NCBI GenBank assembly: GCA_013286805.1
Contig: JABDEY010000005.1
Span: 1-56,603 of the forward strand
Reading direction: 5' to 3'
Origin: Bacteroidota bacterium
GTDB taxonomy: Bacteria > Bacteroidota > Bacteroidia > JABDFU01
Length of the DNA: 56,603 bases
Shown in pieces: positions 1-56,603 of the stretch; within the stretch, counting starts at the first letter, position 1; each line of letters opens with the position of its first letter. Position numbers and translations under genes: made by a program. The notes beneath the pieces were generated by a model. The model had not been told where the DNA came from. It saw only the letters and a list, made by a program, of their open reading frames with translations, and did no database searches.

Positions 1-756
1 AAACTGGCTGACCTGGGAGGTTTTATAGGAAAATTCGGGTACAAAATAAATTTATCAGGAGATAAGGCTACAGTGGACTCCCTGAATAAATTATTAAAGG
101 ATGTGGAAGGTAAAAGCGAAGCCAATGTTATTTCCCTTTTGACCATTCGCACTATGGCCAAGGCTGTGTACTCCACAAAAAATATAGGACATTACGGTCT
201 CGGTTTTCAATTCTATACGCATTTCACTTCTCCTATCAGACGTTACCCCGATGGGGGCAAGCCTGTAGATGCAGACGAATTGGAACTGGCCTGCAAGCAT
301 TCTTCCGATATGGAAAAACTCGCTGCCGATGCAGAGCGTTCTTCTATTAAATACAAACAAGTGCAGTTCATGCAGGATAAAGTAGGTCAGCAGTTTGAAG
401 GGATGATATCCGGGGTTACGGAATGGGGTATTTTTGTTGAACTGAATGAAAATCATTGCGAAGGGATGATCCGTATTCGTGATCTGAAAGACGATTCGTA
501 TTATTTTGATGAAGATAATTATTGCCTGGTAGGTAGACGAACCAAACGCGCCCTGCGGCTGGGGGATCCCCTGCAGATTGAGATTCGTGGTGCTAATCTG
601 GTAAAAAAACAACTCGACTTTGTGCTGGTTGAAACGCTGCAAAAAAAAACGGTTGGCCAAAAACAGCCGGATGATGCTGGAAACAAGTCCACGATAAAAA
701 ATGCCAGGAAAAACAAGAATTCACATCTGAATGATGAATGGGGATTTGAGATTTAA
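1..756 (+). CDS. rnr: Ribonuclease R (VacB/RNB family), C-terminal part
   Basis: This is the 3' part of a gene that begins before the window; the frame is open from base 1. RNase R is a processive 3'-to-5' hydrolytic exoribonuclease that degrades structured RNA. What is visible is the end of the catalytic RNB domain (HFTSPIRRYPD, codons at about 220-252), a helical segment (KHSSDMEKLAADAER, SIKYKQVQFM) and an S1 RNA-binding domain (GMISGVTEWGIFVEL to DFVLVE), followed by a Lys/Asn-rich basic tail. Oddity: after RRYPD the family normally continues with about a dozen residues including a conserved His (the 'VHR' part of the PROSITE RNB signature D-x(3)-[HQ]), but here the protein passes directly to GGKPVDADELE. 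This looks like an in-frame deletion of about 36 bases. The family assignment is firm; whether the enzyme is active is doubtful. Confidence 0.93.
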   Translation, partial: KLADLGGFIGKFGYKINLSGDKATVDSLNKLLKDVEGKSEANVISLLTIRTMAKAVYSTKNIGHYGLGFQFYTHFTSPIRRYPDGGKPVDADELELACKHSSDMEKLAADAERSSIKYKQVQFMQDKVGQQFEGMISGVTEWGIFVELNENHCEGMIRIRDLKDDSYYFDEDNYCLVGRRTKRALRLGDPLQIEIRGANLVKKQLDFVLVETLQKKTVGQKQPDDAGNKSTIKNARKNKNSHLNDEWGFEI

Positions 757-775
757 TTTATACTGCATCTGTTCA

Positions 776-1858
776 ATGAACCAGCTCTCTGGTCGGCATA
801 TCATTATTTTATTTCTTCTCCTGAATTTAACCACTGCAGCAACTTCCCAAACCCTCTGGACACATCAGGAGAGTGCTCCGGCTTATAAAGGAAAACAAGA
901 CGATATTTATTTTATCAACCCTGATATGGGCTGGTATGTGAATGGCTCTGGTAAAATCTACAGAACAAGAGACGGCGGAACAAACTGGGCACTTGAATTT
1001 GAAAAGCCCGGTACCTATTTTCGCTGTGTAGGATTCATTGATTCATTAAACGGCTTTGCCGGAAATATAGGAACAGATTATTTTCCAGGCGTAAGTGATA
1101 CTGTCCCGATATACAAAACAACAGACGGAGGAAAAACATGGAGCAGCATTGTTTATAAGGGCCCGGTTATTAAAGGTGTATGCGCCATCGACATTTTAAA
1201 AGAGCCATTTATCAATGCCGGAGTGTTGGATTACAAGTTCCATATTATTGCAGGAGGGCGTGTGGGTTCTCCCGCTTTCATTCTACGCTCAGATGATGCA
1301 GGTAAAACCTGGTCCTCCTCAGACCTGAATAAATACTGCGCATTTATTCTTGACATTAAATTCTTTACGCCAAATGAGGGGCTTGTTTTTGCCGGATGCG
1401 GAAAGGACCTGGAGAAAACACATGCATGTATTTTATATACGGATAACGGAGGAAAAACATGGCAAAAAAAATACGAATCAAAACGCCCTTATGAAATAAC
1501 CTGGAAGGCCTCCTTTCCAACCCGCAAAACAGGCTATGTGACCATTCAGTCCTATGATCCGGACTCAACTGTAGCACAACGCTATGTAGCTAAAACAACC
1601 AATGGAGGGAAAAAATGGAAAGAAATTAAACTGGATGCAGATTATTCCTGTCAGGAATTCGGCATTGGCTTCACAGATGAAAACACTGGTTGGGTAGGAA
1701 CCATGAAAACCGGATATGAAACTCATGATGGTGGTGCCACCTGGAAAAAAGTAGCCATGGGAAAAGCGGTCAATAAAATCCGGCTTTTGAAGACCCCATC
1801 CGGCTTTGTTGGGTATGCGATTGGAAAGGATATTTATAAAATGGAAATAAAAAGATAA
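776..1858 (+). CDS. Secreted Asp-box (BNR/Ycf48-like) beta-propeller protein
   Basis: About 360 residues. I chose the ATG at 776 because it gives a compact signal peptide (MNQLSGRHIIILFLLLNL, then an A-T-S-Q cleavage region); an in-frame ATG at 731 would overlap the RNase R gene by 26 bases. The mature part carries repeated Asp-boxes of the S/T-x-D-x-G-x-T-W type (TRDGGTNW, TTDGGKTW, SDDAGKTW, TDNGGKTW, TTNGGKKW, THDGGATW), the signature of sialidase/Ycf48/Vps10-like propellers. In Bacteroidota such proteins are usually exported and function is rarely known. No T9SS sorting domain is visible at the C-terminus, which ends in a last blade. It lies just downstream of rnr and converges with the next gene, 8 bases away. 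I would not call it a sialidase or a photosystem factor. Confidence 0.8.
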   Translation: MNQLSGRHIIILFLLLNLTTAATSQTLWTHQESAPAYKGKQDDIYFINPDMGWYVNGSGKIYRTRDGGTNWALEFEKPGTYFRCVGFIDSLNGFAGNIGTDYFPGVSDTVPIYKTTDGGKTWSSIVYKGPVIKGVCAIDILKEPFINAGVLDYKFHIIAGGRVGSPAFILRSDDAGKTWSSSDLNKYCAFILDIKFFTPNEGLVFAGCGKDLEKTHACILYTDNGGKTWQKKYESKRPYEITWKASFPTRKTGYVTIQSYDPDSTVAQRYVAKTTNGGKKWKEIKLDADYSCQEFGIGFTDENTGWVGTMKTGYETHDGGATWKKVAMGKAVNKIRLLKTPSGFVGYAIGKDIYKMEIKR

Positions 1859-1866
1859 GCTCCCTT

Positions 1867-3348
1867 CTACTGTATCACAATTTTTTTTTCGTAGCGTTTA
1901 TTATCTGAAACAGCTTCCACAAAGTAGACTCCGGCCGCTAATTTATTCAGTGGGTCAATTTCGATTACTTCCCTGTCTTCCATTACTGTAACTATTCTGG
2001 CATAATATTCTTGTCCATTGCCATTCCTGACCAGAATAGAAATTTTCTGACCGCTCATCCCAAATATGCACACGTAAAATGTGCCACTTGCGGGGTTGGG
2101 GTAAACAGAAATCGTCTTTTCATTTTGAAAATTTACTGAGACCGGATTGCTGTATTTAAATTTACCATCATTATCTACCTGTTTCAGCCGGTAATAGGAA
2201 ATTTCTTTGTACGGGTTGTAATCCACTGCAGTATATTTTATTATTATTGAACTGTTTCCGGCAGCGTTTTGTTGATCGAGATCTGTAAAATCAGTTCCAT
2301 CCGGCGAACGCTGAACCCTAAAATAATCACTATTTGATTCGGATGCAGTTGTCCAAAATAGGTCTACATTATTTCCATCGGGCTTTGCATCAAAATCAAT
2401 AAGTTCTATGGGAAGCTCTCCAACTCCATTGGCAAAACCTATTGTGTGTTGAGAAAAGGAAGTATAACCAGTTCTTTGTGCGTACCCTGTTCCTGCACTA
2501 AAGGTCCTGCCCGCAGAACCCGCTGGAGAAATAGCAGTTACCGCATCATAGGTTAAAAAGCCGGCATACGACGTTGAAGGAAGTGTTCTTTTAAGAGGAC
2601 AAAACATATTATCATTAGCAGCCGACAAGGTAGTATTCTCTACGAATAACTGAACTCCGTAATTTCCGCCCACGTAGGTGTATGCATCGGGGGTAAGGGT
2701 CCAGATGGTCGAATGTCCTACTTGTTCCCCCGCGGTATGAACGATCGGACTTAATTGCTGGGTTGTACTCAGGTTAACATCCGTATTGTTTACAGACTGA
2801 ACAAAGTCCAAAACCGTAGCATCCAAATAGGAAATGCCGGCATTAAGTGCATTATTAACAAACGTAATCTGATGGCGGTTGGTAGAAGCGGTCCCGTCTC
2901 CCAAAGGATACAGATAAGTGCTGGTGTTTGAAGCAATATACCTTCTGAATGTTCCATAAATGAATCCACTTGTGTAAACCAGGCTGGAGGCTACGCTGGA
3001 AGACAATACGACGATATTCGTACTTGTTATTATGATTCCACTTGTCAGCGTAAGCGTATTCGCAACAGTTAAATTTGTGAAACCGCTAAGCGTAATACCA
3101 GATCCGGTATTCGCAATCGTGAGATTATTAAATGTTGTAGCAGCGTTCCCAGCAATATTTTGTGGGCCTGTTCCGGCAAAGGAGACCATTTGTCCCAAAT
3201 CTGTGATGGACCCGTTATTGATAAAGTCCCCGAAAAAGGTTATACGCGTTCCGGAATTTAAATTTACAGCCCCATTGTTTGTGAATTGCTGCTGGGCACA
3301 TAAAGAAAAAGAAAAAAGAAAAGACACACTGTATAGTATAGTATTCAT
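1867..3348 (-). CDS. T9SS type A sorting domain-containing secreted protein
   Basis: 493 residues. A short signal peptide (SVSFLFSFSLCAQ) is followed by a Ser/Thr/Asn/Gly-rich repetitive region (GAVNLNSGTRITFFGDFINNG and similar), typical of beta-structured surface proteins. Around residues 310-410 a fibronectin-III-like segment (IELIDFDAKPDGNNVDLFWT, YYRLKQVDNDGKF) is common just before sorting domains. The last ~80 residues are a type A CTD (VYPNPASGTFYV through AAGVYFVEAV to KIVIQ), which directs export across the outer membrane by the T9SS. It lies 25 bases downstream of another secreted-protein gene on the same strand, so the two are probably co-transcribed. Its binding partner or substrate cannot be read from sequence. 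Confidence 0.85.
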   Translation of the reverse strand: MNTILYSVSFLFSFSLCAQQQFTNNGAVNLNSGTRITFFGDFINNGSITDLGQMVSFAGTGPQNIAGNAATTFNNLTIANTGSGITLSGFTNLTVANTLTLTSGIIITSTNIVVLSSSVASSLVYTSGFIYGTFRRYIASNTSTYLYPLGDGTASTNRHQITFVNNALNAGISYLDATVLDFVQSVNNTDVNLSTTQQLSPIVHTAGEQVGHSTIWTLTPDAYTYVGGNYGVQLFVENTTLSAANDNMFCPLKRTLPSTSYAGFLTYDAVTAISPAGSAGRTFSAGTGYAQRTGYTSFSQHTIGFANGVGELPIELIDFDAKPDGNNVDLFWTTASESNSDYFRVQRSPDGTDFTDLDQQNAAGNSSIIIKYTAVDYNPYKEISYYRLKQVDNDGKFKYSNPVSVNFQNEKTISVYPNPASGTFYVCIFGMSGQKISILVRNGNGQEYYARIVTVMEDREVIEIDPLNKLAAGVYFVEAVSDNKRYEKKIVIQ

Positions 3349-3373
3349 GATCCGCTCTTTTAGAAATAAGACG

Positions 3374-4801
3374 TTATTTAAGGGCCAAATTGAGATTTTG
3401 TATAATCATATCCGTGCCATCTGTATTGTTTTCCACCCAGGCTTCTATGTAATCATTTGGTGCTAAGAATACCATACACGAAACGGTAATTGGTCCCTGA
3501 TCAGTATTGTTTTTCAGTATGACCTGCTGTTTTGATCCGGGAAGAATAACTCCGTTTTGAGCTATGTAAAAACTGAAATATTTATTACTACCTGCTCCTG
3601 TGAATGTTGAAGTTAAACTGCAAACAACGATGCACCTCCTTGTTTTTGCTCCAGTGTATGTGAGCCTGTTGCTAACAGGCGAAGTAACCCTGAATAAATT
3701 TACCGCTGTAGTAGTGCCAAGCATTTTAACGGGCATATTGGCCGATGCAATTACAGTGGTAGCAGTGGCTGTTAAATAAAAACTTCCGCTTGCCACATCG
3801 TCTTTTACCGTACTTAACCCAAACGATTCCACTTCCCATAAATCAGAGAAAGTGCCATTTACGTATGTTCCGGTTCCAATAAACATGACTTCTTTGATAG
3901 TGCCTTCTAGAACCGTAGTAATGCCTGTTATATCTAATGCTGTGGCTGCATTTGCAGATAAAGTCACCCTGTCACCACCAAATATCTGGATAATATTGAA
4001 CGTACCAACTAATTTTTCATAGGTGTTTTGATTAGTGAATCCCCAAAGCCCGTTAAATTCTACCAGATTATTATCATTCTGAAACGTTATTCCGTTGGTA
4101 TTGTTTTCAAACACAACCATTCCTAAATAAACAGATCCTCCAAAATTACTTATCAGACCAATGCTGGCCGAATTGGCAACTATGCATTCCTCAATAATCA
4201 AATTCAGAAGCGCACCAGCGGCATTTAAATTAAATACCTGCCCGCCACCACTTGGTGCCGCCAATGTTACATTTTTAATAAAGCCGCCGTGTGCCCCTGT
4301 AAGCAATGCTCCGCCGGCGGGTGTATACAGTAAAATATCATCCACTGCACCCACTCCTCTGATGATTGAATTGTTCAAATCAATCATATTAGTAAGTACA
4401 ACCGTTCCGTTAATCTCATAAATGGTATTTGATAAAAGTATAATCACTCCACTTACAGCCGCCGGAAAATCAGCGGCAGATTTAACCAGAACATAATTAC
4501 TTCTTGCTATGGCGGTACTGATTGCCAGCCATTTCGTGCCATTCCAGAAATAATAGCCATCCGTTACTGTACCTCCGCTGCTGTATATAAGCATTCCTGG
4601 CGGAGTTGTTGCCGTTAAGGGAGCTACTGAGTTAATGCTGTTCAATATAACCCGTGGAGGCAAAAACCCCATGTTAGTGCTTTCCAGCTCAAGCAGGGAA
4701 TTCGCATTAATAGTATTCGGGTTGTTTCCTATTTTAACCTGCGCCGAGGTGGGGAGAATGCTTGCTGTTAGTAAGCATAGGGTGATAATGATGTTTTTCA
4801 T
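3374..4801 (-). CDS. Secreted repetitive beta-structured protein, unknown function
   Basis: 475 residues with a clear signal peptide (MKNIIITLCLLTASILPTSA, then Q). The mature N-terminus (VKIGNNPNTINANSLLELES, GFLPPRV) followed by GYYFWNGTKWLAIS is a recurrent layout in Bacteroidota surface proteins, where it resembles the start of tail-fibre-like or adhesin-like proteins. The middle is Val/Asn/Gly-rich (NNSIIRGVGAVDDILLYTP, GGFIKNVTLAAP), suggesting a parallel beta-helix. There is no PNP-type sorting domain at the C-terminus, which ends in a jelly-roll-like stretch (YIEAWVENNTDGTDMIIQNL). It is upstream of the T9SS cargo gene at 1867-3348 on the same strand. A surface or structural role is plausible, but I do not recognise a named family. 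Confidence 0.7.
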   Translation of the reverse strand: MKNIIITLCLLTASILPTSAQVKIGNNPNTINANSLLELESTNMGFLPPRVILNSINSVAPLTATTPPGMLIYSSGGTVTDGYYFWNGTKWLAISTAIARSNYVLVKSAADFPAAVSGVIILLSNTIYEINGTVVLTNMIDLNNSIIRGVGAVDDILLYTPAGGALLTGAHGGFIKNVTLAAPSGGGQVFNLNAAGALLNLIIEECIVANSASIGLISNFGGSVYLGMVVFENNTNGITFQNDNNLVEFNGLWGFTNQNTYEKLVGTFNIIQIFGGDRVTLSANAATALDITGITTVLEGTIKEVMFIGTGTYVNGTFSDLWEVESFGLSTVKDDVASGSFYLTATATTVIASANMPVKMLGTTTAVNLFRVTSPVSNRLTYTGAKTRRCIVVCSLTSTFTGAGSNKYFSFYIAQNGVILPGSKQQVILKNNTDQGPITVSCMVFLAPNDYIEAWVENNTDGTDMIIQNLNLALK

Positions 4802-5357
4802 GCGACAAATGTGAGCATGTTCAGTATCGAAAATATTACACGTGTGTTGAAAAAATTTATATCAATCACAGGTTTGTGGTTTTCGCGGGAGCTTGTGAAC
4901 GGGCCTGAATACTGTTATTTCGAGGGGATATGTTTTTATTAATTGCCGAAAATTTGCTTGATAAGCATAAATTTTACAATTTTTTGCGGTGAATTAAGCT
5001 GAATATGGGGGGGGTGAGGGATACGCAGGTTGCCTTAAAAATGGTGGAAGCCCTCTGGTTAGTGGGTCGTGGTGTGTTTCTCTGAATTACTTTTGGATGT
5101 ATTTTACTGGAATCTTACAGGTGTAAGAAATTTGAAAAAGTCTGATATTGATTGCAATTTATTGAGAAGGTTAGATACGCTTAAAAAGTCAGTCATTAAA
5201 CGGGCTCCTACCGTAAACGTCTGGTATATTTTAATACATCGCCTGATGCCTTTGATCGACAATTTTGATAATGAACAGTGAATACTTTGCGAATTATATA
5301 GCCAGGATATAAGTCGCAGAACCGCCAATGAAAATTGGATTTTTCAATTTAGTCAAT
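4802..5357. other. Intergenic region at the left edge of the accessory island
   Basis: 556 bases between the secreted-protein gene and the ASCH gene. It contains a G8 run near 5008, a small hairpin at 4951-4973 (GCTT/AAGC with AATTT/AAATT arms) and an ACACGTGT palindrome at 4838-4845. Two overlapping short reading frames on opposite strands (about 5069-5281 and 5104-5328) have no recognisable motif and I do not accept them as genes. Base composition becomes more AT-rich towards the right. No tRNA, integrase or clear insertion-sequence end is visible. Confidence 0.5.
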
Positions 5358-5744
5358 TTAAGCAGCCTTAATTTCGTCACAATATCGGTAAGATTGAGGT
5401 GGAACGAAATCTTGTATTACTGACTTAGGGTCAAGTGATTTTCGGAATTTATTTACCTTTTTTATTTTAATAGAAAACCCAATACTTTTATTAGAAAAAT
5501 ATTCAAAAAAGGAGAATTTGTCAATCGAACCCACATCATTGAATTCCTCCCAAAGGTTTTTGGGGGTATCAGAAATAATTTCATCAATAGTGAAATATCC
5601 AATAATTCTTTGTTCAGGTGCGCTAGAATAAATAAAAACCTTTTCAATTTCCTGCTTGAAAGATGCTTTTCTAAATTCAACTTTTTTTTCTCCACTTAAT
5701 ATGGCATTTGCATATTTGGGCTTAATTGATAGAATTACGTTCAT
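5358..5744 (-). CDS. ASCH domain protein (PUA-like fold)
   Basis: 128 residues. The N-terminus MNVILSIKPKYANAILSGEK followed by KVEFRK matches the start of ASCH/PUA-like domains, in which Lys and Arg/Glu residues line an RNA- or nucleotide-binding cleft. The middle (VFIYSSAPEQRIIGYFTIDEI) is the typical 'YSS-P...I-G' strand-turn of these proteins. Related stand-alone ASCH proteins include amidohydrolases of modified cytidine and putative RNA-binding regulators, so the activity here is open. It is the outermost gene of the accessory island and lies downstream of the XRE-ImmA gene on the same strand (157-base gap). A second PUA/EVE-like region is fused to the PIN protein across the divergent promoter, which supports a common RNA-related theme. 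Confidence 0.75.
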   Translation of the reverse strand: MNVILSIKPKYANAILSGEKKVEFRKASFKQEIEKVFIYSSAPEQRIIGYFTIDEIISDTPKNLWEEFNDVGSIDKFSFFEYFSNKSIGFSIKIKKVNKFRKSLDPKSVIQDFVPPQSYRYCDEIKAA

Positions 5745-5901
5745 AAATGAGTTTTTAGTTTATTGTTTCGTTAAAGTAATCATCATACGAGTATACCATC
5801 CAGAACGAAAGTAGCAAGTACATATTGGCTGCTGACACCACACATTTTTTTTTATTAGTCCGAATCTGTTAATATCTATTAAATTAATTATTGTTAATCA
5901 T

Positions 5902-6942
5902 TCAACCGCTCAAATGAAACAATTTCAAAAAATCTTCCTGCTCCAGATTAAAAAAATCAGCAACTTCCTTAACACTAAATCTATGTTTGCTTTTAAACTC
6001 GGCAATTAAATTTTTTAAAAGTTTTGGTGTTTCTTTTGGAATATCAAGTTCGATTGGCTCTCTTCTCCGAATGTTCAGGGTGTTAAACTGTTCCAGTAAA
6101 TATCTCTTTTGATTATTAGTGATAATATTTAAGTCATTTGCTCGGTAGAGAATTGCTTGCATTGAAACCTTCCATTTACACTTTAGCTCTGCAAGGTCAG
6201 TAATTTTTAGATTTTCATTTAGTTGGGATTTAATGTCCTTTTTTGGCATTAACAATTCTGCCGCAAACAAATTGGCTTCGTGGCCAATATTCCGGTCTGC
6301 CGAAAGATTCGCAAAAGTGTGCATAATGAGGTGACCTAACTCATAAGCTAAACTGAATCTCAAACGATCTCCAAGCATACTTTTATTCAAAACAATAATC
6401 GGCTGTCTTTCATTAGTAAGAATGGTTCGGCTGTCAACTCTTTCAGTACCAAAATCAAAACTTAATACTATAATTCCCTTACTTTCAATTATTTCAATCA
6501 AATCAGCTAATGGTCCCCTCTCAATTCTCCACATTTGTCTTAATTCTTCAGCCACTTTTGCTGGAGAAATCGTTTTTCCCAGATCAAATAAAGGAATTTT
6601 ACTGGTTGGTCTTTTAAGTGCCTGAAATAGTCTTCCAATAATAAGGCGGTAAATATTTATTTGAGCTTCAATTGGAACAATGAGCTTTTGAGGTACATTT
6701 TGCTTTTTTCTGAAATTCAAATTCATTGGAATGGCTTCACCATTTTGATAAAAAAAACTCTTTGGGTAATTCAGTGATTTGCTAAATGCTTCTAATAGAT
6801 TTTCACTAATCGAAGGATTATCCTTTTCGACACGGCTCATTTTAGCAGTAGTAATACTCAATTGTTCAGCCAGAGCTCTTTGAGTAAGAAATCTTGACTC
6901 ACGTCCGAGAGTTATCATTTTTGCGTTCAATTTACCTAGCAT
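5902..6942 (-). CDS. XRE-family regulator fused to ImmA/IrrE-type metallopeptidase domain
   Basis: 346 residues. Residues ~5-65 form an XRE helix-turn-helix (RFLTQRALAEQLSITTAKMS, RVEKDNPSISENLLEAFS). Residues ~130-250 match the ImmA/IrrE (COG2856) peptidase domain, ending in the expected ANLFAAELLMP. In this family a HEXXH motif binds zinc and cuts a repressor or antitoxin. Here the motif reads LAYELGHLIMH: the first His is Tyr200 (codon at 6343-6345), while the Glu and His204 remain. The C-terminal ~90 residues (LKNLIAEFKSKHRFSVKEVA) may be another helical DNA- or partner-binding part. The gene is divergent from the PIN operon with a 216-base gap, so it probably controls both directions. 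It may be a sensor or repressor with altered or lost protease activity. Confidence 0.85.
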   Translation of the reverse strand: MLGKLNAKMITLGRESRFLTQRALAEQLSITTAKMSRVEKDNPSISENLLEAFSKSLNYPKSFFYQNGEAIPMNLNFRKKQNVPQKLIVPIEAQINIYRLIIGRLFQALKRPTSKIPLFDLGKTISPAKVAEELRQMWRIERGPLADLIEIIESKGIIVLSFDFGTERVDSRTILTNERQPIIVLNKSMLGDRLRFSLAYELGHLIMHTFANLSADRNIGHEANLFAAELLMPKKDIKSQLNENLKITDLAELKCKWKVSMQAILYRANDLNIITNNQKRYLLEQFNTLNIRRREPIELDIPKETPKLLKNLIAEFKSKHRFSVKEVADFFNLEQEDFLKLFHLSG

Positions 6943-7158
6943 GATAATAATATCTGCAATTCACATAACGAATATAATAAATTTTTTGTAAAATATCATT
7001 TTTTATTGCAATTTTTATTTAATTTTTAATTACACTAATGTTCATAGATTGAGTAATGCATTGAATAAATTAGTAAATTACCTATTCAAACAATGGTTAT
7101 TCGTTGATTTATGAGAACTAATTAGAAAAATCAGTAATGAAATAGATTTTGTGAGGGC
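6943..7158. promoter_or_regulatory. AT-rich divergent promoter region of the accessory island
   Basis: 216 bases between the XRE-ImmA gene (reading left) and the PIN fusion gene (reading right). It is very AT-rich with runs of A and T, as expected for overlapping divergent promoters and an operator for the XRE protein. On the plus strand TAGATTTTG just before the PIN start resembles the Bacteroidota -7 element (TAnnTTTG) with one extra T. I see no convincing long palindrome, so the operator itself is not identified. Confidence 0.4.
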
Positions 7159-8661
7159 ATGAAAGCACTATTAGATACAAATATTATTATCCATCGTGAA
7201 GCTGGAAAAATTGTAAATCAGGATGTTGGAATACTTTTCCGGTGGCTTGATCGTGCGAAGTATGCAAAATGTATCCACCCTATTTCAATTGAAGAAATTA
7301 AAAGGAATCCAAATGTTGCTACTGTTCAGACTTTCATGGCTAAACTTGGTAGTTATGAGCAGTTAGAAATCACTACTCCATTACAAGATCCTGTTAAACA
7401 AGTTTCTATTGAAATGGATGTAAATAGGAATGATTTAAACGATACTATTCTCGTGAATGAAGTCTTTGCTGGTAGAGTTGATATATTAATAACAGAGGAC
7501 AAAAAGATACATACAAAAGCCAAAAAGCTTGGTATACATGATAAAGTCTTTACTATTGATGGTTTTTTAGAAAAAATATTTTCGGAACATCCTGATCTTG
7601 TCAATTACAAAGTTCTTAATGTCCAAAAGAAAAAATTTGGTAACATAAGTTTAAGCGATGAATTTTTCAACAGTCTAAAAGAAGATTATCCTGGATTTGA
7701 TCGCTGGTTTTTAAGAAAAACAGATGATTTAGCCTACGTAACAAGTAATAAGGGAAATGGACTTATATTGTCCTTCCTTTATTTGAAGGTCGAAGGCAAT
7801 GATGAAAATTATCATAATATATCTCCGATATTTCAGCCTAAAAAACGTTTAAAAGTTGGAACTTTTAAAGTAATAAATAATGGCTTTCGGCTCGGCGAAC
7901 GGTTTATAAAGATTATTTTCGATAATGCCTTAGTAAACAAAGTAGATGAAATTTATGTAACAATATTTGATCACAGGGATGAACAGAAACGGTTGATCGA
8001 GTTGATGGAGCAATGGGGTTTCCATTTTTGGGGTATGAAGGGGACTGAAAGGGTATATGTAAGAAATTTTGCCCATACGTTTGATATTAATAACTTACGA
8101 CAACATTATCCATTTGTAAGTAAACGAAGAGGTGTATTTATTGTTCCCATTTATCCGGATTATCATACAGAATTACTTCCAGATTCCATTTTAAATACGG
8201 AATCGCCGCAGGATTTTATTGAAGATTTTCCGCACAGAAATGCAATAAATAAAGTTTATGTATCATGGGCATTAGAACCACATCCAAAAACAGGGGATCT
8301 TATTATATTTTATCGTACTGGTGGTATTTATAAAAGTGTGGTAACAACTATAGGGATCACCCTTGATGTGGTGGAAAATTTCACTGATGTGGATGACTTT
8401 GTTCGTCAATGTAGAAGAGGTAGTGTATTTCCCGAGCCTGAACTAATTAAAATGTGGCAATATAAATCTATTCAGCCATTTATTTTGCGCTTTTTATATG
8501 TATACTCCTTTCCGCACAGAATTAATATGAAAAGCCTAATTGATCTTGGAGTGCTTAAAAGTGTTGAAGATGCTCCGCGAGGATTCAAACCAATAAGTGT
8601 TGCTCATTTTGACGCAATTTTAAACAACACTCAAAGTGATAATAGTTTTATTGTCGACTAA
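7159..8661 (+). CDS. PIN-domain protein fused to GNAT-like and PUA/ASCH-like regions
   Basis: 500 residues. Residues 1-135 are a PIN ribonuclease domain: MKALLDTNIIIHREAG gives the first acidic residue (Asp6), then SIEEIKRNP (Glu45/46), NRNDLNDTILVN (Asp95) and RVDILITEDKKIH (Asp108/Asp114). This is the usual set of metal-binding acids of toxin-type RNases. Residues ~200-300 (LKVGTFKVINNGFRLGERFI, RLIELMEQWGFHFWG) resemble a GNAT acetyltransferase fold with a degenerate acyl-CoA loop. Residues ~365-450 (INKVYVSWALEPHPKTGDLI, FYRTGG, YKSVVTTIGI) resemble a PUA/EVE/ASCH module. It heads an operon with the next gene (12-base gap) and is divergent from the XRE-ImmA gene, a toxin-like position. 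I infer RNA cleavage by the PIN domain; the target is unknown. Confidence 0.82.
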   Translation: MKALLDTNIIIHREAGKIVNQDVGILFRWLDRAKYAKCIHPISIEEIKRNPNVATVQTFMAKLGSYEQLEITTPLQDPVKQVSIEMDVNRNDLNDTILVNEVFAGRVDILITEDKKIHTKAKKLGIHDKVFTIDGFLEKIFSEHPDLVNYKVLNVQKKKFGNISLSDEFFNSLKEDYPGFDRWFLRKTDDLAYVTSNKGNGLILSFLYLKVEGNDENYHNISPIFQPKKRLKVGTFKVINNGFRLGERFIKIIFDNALVNKVDEIYVTIFDHRDEQKRLIELMEQWGFHFWGMKGTERVYVRNFAHTFDINNLRQHYPFVSKRRGVFIVPIYPDYHTELLPDSILNTESPQDFIEDFPHRNAINKVYVSWALEPHPKTGDLIIFYRTGGIYKSVVTTIGITLDVVENFTDVDDFVRQCRRGSVFPEPELIKMWQYKSIQPFILRFLYVYSFPHRINMKSLIDLGVLKSVEDAPRGFKPISVAHFDAILNNTQSDNSFIVD

Positions 8662-8673
8662 TCGAAAATAGGT

Positions 8674-9738
8674 ATGAATTCAATTGCCATATGGTATGAA
8701 CAAAACGGTAATGCCCCCGGAAATAGACCAGAGTTAGACCTTCATATAAATCATTGGAAACTTAAATTTAATAGAAGTTTTTGGGTTAGAAAATTACGTT
8801 CCCTTTCCACTAAAACAATTGGTCGGAAATGGGAGAGGTTTGTTTTCCAAAATAGCGATTATTTTATGGACTTGGGTCTTAAAATAAAAAATGGCGAAAA
8901 TGTTGAATCTGTTTGTATTTACGTTCCAAATAAATTTACAGACAAAAAAAAACTTGTTGCAGATTTAGGGACAAGACTCTCGGATAAAAGGTTAATTACT
9001 GCCGTTTTTAATGAGCCTTATAACACAACTACGGTAACAGATGGTAAATACTTTTCTGTTATTGAAAACTCTATACCCCTTTTCAATATATATATGCTTG
9101 ATATTGATTGTGACATCAATATTGAAAACAAATATCATGGAACAATTATAAAATTTCCTTTCAAGATTTTCAATAATTTGCCAACCTATTATAGATTTCG
9201 TCTTAAAGCGCCCTTTGTAAATAATTTAAGTTACTTTTTTAAACCCTCAAATTCGTTTTTAGAGAGCGTATATTCGAGTATAGAAATAATTGATTTCAGA
9301 ATTAATGACACCAGAAATCTCGATGTTTCATTAATTGAACATATAAATGAACAGCAAAAGTTTAATCTTGCTCTTGTTCATTATTTTGTAATGAGAAATG
9401 TTAAAGATGAATATGTGGTTTCAAATCAAAATATGAATGGAGTCCGGCAACTAGAAGATAAGACATGGACTTCTTATATAGATGATTCAGAGTATCTGTA
9501 TGAAAAATCGTTTGCGTATCATTTAAAGAGAAAAGCTTCTGAAATAGAAAGATCTGACAAACGTTTTATTGATGAGTTTAGTGCTGTCCTAAAGTTCAGG
9601 TTTGAAGATGGTAAACTCGTACGGTATATTGTTTTTGCAATTATATTAGCAATGCTGACAGAAGTATTTGGGAATGGGCTGTATGACCTTTGCAAGCCAT
9701 ATTTATTAAATATTTATCACTTTGTAATTGGCCATTAA
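8674..9738 (+). CDS. Unknown protein with a single C-terminal membrane segment
   Basis: 354 residues, ATG start 12 bases after the PIN gene stop, so almost certainly co-transcribed and perhaps translationally linked. I recognise no family. Visible features are a charged soluble part with many Asn/Phe/Tyr/Lys residues, a Lys/Arg-rich stretch ahead of the membrane segment (HLKRKASEIERSDKRF), and one hydrophobic helix near residues 318-333 (YIVFAIILAMLTEVFG) followed by ~20 residues. The topology suggests a tail-anchored inner-membrane protein. In a toxin-antitoxin or defence setting, a membrane-anchored partner could be an effector or a tether. Codon use is as AT-rich as the PIN gene and unlike genes outside the island. 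Confidence 0.7.
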   Translation: MNSIAIWYEQNGNAPGNRPELDLHINHWKLKFNRSFWVRKLRSLSTKTIGRKWERFVFQNSDYFMDLGLKIKNGENVESVCIYVPNKFTDKKKLVADLGTRLSDKRLITAVFNEPYNTTTVTDGKYFSVIENSIPLFNIYMLDIDCDINIENKYHGTIIKFPFKIFNNLPTYYRFRLKAPFVNNLSYFFKPSNSFLESVYSSIEIIDFRINDTRNLDVSLIEHINEQQKFNLALVHYFVMRNVKDEYVVSNQNMNGVRQLEDKTWTSYIDDSEYLYEKSFAYHLKRKASEIERSDKRFIDEFSAVLKFRFEDGKLVRYIVFAIILAMLTEVFGNGLYDLCKPYLLNIYHFVIGH

Positions 9739-9890
9739 ATAATAAAGGCTTGAGTTTCGCTCTCCAAAATGAAATGCCTTTATTTATTTGTAAACAACCA
9801 TAAACAGGCTATTTCCCATACTTTTATAGACACCCTTAGGGAAACATTTTCACATTCTACGAAAAACAAAAGCATTCGCGGGCCGACCGT

Positions 9891-10020
9891 CCACGATTGG
9901 TGTGAACCTGAATTTTTGCGGCCATGTGGCGTGAATTTGTGCGACAAGCAAAAGCTTCAGGTTGGCAATCGTGGGGCACTTTTCTTTGTTACTTTCTTTT
10001 GGGCAAACAAAAGAAAGTAA
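9891..10020. repeat. Hairpin-rich intergenic element (two consecutive hairpins)
   Basis: A long imperfect hairpin has paired arms CCACGATTG (9891-9899) with CAATCGTGG (9966-9974), AACCTGAA (9905-9912) with TTCAGGTT (9956-9963), and TTTTGC (9914-9919) with GCAAAA (9948-9953). Immediately after it comes a perfect 13-bp hairpin, TTACTTTCTTTTG (9989-10001) with its complement at 10008-10020 and a 6-base loop. The element lies between convergent genes, so it could act as a bidirectional terminator. From general knowledge, the second hairpin and its pseudo-translation ending FFVTFFWANKRK are widespread in Bacteroidota genomes as a dispersed intergenic repeat. An 83-codon frame across it (9769-10020) is a by-product, not a gene. 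Confidence 0.7.
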
Positions 10021-10022
10021 GG

Positions 10023-10775
10023 CTATAGCATATTCAGCCTGCTCACCAACTCATCCTTATAAGATCCCCCGATCGGAATTTCCTTCTTCTCATCCTCCAG
10101 TATCAGCACATTGTGATCAATAGCCGTAATCTTATCAATCAGCACAATAAATGAACGGTGCACACGTATAAAGTCTTTAGCTGATAATTTCTCTTCAATG
10201 TTTTTCATGGTAGAAAGTACTGTGTACCGTGCATCTTTGGTATTGATAATCACATAATCCTTCAAAGCTTCAATAAAATAAATATCCTTGGTGCGTATTT
10301 TAACCATTTTTGAGTTTGACTTGACAAATACAACTCCCCTGGTTTCTTTGCCTTCTACAAGGGCGTAAAGCAGATCTCTTTCTTTCTTAATTTCCTTGTC
10401 TTTTCCGTGCTTGTACATGGCCAGTTCAATGGCAGTATGAATATCCACTTCCTTGAAGGGTTTAATAATATAGCCGTGGGGTTGAGTTTCCTTTGCTTTG
10501 TTAACCGTCTGTTCATCAGCGTATGCAGTAAGGTAGATAACAGGAATATCAAAAATATTTTTTATTTCGGCGGCGGCTTCTACGCCACTCATGGCACCTT
10601 TTAACATAATATCCATCAGTACCAGGTCGGGCTGGGATTCTGCAATTAACTGAAGCGCCTGTTCTCCGCTGTTGGTCATGCCTGTTACAGAATAACCCAT
10701 TTTTTTCAGGCTGTTTTGTATGTCTTTTGCGACGATGTTCTCATCTTCTACTATTAATATGCTTGGCTTATTCAT
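10023..10775 (-). CDS. LytTR-family DNA-binding response regulator
   Basis: 250 residues. An N-terminal CheY-like receiver (ILIVEDENIVAKD with acidic Asp11/Glu12, phospho-acceptor Asp55 in LVLMDIML, Thr83, Lys105 in IIKPFKE) is joined to a C-terminal LytTR DNA-binding domain (RTKDIYFIEALKDYVIINTK, DFIRVHRSFIVLIDKI, EIPIGGSYKDEL). It sits 6 bases downstream of the histidine kinase gene on the same strand, so the pair is very likely one two-component system. LytTR regulators bind direct repeats upstream of target promoters and in Bacteroidota often control envelope or stress genes. The target regulon is not visible here. Confidence 0.92.
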   Translation of the reverse strand: MNKPSILIVEDENIVAKDIQNSLKKMGYSVTGMTNSGEQALQLIAESQPDLVLMDIMLKGAMSGVEAAAEIKNIFDIPVIYLTAYADEQTVNKAKETQPHGYIIKPFKEVDIHTAIELAMYKHGKDKEIKKERDLLYALVEGKETRGVVFVKSNSKMVKIRTKDIYFIEALKDYVIINTKDARYTVLSTMKNIEEKLSAKDFIRVHRSFIVLIDKITAIDHNVLILEDEKKEIPIGGSYKDELVSRLNML

Positions 10776-10781
10776 TTTTTA

Positions 10782-12230
10782 TCAGTTTAATGATCGTTTA
10801 TTAAATTCAATTGTAAATCTTGCTCCTTTCTTATTTTCCAGTCTAATAGTTCCTTTCAGCTGACTCACAAGCAACATAACTAATTGTAATCCAAGTGTCT
10901 GTGTTGATTTGAAATTCAAGCCACCTTTTAATCCAGAACCATCATCGGCTATAATAAGTTGAACATTTTCATTCTTGTCAACTTTTACGTTAACGGTTAT
11001 AATGCCTTTTGTTTTTTTAGTAAACGCGTATTTCAATGAATTCGACATTAATTCATTGATAATCAACCCACAGGGAATTGCCTGATCTAAGTTAAGAAAA
11101 ATTATGCTTGTTTCCTGTTTTAGGCTGATTTTTTTTCCTTTAGGCTTAAATGAATACAAGAGATTAGTTGAAATATTATGTATGTATTCTGATAAATTTA
11201 CGCTTGTAAAATCCTTGGTTTGATATAAGCTTTCATGAATAAAGGACATCGCTTTGATCCGATTCTGGCTTTCTTTCAAAATATCCAGCGTTTTCTTGTC
11301 TGCCACATAAGATGATTGCAAATTAAGAATGCTGGAGATAACCTGAAGATTATTCTTAACCCGGTGGTGAACTTCTTTCAGAAGTACCTCTTTCTCCTTA
11401 AGCGACTGTTTTAATTTTTCCTCTGCCTTTTTTTGCTCCTGGTTTTCTAAAGACAATTTTTCCACATCCTTTCTCGTCGAAAGATCCCTGAATGTCACAA
11501 CTCTGGCTGTCCTGTTATTGTAAATGATTTCCTTCCCAATATACTCGCAAAAAATTTTTGCACCTGTACGGGGTTTAATAAATATTTCAAATGCACCTTC
11601 TCTTTTTTCCCGAATGTTCTTTTTAACAAATTTCGCAGTTTCTTTGTCCAGCAAATCAAAAATTTCTTTTCCTATAAATTCAGGCTCGTCATATTTAAAT
11701 AGCTTATAAGCAGCGTGGTTAGCTTCAACAATAATCCCATCCTCATGAATGACTATTCCTTCGGAAGTTGCATCCGACAACTTTTTGTATCGTTCACTTA
11801 CTTCTTTTAATTTACGCTCTACGATTCTGCGTCCGGACACATCCCTGAATACAATTACACGGGCCATTTCCCCGTTATAGATAGTCGTTTTTGCAACAAT
11901 TTCGCAGACAACCCTGCTTCCGCTTTTTGTCCGCACATTTAATTCATAATTATTTTCATCTTTCCGGGTAACGGTAGCAGCAATATGCTCCAGCTCCTTA
12001 CGGTCAACAAAATCTGAAATGTTCTTGCCCATAAAATCTGCTTTTTCAAATCCCAAAATGAAACATGCTGCCGGATTAACTTCTTTGATCACCAGGTTTT
12101 GGTGTATGATAATTCCTTCGGAAGATATTTCTGAAAATTTCATATACCATTCCTCCATCTGGTCAATTGTAAATTGGAGTCTTGTTATTTCATCTTCCAG
12201 TTCTGCTCTTGTTTTTTCTTCCGAAAGCAT
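10782..12230 (-). CDS. PAS-domain sensor histidine kinase (HisKA_2/HWE-like)
   Basis: 482 residues, no membrane segment, so a soluble cytoplasmic kinase. Two PAS domains in tandem (about residues 25-140 and 147-255) share the pattern SEGIIIHQN/SEGIVIHED, E/KVNPAACFILGFE and ...ARVIVFRDVS, clearly an internal duplication. A short coiled coil (QKKAEEKLKQSLKEKE) leads to the HisKA_2 dimerisation domain with the phospho-acceptor motif KEVHHRVKNNLQ (His288/289), followed by the ATPase domain (N-box INELMSNSLKYAF, G1-type DDGSGLKGG). This kinase class typically feeds a stand-alone regulator; here the LytTR regulator follows 6 bases downstream. The signal is unknown; PAS domains suggest a small ligand or redox cue. 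Confidence 0.93.
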   Translation of the reverse strand: MLSEEKTRAELEDEITRLQFTIDQMEEWYMKFSEISSEGIIIHQNLVIKEVNPAACFILGFEKADFMGKNISDFVDRKELEHIAATVTRKDENNYELNVRTKSGSRVVCEIVAKTTIYNGEMARVIVFRDVSGRRIVERKLKEVSERYKKLSDATSEGIVIHEDGIIVEANHAAYKLFKYDEPEFIGKEIFDLLDKETAKFVKKNIREKREGAFEIFIKPRTGAKIFCEYIGKEIIYNNRTARVVTFRDLSTRKDVEKLSLENQEQKKAEEKLKQSLKEKEVLLKEVHHRVKNNLQVISSILNLQSSYVADKKTLDILKESQNRIKAMSFIHESLYQTKDFTSVNLSEYIHNISTNLLYSFKPKGKKISLKQETSIIFLNLDQAIPCGLIINELMSNSLKYAFTKKTKGIITVNVKVDKNENVQLIIADDGSGLKGGLNFKSTQTLGLQLVMLLVSQLKGTIRLENKKGARFTIEFNKRSLN

Positions 12231-12234
12231 TGTT

Positions 12235-13800
12235 TTACTTTTTATCAGGTTTATCCGTTTCTTCCTGAGTAGGTTTCACTTTCACCCCGTCAAATTTTAA
12301 TTCAACATCATCCTGGTATAAAATGGTCAGCAACTTAACGCCGGCTTCATCGAAATATTCCCAGTTTCCTTCTTTTCTCCCCACTATGTATTTTCCCTGT
12401 TCACTTATTTTCCCGTTCTGGTAATAATAGACATGTTTACCATCCTGATTTCCATCCACAAAATTACCCTCAAAACGAATTTTTCCACTGGGTGTGTAAA
12501 AATGCTTCCAGACACCATCTCTTCTGTCAGCCTTGTATTTTCCGGTTTCTTTATAATCACCAAGTTCATATTCCCATTCGTCTTCTTTCATGCCATCCAC
12601 ATACTGTCCTTTGGTTATTACCTTTCCTTCCTCATCATATTCCGTGGTTGGTCCATCCAATACATCGTTCAGGTAAATTTCCTCTCTTAACAATTTTCCT
12701 GTATCATAATACCATTTCCACTCGTTTTGGGCAAGTCCTTTTTTATCATATTTCCCTTTTTGCTCAAGTTTACCATTGGGATAATAAAACACCCACTCTC
12801 CAATGCGTTTTCCGTCTTTGTATTCTCCCTGTCCTTTTAGCTGCCCGTTTGGATGGTATTCCTTCCAGGGACCCTGTTCTTTGTTATATTCATCATAAAT
12901 ACCCTCTCCGATCAGGAATCCCTCTTTGTAAATTTTAGCAGCGGTTACTTTTCCATCCATTGAAAATTCCCTGTAAGCGCCTTCCGGACTCCCATTTTTG
13001 TAGGTCCCTGAAGATTTTACAATTCCGCCCTCGTAATACTCAATTTTTGTATCCAGCTTAGCCAGTTCGGGAGCATCGGTTATGAGTTTTCCATCCACAT
13101 ACTTAGTTGTATTCTGCAGATTTCCGTTGAGCGAATATTCTTTCAGGTAACCATCCTGCATTCCATTCAGCCAGGTGCATTCATTTTTCAGGTTTCCATT
13201 TGTATAAAATTCCTTCCACACATTTTGTTTCAATCCGTCTTTATCCCTTCTGTTTATTTTTTCCTGTCTTTTAATAAAACCAGCTTTATAATCAATCAGT
13301 GTAATAATTGTACCGATGGTGTCATATTCATATCCCTGGCCTTCTTCCCGGCCATCTTTAAAAGGTATCAACTGCTTTGTTTTCCCGTTTTTATAATACA
13401 AATACGTATTCTGTTGTTTCACATCATTGATATAATTTTCCTCTGACACTAAATATTTTTCCTTTGCATCGTAATTTTTTCTTGCTCCGTTCTTCTTCCC
13501 GTTTTTATAGTAATACTCCAATACCAGCGTACCCTGATCGTTATAAAATTTCCATACACTATCCAGTTGAAAAGCTTTTCTATTGCCTTCTGATTTTATT
13601 TTACCATTATCAAAATAGGTTTTCCAGTAACCATCCGGTTTGCCATCCTTCATGGTACCCTCGCTGGAAATTGTCCCGTTGTCATACAGAAATTTTGTAT
13701 AACCATTTTGTACTGGTTCATCCTGCTGGGAATAAAGGCTTGAAAAAAAGCACAGGCAAAATAGCAGGATTGAAAAACATCTATTTTTAATGAATTTCAT
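12235..13800 (-). CDS. Exported MORN-repeat (YwqK-type) protein
   Basis: 521 residues. A signal peptide ([16 protein letters not shown], then Q) precedes roughly a dozen or more tandem MORN-like repeats of about 22-25 residues with the pattern Y-x-N-G-K-x-x-x-x-G-x-Y-K-x-G-x-x-x-G-x-W ([44 protein letters not shown]). Databases usually label these 'toxin-antitoxin system YwqK family antitoxin', but in Bacteroidota they are commonly secreted repeat proteins and the antitoxin label says little. It overlaps nadA upstream by 4 bases and is 4 bases upstream of the histidine kinase gene, so all four genes (nadA, MORN, kinase, regulator) look like one transcription unit. The C-terminus is charged and lacks a sorting domain. 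Confidence 0.85.
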
Positions 13801-14774
13801 CTACTAAGTTCCAACATTTTTATAATTGGTTTACGGGCCCGGTTCATAAGTTCAACAGGCATGTTTATTTCCGGTTGTTCATATTTCAGACAAACATATA
13901 ATTTTTCAAGTGTATTTAATTTCATGTGCGGGCAATCATTACAGGCACAATTGGTAGCAGGGGCTGCCGGAATAAATGTTTTTTCAGGACTTGCTTTTTG
14001 CATTTGATGCAGAATGCCTGCTTCAGTAACCACAATAAATTCCCGGGCTTTATTTTTAATGGTAAAATTTAATAATGCAGTTGTGCTGCCCGTAAAATCA
14101 GCCTGTTCAAGTATCTCTGTTTCGCATTCCGGATGAGCTATTACCAATGCATTTGGATTTTTTTCCTTTGCCCTGATCAGTTGACCTAAAGAAAATAATT
14201 CGTGTACCATGCAGGCTCCGTTCCATAAAACCATATTTCTGCCGGTTTTTTTAGAAATCCAGGCTCCCAGATTTTTATCTGGTGCAAATATAATCTTCTG
14301 ATTTTTTGCTAAACTATTTACAATTTTTTCCGCATTACTGGATGTAACTACAATATCCGTTAAAGCTTTAACCTCTGCGGAGCAATTTACGTACGAAATA
14401 ACGATGTGTTCCGGATGGCTTTTTATAAAAGTTTCAAACTTCTCTGAGGGGCAGGAATCTGCCAGTGAACATCCTGCACGTAAATCGGGTAATAATACTT
14501 TTTTGGATGGGGAAAGTATTTTTGCTGTTTCAGCCATAAAATGTACTCCCGCAAAAACAATAATAGCTGCATTTGTTTTTGCAGCTTCCTGAGATAATCC
14601 AAGGCTATCTCCGATATAATCGGCGCAATCCTGAATATCTGAGTCCTGATAATAGTGCGCAAGAATGATTGCATTTTTTTCTTTTTTCAGTTTACGAATC
14701 TCTGTAAATAAATCCAGATTTGCATCCACTTCTTTTTCTAACCAACCTTTTTCTTTTAACACAGAATACTGCAT
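13797..14774 (-). CDS. nadA: Quinolinate synthase
   Basis: 325 residues, the usual length for the short NadA type. It condenses iminoaspartate with dihydroxyacetone phosphate to quinolinate in de novo NAD synthesis, using a [4Fe-4S] cluster. The three conserved cluster-cysteine contexts are present: AGCSLAD (Cys102), WNGACMVHE and CNDCPHMK. Other family motifs include ILAHYYQ near the start, [14 protein letters not shown] and [15 protein letters not shown] with TGSTTALL. nadB and nadC are not in the window. The ATG is preceded by a long AT-rich region that probably holds the promoter for this gene and the three downstream genes. Confidence 0.96.
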
Positions 14775-15197
14775 TATATATTTAATTTTTTTAAATTGAT
14801 TATTTATATAGATATAATAGATTTGTTAGTTCTGTTGAAAAAAAGAATCTATCCTAAAAGTTTAGTTCGATAATTGTGTTTGACCCTGAGTTATGAACAC
14901 AGCAATTAATAATAAATAGTTGAGCTGTATATAGTTACGTAGTTATTAGTTTACTGTATAACTCTTAGTGTTAATTACAAGTTATTATTTTTAGTGTTAA
15001 TACTGTTCATTAACTGTTGGGTTTAACATATTAATAATGTAATAATAATTTCTTAATGTGGATTTAATGTATGCTTTAACAATTTAAGTTTATATCCAAG
15101 TAATTTGTTATATTAGTTAATAACAGGTATTTTTTTAATTCACAGTCTAACTGTTGATAAAATTAACAATACTTTTACAGTAATTACCTGATTTGAT
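14775..15197. promoter_or_regulatory. AT-rich divergent intergenic region between nadA and rpiB
   Basis: 423 bases, strikingly AT-rich and without any coding frame. It separates the nadA operon (left) from rpiB (right) and should hold promoters for both. An 11-base direct repeat TTAGTGTTAAT occurs at 14965-14975 and 14991-15001, 26 bases apart, and GTTAA/TTAAC words recur through the region. No NadR/NrtR-type box or riboswitch is recognisable. No tRNA is seen. Confidence 0.5.
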
Positions 15198-15644
15198 ATG
15201 AATAAAACAATAAGTATTGCCATTGGATGTGACCACGCAGGTTTTCAGTTAAAAGAGAAATTGAAACAGCATTTATTGGGAAAGGGCTATTCCGTAAAGG
15301 ATTTTGGTGCTTATTCTGAAGAAAGGGTTGATTATCCTGATTTTGCTCATCAGGTTGCCATTGCTGTTGAGAATGAAGAATTTGATTTTGGTCTGTTAAT
15401 GTGCGGCAGTGGTAATGGTATTAACATGACTGCTAACAGACATAAAGGGATACGTTCTGCGCTTTGCTGGAACTCAGAAATAGCTAAATTGGCCCGCCAG
15501 CACAACGACGCAAACATTTTGGCTTTACCCGCTCGTTTTATTGAAGTAAATGAAGCAATCGCCTGTCTGGATATTTTTCTGACAACGAAATTTGAAGGCG
15601 GAAGACATACAGACCGGATAAATAAGATAGACCTGGAATGTTAA
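15198..15644 (+). CDS. rpiB: Ribose-5-phosphate isomerase B
   Basis: 148 residues. It interconverts ribose-5-phosphate and ribulose-5-phosphate in the pentose phosphate pathway. The N-terminal IAIGCDHAGFQLKE is the RpiB/LacAB signature with His12; the catalytic Cys69 lies in LLMCGSGNGINMTANRHKGI, which also forms the anion hole for the ring-opened substrate; the NDANILALPARFI stretch is conserved. Length matches the family (about 145-155). The stop overlaps the start of the following M28 peptidase gene (ATGTTAA arrangement), a sign of translational coupling. Confidence 0.95.
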   Translation: MNKTISIAIGCDHAGFQLKEKLKQHLLGKGYSVKDFGAYSEERVDYPDFAHQVAIAVENEEFDFGLLMCGSGNGINMTANRHKGIRSALCWNSEIAKLARQHNDANILALPARFIEVNEAIACLDIFLTTKFEGGRHTDRINKIDLEC

Positions 15645-17254
15645 AAATTAAGTTAGTTAATAATGGTTGCTTCCAGAAAATACTTTTATTCCAGGCCATT
15701 ATCTTTTTACTATCAGGAAGCCTGTCACTTCTCTTTTCTCAAAACCAGGAGACCTTCCTGAAAAATAAATATGCTTTAGTCATTTCAGCCGAAAACCTTA
15801 AAAAACACCTTTATATTTTAGCTTCGGATGCTTATGAGGGACGTGAAACAGGTGAAAAAGGCCAGAAAATGGCCGCTGATTACATTTCAGCCCAGTTCAA
15901 AATGACTGGGGTTAGTCCTGGTGCAAGTGATACTGCTTATTTTCAGCGATTTCCAATGGATGTACAATATGATAAGAGTACTTCCATTAGCCTGAATAAT
16001 AAGGAATACAATTTAAATACGGATTACCTCGCTTTCTATGGCTTAACTGCCCAGAAAGTTGAAACAAAAGATGTCGTGTTTGCGGGATATGGAATCGAAG
16101 ACGTAAATTATTCCGATTATAAAAAGGTGAAAGTCAGTAATAAGGTAGTTTTGATTCTGGATGGTGAACCAATGTCAAAAGACTCTTTCTGCTTTGTTTC
16201 AAAATCAAAAAATCATTCAGACTGGTCCTTTAATTACAGGAAAAAAGAAGAATTGGCCAGAAAAAAGAATGCAACCGCCCTGCTAGTAGTTGTGAATAAT
16301 ATTGACTCGGCTTATAAACAGTACAAACACAGGATTATTTCAAAAAGCATAAAAATTAAATCTTCTGCCTCTTCCGGAAAAGAAAAAATCCCAGTGATTT
16401 TTATTTCGAAGCAATTGGCGAATGCAATAATTGCTAAACCCAATTCAGGCATTGATAAATTGGAAAGGGAAATAGCAAAAAAGAAGAATACAATAAGCAC
16501 TGTATTTTCTGCTCACCTCGAAATAACAATCAGCATAAAAGAAAAATCACTGACTTCTGAAAATGTTTTGGGATACATAGAAGGAACGGATCGTAAAGAT
16601 GAATTAGTTGTTATTACGGCTCATTATGATCATTTAGGAATTGAATCAGGCCGTATTTTTAATGGTGCTGACGATGACGGATCGGGCACCGCTGCTGTTA
16701 TAGAACTCGCAGAAGCTTTCGCCAGGGCCAGGAAAGAGGGATATGGCCCGCGCAGAAGCATGTTGTTCATGACGCTGGCTGGTGAAGAAAAGGGTTTATT
16801 GGGATCTGAATACTATACAGACAATCCGGTTTATCCTTTAAAAAATACGGTAGCCGATCTGAATATTGATATGATAGGCCGTATTGATGAAAAACACAAG
16901 GATACGATTAATTACATTTATATTATTGGATCAGATAAACTGAGCGCTGAATTGCACAGGATCAATGAGGAGCAAAACAGGCAATTTAGCCGTTTAAAAT
17001 TAGATTATACCTATAACAGTGATTCTGATCCAAACAGGTATTACTATCGTTCAGATCATTATAATTTTGCCAAACATGCTATCCCTGTTATTTTTTATTT
17101 TAACGGCACCCATGAAGATTATCACAAGGAAACAGATAAAGTGAACAAAATTAATTTTGATCTGTTGGAAAAACGGGCCAGGCTGGTGTTCTATACAGCT
17201 TGGGAGCTGGCCAATAGAAATGATCGCGTTAAATTGGACCTAAAACAACAATAA
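15638..17254 (+). CDS. M28-family zinc aminopeptidase, exported
   Basis: 538 residues. A hydrophobic N-terminal segment (ILLFQAIIFLLSGSLSLLFS) acts as signal peptide. A PA-like insert probably covers residues ~120-290. The peptidase part has the complete two-zinc ligand set of family M28: VITAHYDHLG (His), NGADDDGSGTA (bridging Asp), LAGEEKGLLGS (Glu-Glu, catalytic base and ligand), LNIDMIGR (Asp) and FNGTHEDYHKETD (His). Such enzymes remove N-terminal residues from peptides in the periplasm or outside the cell. It overlaps rpiB by 7 bases and is followed after one base by the LutB-like gene, so the three form an operon despite unrelated functions. No T9SS domain. Confidence 0.92.
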   Translation: MLKIKLVNNGCFQKILLFQAIIFLLSGSLSLLFSQNQETFLKNKYALVISAENLKKHLYILASDAYEGRETGEKGQKMAADYISAQFKMTGVSPGASDTAYFQRFPMDVQYDKSTSISLNNKEYNLNTDYLAFYGLTAQKVETKDVVFAGYGIEDVNYSDYKKVKVSNKVVLILDGEPMSKDSFCFVSKSKNHSDWSFNYRKKEELARKKNATALLVVVNNIDSAYKQYKHRIISKSIKIKSSASSGKEKIPVIFISKQLANAIIAKPNSGIDKLEREIAKKKNTISTVFSAHLEITISIKEKSLTSENVLGYIEGTDRKDELVVITAHYDHLGIESGRIFNGADDDGSGTAAVIELAEAFARARKEGYGPRRSMLFMTLAGEEKGLLGSEYYTDNPVYPLKNTVADLNIDMIGRIDEKHKDTINYIYIIGSDKLSAELHRINEEQNRQFSRLKLDYTYNSDSDPNRYYYRSDHYNFAKHAIPVIFYFNGTHEDYHKETDKVNKINFDLLEKRARLVFYTAWELANRNDRVKLDLKQQ

Positions 17255-17255
17255 A

Positions 17256-18632
17256 ATGGATCAATTGGAAACATTTTTAGCGGATTCAGAAAGTAAAACC
17301 TTTGATGCTGAACATCACCGGAAAATTGCATTTAACATTGCGCAATACGATAAAAAAGTAATAGATGGTAAGAAGCAATACCAGAACCTTGAATTGGCCA
17401 AAACAAGGGCAGCAGCTTTAAAGCATAAAGTGACCGAGAACCTGGAAAATTACCTTACGGATTTTGAAAGCATTTTTAAAAAGCGCGGGGGGCAGGTAAT
17501 ATGGGCTCAGGACGGGGAAGATGCGATGAAGGAAATAAGTAAAATATTAAAAAAAGCCAATACAAAGACGGTTGTCAAGGCCAAGTCGATGACAACTGAA
17601 GAGATTCATTTTAATGAGTCGGTGGAAAAGGAAGGAATACAAAGTATAGAAACTGATTTGGGTGAATACATTGTTCAGCTTCGCGGGGAACCACCTTATC
17701 ACATAGTGACACCGGCCATGCACCTGTCTAAAGAAGATGTGGCAAAAACATTTCATGAAAAACAGAACACGCCCCTGGACTGGACACCACAGAATATTGT
17801 TACACATGTGCGCAAACTGTTACGGGAAAAATACATTCAGGCAGAAGTTGGTGTTACCGGCGGAAATTTTTTGATAGCAGATTGCGGTGCTGTTGCAGTA
17901 ACTGAGAATGAAGGAAATGCACTGAATTCAGTGGCTCACCCCAAAATACACATTGCTGTAGTAGGAATCGAAAAAATAATTCCAACATTAAATGACCTGG
18001 ATCTGTTCTGGTCACTCTTATCAACTCATGGTACAGGCCAGGTACTCACTGTCTATAATACGATCTTATTTGGCCCGCGTCAGGCAGGCGAAACAGATGG
18101 GCCGGAGGAAATGTATGTTGTGTTGCTGGATAATGGACGTACGGAATTATTAGCTCAAAAAGAACAAAGAAGAGCCCTTTCCTGTATTCGCTGCGGTGCC
18201 TGTCTGAACGGGTGCCCCATTTATAAGAACGTTGGTGGACATGCTTATGGTACAACCTATAGCGGCCCGATTGGTTCGGTAATTACTCCTTTCTTAAAAG
18301 GCATCGATAAATTTAAGCATTTGAGCTTCGCCTCGAGTCTTTGTGGGAAATGTACGGAGGTATGCCCGGTGAAAATAGATCTTCATCATTTGTTATTATT
18401 AAACCGTAAGGATTTTGTAGAAGAGGGCCACAAGACTAAATCAGAAGATCTGGTATGGTTTGCCTGGAAATCAGCTATGTTAAAACGCAAAGCTATGGAG
18501 CGTGGGGGTGCAAAAACAAAAAATTTCCTGTTGAAACAATTTTTTAAGAAAACATGGGGAGAACGCAGGGAACTGCCCGTAATCGCTCCTAAATCCTTCA
18601 ATGAGATTTGGAAAGGAAGAATGGGAAAATAG
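17256..18632 (+). CDS. lutB: LutB-type iron-sulfur lactate utilisation protein
   Basis: 458 residues. The protein matches LutB/YkgF: an N-terminal LUD domain (AKTRAAALKHKVTENLENYL, GNFLIADCGAVAVTENEGN, KIHIAVVGIEKIIP) followed by two [4Fe-4S] cluster motifs, SCIRCGACLNGCPIYKNVGG and LCGKCTEVCPVKIDL, and a C-terminal helical part. In other bacteria LutA, LutB and LutC together oxidise L-lactate to pyruvate. Here neither lutA nor lutC is adjacent, so the role in lactate oxidation is inferred from family only. It starts one base after the stop of the M28 peptidase gene. Confidence 0.9.
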   Translation: MDQLETFLADSESKTFDAEHHRKIAFNIAQYDKKVIDGKKQYQNLELAKTRAAALKHKVTENLENYLTDFESIFKKRGGQVIWAQDGEDAMKEISKILKKANTKTVVKAKSMTTEEIHFNESVEKEGIQSIETDLGEYIVQLRGEPPYHIVTPAMHLSKEDVAKTFHEKQNTPLDWTPQNIVTHVRKLLREKYIQAEVGVTGGNFLIADCGAVAVTENEGNALNSVAHPKIHIAVVGIEKIIPTLNDLDLFWSLLSTHGTGQVLTVYNTILFGPRQAGETDGPEEMYVVLLDNGRTELLAQKEQRRALSCIRCGACLNGCPIYKNVGGHAYGTTYSGPIGSVITPFLKGIDKFKHLSFASSLCGKCTEVCPVKIDLHHLLLLNRKDFVEEGHKTKSEDLVWFAWKSAMLKRKAMERGGAKTKNFLLKQFFKKTWGERRELPVIAPKSFNEIWKGRMGK

Positions 18633-18687
18633 GTGTACCGGAATATTTTTTCAGGTCAATAATAGAGCTCATTTTATTTTTTGATAT

Positions 18688-19029
18688 ATGATACCATTTG
18701 AAATTACAGATTGGGATAAAATTCCCGCAATGGAGCACAAAGGTGAACAGGGAATTGCAACCTGGAGAACCCGGCAGTATGAACGTCTTCGGGTTCGTTT
18801 AATAACCTATTCTCCCGGCTATGTTGCAGACCATTGGTGTGAGAAAGGGCATATTGTATTCTGTGTCGATGGTGAGTTTACCTCGCATTTGAAGGATGGA
18901 AGTGTGTATATACTCTCTAAGGGAATGTCCTACCAGACTACAGATGACGGGAAAAACCCGCACCTGTCAACTTCAAAATCAGGTTGTAAGCTGTTTATTG
19001 TGGATGGAGACTTTTTGAAAATAGCCTGA
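18688..19029 (+). CDS. Small cupin-fold protein (DHCW-motif type)
   Basis: 113 residues, a single-domain cupin. The motif region YVADHWCEKGHIVFCVDGEF with the later HLKDGSVYILSKGMSYQ resembles the small family annotated as 'DHCW motif cupin fold protein'. Function of the family is not established; a metal site using the Asp/His/Cys cluster is plausible. It lies 55 bases after the lutB-like gene and 6 bases before ybeY, so it is probably part of the same co-directional run. A start at 18688 (ATG) fits the conserved N-terminus IPFEITDWDKIP. Confidence 0.8.
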   Translation: MIPFEITDWDKIPAMEHKGEQGIATWRTRQYERLRVRLITYSPGYVADHWCEKGHIVFCVDGEFTSHLKDGSVYILSKGMSYQTTDDGKNPHLSTSKSGCKLFIVDGDFLKIA

Positions 19030-19035
19030 ATACAA

Positions 19036-19473
19036 ATGCGGGCTGAAATAAATTTCATTAATGAAAAAGTAAAATTCAGATTGACAGGAAGAAAGCAGCT
19101 AAAACAATGGATACGGGCAACCATTGAAATGGAAAAACAAGCGCTTGGAACTATTTGTTATATATTTTGCAGCGACCAGTACTTATTGGAAATAAATAAA
19201 AATTATCTGAATCATAATTATTACACGGATATTCTGACATTTGATTATTCGGAATCCCTTACAAAGAATAAAGAAAAACGTATTTGCGGTGATATGTATA
19301 TTAGTATTGACAGGATAAAGGAAAATGCCGCAAGCAGAAGTATACCATTTGAAACGGAATTGAAAAGGGTAATGATACATGGAGTTTTGCACCTGATAGG
19401 ATATAAAGACAAAAAGCTTTTGGATAAAAAGGAAATGAGGAGGAAAGAAAACTTATATTTGGAATCCCTATGA
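19036..19473 (+). CDS. ybeY: Endoribonuclease YbeY (rRNA maturation factor)
   Basis: 145 residues. YbeY is a zinc-dependent RNase involved in 16S rRNA 3'-end maturation and ribosome quality control. The signature HGVLHLIGYKDK gives two zinc-ligand histidines. The third, usually in GYDH, is replaced by a KDK sequence, which I recall as normal for Bacteroidota YbeY. Upstream features fit as well: INKNYLNHNYYTDILTFDYS corresponds to the conserved 'N..YR..d.PTDVLSFp' segment. The last bases overlap the next gene by 4 (ATGA). Confidence 0.92.
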   Translation: MRAEINFINEKVKFRLTGRKQLKQWIRATIEMEKQALGTICYIFCSDQYLLEINKNYLNHNYYTDILTFDYSESLTKNKEKRICGDMYISIDRIKENAASRSIPFETELKRVMIHGVLHLIGYKDKKLLDKKEMRRKENLYLESL

Positions 19474-19889
19474 AAAAAGTAGTTGCAGTATTTGCTGTAG
19501 TATGTTCAGCACTTATGTATGCCCAGTCCGGAGCTAAATCTGCTGCAGCAATACAGCCTCTTTCAGGCAAGGACTCCCTGTTATGCAGAGCCTGGAAACT
19601 TGATTCCATAGAAGTATTTGGTACAATTAACAGGCCAACTGAAAAGCAGGCAGCGGATGGTGTTACCTATATGCTAGACGGAACCGCATTTTTAACCATG
19701 GAAGGAGTCGCCAAAACAGGGAAATGGAGTTTTGATAAAGCTAAAATATATGCAACCATTGAGGTGGACGATACCAAAGAGAAATTCAGATTTAAAGTAA
19801 TCACGCTGACAAAAAGCAAATTGCTTTATGAATACCAGGATGCAGAACTAATCCGTACAAAATACAACTGCAAACCTCTGAAGAAATAA
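19470..19889 (+). CDS. Small exported lipocalin-like protein
   Basis: 139 residues. A signal peptide (KKVVAVFAVVCSALMYA, then Q) is followed by a ~110-residue domain with the pattern CRAWKLDSIEVFG... YMLDGTAFLTMEGVAKTGKW ... LLYEYQDAELIRTKYNCK. This resembles the small lipocalin-like domains common in Bacteroidota (residual structure: W-x-L near the start, G-x-W in the middle, closing strand). No lipobox cysteine follows the signal, so it should be periplasmic or secreted rather than a lipoprotein. It is coupled to ybeY by a 4-base overlap. Ligand unknown. Confidence 0.7.
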   Translation: MKKVVAVFAVVCSALMYAQSGAKSAAAIQPLSGKDSLLCRAWKLDSIEVFGTINRPTEKQAADGVTYMLDGTAFLTMEGVAKTGKWSFDKAKIYATIEVDDTKEKFRFKVITLTKSKLLYEYQDAELIRTKYNCKPLKK

Positions 19890-19894
19890 GTCAC

Positions 19895-20833
19895 TTATTT
19901 TTCAATCCCTATATGCAATAATGCATCGCCTACATGTACCACAGGCTGGTTGTTTATTCCAATAATAAATCCATTGTCCGGTGCAATGAGGTTAACTTCA
20001 CTTTTGTTGTAAGGATCACTGATGGTACCTAAAACCTGATCCTTTTCGAAATAGGCGCCAAATTTTTTATGGGTACGGAATAGGCCGGCCTCTGAAGCCC
20101 TCACCCATTTGTCTTTTCCGATCAGGATAGTCCTTGACTGAGGTAAATCAACAGGAGCTATCATATTCAGGTTTTTCATCAGCCGCAGACATCCTTGCAA
20201 TCCTTCATTAATGGCAGTATTGTTAAAACGAAGGGATTCACCGGCTTCAAATACCAGAATAATTTTCCCGCGTTTGGATGCCTCCACTCTGAATGACCCG
20301 TCCCGGTAGGGAGAATTAATAATGAATGGAGGCGCAAACAATTTTGCAAGTTCAAGGTGTTTGGGCTCATCAAATACACACCGCAGCTGGGGGTAGTTAT
20401 TAATTTTAGCACCTCCTGTATGAAAGTCAACTCCGAAATCAATCACCGGCAAAATGTTGTGCATAATATCGTGGGCCATCCTGCTCCCGAGAGATCCGTT
20501 TCTGGTTCCCGGAAAACAGCGGTTCAGGTCACGCCCTCCGGGAAGTTCACGCTGGTTGAAAATAAATGAAACAACATTGATGATAGGTATAATGATAACC
20601 GTCCCGCAAAGCAGGTTCTGTAAACTTTCATGTTTAAGTACTTCACGCAGCGTTTCAATTCCATTGGTCTCTTCCCCGTGCATACCGGCACTCAATAACA
20701 GACAGGGGCCGGCATTTACAGAACGAAAGACGTAAGCAGGTGTTTCAATCACACTTTGACTGGGCAGTTCGTACTGGCTGAAAACAACCTGTTTGTTTTC
20801 TCCGGGGGCAATTGTCGTTCCGTTGATTACCAT
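19895..20833 (-). CDS. Succinylglutamate desuccinylase/aspartoacylase-family zinc hydrolase
   Basis: 312 residues. It belongs to the AstE/AspA branch of M14-like metallohydrolases: zinc ligands in SAGMHGEETNGIE (His and Glu) and DFHTGG (His), with the substrate-binding Arg candidates in RELPGGRDLNRCFPGT. The C-terminal ~90 residues form the beta-rich domain of the family. It is third in a minus-strand run after a RimB-like protease and rimK, with 15 bases between it and rimK. This three-gene neighbourhood is recurrent in bacteria, suggesting the hydrolase removes or trims RimK-added or related acyl/glutamyl groups; that is inference. Confidence 0.88.
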   Translation of the reverse strand: MVINGTTIAPGENKQVVFSQYELPSQSVIETPAYVFRSVNAGPCLLLSAGMHGEETNGIETLREVLKHESLQNLLCGTVIIIPIINVVSFIFNQRELPGGRDLNRCFPGTRNGSLGSRMAHDIMHNILPVIDFGVDFHTGGAKINNYPQLRCVFDEPKHLELAKLFAPPFIINSPYRDGSFRVEASKRGKIILVFEAGESLRFNNTAINEGLQGCLRLMKNLNMIAPVDLPQSRTILIGKDKWVRASEAGLFRTHKKFGAYFEKDQVLGTISDPYNKSEVNLIAPDNGFIIGINNQPVVHVGDALLHIGIEK

Positions 20834-20848
20834 AGCTCCTTTAAGACT

Positions 20849-21727
20849 TTACTGAAATTCGTTTCGTTCGACGTATTCAATCATTTTTCCTGCTATGTCC
20901 ACACCAGTAGCACCTTCAATGCCCTCCAGCCCTGGTGAGGAGTTAACCTCCATGATCAGTGGTCCCCGTTTGGATTGAAGCATATCTACCCCGGCAATAC
21001 CAAGGCCAAGTTTTTTGGCTGCTTTAATAGCAGTTGCTTTTTCTTCTTCTGATAATTTAATCAGCGATGCCTTTCCTCCACGGTGAAGGTTGGATCGGAA
21101 TTCACCTTCTGCACCCTGTCGCTTCATCGCGCCAACTACTTGTCCGTCAACAATAAAGGCCCGGATATCTGCACCTTCCGATTCTTTAATAAACTCCTGA
21201 ACAAGTATGTTGGCATCGAGGCTTAGAAAACCTTCAATGACAGATTTGGCAACCTTATGCGTTTCTGCCAGAATAACTCCAATACCTTGCGTACCTTCCA
21301 AAAGCTTTATTACTACAGGTGCTCCTCCTACCTGGTTAATAATGTTATCCAGGTCGTTAGAACTGTAAGCAAAAGCTGTTTTTGGCATTCCCAACCCTGC
21401 CCGGGCCAGCAACTGAAGACTGCGGAGTTTATCACGGGATCTCATCAGTGCCTGTGATTCCGTGGCCGAGAATATTTTCATCATTTCAAATTGACGTACA
21501 ACAGCACCACCATAAAATGTAGCTGATGCTCCTATGCGCGGAATAACTGCGCCAACACCAATGACTTCTTTTCCCTGATAAAATATATGCGGACGATTTT
21601 TTTCAATGACAAGTACACATTTCATGTGGTCAAGCACCTGCATTTCATGACCATGCTTTACGCCTGCCTCAATCAAACGCTTTGTAGAATATAGATTGAC
21701 GTTACGCGATAAGAGAACGATTTTCAT
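20849..21727 (-). CDS. rimK: RimK-type ATP-grasp glutamate ligase
   Basis: 292 residues. In E. coli RimK adds glutamates to the C-terminus of ribosomal protein S6. Visible motifs: N-terminal [17 protein letters not shown], the conserved [11 protein letters not shown], the ATP-grasp lysine and glycine-rich loop in [36 protein letters not shown], and the metal-binding end [17 protein letters not shown]. Length is as expected. The S6 tail itself (rpsF) is not in this window, so the substrate is assumed from family. It is preceded 24 bases upstream by the RimB-like protease gene, so the operon reads RimB-like, RimK, AstE-like. Confidence 0.94.
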
Positions 21728-21751
21728 CTGTATTTAATTTACTGAATATTT

Positions 21752-22198
21752 TTAAGATTTTTTTTGCCGGGATAACAAATACATTTCATTCACATCCACG
21801 ATAAACCTTCTTTTTAACAGTTTCCGGCCTATTAAAACCGGATAACGCATTTGCCCTCTGTCAGTTAAAGATATTGAAGTTTTTACAATCTTAGGGCCAA
21901 TTCCAAGACGGGTTTTAATAACATAACGTTTTTCCAGATCTCCAAAAGAATTTTTAATCTGCTTTTCAGTAAAATCTTCAAACCGGAACAATTGTTCATT
22001 GTATTCGGGATGAGATGGATCCAACAGCTTGAAATAAAGTATCAATTTGCCGGTTTCCTGCCGGACCTCAATTTCATGACAATGCAGGGCATTTGAATAG
22101 GCACCTGTATCAACTTTTGCGTCAATACCAAGCAGCTGTAAATCCAGAAAGGAAACTTTTTCTCTTCTTCCGATAAGGAGTTTTATTTTTTCTGCCAT
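21752..22198 (-). CDS. RimB-like retropepsin-type aspartic protease
   Basis: 148 residues, the family usually annotated as 'ATP-dependent zinc protease' (PF05618), now understood as retropepsin-like. The active-site segment is LGIDAKVDTGAYSNALHCHE (D-T-G-A triad), and the C-terminal YPVLIGRKLLKRRFIVDV is the matching strand-helix found in these proteins. In Pseudomonas the RimB protein acts together with RimK on ribosomal protein S6. First gene of the minus-strand operon; the region just upstream (22199-22306) is AT-rich and divergent from the outer-membrane protein gene, so it holds promoters for both. Confidence 0.9.
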   Translation of the reverse strand: MAEKIKLLIGRREKVSFLDLQLLGIDAKVDTGAYSNALHCHEIEVRQETGKLILYFKLLDPSHPEYNEQLFRFEDFTEKQIKNSFGDLEKRYVIKTRLGIGPKIVKTSISLTDRGQMRYPVLIGRKLLKRRFIVDVNEMYLLSRQKKS

Positions 22199-22306
22199 CC
22201 TGACGATTACTGTGAAAGCGAAAGGTAAATAAAATCCATTAAAAATGGATTGATTAGTATATTTACAATAGTTTAAAGATGTATAGAAAGTATAAAATAT
22301 TTATTT

Positions 22307-23620
22307 TTGGATAAAATCAGAAATTTCAGTTTCCATTTATTTATTCTGCTGCTGTATAGTAGTGGTACTAACCTCATTGCTCAGAATAAGCCGGATAGTA
22401 CAAAGTTGCCTTTTGTCCTTTCCAAAGAAAAACGCCTTTCCGAAGAAGACCTTAAAGACAAAAAGGAAGGGTTTTATGTTACTGGTATTCCTGATATCAG
22501 TTCAGATCCTATAAATGGTATCGGTGTGGGGGCGGAGGGCCAGTTTTTTTTAAACGGAAAAAAGAGCGATCCGTTTTTTGAGTATACACCTTTTCGTGCT
22601 GAAATGGATCTTACTGCTTTTTATACTTCACGTAAACAAGGTGAACTGAGTATGGTTCTGGAAATACCCTATGTTTTTAATACAAAATGGAGACTTCATG
22701 GAGAACTGGGTTATGAAGTAGATCCTAACCAGCTTTATTTCGGGGTTACTGAAAAATCACTGCAGCCATTAAGTTCCGGGTCCTATGATGATTACGAAAA
22801 CTCACTTTCAGGAGTAAAAGCCTATTACAATACTTATCAAAGGCAGGAGGCTGTGCTTAATTTTATTTTTGAACGGTCTTTCTTCGAAGGTAAAATGCGT
22901 TTTTTCTTTGGATACGAACTTTCAAAGGCATCCTACACCACCCCCCTAAATGACAGCTCATTGCTGCGTAAGGATGCGTTGGCAGGAAGGATAGTAGGTT
23001 ATGGAACCAGTCTTATACCCGTCTATCAATGCGGCCTGATATATGACACGCGTGATCTGGAAAAAGATCCAACAGAAGGTGTTTTTGCCGAACTGATTGA
23101 GGAGGCTTCTCCTATGGAATTGGGTTCACCGTTCAATTTCAATAAATTATTCTTTCATTATAAATATTTTAAGCGTTTATTCCCGGATAAGTTAAAAAAA
23201 GTTGTATTTGCCGGATGGATGGGTATTAACAATACCCAAGGGAACGCTCCTTTTTTTGAATACCAGGATGCGGAAAGTTCTGAAAAAACAATTTTGGCCC
23301 TCGGAGGACCCCAAACTTTACGTGGATATGTACAGGGTCGTTTTGCCGCAAGTGTGATCGCATTTGCCGATTTGGAATTACGCTGGAGGTTTTGGAAGGG
23401 TGATTTATTTAAACAGCACCTTGCTTTTTCTGGCGTTCCTTTTTTTGATGTTGGAGGAGTCTGGGATAGTTTTAATAGAATGTCGAATCTTGATAATCTG
23501 CGTTACTCGGAAGGTCTTGGCTTAAGGATCGGATGGAATGAAAATACAGTCCTCCGTTTTGATTATGCGGTTTCCAAAGAAGACAGGCAGTTCTTTTTTG
23601 GATTGGAGCAGCCATTTTAA
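22307..23620 (+). CDS. Omp85/BamA-superfamily outer-membrane barrel without visible POTRA domains
   Basis: 437 residues. After a signal peptide (FHLFILLLYSSGTNLIA, then Q) and a ~35-residue linker, the whole protein reads as outer-membrane beta strands with aromatic girdles. GGPQTLRGYVQGRF near residue 340 is the L6 loop signature of Omp85 barrels (the usual R-G-F/Y), and the last residue is Phe, the usual beta-signal. No POTRA repeat is recognisable, so this is a barrel-only member. The start is a TTG at 22307; the same frame has no ATG before the hydrophobic segment and is closed by a TAA at 22274-22276. It ends two bases before the stop of the convergent gene. Role in protein or lipid insertion is inferred. 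Confidence 0.85.
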   Translation: MDKIRNFSFHLFILLLYSSGTNLIAQNKPDSTKLPFVLSKEKRLSEEDLKDKKEGFYVTGIPDISSDPINGIGVGAEGQFFLNGKKSDPFFEYTPFRAEMDLTAFYTSRKQGELSMVLEIPYVFNTKWRLHGELGYEVDPNQLYFGVTEKSLQPLSSGSYDDYENSLSGVKAYYNTYQRQEAVLNFIFERSFFEGKMRFFFGYELSKASYTTPLNDSSLLRKDALAGRIVGYGTSLIPVYQCGLIYDTRDLEKDPTEGVFAELIEEASPMELGSPFNFNKLFFHYKYFKRLFPDKLKKVVFAGWMGINNTQGNAPFFEYQDAESSEKTILALGGPQTLRGYVQGRFAASVIAFADLELRWRFWKGDLFKQHLAFSGVPFFDVGGVWDSFNRMSNLDNLRYSEGLGLRIGWNENTVLRFDYAVSKEDRQFFFGLEQPF

Positions 23621-23622
23621 GC

Positions 23623-24873
23623 TTAACGCGTGATCACCATTTTTTGAGTTTGTATCAGGTGGTCAGACTCCAGGCGGCAGAAATAAACTCCCTGGGGCAA
23701 TTCGCTGCAATCGAAATCAATAATTTGCAATCCCTGATCTGCTGGTCCGTTATATAAAGAACAGACTTTCTTGCCTGTTACATCATAAATACTGAGAGCC
23801 ACCCAACCTGACTGATCCAAAACATATTTAATACGCCCTCTTCCATTCATGGGATTGGGGTATATTTCAAATTTCAGAGGAATAACAGAGTTATTCTTTA
23901 TACCGGCAGGCGCACTTTCCGCCAGCCAGATAGTCGCATTGACAATCGTTATTTCCTCCTCATCTCCAGGATCACCTGAAAAATCTTTATATAGACTTGA
24001 TTTAGGATTTCCGGTTCCGTCATCTGTAGGAGAGCTGTCACCTTCAAAAGCAAATTTGCCTTTACCATAAAATCCATGTCCAAACATCACTCCGGTATTT
24101 CCAACACTGGCACTGAACACATCTCCCGTGACAGTCGGGTTTTTAGACGGATAAAGTGTAATTGTTGTGCCATTGTGCCATTCCATACCTGGCGAAGTTC
24201 CCATAGGGCCATGGATGATCGAATCAGTTGCAGAAGGATTAACAGCTTTGGATACAGGAGAAATATTCAGTGAGTCAAACACAAAACCAAAGGCTGTATC
24301 CTTAACCGGATTTTTCCGGATAAAATCATTCCATACTCTTGGTGAGTCCCATCCATTATTGGTTCTGGAAGAATTGGCATGGTCGGAAATCATAAACAAG
24401 CCGCCTCCGTTTGCCACAAAATTCATGAGAGCGGTTTTAACCCTTGCAGAAAATGGAAATTGAGGTTCGTCCACAATAAAAACCTTGTAGTTGCTCAGAT
24501 CCTGAGGATGGTTTGGATTTCCATAAGTAATGGAATCAAAGGTCGGCAATGATTCGACCTCATAGCCATGTTTCACCATATCAATCGCCCAGGTGGAAGA
24601 CGATCCTGTCCAATAGGTTTCTACAGTAGTACTTGTTACGGTGGATTGCGCAGGTGTTGGAAATTGCTGGGCATTTGATTTACCCCCGCCGGAAGATAGG
24701 ACAGGCAAGCCACCTGTGCCAGTATAGGCTATATTATCAATATCTGCGTCAATCACCCAATCAGAATTACCGGATGATTGGCCTTCAGTGGCATCGAATA
24801 AAATTTTTACCTGGGCGGAAACACCACCAATCAGAAGAATCAGAACAAAGGAGAAAAAAGTTATTTTTTTCAT
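23623..24873 (-). CDS. T9SS type A cargo with a glutamine-amidotransferase-like N-terminal part
   Basis: 416 residues. Signal peptide (FFSFVLILLIGGVSA, then Q), then KILFDATEGQSSGNSDWVID and LSNYKVFIVDEPQFPFSARV, LMNFVANGGGLFMISDH; the last pattern (F-V-x-x-G-G-G-L) is that of class I amidotransferase-like or DUF4350 folds used as sugar- or protein-binding modules in exported proteins. Residues ~335-416 are a type A sorting domain (FEIYPNPMNGRGRIKYVL, SIYDVTGKKV, LPQGVYFCRLES, KMVITR). The function of the catalytic-like part is unknown; the Cys nucleophile of true amidotransferases is not apparent. It lies downstream of the phospholipase-D-fold gene on the same strand. Confidence 0.82.
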   Translation of the reverse strand: MKKITFFSFVLILLIGGVSAQVKILFDATEGQSSGNSDWVIDADIDNIAYTGTGGLPVLSSGGGKSNAQQFPTPAQSTVTSTTVETYWTGSSSTWAIDMVKHGYEVESLPTFDSITYGNPNHPQDLSNYKVFIVDEPQFPFSARVKTALMNFVANGGGLFMISDHANSSRTNNGWDSPRVWNDFIRKNPVKDTAFGFVFDSLNISPVSKAVNPSATDSIIHGPMGTSPGMEWHNGTTITLYPSKNPTVTGDVFSASVGNTGVMFGHGFYGKGKFAFEGDSSPTDDGTGNPKSSLYKDFSGDPGDEEEITIVNATIWLAESAPAGIKNNSVIPLKFEIYPNPMNGRGRIKYVLDQSGWVALSIYDVTGKKVCSLYNGPADQGLQIIDFDCSELPQGVYFCRLESDHLIQTQKMVITR

Positions 24874-24939
24874 GACCGGGGTAGTGTCATCTCATTTACA
24901 TGGAGAAAATAAATTACTGATGCAGCTCCTTCAAAGGAG

Positions 24940-26349
24940 TTATTTCACAATTTTCTGAAAATAAGTTCCGCTTTCAGATGTGATAGAAACAAAGTAAATA
25001 CCCGCACTTACCTTGTTAAGGTTAAGATTGATTTCATCTGTTCCTGAATAGTCATTTTCGAGAATAATTTTTCCGAGTTCATCTCTGATAATAATGATGC
25101 GCTTTTCGGAAACACCATTTACTTTAATCGTTAAAGCATCTGAAAATGGATTCGGATAGATCAGGTATTTCTGCTCAGCCTGATTGTTATCTTCTATTCC
25201 TAATGGTAAAGCTGTACATGCAGCCCCGCCTAAATCTGTGAAATTATGACAGAAACTCTGGTAATATTCATTGGTTATTGTAGCGTCGTGAATGAGAACA
25301 GAATTCTCATCATTTTTATCAGTACCGGCTCCCGTCCAGTTATAAGATCCGGTCCAGACCTGAGAGTTTGATCCCGGAGACATAGCATCAATCAGCATGG
25401 TCTTATTGTGATAAATATAAGAAGTGCTGGTTCCTGTATACACTTTCCAGTTTGCAGCTGGTAAACCCGCGACAATCGTATTATAGGCCGGATTAGGATA
25501 AGCGGTAGTGCTGACGCTATAGGAATCCATCATACCCCGTACATTAATTCCTGCCTTGTATTGGTTTACAGCCTGGGTTGCAATTGAATTATCCGTAAAT
25601 GTGTAAATACCAAAAAAAAGATCTGATTTTGCTGTATTCATGGCAGCTAACAGGTGAGACACAGGATTATCCATTGGACTGAAATAAACATCTACAGTCG
25701 TACCATTTACATTGTAAGAAGTAACAGCGGAAGCAGTTTTACTTGTACTCCATTTTTCATTTGCTGTGGTAGGGGTTGCTCCGGTACCGCCCCACATCTG
25801 ATTGAATTCAGTCGTGTAATCTTTTGCCATAGGCTGACTTTGAAAAGCTACCATATTATTGTAGCAGGTATTGCTCTGTCCCTGACCCCAGTCGTTGGTA
25901 CCGGTAAGAACCCAGCAATCCGTCGCAGTGGCAGAATTAGCATCAATAATCATGAATTTATTGTGCATAATATAACCAGTCATAACCGGGCTGTTTAAGG
26001 TGCTGATACCGGCTACAAAATTGGCCCATCCGGTATTTGCCTGAGTCCCGTCACCAATCCATCTGACCACAACCCCTCTGGCATGCGCATTGTTACATGC
26101 TGTAGAAATAACGTTCAACTCAGTCCCGGCAGTAAAATCATACTGAGCCACATCCACCGATAACTTGGCTTTGTTAATGAAGGCCGCTATTGTGTCCGGA
26201 AAAGTACTGGGTAAATAGTTAGCCTTAACACCGGTAGAAACACCTGTGTTTACAGCCTGATTAAAATAGGCTCTGATTTTAGGGTTCTGGGCAGTTCCAA
26301 AAAAACAGAATACGATTGACACGGCAAGGAAAAGTAATTTCTTTTTCAT
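24940..26349 (-). CDS. Exported phospholipase-D-fold protein with T9SS sorting domain
   Basis: About 470 residues from the ATG at 26347-26349, which gives the signal peptide KKKLLFLAVSIVFCFFGTA (then Q); the longer frame to 26436 adds 29 residues without a signal feature. Two PLD half-domains are present: MHNKFMIID with later TGTNDWG, and IYHNKTMLIDAMSPGSN with TGSYNWTG, i.e. two H-x-K-(x)4-D motifs and the usual G-[ST]-x-N partners. This fold serves phospholipases, nucleases and phosphatidyltransferases; a secreted nuclease or phospholipase is most likely. The C-terminus (YLIYPNPFSDALTIKVNG, IIIRDELGKII, SAGIYFVSIT, FQKIVK) is a type A CTD, so it is a T9SS cargo. Upstream intergenic region contains several hairpins. 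Confidence 0.86.
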   Translation of the reverse strand: MKKKLLFLAVSIVFCFFGTAQNPKIRAYFNQAVNTGVSTGVKANYLPSTFPDTIAAFINKAKLSVDVAQYDFTAGTELNVISTACNNAHARGVVVRWIGDGTQANTGWANFVAGISTLNSPVMTGYIMHNKFMIIDANSATATDCWVLTGTNDWGQGQSNTCYNNMVAFQSQPMAKDYTTEFNQMWGGTGATPTTANEKWSTSKTASAVTSYNVNGTTVDVYFSPMDNPVSHLLAAMNTAKSDLFFGIYTFTDNSIATQAVNQYKAGINVRGMMDSYSVSTTAYPNPAYNTIVAGLPAANWKVYTGTSTSYIYHNKTMLIDAMSPGSNSQVWTGSYNWTGAGTDKNDENSVLIHDATITNEYYQSFCHNFTDLGGAACTALPLGIEDNNQAEQKYLIYPNPFSDALTIKVNGVSEKRIIIIRDELGKIILENDYSGTDEINLNLNKVSAGIYFVSITSESGTYFQKIVK

Positions 26350-26692
26350 CTCTTTCACATTTTTTAAAATTGGGTTAATCTGATCCGGGAGCGGTTTCAA
26401 ACCAAGGGATTGGTTCTCTAAGATGCTCACTCCCAAGTAATGAAGTTAAATATTAATTCCTGTATTTCAAAATAATAGTGGAAGTTTTTGCACGCTCAAA
26501 TCCCGACTCTGATATACTGAAACTTGCCAGGTTTACAAAAGTAAAGCTGGTTAGAATCAGTTAAAACCGCCTTAGGCGGATTCATAAGCACAATAAAACA
26601 GAAACAAGATGCGAATAATGCCTGCGGTTGGCGTTTTCGATTTTCGAAAACCTAACTTGGGTTAGTATAATTTGCTAATTTTAATAACCCTG
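26350..26692. promoter_or_regulatory. Divergent intergenic region with three small hairpins
   Basis: 343 bases between the divergent PLD-fold and FAD oxidoreductase genes. Hairpins: CCGCC-TTA-GGCGG at 26567-26579, GTTTTCGA-TTT-TCGAAAAC at 26633-26651, and CTAAC-TTGG-GTTAG at 26652-26665. The last is followed by TATAATTTG (26666-26674), close to the Bacteroidota -7 element, 19 bases before the ATG at 26693. Whether the hairpins are operators, attenuators or a repeat remnant cannot be told from one copy. Confidence 0.45.
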
Positions 26693-27844
26693 ATGGATAG
26701 TGTAAATTCCTTTTCTGAACGACCTGCTTACGATTTTATAATAATAGGCCAGGGCTTGGCTGGCACAGTCCTTACTCATACACTTCTTGAACGAGGCAAA
26801 AGAGTTCTGGTAATAGACGAGGGAAATGTTTCCTCCTGTTCAAAAGTGGCTGCCGGATTATTCAATCCCATAGTTTTCAAGCGTCTGACCAAGAGCTGGA
26901 TGATAGACGAACTAAGTCCTGTAGCTGAAAATTTTTACGGAGGGCTGGAACAGAAGCTTGGCAGTAGATTATTTTCCCCAAGGGAACTCGTTAAATTATT
27001 CACGGGGGACAACGAAAAACAATTCTGGATCAAAAAAGCCAAAGAAGAAGGGTTAAAAAACTATTTATCCGGAACAATTGAAAAAAACAATTTTCCGGAA
27101 GCAATAAAAAACTCAGCAGGGGCCGGAAAAGTTAAAAATGCCGGACAAGTGGACGTTAAAAAAATGCTTGATCTGTCCCGTGACTTTTTCAAAGAGCAGG
27201 GTATACTTTTGGAAGAAAGATGTTCTTATACAGATATTATAGTGAAATCAGATTCAATTGTTTATAAAAACAATCACGCAAAAAAAATAATTTTCTGTGA
27301 AGGCTACCAGACAACTGAAAACCCTTGGTTCAATTGGCTGCCTTTCAAACTGACAAAAGGAGAAATTATAACCATCAAATTGGAGACAGCCGGATTCAAT
27401 ATCAACTCCCTTTCCGGATCACTTTCTTCCGGTTGGCTAAGTGAAAATTCAGTCCTTATAAAGGGCATTTTCATTGCACCCGTGGGGGACAACACGTATA
27501 AGGTGGGAGCGACTCATAACTGGGAGGAGCTGAACGAAACTCCATCAGAGAAAGGCAGGCAGGAATTAATACGAAATTTAGACCAGGTGCTGAATGTTCC
27601 TTATAAAATAATAGCTCAGGAAGCCGGTATACGGCCTGCTGTTCAGGATCGTCGTCCTTTGATTGGTTTTCACGCGGAGCACCATAACCTGCTTGTATTC
27701 AATGGAATGGGTACAAAGGGCGTAATGCTTGCTCCCTATTTTGCAGCTCATTTTGCAGGAGTTTTACAAGGGAAAGAAATCCTCAGTAAAGAAGTCGATA
27801 TTTTAAGATACTGGCCTAAGAGTGTAGTTGGAACAGGGAATTAA
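26693..27844 (+). CDS. FAD-dependent oxidoreductase (DAO family)
   Basis: About 383 residues from the ATG at 26693; a TTG at 26672 would add only MLILITL. The N-terminal FAD-binding beta-alpha-beta is explicit: YDFIIIGQGLAGTVLTHTLL (G-x-G-x-x-G-type) followed by an acidic strand end VLVIDEG. SSCSKVAAGLFNPIVFKRLT and, near the C-terminus, AGIRPAVQDRRPLIGFHAEH, VFNGMGTKGVMLAPYFAAHF match the D-amino-acid oxidase/MnmC-like/ThiO group. This group oxidises amines or amino acids; substrate not assignable. A single-gene unit upstream of the alpha-2-macroglobulin gene, which follows after about 100 bases. Confidence 0.85.
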   Translation: MDSVNSFSERPAYDFIIIGQGLAGTVLTHTLLERGKRVLVIDEGNVSSCSKVAAGLFNPIVFKRLTKSWMIDELSPVAENFYGGLEQKLGSRLFSPRELVKLFTGDNEKQFWIKKAKEEGLKNYLSGTIEKNNFPEAIKNSAGAGKVKNAGQVDVKKMLDLSRDFFKEQGILLEERCSYTDIIVKSDSIVYKNNHAKKIIFCEGYQTTENPWFNWLPFKLTKGEIITIKLETAGFNINSLSGSLSSGWLSENSVLIKGIFIAPVGDNTYKVGATHNWEELNETPSEKGRQELIRNLDQVLNVPYKIIAQEAGIRPAVQDRRPLIGFHAEHHNLLVFNGMGTKGVMLAPYFAAHFAGVLQGKEILSKEVDILRYWPKSVVGTGN

Positions 27845-27948
27845 TTTTTTTATGGAAATTTGATTCATATTGCATCTTCTATTCGAATTAAGCGGGAAGG
27901 AATACTCCGGCATAGAAAAACCAATTGAAACAATCGAAATATATACGG

Positions 27949-30900
27949 ATGAATCCTAAAAAATATTTTTTTCTTAGCCTCCTCCTTTTGGTAATTACCT
28001 CTGCCTCCATCAGCATGTTCAGCTTCAAAACGAAAGATGAACCGGTAATGCTTAGTTTTCCTAAAGGAAGTACCTACGAAAAGGAATGGAAAAAGACAGA
28101 TTCCCTTGTTAAACTGGGCCTTACGGTATCAGCTCTGGATGTCGTGGATGCTATTTATAAAAAGGGAAAAACAGATGCAAATGCTGCCCAATTGGTTAAG
28201 TCAATTATGTACCGTCTTCGCCTGAAGCAGCAGGTACAGGAAAATGCGAATTTCAATGCCATAGCTGACCTGAACGAGGAAATAAAAAAGTCTTCCTTCC
28301 CTCTTACTCCGATTCTGCATTCTATTCTGGCCGAACTGTATCAGCAGTATTATACTCAAAACCGTTGGAAATTCAGCCAGCGTACACAGGTCGTAAGTGT
28401 TAATCAGGAGGATATCTCCACCTGGGATTTAAAAATGCTCTTCGATCAGATTATCAAACACCACCTGCAGGCTTTAATAAATAGTGACAGCCTTCGACGC
28501 ACTCCTTTGAATATGTATGATGCCATTCTTGAGGGAGCGACAATGGACTCCCGTAAGCTTAGACCTGCATTGTATGATTTTATCGCACACCGTGCCCTTG
28601 ATTTTTTAATGAATGATGAGCCTGACGTGATACGGCCTGCTTATAAATTTGAATTAACCTCAGCAGATTATTTTAAGCCTTCCTCGGAGTTTTCTAAACT
28701 CAGCATCAGCACCCGGGACACATTGAGTACCAAGTATTATGCTACCCGCATTTTGCAGGACCTGCTCGCCTTTCATTCCGGAGATACGGATCCATCGGCT
28801 CTTATTGATGCCGACCTCAAACGCTTGAATTTTGTAAAAAACCATTCCGCTACAGGCATGAACGATAGCCTCTATTTGCAGGCCCTGCTTTTACTTGAAC
28901 AACAATTTATCAACTATCCTTCGTCGGCAGAAGTGAGTTTAACAATTGCGCAGGTATATGCAGAAAAAGCAAAAAAATACGATCCCCGCAGGCAAGAGGA
29001 CACTGAACCTGAGCGTACGGATAAGTGGCTGAATAAAAAAGCGCTTGAAAAATGTGAACTGGCCCTCAGGGGATTTCCGCAATCTTTTGGTGCCAGGCAA
29101 TGTCAGAATCTTGAAGTCACCATAAAAGCTAAAAGCATGTCCTTCACACTCGAAAAGGTAAACCTCGTTCATAAACCTTTCCGCGCATATTTGTCATACA
29201 AAAATATAAAAAAACTCTATGCCAGAGTAGTTTCTGCGGATTTCGAAAAGGTTAATAGTAATCACAATTACTATGGGGGAGCGAATTCCAAAGAGCTGAT
29301 AAAGGAATACTTAAATAATCAGGCGTTAAAAGAGTGGAGTATGGATGTACCTGATGATGGAGATTATCAAACCCATTACCTCGAATTTAAAATACCTGAA
29401 CTCAACCCTGGATATTACATCGTCCTTTTAAGTGCTGACCCCGGATTTGAAATGACAGATAACGGCATTGCATACGATTTTACCTGGGTGTCTGATTTGA
29501 GTTTTATTAACCGCCGTCTGGGCGATGGAGGCTTTGAATTTCATGTCATCAACCGGGAAACAGGTACTCCGGTGAAAGGAGCAACTGCAAACTTGTGGTA
29601 TAACAGGTACAACGCATCTTCCCGTAAATACGAATCTGTAAAATCTGCCACTTATACTACCGATGAACAAGGCTATTTTATGGCATCAGCGGATGCAAAC
29701 TATGCAGATTTTGAAGTGGAACTGATTAAGGATAAGGATCATTGCCGGACAGAGAGTGGTCTGTATATGTATCGTCAAACCTCAGCTGAAGCTGCAATGT
29801 CACCACATACTACCCTATTTACAGACAGGGCTATATACAGGCCCGGGCAAACCATTTACTTCAAAGGCATCCTGATCAATACGAATGGAAAACGAAATGA
29901 AATTTTGGCCGGCCATTCAGTAACAGTGACATTTAAAGATGTCAACGCTCAGAAAATTTCATCACTTGATCTTACCACCAATGAATATGGCTCTTATAGT
30001 GGAACATTTACGGCTCCCAATGGTTCTCTTAATGGGCAGATGATTATTGGAGACACATATGGATCAGTAACGATAGCAGTAGAGGATTATAAACGCCCTG
30101 AATTTGAAGTCAGGTTTTCCCCTCTGAAGGGTAGTTTTCGCCTGAATGATTCTATTCGCATTCAGGGAACAGCCAAAGCTTACTCAGGATCCAATGTGGA
30201 AGGAGCACAGGTAAAATACCGGGTTCTGCGCAAAGCATCTTTCCCGTATTGGTGGTGGTCATGCAGAGGAACTAATCCCAGTTCCCCTCAGATGGAAATT
30301 GCCAATGGGGTAACAATGACCAACGATACAGGGGGATATATAATTAAATTCAAAGCCATTCCGGATAGAAGCATTCAGCAGGCTTCTTCCCCTACATTTA
30401 CATATACCATTTCTGCAGATATAACCGATATAAACGGAGAAACACACAGTTCAGAAACCAATGTTTCCTTGTCTGAGCGATCCCTTAATCTTAGCGTTGC
30501 TATTCCGGCCGAAATAAACAGAGAAAAGGAGAAACAATTTGTAATCACGACTACCAATACGGACAATGTAGTTGAAGCTGCCGCCGGAAGAATTGAAATT
30601 TATAAGCTTATTCAACCGGATAAGGTTTTCAGGAGCAGAGAATGGGAGAAACCCGATCGTTTTATAATGAGAAAAGAGGAATACTATTCTGCGTTTCCTG
30701 CCGATGTCTACGCGGATGAAAATAACATGCTCAAATGGGAAAAGGGAGAAAAGGTGCTGGAGGGTACTTTTGATACGGATAGTAATAAAGCAGAGAAGGA
30801 CGTTTCTAAAAAGGATAATTTTTCGAATAGATTTTCCAACAAATTGGTTATAGATAACCTGAATACCTGGAAACCGGGAACCTATCTGTTGGAAGCACAT

Positions 30901-33900
30901 GCCCTGGATAAATCCGGGCAGGATGTAAAAGACATCCGGTATTTTACTTTATACGCTGAAAAGACAACTGATCTGCCTGTGAATAGCCCGGACTGGTTTA
31001 CAATGATAAAAAGTGAAGCCCAACCCGGAGAAAAAGCTTCCTTTTGTATAGGTTCCGGAGAAAGTGATGTAAAAGTTCTTTATGAATTGGAAGAACAAAA
31101 CAGAATTACAAGGCAGGAATGGATCACGCTCAGCCATGAACAGAAGCGTATAGAAATTCCAATCGAAGAGAAATACAGGGGCAACATTGCGTTGCATTGC
31201 ACCTTTGTAAAAAATAATCGGGAATATACGCACAGTTCAGTGATTACTGTTCCCTGGACCAATAAGGAACTGGCCATCAGCTTCGAAACGTTCCGGGATA
31301 AATTGCAGCCCGGACAAAAGGAAGAATGGAAAATTAAAATCAAAGATAAAAGGGGTGACAAACTCATGGCGGAAATGATGGCCACACTATATGATGCTTC
31401 CCTCGATGCTTTCCGTGCCAATAACTGGTATTTTGATATTTATACAAGCTATTATGCTACACTTCCTTGGGAAAGTTCCCTCGCGTTTGGGATACGCGGT
31501 TCTCAACTTTATTCCGACAACCGGAATACTGCCCGGAAAGGGTCCTCCCCTTCCCGAACATACGACCAGTTAAACTGGTTCGGGTATAATCAGTACAATC
31601 AGTATCATACCAGATATGGAATAACAGCTTCTGTGCCAGCTAAAAAGGCATTTGCCGGAGCTTCCCCGGCAATGGATGAAACCACCGCCACTCTTGAAAC
31701 TGTAAATGGTAATACGTCTACCGCTCTGCCGGCTGCTGCAGGAGTTTATAAACCTGATAACGGAGGGAAGAATAACGATGAGCCAAATGAAAGTAAGGAC
31801 AAGCGATCCGACCCTAACCAAGGTCTAACGGAAATAAAGGCCAGGGCTAACTTCAATGAAACTGCATTCTTCTACCCCCGGCTTCAAACAGATGAACAAG
31901 GCAACATCATTCTGAAATTCACCATCCCGGAAGCTCTTACCCGTTGGAAAATGATGGGACTTGCTTATACCAAAGACCTTAAATATGGGCTAATAACTAA
32001 AGAATTGGTTACTCAGAAGGAATTAATGATTACACCTAACGCTCCCCGTTTTCTCAGGGAAAATGATAGAATTGAATTCACGGCCAAGGTGACGAATCTT
32101 AGTTCAGCCGACCTCTCCGGTACCGCACAACTATTTCTATACGATGCCATTACAATGAAAGAAATGAATCCCGCCTTAGTAAGCTCATTTACTGTAAAAA
32201 AGGGGTTAAGCGCACCTTTGAAATGGGACCTCGAAATCCCCGAAGGAATAGGCGCCATCACCTATAAAGTAGTTGCCAAAGCGGGTAATTATAGTGATGG
32301 GGAGGAAATGATCCTCCCTGTATTATCAAACCGCATGCTTGTTACGGAATCCATACCTCTGTACGTGGGCAGCAAGCAAACCAAAACCTTCCAATTTGAA
32401 AAATTCATCAGCCAGAATGCTGGCTCAGCTACCCTAAGAAATCACAAACTGACGCTTGAATTTTCAGCTAACCCTGCCTGGTATGCAATACAGGCACTCC
32501 CCTACCTGATGGAGTATCCTTATGATTGTGCTGAACAAACATTCTCCCGGTTCTATGCCAACAGCATAGCCTCCTTTATTGCAAACTCTTCTCCTAAGAT
32601 AAAGGCTGTATTCGATTCCTGGCAGTCGCAAAATCCGGAAGCCTTGCTTTCTAATCTTGAAAAAAACCAGGAATTAAAATCTTTGGTTTTAGAAGAAACA
32701 CCCTGGGTGGCGGAAGCAAAAAACGAAACAGAACGTAAAAATCGTGTAGCCCTTTTATTCAATCTCAATCACATGTCAAATGAACTTGAACATGCTCTGG
32801 GGAAGCTGCAAAAGATGCAATTATCAAATGGGGGATGGCCCTGGTTTGAGGGTATGCCCGATGACCGTTACATCACACAACATATCATTACAGGAATGGG
32901 GCACCTGGATCACCTCGGGGTGAAAAAAATGCAGGCTGACCCCAGGACCTGGAATATGGTAAAAAGCGGAATAAATTATTCAGACGAGCGCATCCGGGAA
33001 GATTATGATTGGATAATGCAGCACGAAAAAAATCCGGAAGAAGATCACATGAATTATGAGCAAATCCAATACCTCTATGCACGCAGTTATTTTCCTATTC
33101 CGGTCTCTTCCCGCAACCAAAAAAGCTTTGATTATTTCAAGAGGCAGGCACACAAATACTGGATGAACAAAGGCCGTTATATGCAAGGAATGATCGCCCT
33201 GGCTTTAAATCGATGTGATGATAACACGACCCCGGCTCAAATCCTTAAGTCTTTAAAAGAGAATTCCATTACCAGCGAAGAAATGGGTATGTACTGGAAA
33301 GAGAATTACGATGGATTCTGTTGGTGGGAAGCACCTGTTGAATCACAGGCTCTTATGGTGGAAGTCTTTGATGAGGTCGGGCATGATAAGAAGGCCGTTG
33401 ACGATTTAAAAGTCTGGCTCCTTAAAAGTAAACAAACCCAAAACTGGTCCAATACCAAAGCGACTACGGAGGCTTGCTATGCCTTGCTCTTACGGGGCGC
33501 AGATTTACTTTCCACAGAGTCACAGGTAGAAATAAAAATGGGTAATGTAATCGTGTATACTAAAGGTCCGGAAACGAGCTCAGGGAAAATAACCAGGCCG
33601 GAAGCCGGAACTGGTTACTTCAAAACTTCCTGGACAGGTACCGAAATCAAACCTGAAATGGGAAATATTACTGTAAGTAAAAAAGACCAAGGCATAAGTT
33701 GGGGGGCACTTTACTGGCAATATTTTGAACAATTGGACAAAATAACCCGGTCCAAAACACCTGTTCAGCTGGTAAAAAAACTATTCCTGGAACGGAACAC
33801 GGATGCTGGACCGGTGCTCAGCCTCATTGACACAAAAACAGCTCTCCATCCTGGCGACAAAATTAAAGTAAGGATAGAGCTTAGAGTTGACCGGGACATG

Positions 33901-34182
33901 CAATATGTTCATATGAAAGATATGCGCGCCTCTGGTTTAGAACCTGTAAATGTCCTATCCCGCTACAAATGGCAGGACGGATTGGGTTATTACGAAAGTA
34001 CCCGGGATGCATCAACTAATTTTTTCATTGCCAGGCTCCCCAAAGGAAGTTATATCTTTGAGTATCCTTTGCGTGTCACACACAACGGAGATTTCTCAAA
34101 TGGGATAACCAGCATTGAATGTATGTATGCTCCGGAATTTGCAAGTCACTCTGAAGGAATAAGAATTAAAGTAGGAAATTAA
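27949..34182 (+). CDS. Bacterial alpha-2-macroglobulin family protein (thioester type)
   Basis: 2077 residues from the ATG at 27949 (a TTG at 27925 adds 8 residues). An uncleaved or cleaved N-terminal hydrophobic segment (KYFFLSLLLLVITSASIS) has no lipobox Cys. Residues ~50-400 are helical; then macroglobulin (MG) domains including the MG2-like TTLFTDRAIYRPGQTIYFKG, GYFMASADANYADFEVELI; the central bait-like region around residues 1200-1300 is low-complexity (Ala/Gly/Asn/Asp). The thioester motif is present: YPYDCAEQTF with Cys1527 and Gln1530 (C-x-E-Q). Family members are thought to trap proteases in the periplasm or at the surface. The usual partner penicillin-binding protein PBP1C is not next to it. 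Confidence 0.93.
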   Translation: MNPKKYFFLSLLLLVITSASISMFSFKTKDEPVMLSFPKGSTYEKEWKKTDSLVKLGLTVSALDVVDAIYKKGKTDANAAQLVKSIMYRLRLKQQVQENANFNAIADLNEEIKKSSFPLTPILHSILAELYQQYYTQNRWKFSQRTQVVSVNQEDISTWDLKMLFDQIIKHHLQALINSDSLRRTPLNMYDAILEGATMDSRKLRPALYDFIAHRALDFLMNDEPDVIRPAYKFELTSADYFKPSSEFSKLSISTRDTLSTKYYATRILQDLLAFHSGDTDPSALIDADLKRLNFVKNHSATGMNDSLYLQALLLLEQQFINYPSSAEVSLTIAQVYAEKAKKYDPRRQEDTEPERTDKWLNKKALEKCELALRGFPQSFGARQCQNLEVTIKAKSMSFTLEKVNLVHKPFRAYLSYKNIKKLYARVVSADFEKVNSNHNYYGGANSKELIKEYLNNQALKEWSMDVPDDGDYQTHYLEFKIPELNPGYYIVLLSADPGFEMTDNGIAYDFTWVSDLSFINRRLGDGGFEFHVINRETGTPVKGATANLWYNRYNASSRKYESVKSATYTTDEQGYFMASADANYADFEVELIKDKDHCRTESGLYMYRQTSAEAAMSPHTTLFTDRAIYRPGQTIYFKGILINTNGKRNEILAGHSVTVTFKDVNAQKISSLDLTTNEYGSYSGTFTAPNGSLNGQMIIGDTYGSVTIAVEDYKRPEFEVRFSPLKGSFRLNDSIRIQGTAKAYSGSNVEGAQVKYRVLRKASFPYWWWSCRGTNPSSPQMEIANGVTMTNDTGGYIIKFKAIPDRSIQQASSPTFTYTISADITDINGETHSSETNVSLSERSLNLSVAIPAEINREKEKQFVITTTNTDNVVEAAAGRIEIYKLIQPDKVFRSREWEKPDRFIMRKEEYYSAFPADVYADENNMLKWEKGEKVLEGTFDTDSNKAEKDVSKKDNFSNRFSNKLVIDNLNTWKPGTYLLEAHALDKSGQDVKDIRYFTLYAEKTTDLPVNSPDWFTMIKSEAQPGEKASFCIGSGESDVKVLYELEEQNRITRQEWITLSHEQKRIEIPIEEKYRGNIALHCTFVKNNREYTHSSVITVPWTNKELAISFETFRDKLQPGQKEEWKIKIKDKRGDKLMAEMMATLYDASLDAFRANNWYFDIYTSYYATLPWESSLAFGIRGSQLYSDNRNTARKGSSPSRTYDQLNWFGYNQYNQYHTRYGITASVPAKKAFAGASPAMDETTATLETVNGNTSTALPAAAGVYKPDNGGKNNDEPNESKDKRSDPNQGLTEIKARANFNETAFFYPRLQTDEQGNIILKFTIPEALTRWKMMGLAYTKDLKYGLITKELVTQKELMITPNAPRFLRENDRIEFTAKVTNLSSADLSGTAQLFLYDAITMKEMNPALVSSFTVKKGLSAPLKWDLEIPEGIGAITYKVVAKAGNYSDGEEMILPVLSNRMLVTESIPLYVGSKQTKTFQFEKFISQNAGSATLRNHKLTLEFSANPAWYAIQALPYLMEYPYDCAEQTFSRFYANSIASFIANSSPKIKAVFDSWQSQNPEALLSNLEKNQELKSLVLEETPWVAEAKNETERKNRVALLFNLNHMSNELEHALGKLQKMQLSNGGWPWFEGMPDDRYITQHIITGMGHLDHLGVKKMQADPRTWNMVKSGINYSDERIREDYDWIMQHEKNPEEDHMNYEQIQYLYARSYFPIPVSSRNQKSFDYFKRQAHKYWMNKGRYMQGMIALALNRCDDNTTPAQILKSLKENSITSEEMGMYWKENYDGFCWWEAPVESQALMVEVFDEVGHDKKAVDDLKVWLLKSKQTQNWSNTKATTEACYALLLRGADLLSTESQVEIKMGNVIVYTKGPETSSGKITRPEAGTGYFKTSWTGTEIKPEMGNITVSKKDQGISWGALYWQYFEQLDKITRSKTPVQLVKKLFLERNTDAGPVLSLIDTKTALHPGDKIKVRIELRVDRDMQYVHMKDMRASGLEPVNVLSRYKWQDGLGYYESTRDASTNFFIARLPKGSYIFEYPLRVTHNGDFSNGITSIECMYAPEFASHSEGIRIKVGN

Positions 34183-34209
34183 AATACAGTTCCCGGACAA
34201 ATTTTGCCC

Positions 34210-34629
34210 ATGGCAAAAACCACGCTCGACATAAAATATGAATACGACTTTATCCTTATTGGCATTTCCTGCCACGAAAAGGAGTATCGTTTGAGTTGGG
34301 CACTCAATCAAAGCCTTCACTTTGAGCTGGAAAGAAGGAAGGACATGCAGATCGAATTGAAAAAGCAATCAGAACCACTCTCTTATCCTTTTTTTGAATA
34401 CGATGATGTAGAAAACTACCGTAAATATTATTTGATTTCGAACAAGTGTACAGGAGGAATGTTGCTGCCTGAACAAAAGCAGGCAGATTTTTTGTTAATG
34501 ATTAAGGGGACCATCCGCCCCCCGGAAAAAATAAGTATTATTAAGGCAATAAAAGAGATTCAACTTGTGCTCACTGCATTTGAAATAAATCCGGAACAGT
34601 TGAAATCCAGGGAAAATTTGCTATTCTGA
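34210..34629 (+). CDS. IPExxxVDY-family small protein
   Basis: 139 residues from the ATG at 34210 (a TTG at 34204 would add MP). I recognise the Bacteroidota family named for its C-terminal motif; here the motif is diverged, LLPEQKQADFLLMIKG instead of IPExxxVDY, but the layout (KYEYDFILIGISCHEKEYRL, SLHFELERRKD, FFEYDDVENYRKYYLISNK, and a helical end) agrees. Function unknown. In many Bacteroidota it is immediately upstream of pyruvate kinase; here pyk is at 38217 and a TonB receptor plus a T9SS cargo gene, both on the opposite strand, lie in between. It converges with the receptor gene (22-base gap). Confidence 0.8.
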   Translation: MAKTTLDIKYEYDFILIGISCHEKEYRLSWALNQSLHFELERRKDMQIELKKQSEPLSYPFFEYDDVENYRKYYLISNKCTGGMLLPEQKQADFLLMIKGTIRPPEKISIIKAIKEIQLVLTAFEINPEQLKSRENLLF

Positions 34630-34651
34630 ACCGTACAAATCTTCCATTTAT

Positions 34652-37060
34652 TTAAGCTCCTAAGTTAAAGGTAAGCCGGATAGCAAAAGTGCGGGGTGGC
34701 TCTATCTTCAAGGGGCGCAGGGAATATTCTAAATTGGTCAGATTATTTACCACGAAAGCAGCCTTGCATCTTTTTGTAACATCCATTCCTATTCTTGCAT
34801 CAAATACATTTATACCGGAATTATGAGCTTCCCGGTATTGCTGGATCCCAAAAATATCATTGACGGTGGGAGAATAAAATAAAGCATCGATGTTCTGCAT
34901 ATAACTGTAATAACGCCAGTCCCCTCCGATGAAATATTTTTTATAAGTGAGTTGAAGATCAATTTTTGCGATGTGCTGGAAGCGGTATTTCAGTATGTTA
35001 TTTGCGGTGTTAGTGCTGTTTGATGCATAGGACATCTTATTACCTGCACTGTCTTTGGCATATACATAGTTAGGATTCATGGCCTGTGGAAGGGTATAGG
35101 TATAATCAGCCAATACGTCAATCGTCAGATTTCTGCTTATTTTTCCTTCGCCAGGCAGGGATACCTCTATTCCCCGGACTTCCGTAGCTCCTGTATTGAG
35201 GTATTCGAAACCGTTAACAGGGTTTGGAGGTACCCAGGGAAATGGCTGGTTGTGCCCCCAGCAGCCATACGTTATCTCAATCGTATTCTGATACTCCTGC
35301 CAGAATGCAGCTACATCCAGAAAGCCGGTAAAATTATTTATTTTGAATCCCTGCTTCATTCCAATTTCGGCATTCCAGCTTGATTCGGGGTTTAAATTTG
35401 GGTTTGCAAAAACCGGAAAGCCCCCGATATTGGTTTCTATGTATTTTTCAGTAATACTTGGATAACGGTATCCTTGCCCGAAAGAAGCCCGTAAAAAGCT
35501 GGCCTGAGCCAGCTGATAATTCAGTCCGGTTCGGAAAATAGGCTTGGTTACAATCTTCTGATCATTCATGATGAATGTTTCTTCCCTGAATCCAAGAGAA
35601 GTATTCAGTTTCTTCCACAATTTTTTATCGGCCTGAACATACCCTGCATAATTCTGAAGATGGTTTTTGGGTAAAATACCGCTAACGGGAATTCCAGACC
35701 AGGCATAAGTTTGACTCATGCTAATCCCTCCTGTAAGGTTGATACCATTGTCCAATGTTTTGGTTAACTGGTATTCGCTGTAGATGACATAAGAATGGTT
35801 AAAAGTAGTAGTGTTGCCATTGTAGCCATAATCATTCTGAGAATAAAAATAACGGGTCCGGAAACTCTGATTCCAACCGGTTTTGGAATAGTAATTGACA
35901 AAAGGATCCACATAAAAAATCTGTTGTTTCTGCAGTGTCATGGTATTTGGAAATGACCTGTAAATGTTGGAACCAGAAGAATCCCAGACAAGAGAGACAT
36001 TATTCGAGGTGTACATAAAATTTCCGTTTATCCCATAATTCAGATTGGGATTAGATAAGGGCCGGTAGCGCAGATTCAAATTCACCCTTCCCGTCTGTTC
36101 GCCTACCTGATTATCATTTACAAGTGTATCTGTACGGGTAGTTTTGGGCGGCGGTTGAGGACCGATATAACCATGATCATAAATCCCCATACCTCCAATC
36201 ACCAGATCCAGTTGTCCTATTTTTTCAGAGTGCATAAAACTGGTACTCGAAAAATTAGCTATGCCGGGCCACCATTTTGTGTTCTCTCCGCTGGGAATAT
36301 CATACTCCCCGGTAGAGACGGAAAACTTAGTGATGGCTTCATCCTTGGCATAAGCAGTACGCACATTAATACTTCCGCTTAAAGCAGAGGATCCATAGGT
36401 GACAGAAGAAGCGCCCTTTATTACTTCAACCTGCTCTACATTTTCAAGAGGAATAAAATTCCACTCCAGTCTGCCTCCATCTCCCCCTAACGCAGGTAAT
36501 CCATCAATTAAAATAGCAACCCGGCTCCCAACGCCAAAATTAAAACCGCTTCCCCCGCGAATCTGCGGTTCGCCATCTAAAATATTTAAGCCGGGCACCT
36601 GGTTCAATACACCTTTGATATTGGTAGAATTTTTGTTTTCGATCAGCTTGGGCTTGATAACTTCCATGGAAACGGTAATTTCATCCAGCTTCTGCTCATA
36701 TTTACCGGCAGAAATAACCATAGTCTGCAATTGAGTGGCAGAAGATTGCAGGAGAAAATTATGCACCGACACTTTGGAAGAATCAAAGAAAACAGCAAAG
36801 GTGTCAGCCTGCATACCAATTGAGGTACAAATTATAGTATGCACACCATGACTTAAACGCAATTGGTAATTTCCATCCAAATCAGTAGCTGTGCCATGTG
36901 ATTTATCCTTTAGGTCGAAAACAGTTGCCCCAATCACGGCCTCTTTATTAGAAGCATCTGTTACAGTTCCTTTGAGCGAAGCCAGGCTCTGGGCTTGGTA
37001 GGACACGGAAGAGAAAATAAAAAACAGAAAAGGTAAAAAAAGTATTTTTTTTAACCCCAT
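34652..37060 (-). CDS. TonB-dependent outer-membrane receptor
   Basis: About 802 residues from the ATG at 37058-37060, which gives the signal peptide KKILFLPFLFFIFSSVSYQA; a longer frame to 37153 would overlap the upstream gene by 53 bases. Then a CarboxypepD_reg-like domain (LKGTVTDASNKEAVIGATVF, GTATDLDGNYQL), a plug domain (LIENKNSTNIKGVLNQVPG, VAILIDGLPALGG, ENVEQVEVIKGASSVTYGSS, ALSGSINVRT) and a 22-strand-type barrel ending FAIRLTFNLGA. The aromatic-rich barrel loops do not reveal the substrate; siderophore, cobamide or oligosaccharide are all possible. There is no adjacent SusD homologue, so it is not a classical sus-type locus. The next gene upstream is a T9SS cargo. Confidence 0.93.
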   Translation of the reverse strand: MGLKKILFLPFLFFIFSSVSYQAQSLASLKGTVTDASNKEAVIGATVFDLKDKSHGTATDLDGNYQLRLSHGVHTIICTSIGMQADTFAVFFDSSKVSVHNFLLQSSATQLQTMVISAGKYEQKLDEITVSMEVIKPKLIENKNSTNIKGVLNQVPGLNILDGEPQIRGGSGFNFGVGSRVAILIDGLPALGGDGGRLEWNFIPLENVEQVEVIKGASSVTYGSSALSGSINVRTAYAKDEAITKFSVSTGEYDIPSGENTKWWPGIANFSSTSFMHSEKIGQLDLVIGGMGIYDHGYIGPQPPPKTTRTDTLVNDNQVGEQTGRVNLNLRYRPLSNPNLNYGINGNFMYTSNNVSLVWDSSGSNIYRSFPNTMTLQKQQIFYVDPFVNYYSKTGWNQSFRTRYFYSQNDYGYNGNTTTFNHSYVIYSEYQLTKTLDNGINLTGGISMSQTYAWSGIPVSGILPKNHLQNYAGYVQADKKLWKKLNTSLGFREETFIMNDQKIVTKPIFRTGLNYQLAQASFLRASFGQGYRYPSITEKYIETNIGGFPVFANPNLNPESSWNAEIGMKQGFKINNFTGFLDVAAFWQEYQNTIEITYGCWGHNQPFPWVPPNPVNGFEYLNTGATEVRGIEVSLPGEGKISRNLTIDVLADYTYTLPQAMNPNYVYAKDSAGNKMSYASNSTNTANNILKYRFQHIAKIDLQLTYKKYFIGGDWRYYSYMQNIDALFYSPTVNDIFGIQQYREAHNSGINVFDARIGMDVTKRCKAAFVVNNLTNLEYSLRPLKIEPPRTFAIRLTFNLGA

Positions 37061-37100
37061 ACTTATTATTAATTTACCAGCATAAGTATAATTTAAGCGA

Positions 37101-38018
37101 TCACTGTTTCTGAATAACAACCTTACCGCTTTGAATAGCTTTGCTCTTTTCATCTGTCAGAGAATACATGTACATTCCATCGGGAAACGAATGTAAATCA
37201 ATAACAGAAGAAGCGTTTTCAATTTTTGACTCCTCTAATTTTCGGCCTGTGATATCATATAAAATAAATACCGCCTCTGAATTCAATACGTTTTGAATTT
37301 CCAGATGATCAACTGCGGGATTAGGGCCCAGTTTAAAATGAGGAACTTCCTGTTCTTTTACTGAATTTGCAGGATTGAAAACCAAACCGAGGTCATCAAC
37401 ATAAATAGTACTCCCGTCCACCGAAGTAGAAGAACCATTGCTTGAACAAACTAACCAGAGGGAAAGTGTCACAGGACTTGAAGACCTGTAAACCAAAGGA
37501 GCAGAAAACCGTTTATACGCGCTAACTGCCGTCGTAGGTGTACTAAAGTTGGCAACAGCGATGGTGTCTGCATTATTCGTTCCTCCAAACAAAACAAAGG
37601 TGGCAAAGCCATTATCTACTTTTTGAGGTGCATACTGGTACCATCCAATCATGCTATCAGGTCTCAGGGTGTAAGGAAGTCCACCTGTAATACTTCCTGT
37701 TGCAGAGGTCGGGATAGTACCGGTGGTGATTATACCGGGAGCCAGATTGCTGGCAATGGTTAAAGTGGTTAATTGGCAGGCAGCTAATCCACTGTGTATA
37801 TGCGCGGCAGCGGTAACTTCTATACAACCGACTGAACCCAGTATCGCACTTTGGTTATTGGCGCAGTTCCAGCCGGTGGGATAATAATAAGTGGTGAGAA
37901 TATCAACACCTGAAGACCAGTTTTCAAAGCCCGCATTAGGTGTTGCCGGATTAGTCTGGGCAAGGAATCCTGCAGCAGAAATTGAAAAAATTGAAATGAG
38001 CGAGTAGATTTTTTTCAT
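37101..38018 (-). CDS. T9SS type A sorting domain-containing protein (PCMD-like)
   Basis: 305 residues. A signal peptide (YSLISIFSISAAGFLA, then Q) leads to NPATPNAGFENWSS and a jelly-roll-like ~200-residue domain (LRPDSMIGWYQYAPQKVDNG, FVLFGGTNNADTIAVANFS, IYVDDLGLVF) similar to the putative carbohydrate metabolism (PCMD) domain of Bacteroidota surface proteins. The end is a type A CTD (HFKLGPNPAVDHLEIQNV, FILYDITGRKLEE, FPDGMYMYSLT, GKVVIQK). It is upstream of the TonB receptor gene on the same strand (40-base gap with the ATG start used there), so the two may be linked in function or expression. Confidence 0.82.
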   Translation of the reverse strand: MKKIYSLISIFSISAAGFLAQTNPATPNAGFENWSSGVDILTTYYYPTGWNCANNQSAILGSVGCIEVTAAAHIHSGLAACQLTTLTIASNLAPGIITTGTIPTSATGSITGGLPYTLRPDSMIGWYQYAPQKVDNGFATFVLFGGTNNADTIAVANFSTPTTAVSAYKRFSAPLVYRSSSPVTLSLWLVCSSNGSSTSVDGSTIYVDDLGLVFNPANSVKEQEVPHFKLGPNPAVDHLEIQNVLNSEAVFILYDITGRKLEESKIENASSVIDLHSFPDGMYMYSLTDEKSKAIQSGKVVIQKQ

Positions 38019-38216
38019 GGGTAGAATTTTTTCATTCGTTAATTCTTTTTCAGTTTAATCCGCCTGATTGCCAAACCAAAATAAAGCGGAACTCAACACA
38101 AGTAATATGTCCAACCAAATATATAACATAAACCTGCAAAAAGCTAATTCCGTGATCCCTGTTTACTGAAACTAACCATGGTTATCGGATTGGCATATTT
38201 TATCTAATTTTACCCC

Positions 38217-39638
38217 ATGAACATAAAAACAAAAATTGTGGCCACCATGGGCCCGGCATCCACCCCACCGGATGTATTGGAAGCAATGATTTTGGCTGGA
38301 GTCAATATCTGCCGGATTAATTTTTCACATGGCTCCTATGAAGATGCGAAAATGACCATCAATACCATTCGTTCATTGAATGAAAAGCTAAAAGCGAATG
38401 TGGCCATACTGGCCGATTTGCAGGGGCCTAAATTACGTATCGGTGAGGTAGAGAATAATGAAGTTGAACTACTCGCCGGCAATGAAATAACCATTACTAC
38501 AACAAAATGTACAGGTAACGCTAAGATTATATATATCACCTATGCCCAGTTCCCAAAAGATGTGGCAGTTGGAGATAGCGTTCTGATTGATGATGGCAAA
38601 ATACTGCTTCGCGTGCTGGCTACCAATCGAAAAGATGAAGTAAAAGCAGAAATAATTTTTGGTGGAATACTTTCTTCCAAAAAAGGGGTAAATCTGCCAA
38701 ATACAAAAATTTCCCTCCCCTGTTTAAGTGAAAAAGATTTGATGGATTTAAATTTTGCGCTTGACAATGAAGTGGAATGGATAGGACTTTCTTTTGTGCG
38801 AAGTGTGACCGACATAGTGGATTTAAAAGAAATTATTAAGGGCAGGAATAAGCGCGCCAGAGTTATTGCAAAAATTGAAAAGCCGGAAGCAATTCTGGAA
38901 ATAGATAATATCATAGATATGACAGATGGAATTATGGTAGCCCGGGGTGATCTGGGTGTTGAACTGCCAATGGAGCAGGTTCCCATGATTCAGAAAATGT
39001 TAGTGAATAAATGCATCAAGGCTTCTAAGCCTGTAATTATTGCTACTCAAATGATGGAGAGCATGATTACCAGTTTCTCCCCTACTCGCGCGGAAGTAAA
39101 TGATGTGGCAAATGCAGTGATGGATGGTGCAGATGCAGTTATGTTAAGTGCAGAGACTTCCGTGGGGAAATACCCTGTAAAGGTGATTGAGAACATGAAA
39201 AAGATTATAGCAGAAGTGGAGAAAATGGGAAACATCTATTACAGGGAGCATCCTCCCGTTTTAAAGACTCAAACATTTGTTTCAGATTCCATTTGTTTTA
39301 ACGCCTGTCTTGTCGCAAAACAAGCAGGTGCAAGTGCTATTGTTTCCATGACCAATTCCGGCTATACTGCATTCAAAATTTCCAGCCACCGTCCTATTGC
39401 AAACATTTATATTTTTACTGACAATCGTTCATTGTTAACTTCTTTAAGTCTTGTCTGGGGCGTAAAGGGGTTTTATTACAACCGATATGAAAGCACTGAT
39501 CAGACTATTTCAGAAATTAATGACTTCCTGAAATATGGCGAGTTTGTTAAAAGCGACGACCTTGTAATTAATATTGCCAGTATTCCCATGCATGAGCGTG
39601 GCAGGACGAATATGCTGAAGCTGAGTTATATTAGTTAA
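38217..39638 (+). CDS. pyk: Pyruvate kinase
   Basis: 473 residues, the usual length. It converts phosphoenolpyruvate and ADP to pyruvate and ATP at the end of glycolysis. Conserved stretches: KIVATMGPAST at the start, GVNICRINFSHG (Arg and Asn of the active site), ILADLQGPKLRIGE, KIEKPEAI (catalytic Lys), GIMVARGDLGVELP (metal-binding Glu/Asp), KPVIIATQMMESMI with TRAEVNDVANAV, DGADAVMLSAETSVGKYPV. The allosteric C-terminal domain is also present. It is followed by the MFS gene 29 bases later on the same strand. Confidence 0.97.
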   Translation: MNIKTKIVATMGPASTPPDVLEAMILAGVNICRINFSHGSYEDAKMTINTIRSLNEKLKANVAILADLQGPKLRIGEVENNEVELLAGNEITITTTKCTGNAKIIYITYAQFPKDVAVGDSVLIDDGKILLRVLATNRKDEVKAEIIFGGILSSKKGVNLPNTKISLPCLSEKDLMDLNFALDNEVEWIGLSFVRSVTDIVDLKEIIKGRNKRARVIAKIEKPEAILEIDNIIDMTDGIMVARGDLGVELPMEQVPMIQKMLVNKCIKASKPVIIATQMMESMITSFSPTRAEVNDVANAVMDGADAVMLSAETSVGKYPVKVIENMKKIIAEVEKMGNIYYREHPPVLKTQTFVSDSICFNACLVAKQAGASAIVSMTNSGYTAFKISSHRPIANIYIFTDNRSLLTSLSLVWGVKGFYYNRYESTDQTISEINDFLKYGEFVKSDDLVINIASIPMHERGRTNMLKLSYIS

Positions 39639-39667
39639 TACCTACCAGTCTGAATATCAGTACATTT

Positions 39668-40870
39668 ATGGCTTTCAGAAGCCGAAACTATAGGCTCTAT
39701 TTTGCGGGTCAGTCCATTTCCTTAATAGGAACCTGGATGCAGCGAACAGCTGTATATTGGCTGATCTATATCCAGACCCACTCTACATTTATGCTTGGTG
39801 TAGCTGTGTTTGCAGCACAATTTCCTTCCTTTTTATTTTCTCTTTTAGGTGGAGTAGTTTCTGACAGGTATAATCGTTACAGGGTGTTGATTTTTACCCA
39901 GGTAGCTTCTTTAGTTCAGGCCGCCTTGCTGACCATATTGGTTTTATTTACGCATTATACAGTTTGGGAAATACTTACGCTGAGTGTTCTTTTAGGTCTT
40001 ATCAATGCATTTGATGTTCCTGCCCGTCAGGCTATGGTTTATGATATGGTAGATCAAAAGGAAGACCTGGCAAATGCGATTGCGCTTAATTCTTCCATGG
40101 TAAATCTGGCAAGGCTTATTGGTCCGGCTATATCAGGACTTGTTTTAGAAAAATTTGGAGCCGGTTTTTGTTTTCTGCTAAATACCGGAAGTTTCCTGGC
40201 GGTGATAATATCCTTGCTTTTGATGAGACTCCCTGAGTATATTCCAGCTTTACATGTAAAGAAAGTAATGGGAGAACTTAAAGAAGGATTGGTTTATTTA
40301 AAGCATACACCTTCCATTGCTTTTGTAATTTTATTACTTGCCTGCATGAGCTTATTTGTGTTGCCTTATATTACATTACTTCCGGTTTATGCCAAGGTTA
40401 TATTTTCAGGTAATGCTTCCACATTTGGTTACCTGAATAGCTTTATTGGATTGGGGGCAATTATTGGAACCATTTTTCTTGCTTCAATAAAGCCGGGCGT
40501 AGATTTGAAGAAAGTTTTATTCATCAATACACTTATTTTTGGTTCAGGACTGATTCTGTTTTCTCACATGACTTATTTACCCTTGGCTTTGTTCTTTTCA
40601 GTTTTGACTGGTTATGGAATGATGTCTCAGGTGACCATCAGTAATACAATTATTCAGACTACTGTTTCACAGGAGATGAGAGGAAGGGTTATTAGTTACT
40701 TTGCCATGGCATTTTTCGGGATGCAGCCATTGGGTGGTTTATTGATAGGAGCCGCCTCTCATTACATAGGTACCCCTAATACAATTTTGGCGGAGGGAAT
40801 TATGGCGCTTTTGATTACTCTGTTATTTGTCTATTTCCTGAAACGCAGACAGTTTAGGAAGGTTGATTAG
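39668..40870 (+). CDS. MFS transporter (MFS_3 / EntS-like exporter)
   Basis: 400 residues with about 12 hydrophobic segments. The N-terminus FRSRNYRLYFAGQSISLIGT followed by WMQRTAVYWLIY and the loop GVVSDRYNRYRVL is the MFS_3 signature, related to enterobactin exporters and multidrug efflux. Substrate cannot be told. It is co-directional with pyk, 29 bases downstream, and ends in the long parS-containing intergenic region. No regulator is linked. Confidence 0.88.
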   Translation: MAFRSRNYRLYFAGQSISLIGTWMQRTAVYWLIYIQTHSTFMLGVAVFAAQFPSFLFSLLGGVVSDRYNRYRVLIFTQVASLVQAALLTILVLFTHYTVWEILTLSVLLGLINAFDVPARQAMVYDMVDQKEDLANAIALNSSMVNLARLIGPAISGLVLEKFGAGFCFLLNTGSFLAVIISLLLMRLPEYIPALHVKKVMGELKEGLVYLKHTPSIAFVILLLACMSLFVLPYITLLPVYAKVIFSGNASTFGYLNSFIGLGAIIGTIFLASIKPGVDLKKVLFINTLIFGSGLILFSHMTYLPLALFFSVLTGYGMMSQVTISNTIIQTTVSQEMRGRVISYFAMAFFGMQPLGGLLIGAASHYIGTPNTILAEGIMALLITLLFVYFLKRRQFRKVD

Positions 40871-41109
40871 TTTGTAAAGTTTCCTGTTTTTTTAGGCTCT
40901 TGCAGTAATCAATTGAATGCCAATTTACTTAGGTAAGTTTAGTTTACCCAAATACTTCTTAAATGGCTATGCTTACGGAGTAATTAAAAGAATGAATCCG
41001 GAATTGGCATATTTAGCCTTGGTTGTTTCCTTTTTGTCTTTCAATAATTGCGCATCATATTTCCGCTCTTGATCTCATATTAGTTTATTCATCTTCTATA
41101 TTCCCAACA

Positions 41110-41125
41110 TGTTTCACGTGGAACA
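41110..41125 (-). promoter_or_regulatory. parS: parS-type ParB-binding site 1
   Basis: TGTTTCACGTGGAACA on the plus strand; its complement TGTTCCACGTGAAACA fits the bacterial chromosomal parS consensus TGTTNCACGTGAAACA at every position. ParB/Spo0J loads and spreads from such sites and they cluster near the replication origin. Finding exact matches in a moderately AT-rich sequence by chance is very unlikely. Confidence 0.85.
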
Positions 41126-41316
41126 TTAAGTCAATAGGATTCACATTTTTCTAAGATCTGATTACAATTTTTTAGTAATTGTACCTGTTTATTTGATGTA
41201 TAAATAGAAAATAAAACATACTTCAATACAACACTGACGCTTAGTACAGCCTGTTTTAAAAGTGGGTATTTGTCCATTTGCGGAACGGAATTTTTAATGT
41301 TACAACACTGGGGAAT

Positions 41317-41434
41317 AAAGCAGAGGAGCATTAAAGGATGGCTTAAGGGCAATTATGCTGCGAAGCAGGGCAATCACTTTGTGGCTGAATATGCCAGTTT
41401 GTGTGAAGGAGTGTAGCGGTGGACTCTGCTTTTT
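41317..41434. repeat. Inverted repeat element between parS sites 1 and 2
   Basis: Arms AAAGCAGAG (41317-41325) and CTCTGCTTT (41424-41432) enclose about 98 bases with an internal CTGC-GAA-GCAG hairpin near 41360. The right arm is part of the word ACTCTGCTTTTT (starting at 41423), which also occurs at the right end of the element at 42490-42656, on the other side of the methyltransferase gene. This shared closing sequence suggests the two are related. Small RNA, terminator or dispersed repeat are all possible. Confidence 0.4.
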
Positions 41435-41455
41435 CCTAGCATTAAAAATATAACC

Positions 41456-41471
41456 TGTTCCACGTGAAACC
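41456..41471 (+). promoter_or_regulatory. parS: parS-type ParB-binding site 2 (one mismatch)
   Basis: TGTTCCACGTGAAACC on the plus strand; 15 of 16 positions fit the consensus (last A is C). It lies 38 bases upstream of the methyltransferase start codon, so ParB binding could also influence that promoter. Same core as the two exact sites on either side. Confidence 0.78.
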
Positions 41472-41509
41472 TTTTGTATTAACAAATCCTAATAGATACC
41501 TTCGCAGCC

Positions 41510-42415
41510 ATGGAAACACTCAGCCATTGTCCAATATGCAACTCTACTGATTTTGATCAATTTTTGACTTGCACAGATTACACTGTAAGCCACAAAGAAT
41601 TCTCCATCGACCAATGCCGATCCTGCGGATTCAGGTTTACAAATCCGAGGCCATCAGCCAATGAATTAGGCAGCTATTATAAAGCAGAAGAGTATATCTC
41701 TCATTCTGACTCTAAAAAGGGCTTAGTAAACCGTTTGTATCATCTTGTAAGGAGATACACACTTATCAAGAAACTGCAGTTAATAGTTCGTTTAGCAGGT
41801 GTAAAATTATCCGCAAGCAAGCAAAAACAGCTATTGGATATTGGCTGTGGAACCGGAGCATTTCTTGATATTTGTAAAAGAGCTGGTTTTACTTGTAAGG
41901 GAATAGAGCCCGATGGTGACGCCAGGGAACACTCTATTAAAACCTATGACCTTGATGTTAAAGACGAACCCGAACTTGACAACCTTCCTAAAGCCTCATT
42001 TGAGATAATTACCTTATGGCATGTACTGGAGCATGTACCACTTTTGAATGATAGAATCCTGCAAATAAAACAGCTTATGAATCAATCAGGACGTGTAATT
42101 GTAGCTGTTCCAAATTGTTCATCATTTGACGCAAAACACTATAATAAATACTGGGCTGCTTATGATCTTCCAAGGCACCTTTATCACTTTACTCCAAAGG
42201 ACATCATTTCTATTTTTGAAAAGAATGAAATGAAAGTTGAACAAATACTTCCCATGCGTTTCGATTCCTTTTACGTTTCCATGTTAAGTGAGAAATACAA
42301 GACCGGAAGAACAAATTATTTAAAGGCATTAATAATTGGGTTAATTTCTAATGTTTCAGCCATTAAAACAGGAAGAGAATTTTCCAGCCAGATCTATGTC
42401 ATAAAAAAGAACTGA
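41510..42415 (+). CDS. Class I SAM-dependent methyltransferase with N-terminal zinc ribbon
   Basis: 301 residues. The N-terminus has a four-cysteine zinc-ribbon (CPICNSTDF and CRSCGFRFTNPRPS), then a linker, then the Rossmann methyltransferase fold with motif I LLDIGCGTGAFLDICKRAGF and the acidic ribose-binding residue in KGIEPDG. WHVLEHVPLL is motif IV-like. This 'ribbon plus Methyltransf_23' layout is common in sugar or polyketide C-/O-methyltransferases and in Bacteroidota surface-polysaccharide clusters, but substrate is unknown. The gene stands alone between intergenic regions that contain ParB sites, so it is enclosed by the centromere-like cluster. Confidence 0.88.
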   Translation: METLSHCPICNSTDFDQFLTCTDYTVSHKEFSIDQCRSCGFRFTNPRPSANELGSYYKAEEYISHSDSKKGLVNRLYHLVRRYTLIKKLQLIVRLAGVKLSASKQKQLLDIGCGTGAFLDICKRAGFTCKGIEPDGDAREHSIKTYDLDVKDEPELDNLPKASFEIITLWHVLEHVPLLNDRILQIKQLMNQSGRVIVAVPNCSSFDAKHYNKYWAAYDLPRHLYHFTPKDIISIFEKNEMKVEQILPMRFDSFYVSMLSEKYKTGRTNYLKALIIGLISNVSAIKTGREFSSQIYVIKKN

Positions 42416-42423
42416 ATTCAATA

Positions 42424-42439
42424 TGTTTCACGTGGAACA
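42424..42439 (-). promoter_or_regulatory. parS: parS-type ParB-binding site 3
   Basis: TGTTTCACGTGGAACA again, identical to site 1; a perfect consensus match on the minus strand. It begins 8 bases after the stop codon of the methyltransferase gene. With sites 1 and 2 it makes three sites in 1.33 kb. Confidence 0.85.
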
Positions 42440-42489
42440 GTCCTAAATATTGATAACATTTTATTTAAATAACTATAAATGAGATTGTT

Positions 42490-42656
42490 ATAAAAAAAGC
42501 AGACGAGAGGGCGAACAACTTGTGGTTGTTTGAGCCAGACTGTGGGCTGCAAATCGGCTGGCTCGTGGGTTAGCGGCTCAGAGTCTGAGCCCCGATTTAT
42601 TAGCAGCGATGAACGATGCTTTTTTTATTGGCAGCGATGAACTCTGCTTTTTTTTA
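42490..42656 (+). ncRNA. Structured intergenic element; candidate small RNA or repeat
   Basis: A closing stem of 12 perfect pairs joins ATAAAAAAAGCA (42490-42501) with TGCTTTTTTTAT (42617-42628). Inside lie three hairpins in a row: AACAAC/GTTGTT (42514-42519 with 42525-42530), GAGCCAG/CTGGCTC (42532-42538 with 42558-42564), and GGCTCAGA-G-TCTGAGCC (42575-42591). The 3' side is duplicated: GCAGCGATGAAC at 42603-42614 and again at 42631-42642, each followed by a T-run, so the closing stem has two alternative partners. The T8 end near 42655 would suit an intrinsic terminator. It is more GC-rich than its surroundings. I do not recognise a named RNA family. Confidence 0.45.
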
Positions 42657-42736
42657 AGTAGAAAAGCCCAATTACCGATGTATTCGGTTAACCACACTAT
42701 GAAGCTCAATATCTAACCCTCGTAAAGTAATTTTTA

Positions 42737-42744
42737 TAAATTTG
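42737..42744 (+). promoter_or_regulatory. Putative -7 promoter element of the universal stress protein gene
   Basis: TAAATTTG fits the Bacteroidota primary-sigma -7 consensus TAnnTTTG exactly and lies 28 bases before the ATG at 42772. A matching -33 TTG/TTTG element at the expected distance is not obvious, so the call rests on the -7 element and position only. Confidence 0.45.
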
Positions 42745-42771
42745 CAACCGGATTGTTTAATCAATCTACTT

Positions 42772-43596
42772 ATGCCAACAAAAGAAAACTGCATTCTTGT
42801 TCCAACCGACTTTCACGAACAATCATTAATTGCATTAAGCCAAAGTTATAATCTTGCCCGCTTTACGCATTCCCAATTGTATTTGATGCATGTATATGAA
42901 AAAGGGGAGGATAAAAAAGAAGCGGAAGAAAAACTAAAAAAACTGGCAGAGGAGACCCAGTTAAAAACAAGCATTGTTGTTAAGACAATTTTAGAAGAGG
43001 GAAATCCTTTTGTAGAGGTAAATAAAACAATAGAGCGGCTGATGCCGATTTTAGTATTTATTGGGGTGAGTTCAAAAATTTCCGCAAAGGAAATTTTGGG
43101 GCAAAACTCATTTCGTATGGTGCGTGAATCCACTGCTCCCGTTATTACCATCCGCGGCAAATTACACAAAGACGGTTGTAAACTTATCTTACTTCCGCTC
43201 GACCTTACCAAGGAAACCAGAGAAAAAGTCGGGAAAGCGATTGAGTTCGCAAAATATTTTGATTCAAAGATTCAGGTATTGTCTGTGCTTGACAAGGGTC
43301 AGGAGGTGTATGAAAATAAATTATTGGCGTATTCCAATCAGGTGAAACGTTTTATTCAGGAAAAAGGAATTGTTTGCGGAAACAAAACAATTCGCGGGAA
43401 AAACATTGCTGAAATGGTGGTCAGTTATGCCAAAGAGGTAGACGCTGATTTGATTATGGTCATGAGCAAGGCAGAAAGGAATCTTAAAGAATTTTTTATG
43501 GGAACTACCGCCCAGCAGATCATTAACCTATCGGAAATTCCGGTCCTCAGTATAAGGCCAATGGTAAGAAAAGACACTACAGCTTTCACCATATAG
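42772..43596 (+). CDS. Tandem universal stress protein (UspA family)
   Basis: 274 residues from the ATG at 42772 (MPTKENCILVPTDFHEQS); a TTG at 42742 would add ten residues that overlap the promoter element. Two Usp domains follow each other: the first ILVPTDFHEQSLIALSQSYN to APVITIRG, the second KLILLPLDLTKETREKVGKA to IPVLSIRP. The second has a nucleotide-binding-type loop in VMSKAERNLKEFFMGTTAQQ. Cytoplasmic; family members respond to starvation or redox stress. Single gene with its own upstream promoter. Confidence 0.9.
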   Translation: MPTKENCILVPTDFHEQSLIALSQSYNLARFTHSQLYLMHVYEKGEDKKEAEEKLKKLAEETQLKTSIVVKTILEEGNPFVEVNKTIERLMPILVFIGVSSKISAKEILGQNSFRMVRESTAPVITIRGKLHKDGCKLILLPLDLTKETREKVGKAIEFAKYFDSKIQVLSVLDKGQEVYENKLLAYSNQVKRFIQEKGIVCGNKTIRGKNIAEMVVSYAKEVDADLIMVMSKAERNLKEFFMGTTAQQIINLSEIPVLSIRPMVRKDTTAFTI

Positions 43597-43684
43597 TCGT
43601 TTCAATGTTATTGCAATAAATCGGACGTTTTCCAGTTATTCAATAGCGGAATTTATGTAATTTTCCATATCTATTTTTTGAAGG

Positions 43685-46060
43685 ATGAAGCGTAGGATTT
43701 TAACGTTTTTGATACTTATATTAACTTCATCTTTGGCTTTGTTCTGCCAGACTACATCCATAGGTCAATGGAGGACTCAGTTTTCGTACAGACAAGGCAT
43801 GGCCGTGGCTCAGGGGGATGGAAAAATCTTTTGCGCGACCGCAGGAGGTTTATTTTCCTATAATTCCGACAATTCATTTTCACTGCTCTCGAAGCTGAGC
43901 GGATTATCTGATCTGAATGCAAATGTCATTAATTACGACACACTCAGCCATACATTGATTGTTGCTTATCAGGATGCAAACATTGACATCATTCAAGGTG
44001 GTGTAATCACGAATCTGCCCGATCTATTAATTGCCAATATTACGGGAAGCAAGGCAGTTAATAATATTTTTTTTACTCCGGGAATTGCTTACCTCGCCTG
44101 TGGTTTTGGAATTGTCGTGGTTGATCTTGTATTGCACCAGACTAAGGACACCTATTATATTGGACCCTTGGGTGCAGCCATAAATGTAAGGGATGTAAAT
44201 ACAGATGGTAATTTATTATATGCAGCGACCGATGGTGGGATCTATACCGCTCCTTTAAGCAGCCCTAACCTGAATGATTATAATTCCTGGACTTTGCAAA
44301 CAGCCGGTCTGCCGGCACCACCGCACACAGTCTACAATACCCTTGCCTGTTTTAATGGAATCATGTACGCGAACTTTTCTGAATACCTCACCAGCAATGC
44401 CACCATTACTTTTAAAGACCAGGTTTATCAATTTGACGGGGTAAGCACCTGGAGCCCATTATCCTCACTACACGGAGATGACTTTAAAAAATTAAGGGTG
44501 AATAACAACACGCTTGTTGCGGTGGGCGAATATAATTTATATCTGATTAATGCTGCAGGCGCAATTCTTCCTGCCCAGTTTTATAATAAGTACGGGTTTG
44601 GAACGTCGCTGATGGCAGATGGTTTGGTTGATAAAAACAACATCGGATGGATAGCGGATAAAGTATATGGCTTAGTGAGAATGCCTGCAACCGGCCCCGG
44701 GGAAATTATGGTACCCAATGGCCCAATTACCAACAATGTTTTTAGCATGACGTATAATACTGGAAATATATGGTTAGCGCCAGGAGGAGTATCGTTTGCT
44801 AACGCTCAGTACAGTAGATTAAATGATGGGGAATCTGTTTATTCAAATAACACCTGGACGTCTATTAGCGGGGTTCAGCCGGGAGGAAATATGGATACCA
44901 TTGACGATGTGGTTTGCATTGCTGTTGATCCGGGAAACCCTAAACATGCTTTCGGGAGTTCTCAATGGAGTGGAGTGTTGGAATTTAATAATGGTGCCAT
45001 GGTGAAAGTGTATAACCCTGCTAACAGTTCATTGAAAAATCAGGCTTCCTCACCAAATTATTGGCAAGTATTGGCTGCCGGAATCGCTTATGATACCCTG
45101 GGCAATTTATGGGTAGGAAATGGACTTACAACCAATTTGCTTTCCGTGAAAAAACCGAACGTTAATGGCCCGCAGGCCTGGCAAAGTTTTAATTTTGGGT
45201 TTATGACAGGTCCGGTAATAGCGGGCTTGCTGATGATTACCAGTCTCAATCAAAAATGGCTGGAACTGCCCAGAAATAATGAAATTTTGGTTTTCAATGA
45301 TAATGGAACATTTCCTGTTCCGAATACAACCAATTCAAAAATATTAAAAACAGGTGTTGGATCTGGAAATTTGCCGGGACAAACCGTGTATTGTATGGCA
45401 GAAGATAAAAATGCGGCCGTATGGATAGGTACTGATCAGGGCATCGCAGTCATTTACAACCCAGCTAATATCTTCAACGGAGGCAGTTATGATGCACAGC
45501 CCGTATATGTGCAGCAGAATGGCTATACTCAACTTCTGTTCCAGGCAGAACAGGTGAATGCCATTGCTGTGGACGGAGCCAATCGTAAATGGGTTGGTAC
45601 CCAGCTGGCGGGAGCATTTCTTATGTCTGCTGATGGGACAAAACAGATTTATAATTTCACAACTGCCAACAGCCCACTGATTTCGAATGCAGTTACGTCA
45701 ATTACCATTAACCCATTAACAGGAGAAGTCTTTTTCGGAACACCTAAAGGTGTTGTTTCTTATAGGGGTGATGCAACAGAGGGAGGAAACAGTTTTGGAA
45801 ATGTTTACGTTTTTCCTAATCCGGTGAAGCACGATTACAATGGCCCTATTGCAATTACAAACCTGGTGAATGACGCAGATGTGAAAATTACAGATATAAC
45901 AGGAACACTAATTTTTAAAACTACTGCTTTGGGTGGTCAGGCCATTTGGGATGGAAATAATTTCTCGGGTCAGCGCGCACATACCGGCGTTTACCTTGTA
46001 TTCTGTTCCAGCCCCGATGGAACCCAGACACATGTAACTAAACTGCTGTTTATTAATTAA
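43685..46060 (+). CDS. porZ: T9SS component PorZ (beta-propeller with sorting domain)
   Basis: 791 residues, close to the length of Porphyromonas PorZ. Signal peptide (ILTFLILILTSSLALFC, then Q), then SIGQWRTQFSYRQGMAVAQG, KIFCATAGGLFSYNSDNSFS, LLSKLSGLSDLNANVINYD, HTLIVAYQDANIDII, and AYLACGFGIVVVDLVLHQTK; this sequence of propeller blades is characteristic of PorZ. Two-component-regulator-type propeller repeats continue (AEDKNAAVWIGTDQGIAVIY, GANRKWVGTQLAGAFLMS). The end (VYVFPNPVKHDYNGPIAITN, THVTKLLFIN) is a type A CTD. PorZ sits on the surface and delivers A-LPS to the PorU sortase so cargo can be anchored. It is close to recO, as in other Bacteroidota, but with a subtilase gene in between. 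Confidence 0.86.
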   Translation: MKRRILTFLILILTSSLALFCQTTSIGQWRTQFSYRQGMAVAQGDGKIFCATAGGLFSYNSDNSFSLLSKLSGLSDLNANVINYDTLSHTLIVAYQDANIDIIQGGVITNLPDLLIANITGSKAVNNIFFTPGIAYLACGFGIVVVDLVLHQTKDTYYIGPLGAAINVRDVNTDGNLLYAATDGGIYTAPLSSPNLNDYNSWTLQTAGLPAPPHTVYNTLACFNGIMYANFSEYLTSNATITFKDQVYQFDGVSTWSPLSSLHGDDFKKLRVNNNTLVAVGEYNLYLINAAGAILPAQFYNKYGFGTSLMADGLVDKNNIGWIADKVYGLVRMPATGPGEIMVPNGPITNNVFSMTYNTGNIWLAPGGVSFANAQYSRLNDGESVYSNNTWTSISGVQPGGNMDTIDDVVCIAVDPGNPKHAFGSSQWSGVLEFNNGAMVKVYNPANSSLKNQASSPNYWQVLAAGIAYDTLGNLWVGNGLTTNLLSVKKPNVNGPQAWQSFNFGFMTGPVIAGLLMITSLNQKWLELPRNNEILVFNDNGTFPVPNTTNSKILKTGVGSGNLPGQTVYCMAEDKNAAVWIGTDQGIAVIYNPANIFNGGSYDAQPVYVQQNGYTQLLFQAEQVNAIAVDGANRKWVGTQLAGAFLMSADGTKQIYNFTTANSPLISNAVTSITINPLTGEVFFGTPKGVVSYRGDATEGGNSFGNVYVFPNPVKHDYNGPIAITNLVNDADVKITDITGTLIFKTTALGGQAIWDGNNFSGQRAHTGVYLVFCSSPDGTQTHVTKLLFIN

Positions 46061-46069
46061 GTTGCACAA

Positions 46070-48235
46070 ATGAACTCAAAACTATTACCTTTTTTTTTAG
46101 TACTACTAATAGCATCGGTGCCGGCTTTGGCGCAGGATTTCAGGAAAATGAATTTTGCCCTGGCTAAAAAAATTCAAAAAAAGGAAATAAAAAATGACTC
46201 GTTGAATTTATTGATTCAGGGAGATCCTTCTCAGTTAAAAGCCGATATGAACAGCCTGGGAGGATTGTTTAAGTATTCCGCCGGAGACATTTCAGCAGTG
46301 AGAGTCCCCTTAAAACTTCTCGGTTTGTTGGCGGGCAAAAATTATGTGAAACGAATGGAAGCCCGTATTCCCCATATTCAATTGACGAGTGATAGTATGC
46401 GGATCAAGGCAAATGTTAATCCGGTATATCTTGGACAGTTTCCCTTAACACAGGGATACGATGGTAGTGGAGTAGTAGTAGGAATAATTGACACAGGTAT
46501 TGATTACCTAAACCCGGATTTTCAGGATAGTATAACTGGCAGAACACGTTTAAAATATTTATGGGATCAAAACTTCCCCACTGCTGCCAATACACCAGTC
46601 TATGGATATGGTCAGGAATGGGATAGTATTCAAATCAATCTGGGACAAGCTGAAAGTACCAAGCCCGCCCAATTTAACCACGGAACCAATTCAAGTGGAA
46701 TAGCAGCTGGAAATGGGAATCACTCTCCCGGACACAAATACAGGGGAGTAGCCCCTAAAGCAGACATCATTGTAGTTGCATTGAATTTCAACTCAACACT
46801 GTCTACAATTATTACCGATGCTGTAGACTACATTTATTCAAGAGCCCAGACCCTCGGGGAACCCTGTGTGATCAATTTAAGTCTGGGCGATTATTACGGT
46901 TCTCATGATGGCCTTGATTTACAGGCCCAAATGATGAACAATATGCTTACTGCACAGCCGGGAAGAGCTATGGCTGCTTCGGCAGGAAATGAAGGTGGGC
47001 AGTATATTCACCTGGGCTATAATCTATCGCTGACAGACACAAATTTCACCTGGTTTCACCTTGGAACAGACAGCCTGATCGAAATCTGGGCAGACACACT
47101 CGCCTTTATGAATGCAAAAATGAGTTTTGGTGCTGATAAAAATACACCGGCTTATTCGGTCAGAGGTAATACAAAATTTATCAGCGTAAATGATAACAGA
47201 GGAATTATCCGCCTCGATACCCTGTTCAATCCCATAGGTGACAGGCTGGCGATTATTGAATCCAATACAGTTATACAGGGAAATTCTTTTGATATAACGT
47301 TTCATGTTTTGCCCGATTCAAATATTTACGCCTATAACTGGAAGATGATGTTTACAGGGGTTGGAACATTTGACCTCTGGGCAGACAGTTTGGTATATAC
47401 GGCACTGCCTACCCTGCACACATTCCCTCCAATTGCTCACTACAAAATGCCCGACACGCTACAGACTATGTTGACCAGTTTCCAGTGTCTGGACAATGTG
47501 ATTACAGTCGCAAATTATGACAACAAAAAAACATACATAGATGCATTGGGTGTGCGTGTGGAGCCGTTCCCCTTTATGCAGGCAGGAAAAATTGAACGCA
47601 ATTCAAGTATTGGTCCAACACGTGATGGAAGATTAAAGCCGGATATTGCAGCACCCGGTTCACTGACAATGGCTTCTTCCATTTTAACCCTCGTTGCATT
47701 TTATGATACCGTTGTACCAAGTTTTGTGGAATATGATGGATACATGAGGGCGGGTGGGACATCTGCCTCCAGCCCTGTGGTAGCAGGAGTTGCTGCTCTA
47801 TATCTTCAAAAATACCCTACAGCCACCGCTGCTGAAGTTAAAGCTGCGATTGTTGCATGCCCAAAGACAGATGCATTTACGGGAAATGTTCCCAACAATA
47901 CATGGGGTTATGGGAAAGTGGATGCCTTCGCTGCACTCACCTCTTGTCTTTCCGGAATAAACACGGTTAAACCGGATATTGTTCAATTCACTATTTACCC
48001 CAACCCCTTTACGCAAGAAACCAATATTATATATGATTTTTCTGAATCCGGTATTTATACATCGGCCCAGCTGAAAGTTTATGATATTGTTGGAAAGTTA
48101 ATCAGAACAGTTAATTTAACAGATAAAGCCGCACGACTAACCCTGAACAGGGGAGAGATAGACAGTGGCAGTTATTTTTACAAGCTCCTGATCGATGGAA
48201 AAGCAGTTCAATCAGGTAAAATTCTTGTACTGTAA
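46070..48235 (+). CDS. T9SS-exported subtilisin-like serine protease (S8)
   Basis: 721 residues. Signal peptide (LPFFLVLLIASVPALA, then Q), a ~100-residue propeptide-like region, and the S8 catalytic triad: Asp141 in GIIDTGIDYLNPDF, His204 in FNHGTNSSGIAAG, and Ser565 in AGGTSASSPVVAGVAALY; an oxyanion Asn is likely in ASAGNEGGQY. The C-terminus (FTIYPNPFTQETNIIYDFSE, LKVYDIVGKLIRTV, SGSYFYKLLI, SGKILVL) is a type A CTD. It begins 9 bases after porZ and ends just before recO; in an ordinary porZ-recO pair this gene would be absent. Confidence 0.93.
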   Translation: MNSKLLPFFLVLLIASVPALAQDFRKMNFALAKKIQKKEIKNDSLNLLIQGDPSQLKADMNSLGGLFKYSAGDISAVRVPLKLLGLLAGKNYVKRMEARIPHIQLTSDSMRIKANVNPVYLGQFPLTQGYDGSGVVVGIIDTGIDYLNPDFQDSITGRTRLKYLWDQNFPTAANTPVYGYGQEWDSIQINLGQAESTKPAQFNHGTNSSGIAAGNGNHSPGHKYRGVAPKADIIVVALNFNSTLSTIITDAVDYIYSRAQTLGEPCVINLSLGDYYGSHDGLDLQAQMMNNMLTAQPGRAMAASAGNEGGQYIHLGYNLSLTDTNFTWFHLGTDSLIEIWADTLAFMNAKMSFGADKNTPAYSVRGNTKFISVNDNRGIIRLDTLFNPIGDRLAIIESNTVIQGNSFDITFHVLPDSNIYAYNWKMMFTGVGTFDLWADSLVYTALPTLHTFPPIAHYKMPDTLQTMLTSFQCLDNVITVANYDNKKTYIDALGVRVEPFPFMQAGKIERNSSIGPTRDGRLKPDIAAPGSLTMASSILTLVAFYDTVVPSFVEYDGYMRAGGTSASSPVVAGVAALYLQKYPTATAAEVKAAIVACPKTDAFTGNVPNNTWGYGKVDAFAALTSCLSGINTVKPDIVQFTIYPNPFTQETNIIYDFSESGIYTSAQLKVYDIVGKLIRTVNLTDKAARLTLNRGEIDSGSYFYKLLIDGKAVQSGKILVL

Positions 48236-48259
48236 ACAGATCGATAACCCACAGCTGCC

Positions 48260-48982
48260 CTGAATACGGTTCAAAAGACAAGAGGTATAGTTTTGCGCAG
48301 TATTAAATACAGCGATAACAGCCTGATTGTAAATATGTACACCAGAGAATTCGGTTTGCAGTCCTATCTGGTTCGCGGAGTTCACAGTAAAAAGTCGAAA
48401 ATAAAAGCAAATTATTTTCATGGTTTAATGCTGCTGGACATGATTGCGACACACTCTGATACGCAGAGCCTGGGACGAATCAATGAAATCACAGCGGCCA
48501 AAAGTTTTACGCCCGAATTCGATCCAGTAAAAAGCGCCATTGCAATATTTTTGAATGAGCTTATTTATAAAACTATCCAGGAAACAGAAGCCAATCCCGG
48601 ATTATTTGAGTTTTTGATCACAGCTCTTGATTTACTAAGCCTGAAGGAAAATAAAGCAAGCAATTTTCATCTGTCCTTTATGATCAGGTATACACAATAT
48701 CTTGGTTTCTATCCTACTTTCAATTATTCCCCGGAAAATCGTCACTTCGATCTGAAAGAAGCTTGCTTTGTAAGAACAGGGCAGGGACAAACCTATGTGC
48801 TGGAGGAAGAGCTAAGCAGGCATTTTTACGAACTTATGAATAGTAAACTGGAAGTATGTGAACAGGTGCAAGTTACCAATACTCAGCGCAAAGCTTTATT
48901 ATCGGCGTTACTTGATTATTACAAATGGCACAGGGCTTTGACCTCTGATCTCATTTCACATACCATTATGGGGCAATTATAG
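48260..48982 (+). CDS. recO: DNA repair protein RecO
   Basis: About 240 residues. RecO helps RecR load RecA on SSB-coated DNA. The N-terminal OB-fold is recognisable: QKTRGIVLRSIKYSDNSLIV, NMYTREFGLQSYLVRGVHSK, KSKIKANYFHGLMLLDM. The zinc-finger cysteines of some RecO are absent, as is common in Bacteroidota. The conserved KTRGIVL strand lies upstream of the first canonical start (TTG at 48293). The only plausible start in front of it is a CTG at 48260 (a changed ATG would give MNTVQKTRGIVLRS); an in-frame TAA at 48245 limits the extension. I therefore place the start at 48260. The gap to the S8 gene stop is 24 bases. Confidence 0.88.
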   Translation: MNTVQKTRGIVLRSIKYSDNSLIVNMYTREFGLQSYLVRGVHSKKSKIKANYFHGLMLLDMIATHSDTQSLGRINEITAAKSFTPEFDPVKSAIAIFLNELIYKTIQETEANPGLFEFLITALDLLSLKENKASNFHLSFMIRYTQYLGFYPTFNYSPENRHFDLKEACFVRTGQGQTYVLEEELSRHFYELMNSKLEVCEQVQVTNTQRKALLSALLDYYKWHRALTSDLISHTIMGQL

Positions 48983-48985
48983 ATT

Positions 48986-50959
48986 TCATTTATTAGCAAT
49001 AATCTTTTCAAAAAGACCATAAATCAAGGGGTTGCCATCCTTGACCTTAAGACTGAAATCATAGATTTCAAATTTTTTCTTTCCCCTGTTCCAAAAATAA
49101 ACACTCAGTGTAAAATTCCTGAGGTCCTGACCCGGTTTAATGAGATCAATCATCCTGCAGGAAAGAGAGATAGTTTGAAATTCATGATCCCTGATAAAAT
49201 AATTGCCCAGTTCACTCCCTTGCCAGTGAAAGCTTGAATCCCCATTCTTTAGTTCCATTACCAGAGTCCCCTCTTTTATATCCTGAAAAGGTTTTAACTT
49301 AACAGTAGCCAGTATTTCCGAATTACGGTTTTTAATCAGCGTATTTAAGTTCGCCTTAAAACCAGGACCCCATTCCCGGGACGAATCGAGTGCGAGATAC
49401 TTCTGTTTTGTCACCGAATCAGTTCTTACGGCGGCATGTTCAAAATACCATGACTGGTCAGGGGTATCAAAATGAATTTCCGTCTCAAAAGAATAATTTT
49501 CTTTCCATTCATTTTCAGGCATTTCCTTTTTGGCAAAACAATCAATCGAATAGGTATACCCTTCCGAATGATAAATCAATTTTGGAAACTCTTCCCTCAA
49601 AAGAACATTGTATTCATCCGGGAGAAAGCCAGTCACCAGGTAGTCACATTTGTGGCCTTTACTGATTTCGTATAATTTTATTGGGTTATCCTCTTTTGGC
49701 TGAAAAATATGGTAGTCGAAATTCACACCATGCTTTTCTTTGTAATAATCCATAAAGGAAGCTTCTGTTGTATTGAGCAGAGCAAATACTTTCTTTCCCG
49801 GATGAGATTTCTGCAACTCGATAATATAATTTGCATATTCAGAGGAAGGCTGATGTAACATAATTTCATAATGCCTTCGATTATTCACTAAAGAATAAAT
49901 GTTAATACAACTAATCAAAATGATTAAGCCTGCCATTAATCCTTTTTTCTGATTCCGGATAAATGATCCTATTAATAGAATGAAGTAAGGAAATGAAAAA
50001 AGCAATACAGAAAATTGCAAAACAGGATTAACCCTTCTCGAATAAAAAAACCCGATTAGAAAAGGGCTTATGAACCATATAAAACAAATAAGGCGAAATT
50101 TATTTCTTTCATCAGGTGCCCGGAGATAAGTAATAAAATAAAACAAAGCCACAATAGATACAAGCCCACCTGTTACGATCGAATAATGAAAGATATAGGC
50201 AATAAATTTTATCAGGAAGTTATTTTCAGGGGGCGCGAGCCAGCCATTTGCACCTCCGACTCCTCCTTTGCTGAGTTGGAACAAAGTAATGGAAAGATGG
50301 GGTAAAAACAGCAAGATGAGTAATATCCCGGAAGCCATATAATACAACCAGTTTCCCCGACGAAGAAAAAACAATCCGGTAATGCTCACAATTACAGCAA
50401 AAAGGAAACAGAAATAATGCGTATACATACAGGCGGAGGCACATACAACAAATCCAATTAGGTATTTGGGCTGGTATTTATTCGAATGAAAGAAATAGTT
50501 GCTCCAGTAAATAATCATCAGCAATGAAAAAAACAAGCCCGGAATATAGGGCCTTGCAAGTGTACTATAAGTTATGGTGAACTGAAGTGCAGCGATATAC
50601 AAAGCAGAAAATAACCCACAATATTCGTTGAACCATAGTTTTCCTATTTTGTAAGTAAGATAAATGCAGGAAATACCCATTAAAACAAACGGGAGTTTCA
50701 CGACCCATTCCGCATTTCCGAACAATTTTTCCCAGAAATAAACAAATACATAAGTTCCAATCGGGTGAGTATCATTTTCCTTTACTCCCGTATTAATCAG
50801 ATCACTCAGGCTGTTATAATGCCTTCCCGCAGTGCATAGTTCATCAAACATAAATGGGAGGCTGAAAAAATCATGAAAGCGCAGAATCGTACCAGTCAGA
50901 ATTATACAAATCAGAAGGAAAAAGTTCCAATTTGACGTTTTAGTTTCATTTAGTACCAT
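48986..50959 (-). CDS. Glycosyltransferase family 39-type membrane protein
   Basis: 657 residues. A large integral membrane protein with about 11 hydrophobic helices; early FMFDELCTAGRHYNSLSDLI has the acidic DE of GT-C glycosyltransferases, and EWVVKLPFVLMGISCIYLTY, ARPYIPGLFFSLLMIIYWSN are typical of the ArnT/PMT fold. The C-terminal ~180 residues are soluble and beta-rich (FETEIHFDTPDQSWYFEHAA and onward). It would transfer a sugar from a polyprenyl-phosphate donor to a lipid or protein acceptor on the periplasmic side. It converges with recO (3-base gap) and is divergent from the next gene with only 36 bases between start codons. Confidence 0.8.
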   Translation of the reverse strand: MVLNETKTSNWNFFLLICIILTGTILRFHDFFSLPFMFDELCTAGRHYNSLSDLINTGVKENDTHPIGTYVFVYFWEKLFGNAEWVVKLPFVLMGISCIYLTYKIGKLWFNEYCGLFSALYIAALQFTITYSTLARPYIPGLFFSLLMIIYWSNYFFHSNKYQPKYLIGFVVCASACMYTHYFCFLFAVIVSITGLFFLRRGNWLYYMASGILLILLFLPHLSITLFQLSKGGVGGANGWLAPPENNFLIKFIAYIFHYSIVTGGLVSIVALFYFITYLRAPDERNKFRLICFIWFISPFLIGFFYSRRVNPVLQFSVLLFSFPYFILLIGSFIRNQKKGLMAGLIILISCINIYSLVNNRRHYEIMLHQPSSEYANYIIELQKSHPGKKVFALLNTTEASFMDYYKEKHGVNFDYHIFQPKEDNPIKLYEISKGHKCDYLVTGFLPDEYNVLLREEFPKLIYHSEGYTYSIDCFAKKEMPENEWKENYSFETEIHFDTPDQSWYFEHAAVRTDSVTKQKYLALDSSREWGPGFKANLNTLIKNRNSEILATVKLKPFQDIKEGTLVMELKNGDSSFHWQGSELGNYFIRDHEFQTISLSCRMIDLIKPGQDLRNFTLSVYFWNRGKKKFEIYDFSLKVKDGNPLIYGLFEKIIANK

Positions 50960-50995
50960 AAATGGTAAATTAATGAATTATTTTTACATCAGGCA

Positions 50996-52348
50996 ATGAG
51001 CAAAAAATTTCTGGTAAGCTTCCTTCTTGTAAATAGTATAATCTGCTGCTATTATCTGGACACCTGGGAAAACGGGAATACAACATCCAGGATGCTGGCT
51101 GTAATGAATGTGGTCAATTCCGGAACCTTTCAATTCGACAATCAGCAGGCAAGGACATTTGATAAAGCTTGTATCCGTGGTCATTATTACTCAGAGAAGG
51201 CACCGCTTCCTATGCTGATGGTTATCCCTTTTTACAAACTGATTACTTGTTTAGGTTATCAGGAAAATGGAGAGGGGAAAATTATTTACATTCTTGGATC
51301 TGTTCTTTGCGGGGTGATCCCGTTTTTGATAATTTCCCTTTTGTTCCTGAAAGCTGCAGCCAAAGAACCTCATTCATTTTCTCCGGTTTTGTTGTCAATG
51401 CTCCCGCTTTATGCCTCTTTCATTTTCATCTATTCATCTACCTTTTACAATCACTTGTTAGCTGCCCTGTTTTTGCTGTTGTCATACATATATCTGAAGA
51501 AAGGAAGCCTCTTTCTTGCAGGGCTGTTTATTGGCTTAAGTTTCCTGTCCGAATACAGCGTGGCAGTTATTATAGCGGTCTGGGGGCTTCAGCTTTGCTT
51601 AAAAAAGAAAACAGTGAGAGCATTGTTGGAATTTGCAGCCGGAGCCTCTCCTGCCATTCTTTTCATTTTGGTGTACAACTATATTTTCACAGGGTCTCCC
51701 TTCCTGATGCTGTATAAATTTCACACTTCGTTTGTTACGGAAGCCGAAACTCTTTATGGTTTTTCTTACCCGAAACTAAAAGCACTTTGGGGCTTAACGT
51801 TCAGTCTTTACAGAGGGCTGTTTTTCTATGCTCCGTTTCTTTTGTTTTATTTTTTTTATTTGATAAACAAGTGGATAAAGTATTCGCCAAAAATGATTGC
51901 AAAAAAAATTCTGCAGAGTTATTCCGGGCTTGCCACCTTATCGCTTCTGATTGTCCTATCTTCAGAGACAGGCTGGTGGGGAGGCTGGGCTTATGGACCA
52001 AGGTATCTTTTGCTCATAGCGGTTTTGCTTACCTATAAAGGAGTTATTTACCTTTCCTCCATCCAATTTTCAAAAATCGCTTTTCTTGGAGTAACAATCT
52101 TTGGATTGATCTGCGCCTTATCCGCTAAGATTACGGTACTTTATTCCATTCCAACTGATAGAATGAACCCCTTTACTGAAATTATTTGGCCGGCAATTAT
52201 CCATTCTGATTTTAATCCGAATAACTTGCTTACCATGCTTTTGGGAATAGCACCTGTAATTGGCGCTGCTTTATTTGTATTGCTGTTCATTCTGGGGGTC
52301 ATTTTCTTGCAAAGAACTGATGTGAAACAAAAGCAACCAGAACACTGA
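50996..52348 (+). CDS. Polytopic membrane protein, probable GT-C-fold glycosyltransferase
   Basis: 450 residues, about 10 membrane helices. The first periplasmic loop after LVNSIICCYYLDTWENGNTT has VVNSGTFQFDN and HYYSEKAPLPMLMVIPFYKL; the 'YS-K-PL/P..' element and AETGWWGGWAYGPRYLLLIA resemble polyprenol-phosphate-dependent mannosyl- and arabinosyltransferases, whose donor-binding loops end similarly (here SSETGWWGGWAYGPRYLL). Catalytic Asp candidates exist but I cannot align them by eye. The gene lies between two other envelope genes and converges with an Asp-box protein gene 30 bases away. Function inferred only. Confidence 0.65.
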   Translation: MSKKFLVSFLLVNSIICCYYLDTWENGNTTSRMLAVMNVVNSGTFQFDNQQARTFDKACIRGHYYSEKAPLPMLMVIPFYKLITCLGYQENGEGKIIYILGSVLCGVIPFLIISLLFLKAAAKEPHSFSPVLLSMLPLYASFIFIYSSTFYNHLLAALFLLLSYIYLKKGSLFLAGLFIGLSFLSEYSVAVIIAVWGLQLCLKKKTVRALLEFAAGASPAILFILVYNYIFTGSPFLMLYKFHTSFVTEAETLYGFSYPKLKALWGLTFSLYRGLFFYAPFLLFYFFYLINKWIKYSPKMIAKKILQSYSGLATLSLLIVLSSETGWWGGWAYGPRYLLLIAVLLTYKGVIYLSSIQFSKIAFLGVTIFGLICALSAKITVLYSIPTDRMNPFTEIIWPAIIHSDFNPNNLLTMLLGIAPVIGAALFVLLFILGVIFLQRTDVKQKQPEH

Positions 52349-52378
52349 TGGAAATGTTTTAAAAGGTTTGCCCTATAC

Positions 52379-54562
52379 TTATTTTAATTCCTGTGAAATA
52401 TCAACCTTCCACAATCCCCTGCCATAGGTTGCAGCATATAAGGTTTTCTCGTGATAATTGAGCTTAAGTTCCTGCACCACGACATTGGGAAGACCCATGG
52501 CAAATGTTTTCCATTCCTTCATACCGGCATTTCGGTAATACACACCTGTTTCAGTTCCAACGAAAAGTAAATCATTTGTGCCTTTCACATATACAAAACT
52601 ATAAACAGGTACCTCTGGTAAGCCCTGGGCGAATGGTTTCCAGTTTTGGCCTCCATGGGCGGAGTACATGATTTTGTGGATAACTGAAGTAAGCGTATCA
52701 TCCAACTTTTCATCAAACATAGAACCTCCTGTAAAAGCGGCCCAGACTCGTTCCGGATCTTCCGGTGCAGATACAGATTTTACATAGTTGAAATACGTTA
52801 AATTTTTGAACGGGCTTATTTCTGTCCAGCAGTCTGATTTACATTCGGTTCCTTCTCCCCCCACCGTAGTTTTGAAGAGCCGGCCCGAGACAAATCCTGC
52901 GTATATATAGTTGTTGTAATGTGGGTTGACAGAGATGTCTGTCAGTACGGAATAAAGCCCCATATTGGGGAAATTGGTCAGGCGTTCCCATTTCAGTTCA
53001 TTGCCGGATTTATTTATGAAAGTTGCTTTAAACAATTGTGTAAATCCAAAATAATATACATTGCTGAGAACAGGATCCTCTGTCACCGGGCCATTATTTG
53101 CTGCGTTAATGGTCTTATCGGGAGGCAAGCTGAGCTGGGAGAAAGAATTTCCTCCATCCAGCGAATGCATATTGGGTCCATAGGTAGAAGTAGTGCCGAG
53201 ATTTACTGTGGCGGATAGAATATTCTTTTCATTGCTGTAATCTATAATTCCTTCCCGGCCATCCCCGCCCAGGATATTTTTCCATTGTTTAGCTTCCGGC
53301 AGGGAGGCATCATATAAATTTGCTCCTGCATCCTGGTTACCTGTTATAGCAAAACCATTTTTAGTTTCGGAGGTACCGACGGCATTCATCGTGGCAATAT
53401 TGAGTCCAGTACTTGCATCTTTATTTGTTGCAGCATTCCACAATCCTCCGTCGTGTGCCACGAACACTTCATTCGTAAGTGGTGCAAACCGAATGCAGTG
53501 AATATCTGCATGACTGATTTGCAAGCTTTTCCATTGTTGTATTTGAGGATATTGATTGAAAGCCGAATCGGTAAGATGAATGCTTTTGTAAAATTCCCGG
53601 TTCTTCCCGATATAAATTTCCCCGGGATCTGCAGGAGAAACAGCTATAGAGGTTTTATCCATGTTATCGTTGGGATACGGCATATTCTTTGCTTTCCAGG
53701 TTTTGCCAGCGTCCATGGAAACATATAGTTTATTTGTTCTCAGCTGATCCTTGTTGCAGGTCAAGGCATATAAAATATCAGGATAGCTAGGCGAAACCGC
53801 AATATTAATGCACACATTTTCCTTGCTTTTCAACACTCCCCCGTCCTGTGCAAGGACGCTCCATGTTCTGCCTCCATTAACAGAGCGCATGATTGCAATA
53901 TCTTCCGCAAAAGTACTTCGTGTGCCCGCAGCGTAAATGATCCTTGAATTTCCTGAATTGAGCTCCAGACCGTGGTAATTGCCTTCCAGCAGCAGTTTCC
54001 ATCTTTTGCCGGAATTCGTTGTTTTAAATATACCTTTTGAAGTAGCAGCATAAATTGTCTTGCAATGAGAAGGGTCTATCCGTAAACGCGCAATGCAATT
54101 GGGTACTTTGGGGTCAAGGTTGATTCCAGAAGAAGCATTTAACCAGGTTTTACCGCCATCCGGAGAGCGATAGATCGCCAATGCTTGAACGAACTTACGT
54201 GGATATCCGCTTCCGGTTGCAATAAAAATTTCTCTGGAATCGCTCCAATTAATTGCAATATCACTAACCCCGATAAAAGGCAGATGATCAGTATTGCAAT
54301 CTGCATTGCTCCAGTTCATACCCCCGTCAGTACTTTTCCATAAACCACCGGTAGGGGAGCCCACATACATGATTTTATTTGTCGTACCATCGTAATGAGG
54401 GTCGAAAGCTATGCATTCTAAGCGGCCTATTCCAAGGCCTGGGTCATGAAAAGGTCCAAGGGGCTGCCAGGTTATTTGCGCGGCTGATGAGAGCCCCCAA
54501 ATCAGGATGCTGGAGGTCAGCAGGCAATGGATGTAGTTCTTATATTTCTGTACAAAATTCAA
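52379..54562 (-). CDS. Exported Asp-box (BNR/Vps10-like) propeller protein
   Basis: 727 residues. Signal peptide (HCLLTSSILIWGLSSAA, then Q), then at least six Asp-boxes of the S/T-x-D/N-x-G-x-x-W type: STDGGMNW, SPDGGKTW, TTNSGKRW, SVNGGRTW, SMDAGKTW, SLDGGNSF. The rest follows Vps10/sortilin-like propellers, closing with LYAATYGRGLWKVDIS. In Bacteroidota such propellers usually continue into a T9SS type A CTD, but here the protein stops right after the last blade, so the export route or retention is unclear. Six bases separate it from the upstream membrane protein gene on the same strand. Confidence 0.75.
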   Translation of the reverse strand: MNFVQKYKNYIHCLLTSSILIWGLSSAAQITWQPLGPFHDPGLGIGRLECIAFDPHYDGTTNKIMYVGSPTGGLWKSTDGGMNWSNADCNTDHLPFIGVSDIAINWSDSREIFIATGSGYPRKFVQALAIYRSPDGGKTWLNASSGINLDPKVPNCIARLRIDPSHCKTIYAATSKGIFKTTNSGKRWKLLLEGNYHGLELNSGNSRIIYAAGTRSTFAEDIAIMRSVNGGRTWSVLAQDGGVLKSKENVCINIAVSPSYPDILYALTCNKDQLRTNKLYVSMDAGKTWKAKNMPYPNDNMDKTSIAVSPADPGEIYIGKNREFYKSIHLTDSAFNQYPQIQQWKSLQISHADIHCIRFAPLTNEVFVAHDGGLWNAATNKDASTGLNIATMNAVGTSETKNGFAITGNQDAGANLYDASLPEAKQWKNILGGDGREGIIDYSNEKNILSATVNLGTTSTYGPNMHSLDGGNSFSQLSLPPDKTINAANNGPVTEDPVLSNVYYFGFTQLFKATFINKSGNELKWERLTNFPNMGLYSVLTDISVNPHYNNYIYAGFVSGRLFKTTVGGEGTECKSDCWTEISPFKNLTYFNYVKSVSAPEDPERVWAAFTGGSMFDEKLDDTLTSVIHKIMYSAHGGQNWKPFAQGLPEVPVYSFVYVKGTNDLLFVGTETGVYYRNAGMKEWKTFAMGLPNVVVQELKLNYHEKTLYAATYGRGLWKVDISQELK

Positions 54563-54568
54563 GAGGAA

Positions 54569-56233
54569 TCAGGGTTTCAATTGGTAAATGCGGATATTGG
54601 AAGTACTGATATCATAAGGAGTCCTGTCCTGATTCCATAAATAACAAACCAGATACTCGGAACCGGCAGGCAGGTTGTGAAAAGTTAATCCATTCAACAG
54701 GTTATTTGGATCCCCCTTCCAGCTTGTTTTTAACCAATCGAGGGGAAGTCTTTCATATAACAGACTTTTACCTTTCAAGTCCTTAACACTCATAACAAGC
54801 CAGGTTCTGAAATGCTTTTGCGTACAACGAAGGCTAAACCCTGCTTCAACATAAAGACTGGCAGTAACAAGCGAGTCAACCCTTCCTTTGAATAAATCAA
54901 AATATTCACCAGCCGTACTTGAGCTGCCTGCCTGTTTTTCAAGCAGCAATTGCTTTTTTAGGAAAGGTTTTCTTTTCATCAGGGACAATCCGGAGGATAC
55001 ATCATAATCCAGTTTCTCATAATACCTGAGACCTTCACCAAGGTCCCCTGCAACTACAACCTGAAAATCTGATTCCGCCTGGGGGTAACTGTTACAGTCC
55101 AGAAGCGACCCAATTCCTCCATGCCTGAAGTTCTGATAGTCCCAGGCCAGTTCACGCATGCGATAACCTCCCACAGTGGCCGGGCATTTTCCTTGTTGGG
55201 CAAAAGCAGAAACCTGTTTGTAAAAACGATGAGGGATATTCTCAGTACTGTAAAAGGAAGCATGCGATAAATTAGCACTGCAGAGGAAATGTACTGGGAA
55301 AGCCAGCAAGGGTAAAGCACTTAATTGAAGATAGGTACCGGTTTCCTTTCCTTTTAGCAGTTCGTCGCTGATAAAACAAAAACTTCCGATAAATAATGGA
55401 AGAAAATATAGCCCGACCCTGTCCTCCGGAAAATTTACCTGAAAAAACTTATTCAATAAAAGACAGGCCGCTGCATTTCCAAACAAAAAAAATGTAATGA
55501 CCAGCCCCGGATTAAATATCAGTCCTTTATAAGTCAGGTAGCCCTTATAAGCAAGGTAAACGCTTCCGCAGATTAAAAAAAGCAAAGAAACGTCAAAAAA
55601 TAATTCCGCAAAACCTCCATTTAATCCCAACAAGGCTTTCAGCAGGGATCGTATAGTTACCCGCCAGAACCCTTCTCCGGAGCCATAGTAGAGCGATCCC
55701 TTTGCCCGCATTTTAAATAATCGCAAGGCGCTTAAAATAATTCCTCCTGAGCAGAGTATAATTGCAAGTACAGCAAGCGCCGCTGATTTATACTGTAGTT
55801 TTGAAAAAAAGTGCAGTATCATCAACAAGGTTATCAAAATAGCAGAATTCAGCAGGGAGAGATTGGCAGATAGAGCCAATAAAATAAACAATACAGCCGG
55901 CAGGAAATATCCTTTTCGGTTTTCCTGAAAAGCCTTAAGCAGGTAATACAGACCGGCTGTAAGTAGTGCTATTGACATGCCATATCCCCGGGATAAGGCA
56001 AAAAATTCGATCAGGTTATGCGCAAATAATCCAGCCAATAAAAAAATCCATCGTATTAACCGGTTCGAAATAAATCCGGATAATTTAAACCAAAAAAAGA
56101 GGTAAACAGGAAAAAACAACAAGTTAGGAAGCCTCAGTGCAAATTCACCGGAACCAAAGAGGTAATAGGAAAAGCTGGTTAACGCCGAATTAAGAAAATG
56201 ATGATTGGCATCAAAGCCTCCGGCTTCAGGCAT
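54569..56233 (-). CDS. GT-C-fold membrane glycosyltransferase, 5' end uncertain
   Basis: At least 554 residues from the ATG at 56231-56233. Membrane helices (LFFPVYLFFWFKLSG, WIFLLAGLFAHNLIEFF and others) and a soluble C-terminal ~170 residues (FSLRCTQKHFRTWLVMSVK, GSEYLVCYLWNQ) match the same GT39-like architecture as the gene at 48986-50959. The frame continues upstream of the ATG as IYVPFVHDEAATFFYYVHTG, which carries the conserved Asp-Glu of GT-C enzymes, so the true N-terminus must be further upstream. But no ATG, GTG or TTG precedes it before the in-frame TAG at 56357-56359. The 5' end therefore seems broken or uses an unusual start. It overlaps antisense an ORF that begins at 56246. 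Confidence 0.72.
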   Translation of the reverse strand: MPEAGGFDANHHFLNSALTSFSYYLFGSGEFALRLPNLLFFPVYLFFWFKLSGFISNRLIRWIFLLAGLFAHNLIEFFALSRGYGMSIALLTAGLYYLLKAFQENRKGYFLPAVLFILLALSANLSLLNSAILITLLMILHFFSKLQYKSAALAVLAIILCSGGIILSALRLFKMRAKGSLYYGSGEGFWRVTIRSLLKALLGLNGGFAELFFDVSLLFLICGSVYLAYKGYLTYKGLIFNPGLVITFFLFGNAAACLLLNKFFQVNFPEDRVGLYFLPLFIGSFCFISDELLKGKETGTYLQLSALPLLAFPVHFLCSANLSHASFYSTENIPHRFYKQVSAFAQQGKCPATVGGYRMRELAWDYQNFRHGGIGSLLDCNSYPQAESDFQVVVAGDLGEGLRYYEKLDYDVSSGLSLMKRKPFLKKQLLLEKQAGSSSTAGEYFDLFKGRVDSLVTASLYVEAGFSLRCTQKHFRTWLVMSVKDLKGKSLLYERLPLDWLKTSWKGDPNNLLNGLTFHNLPAGSEYLVCYLWNQDRTPYDISTSNIRIYQLKP

Positions 56234-56245
56234 ATATTTACCAGT

Positions 56246-56603
56246 ATGAACATAATAGAAAAAGGTAGCTGCTTCATCGTGGACGAAAGGAACATAGATC
56301 GCTCTAAATACAAGGAAGTTTTTACCGATACTGCTGCTAAAGAGTTTATCTGGGAACTACGAATTGACACTCTTAGGGCTAAAAATTTCCGCCACCTGCT
56401 GCGCGTATTGAAATTCGACACTGCATTGAAACTTAGCCCGGGGAATCCCTTCGGGCTGAATATCTCATTAGCTATAGCCCCGGGCAGGTTTTATGAATTA
56501 AGTATCCGACGGGAAGGCAATGCATCTGAAGGTGTCCTGGTGGCAAGTGCAAAAAATTCAGCTGTTTTTTATAAATCCAATAGTGTAATTTCAGGAAATG
56601 TCA
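56246..56603 (+). CDS. Unidentified ORF running off the right end (partial)
   Basis: The plus-strand frame is open from 56183 to the end of the window (about 140 codons). The first ATGs are at 56198, 56201 and 56246; I list the last. The visible part reads KGSCFIVDERNIDRSKYKEV, FTDTAAKEFIWELRIDTLRA, KNFRHLLRVLKFDTALKLSP, GLNISLAIAPGRFYELSIRR, VLVASAKNSAVFY: soluble, mixed charge, protein-like, with a beta-rich second half and no signal peptide or membrane segment. Codon choice in the second half is typical of coding sequence. It overlaps antisense the upstream extension of the GT39-like gene, so one of the two frames cannot be right as it stands; a joined pair of truncated genes would explain both. 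Confidence 0.45.
   Translation, partial: MNIIEKGSCFIVDERNIDRSKYKEVFTDTAAKEFIWELRIDTLRAKNFRHLLRVLKFDTALKLSPGNPFGLNISLAIAPGRFYELSIRREGNASEGVLVASAKNSAVFYKSNSVISGNV

Follow-up and report, generated by a model that had tools for sequence, protein, structure and literature searches.

A dispersed, probably REP/BIME-like composite palindrome and its M2 hairpin module in a Bacteroidota genome

Palindromic repeats at gene ends are a known kind of element. Bidirectional intrinsic terminators, made of an A-tract, a hairpin and a T-tract, lie between convergent genes, and Rickettsia palindromic elements (RPEs) are inserted in frame in proteins. As outlined in PMC3733652, RPEs bear a CGTC tag and REP/BIME repeats fall into GTAG- and CGTC-tagged superfamilies; the same source places REPs close to 3' ends, in gaps between ORFs that converge or run in one direction. 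A terminator or 3'-end role has been proposed for REPs. TnpA-Y1 genes of subclass 2.6 in Bacteroidetes are flanked by hairpins that PMC6006769, in its account of this subclass, terms 'atypical secondary structures'.

Here we analyse one intergenic block in a 56,603-nt stretch of Bacteroidota DNA (the window). The block is probably a copy of a lineage-specific, dispersed, REP/BIME-like composite palindrome that terminates transcription from both sides or forms an mRNA 3'-end structure, its function and its mobility being what we infer. We call the element a variant among such gene-end repeats and do not file it as a REP, because its tag, its nested modules and its missing RAYT partner depart from REP definitions. 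The block lies between a methyltransferase gene (PF13489) and a Usp gene (PF00582, matched in two stretches) and ends in a T-run, as the earlier note had read from the letters. Its parts and two neighbours are as follows:

42490..42656, + strand: the whole composite element, copy E1 (fold, arm pairing, BLASTN and alignment)
42490..42503, + strand: left closing arm, common to both closures (arm pairing)
42505..42545, + strand: M2 hairpin module (GGGCGAACAAC..GTTGTTTGAGCCAG), widespread in Bacteroidota (row G000:C5:42505-42545 of R2, E 2.1e-14; R2 is a covariance model of M2 from eight own-genome seeds, this copy among them)
42551..42557, + strand: left strand of the inner stem, AAATCGG, pairing with 42592-42598 (read from the sequence)
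42575..42591, + strand: local palindrome GGCTCAGAGTCTGAGCC (sequence scan)
42592..42598, + strand: right strand of the inner stem, CCGATTT (read from the sequence)
42596..42623, + strand: right arm copy 1, closing part 42617-42628 (arm pairing)
42624..42651, + strand: right arm copy 2, closing part 42643-42654, then the T-run (arm pairing)
42424..42439, no strand assigned: parS-like 16-mer, which adjoins the element without belonging to it; 5 of 5 same-genus relatives keep it
41311..41438, + strand: E21, a second degenerate family copy in the window (weak BLASTN row), with a degenerate M2 at 41364-41404

The 12-bp closing stem with a duplicated 3' arm, proposed in the earlier note, is borne out. 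Positions 42490-42501 pair with 42617-42628 and 42492-42503 with 42643-42654, each over 12 nt with 100% complementarity, and the two closures are mutually exclusive because they share one left arm. A direct repeat (42596-42623 and 42624-42651), with a period of 28 and 89% identity, makes up the right arm. Minimum free energies are -64.8 kcal/mol on the + strand (z -4.5) and -50.6 kcal/mol on the - strand (z -5.1), and none of 200 dinucleotide shuffles was as stable on either strand. Constrained folds gave -64.8 for the outer closure, -60.3 for the inner closure and -56.1 without a closing stem, such that the outer closure beats the inner by 4.5 kcal/mol and absence of the stem costs 8.7 kcal/mol. 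Two parts of the fold are stable, namely the M2 hairpin (within 42505-42545) and, at about 42533-42594, a long bulged hairpin that contains the palindrome 42575-42591; the right-arm copies contribute small weak hairpins. The three hairpins in a row that had been described thus hold only in part: inner hairpins exist, but their number varies with the fold. The block is indeed GC-richer than its surroundings (47%, against 23% and 33% in the neighbouring spacers). On both strands a stable hairpin is followed directly by a T-run, as in an intrinsic terminator. A simple terminator scan did not select the closing stem because it seeks short GC-rich hairpins only.

We searched the own genome, a 2.3-Mb MAG in 136 contigs that is 56% complete, and found about 20 copies of the composite element, which answers the question of copy number raised in the earlier note. 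BLASTN with the block returned 34 rows at E≤10, and R1, a covariance model of the element arms built from five own-genome copies, returned 17 rows at E≤5, two elements yielding two rows each. E1, whose left arm an extra module interrupts, is absent from the R1 rows; BLASTN (71 bases, 90% to copy E2) and alignment place it in the family. The common plan is an A/T-rich outer stem around an asymmetric internal loop that is conserved among copies (left GTGAAGAGCCTTCAAG, right ATTGGCAGCGATGAAC; half-loops of the family plan, left GCAGCAGTGAAGAGCCTTCAAG, right ATTGGCAGCGATGAACG), followed by an inner stem AAATCG/CGATTT and a middle that varies between copies. Lengths range from about 97 to 241 nt. 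The counts below refer to 17 two-armed copies and do not include E15, E16, E18 and E20, each of which lacks one arm or has one that can no longer be recognised. Five of these were recruited by weak BLASTN rows (E17, E19 and E21) or by R1 (E8 and E10), and further weak BLASTN rows were kept outside the classification. We note that E21 lies upstream of the methyltransferase gene, and two family copies (E21 and E1) therefore flank that gene. E4 and E5, in inverted orientation, flank a short ORF6N-domain gene of 88 aa (G000:C27:16503-17242; L033, L040).

The element appears confined to its own genome. R1 found nothing at E≤0.5 in five other same-genus genomes, and no convincing match beyond the own genome in a 395-genome class sample that included it; four rows elsewhere (G134, G192, G313 and G343) were judged to be chance, three being plain A/T-rich hairpins and one coding-looking (L100). 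A strict right-arm pattern had no exact match in a named genome collection of 84,980 species (own record possibly not included). In Rfam 15, no row rose above the gathering threshold for the window region, 11 family loci or 15 M2 loci, and a known Rfam family was rejected, the weak rows lying far below gathering (for example snoRNA models, and Chlorobi-1 at E 0.046 at L038). Nor did titles and abstract openings of literature on palindromic repeats, REP/RAYT, intergenic repeats, MITEs, terminators and RPE yield a description of these repeats.

Orthologous sites were compared across diverged intergenic DNA in which exact borders cannot be drawn, and within that limit the block is absent from the methyltransferase-Usp gap in 5 of 5 same-genus relatives and from the E2 site in 3 of 3. 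The mobile palindromic repeat that was one of the earlier readings is supported by this absence, by the dispersed own-genome copies and by the empty search of the five same-genus genomes. On the 3' side of clpB, the own genome has copy E9 where two congeners (G002 and G005) have an ordinary terminator-like hairpin, and on the 3' side of smpB it has E10 where the long palindromes of G004, G002 and G005 are different and unrelated ones. The congener palindromes behind smpB show GTTTCAAGTTTGAAA words and GCTAGACTTGCTTTGC (L091 and L092, from G005 and G002; L087, from G004). Each species may own separate gene-end palindromes.

We assessed covariation of the closing stem by placing 14 + 14 arm letters by hand in the 17 two-armed copies and permuting right arms among copies. 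Watson-Crick pairs filled 192 of 238 cells (permuted mean 161, maximum 180 in 20,000 trials). No permutation of 20,000 attained the observed pairing, a figure that is not a strict probability, as the arms were aligned by hand and the copies share ancestry. For the 12 BLASTN-found copies alone, without the five recruited ones, 145 of 168 cells were Watson-Crick (permuted mean 122, maximum 139). One outer-stem position is G-C in six copies, T-A in five and A-T in three, and the unpaired half-loops stay alike among copies while the outer-stem letters differ. This clearly indicates that the letters of the outer stem drift while self-complementarity is retained. This covariation is among own-genome copies; across relatives, where the earlier note had proposed a covariance search, R1 gave no match in the five same-genus genomes.

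Such a family could also be the neutral remains of a MITE-like element that no longer has a role, its pairing kept by the youth of the copies alone. Several copies have indeed lost an arm, the family is restricted to its lineage, and no transposase was found, as in many debris families. However, the outer-stem letters have changed in many copies that are still paired, for which youth alone is insufficient, and the copies are strongly biased to gene 3' ends. We consider debris unlikely on these grounds. Many degenerate copies were the sign by which the earlier note would have recognised repeat debris; here the copies are many and some are degenerate, yet the closing stem stays paired as its letters change.

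The positions of the copies bear on function. In twelve of the 17, a stop codon lies no more than 50 nt from one end of the copy (for E4, the distance is to the 88-aa ORF6N gene). Neighbouring genes are convergent in 6 copies and co-directional in 9, with one copy at a contig end (E7) and one possibly divergent (E5, a label that rests on doubtful ORFs); E8 counts as co-directional when an 84-aa HTH gene is included and as divergent otherwise. The setting is therefore convergent or co-directional in 15 of 17, the placement expected of REP/BIME repeats. Among co-directional copies the distance from the upstream stop is uneven (145 nt for E8, 76 for E12, 440 for E21). Copies are oriented both ways relative to genes, and the genes upstream are unrelated to each other.

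Measured against REP/BIME repeats as PMC3733652 outlines them, the family is alike in being dispersed intergenic palindromes, most of them close to the 3' ends of genes and with ORFs on either side that converge or run in one direction, in having stems that differ by paired changes, and in assembling into larger units. It differs in its length of about 97-241 nt, its conserved internal loop and its exchangeable modules. Like a bidirectional intrinsic terminator, the element has an A-tract, a hairpin and a T-tract and occurs between convergent genes; unlike one, it is much longer, has conserved unpaired segments and belongs to a dispersed sequence family.

Returning to the preferred reading of a REP/BIME-like composite palindrome, we propose that transcription from either side would allow the closing stem and the inner hairpins to form, and that the T-run that follows would make the block a two-way intrinsic terminator or a 3'-end stabiliser. 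Selection on that role could keep the outer stem paired despite drift of its letters, and copies would have spread by a mobility route. The second right arm of E1 may have arisen by local tandem duplication and would offer a spare closure, not a regulated switch. A structured RNA with a terminator, as suggested earlier, is supported indirectly by the covarying closing stem, the T-runs on both strands and the position behind stop codons. If true, a spreading composite palindrome has remodelled gene 3' ends in this lineage, at sites that carry ordinary terminators in some relatives.

The same duplicated arm could instead belong to a cis-regulatory or trans-acting structured RNA that toggles between inner and outer closure and controls read-through into the Usp gene. 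Although the two perfect, exclusive closures only 4.5 kcal/mol apart, the strong folding of the block and the presence of a duplicated arm in E8 and E14 as well would suit such a switch, 14 of the 17 two-armed copies have no second arm. Switching is not a family feature, because the duplicated closing arm occurs in only 3 of 17. Moreover, either closure would terminate, because both run into a T-run; copies stand behind unrelated genes in both orientations; none was found in the five same-genus genomes; and no Rfam match came near its gathering score. We regard the switching part of the earlier note as very improbable, and rejected a riboswitch or switching sRNA, two-arm-closure copies being few and none having been found in relatives.

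The block had been labelled by its proximity to a third parS site, and the label is apt: parS-like 16-mers lie at 41110, 41456 and 42424 (three in 1.3 kb), and the third adjoins the block. A link of the element to the parS/ParB region, and hence to chromosome segregation, would account for a perfect parS-like 16-mer 50 nt upstream of E1 and for the end of E21 lying 17 nt before another. It is nevertheless scarcely credible, given that the methyltransferase-Usp gap of all five relatives has the parS-like site without the block, and that the majority of copies are on other contigs, behind unrelated genes.

M2 is more novel than the rest of the element. It is a covarying hairpin of about 35 nt with its own tag, and alignment of E1 with E2 shows it as an inserted hairpin in E1, an exchange of modules between copies. 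It also occurs in E7, E8, E9, E11 and E12, where the part of the element that it replaces is not always the same; further copies lie inside another module (L173) or stand alone (L009, L013 and L024). Four stem pairs are changed on both sides among the eight own copies. In the own genome R2 returned 33 full-length rows at E≤1e-3, and other families of the class have copies too; under strict filters, 48 of 395 class genomes had a match at E≤1e-4. The exact M2 pattern with stem columns free matched 63 stretches in the named genome collection; by title, 61 are some kind of Bacteroidota, and the other two are a Chlorobiota contig and a Mycoplasmatota contig. They comprise 25 distinct 30-mers; at the two stem pairs left fully free, 21 and 23 of these are Watson-Crick paired, although the pattern does not demand it. 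M2 thus fits the REP/BIME description of a 20-40 bp imperfect palindrome in many copies, and it looks like an undescribed mobile palindrome common to many uncultured Bacteroidota; no literature match describing it was found among titles and abstract openings. A phage origin was unsupported (0 matches in viral contigs).

The tag of M2 resembles those of REP/BIME repeats in being conserved and unpaired on one side. An A precedes the 5' foot in 101 of 107 instances, and GTG follows GAGCCRG by four to six nt (89-92 of 107 at each position). The tag, GTGYG (CRCAC on the other strand), is neither of the two that PMC3733652 names for REP/BIME: of 107 instances, 4 have GTAG close to the 5' foot and 4 have it close to the 3' foot, and CGTC occurs in 0 of 107. 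A cognate RAYT/TnpA-REP gene flanked by M2, as in the GTAG type, was not found at 30 Y1 loci or in the own genome. The R2 scan of these 30 best-listed Y1-transposase loci gave one weak partial row and no convincing M2, and the own genome (56% complete) had no Y1 match, leaving none tied to the element family. We therefore rejected a classic RAYT-driven REP for M2. As far as PMC6006769 describes the subclass 2.6 hairpins, they are similar in occurring in Bacteroidetes, in not following the GTAG rule and in having further copies across the genome. The hairpins at the Y1 loci we examined, however, are different ones, such as CCCCTTCGGGG and GGTGCAGAGCACC, and neither R1 elements nor M2 (by the R2 scan) were seen beside them.

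M2 lies both in palindromes and in genes. Outside the element, 14 of 56 non-redundant places have M2 within a longer palindrome with an outer arm of at least 8 bp, a modest excess over 200 shuffles (mean 4.5, maximum 10). In genome G028, 10 of 25 examined copies lie inside ORFs of at least 100 aa, and at L200, L199, L185, L121 and L103 M2 is inside protein genes, apparently in frame. The encoded peptides are RANxxxxFEPA in one direction and GSNxxWxFALL, in signal peptides, in the other. When a GMC oxidoreductase with M2 is aligned with PDB 8rpg, a 12-residue gap in 8rpg falls over M2, the cleanest of the cases examined; with the better-scoring 9lq0 the gap falls just after M2. In a polyprenyl synthetase the alignment with a solved homologue breaks at or near M2, and in an NAD-binding protein there is a 9-residue gap against the second match, the alignment being blurred against the first. 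M2 is like the RPEs in being both intergenic and inside protein genes, apparently in frame; it differs in having no CGTC tag and in belonging to a different phylum.

From these data we tentatively raise a broader possibility, less secure than our reading of the block itself: M2 might represent a further superfamily of tagged mobile palindromes (GTGYG/CRCAC) across Bacteroidota, moved by a non-Y1 enzyme, that enters palindromes, yielding lineage-specific multi-hairpin elements, and that, as RPEs do, inserts in frame into protein genes. M2 offers a compact, searchable signature of a palindrome family without an Rfam 15 match, in intergenic composites and protein genes alike, and makes movement of palindromes without a RAYT partner testable in sequenced Bacteroidota.

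Other hosts and modules were observed in passing. Several uncultured Bacteroidota (L223-L285, e.g. L243, L274 and L283) have a CCCTCTCC..GGAGAGGG hairpin, then M2, then GGGGTGAGG, where M2 seems to lie inside another common palindromic repeat. A host repeat for M2 in the own genome is CCCTTCGGGCAGGGC..GGCTAGACTAGGCTTTGC (L163, L168, L170, L171, L172 and L174), with a 3' part similar to the palindrome that G004 has behind smpB. Finally, a third module, a long hairpin GATGCTATTT..AAATAGCATC holding GCAGGCGAACTCGGCC..GGCC..CGCCTGC, is present in E5, E6, E13 and E14 (L040, L039, L043 and L044).
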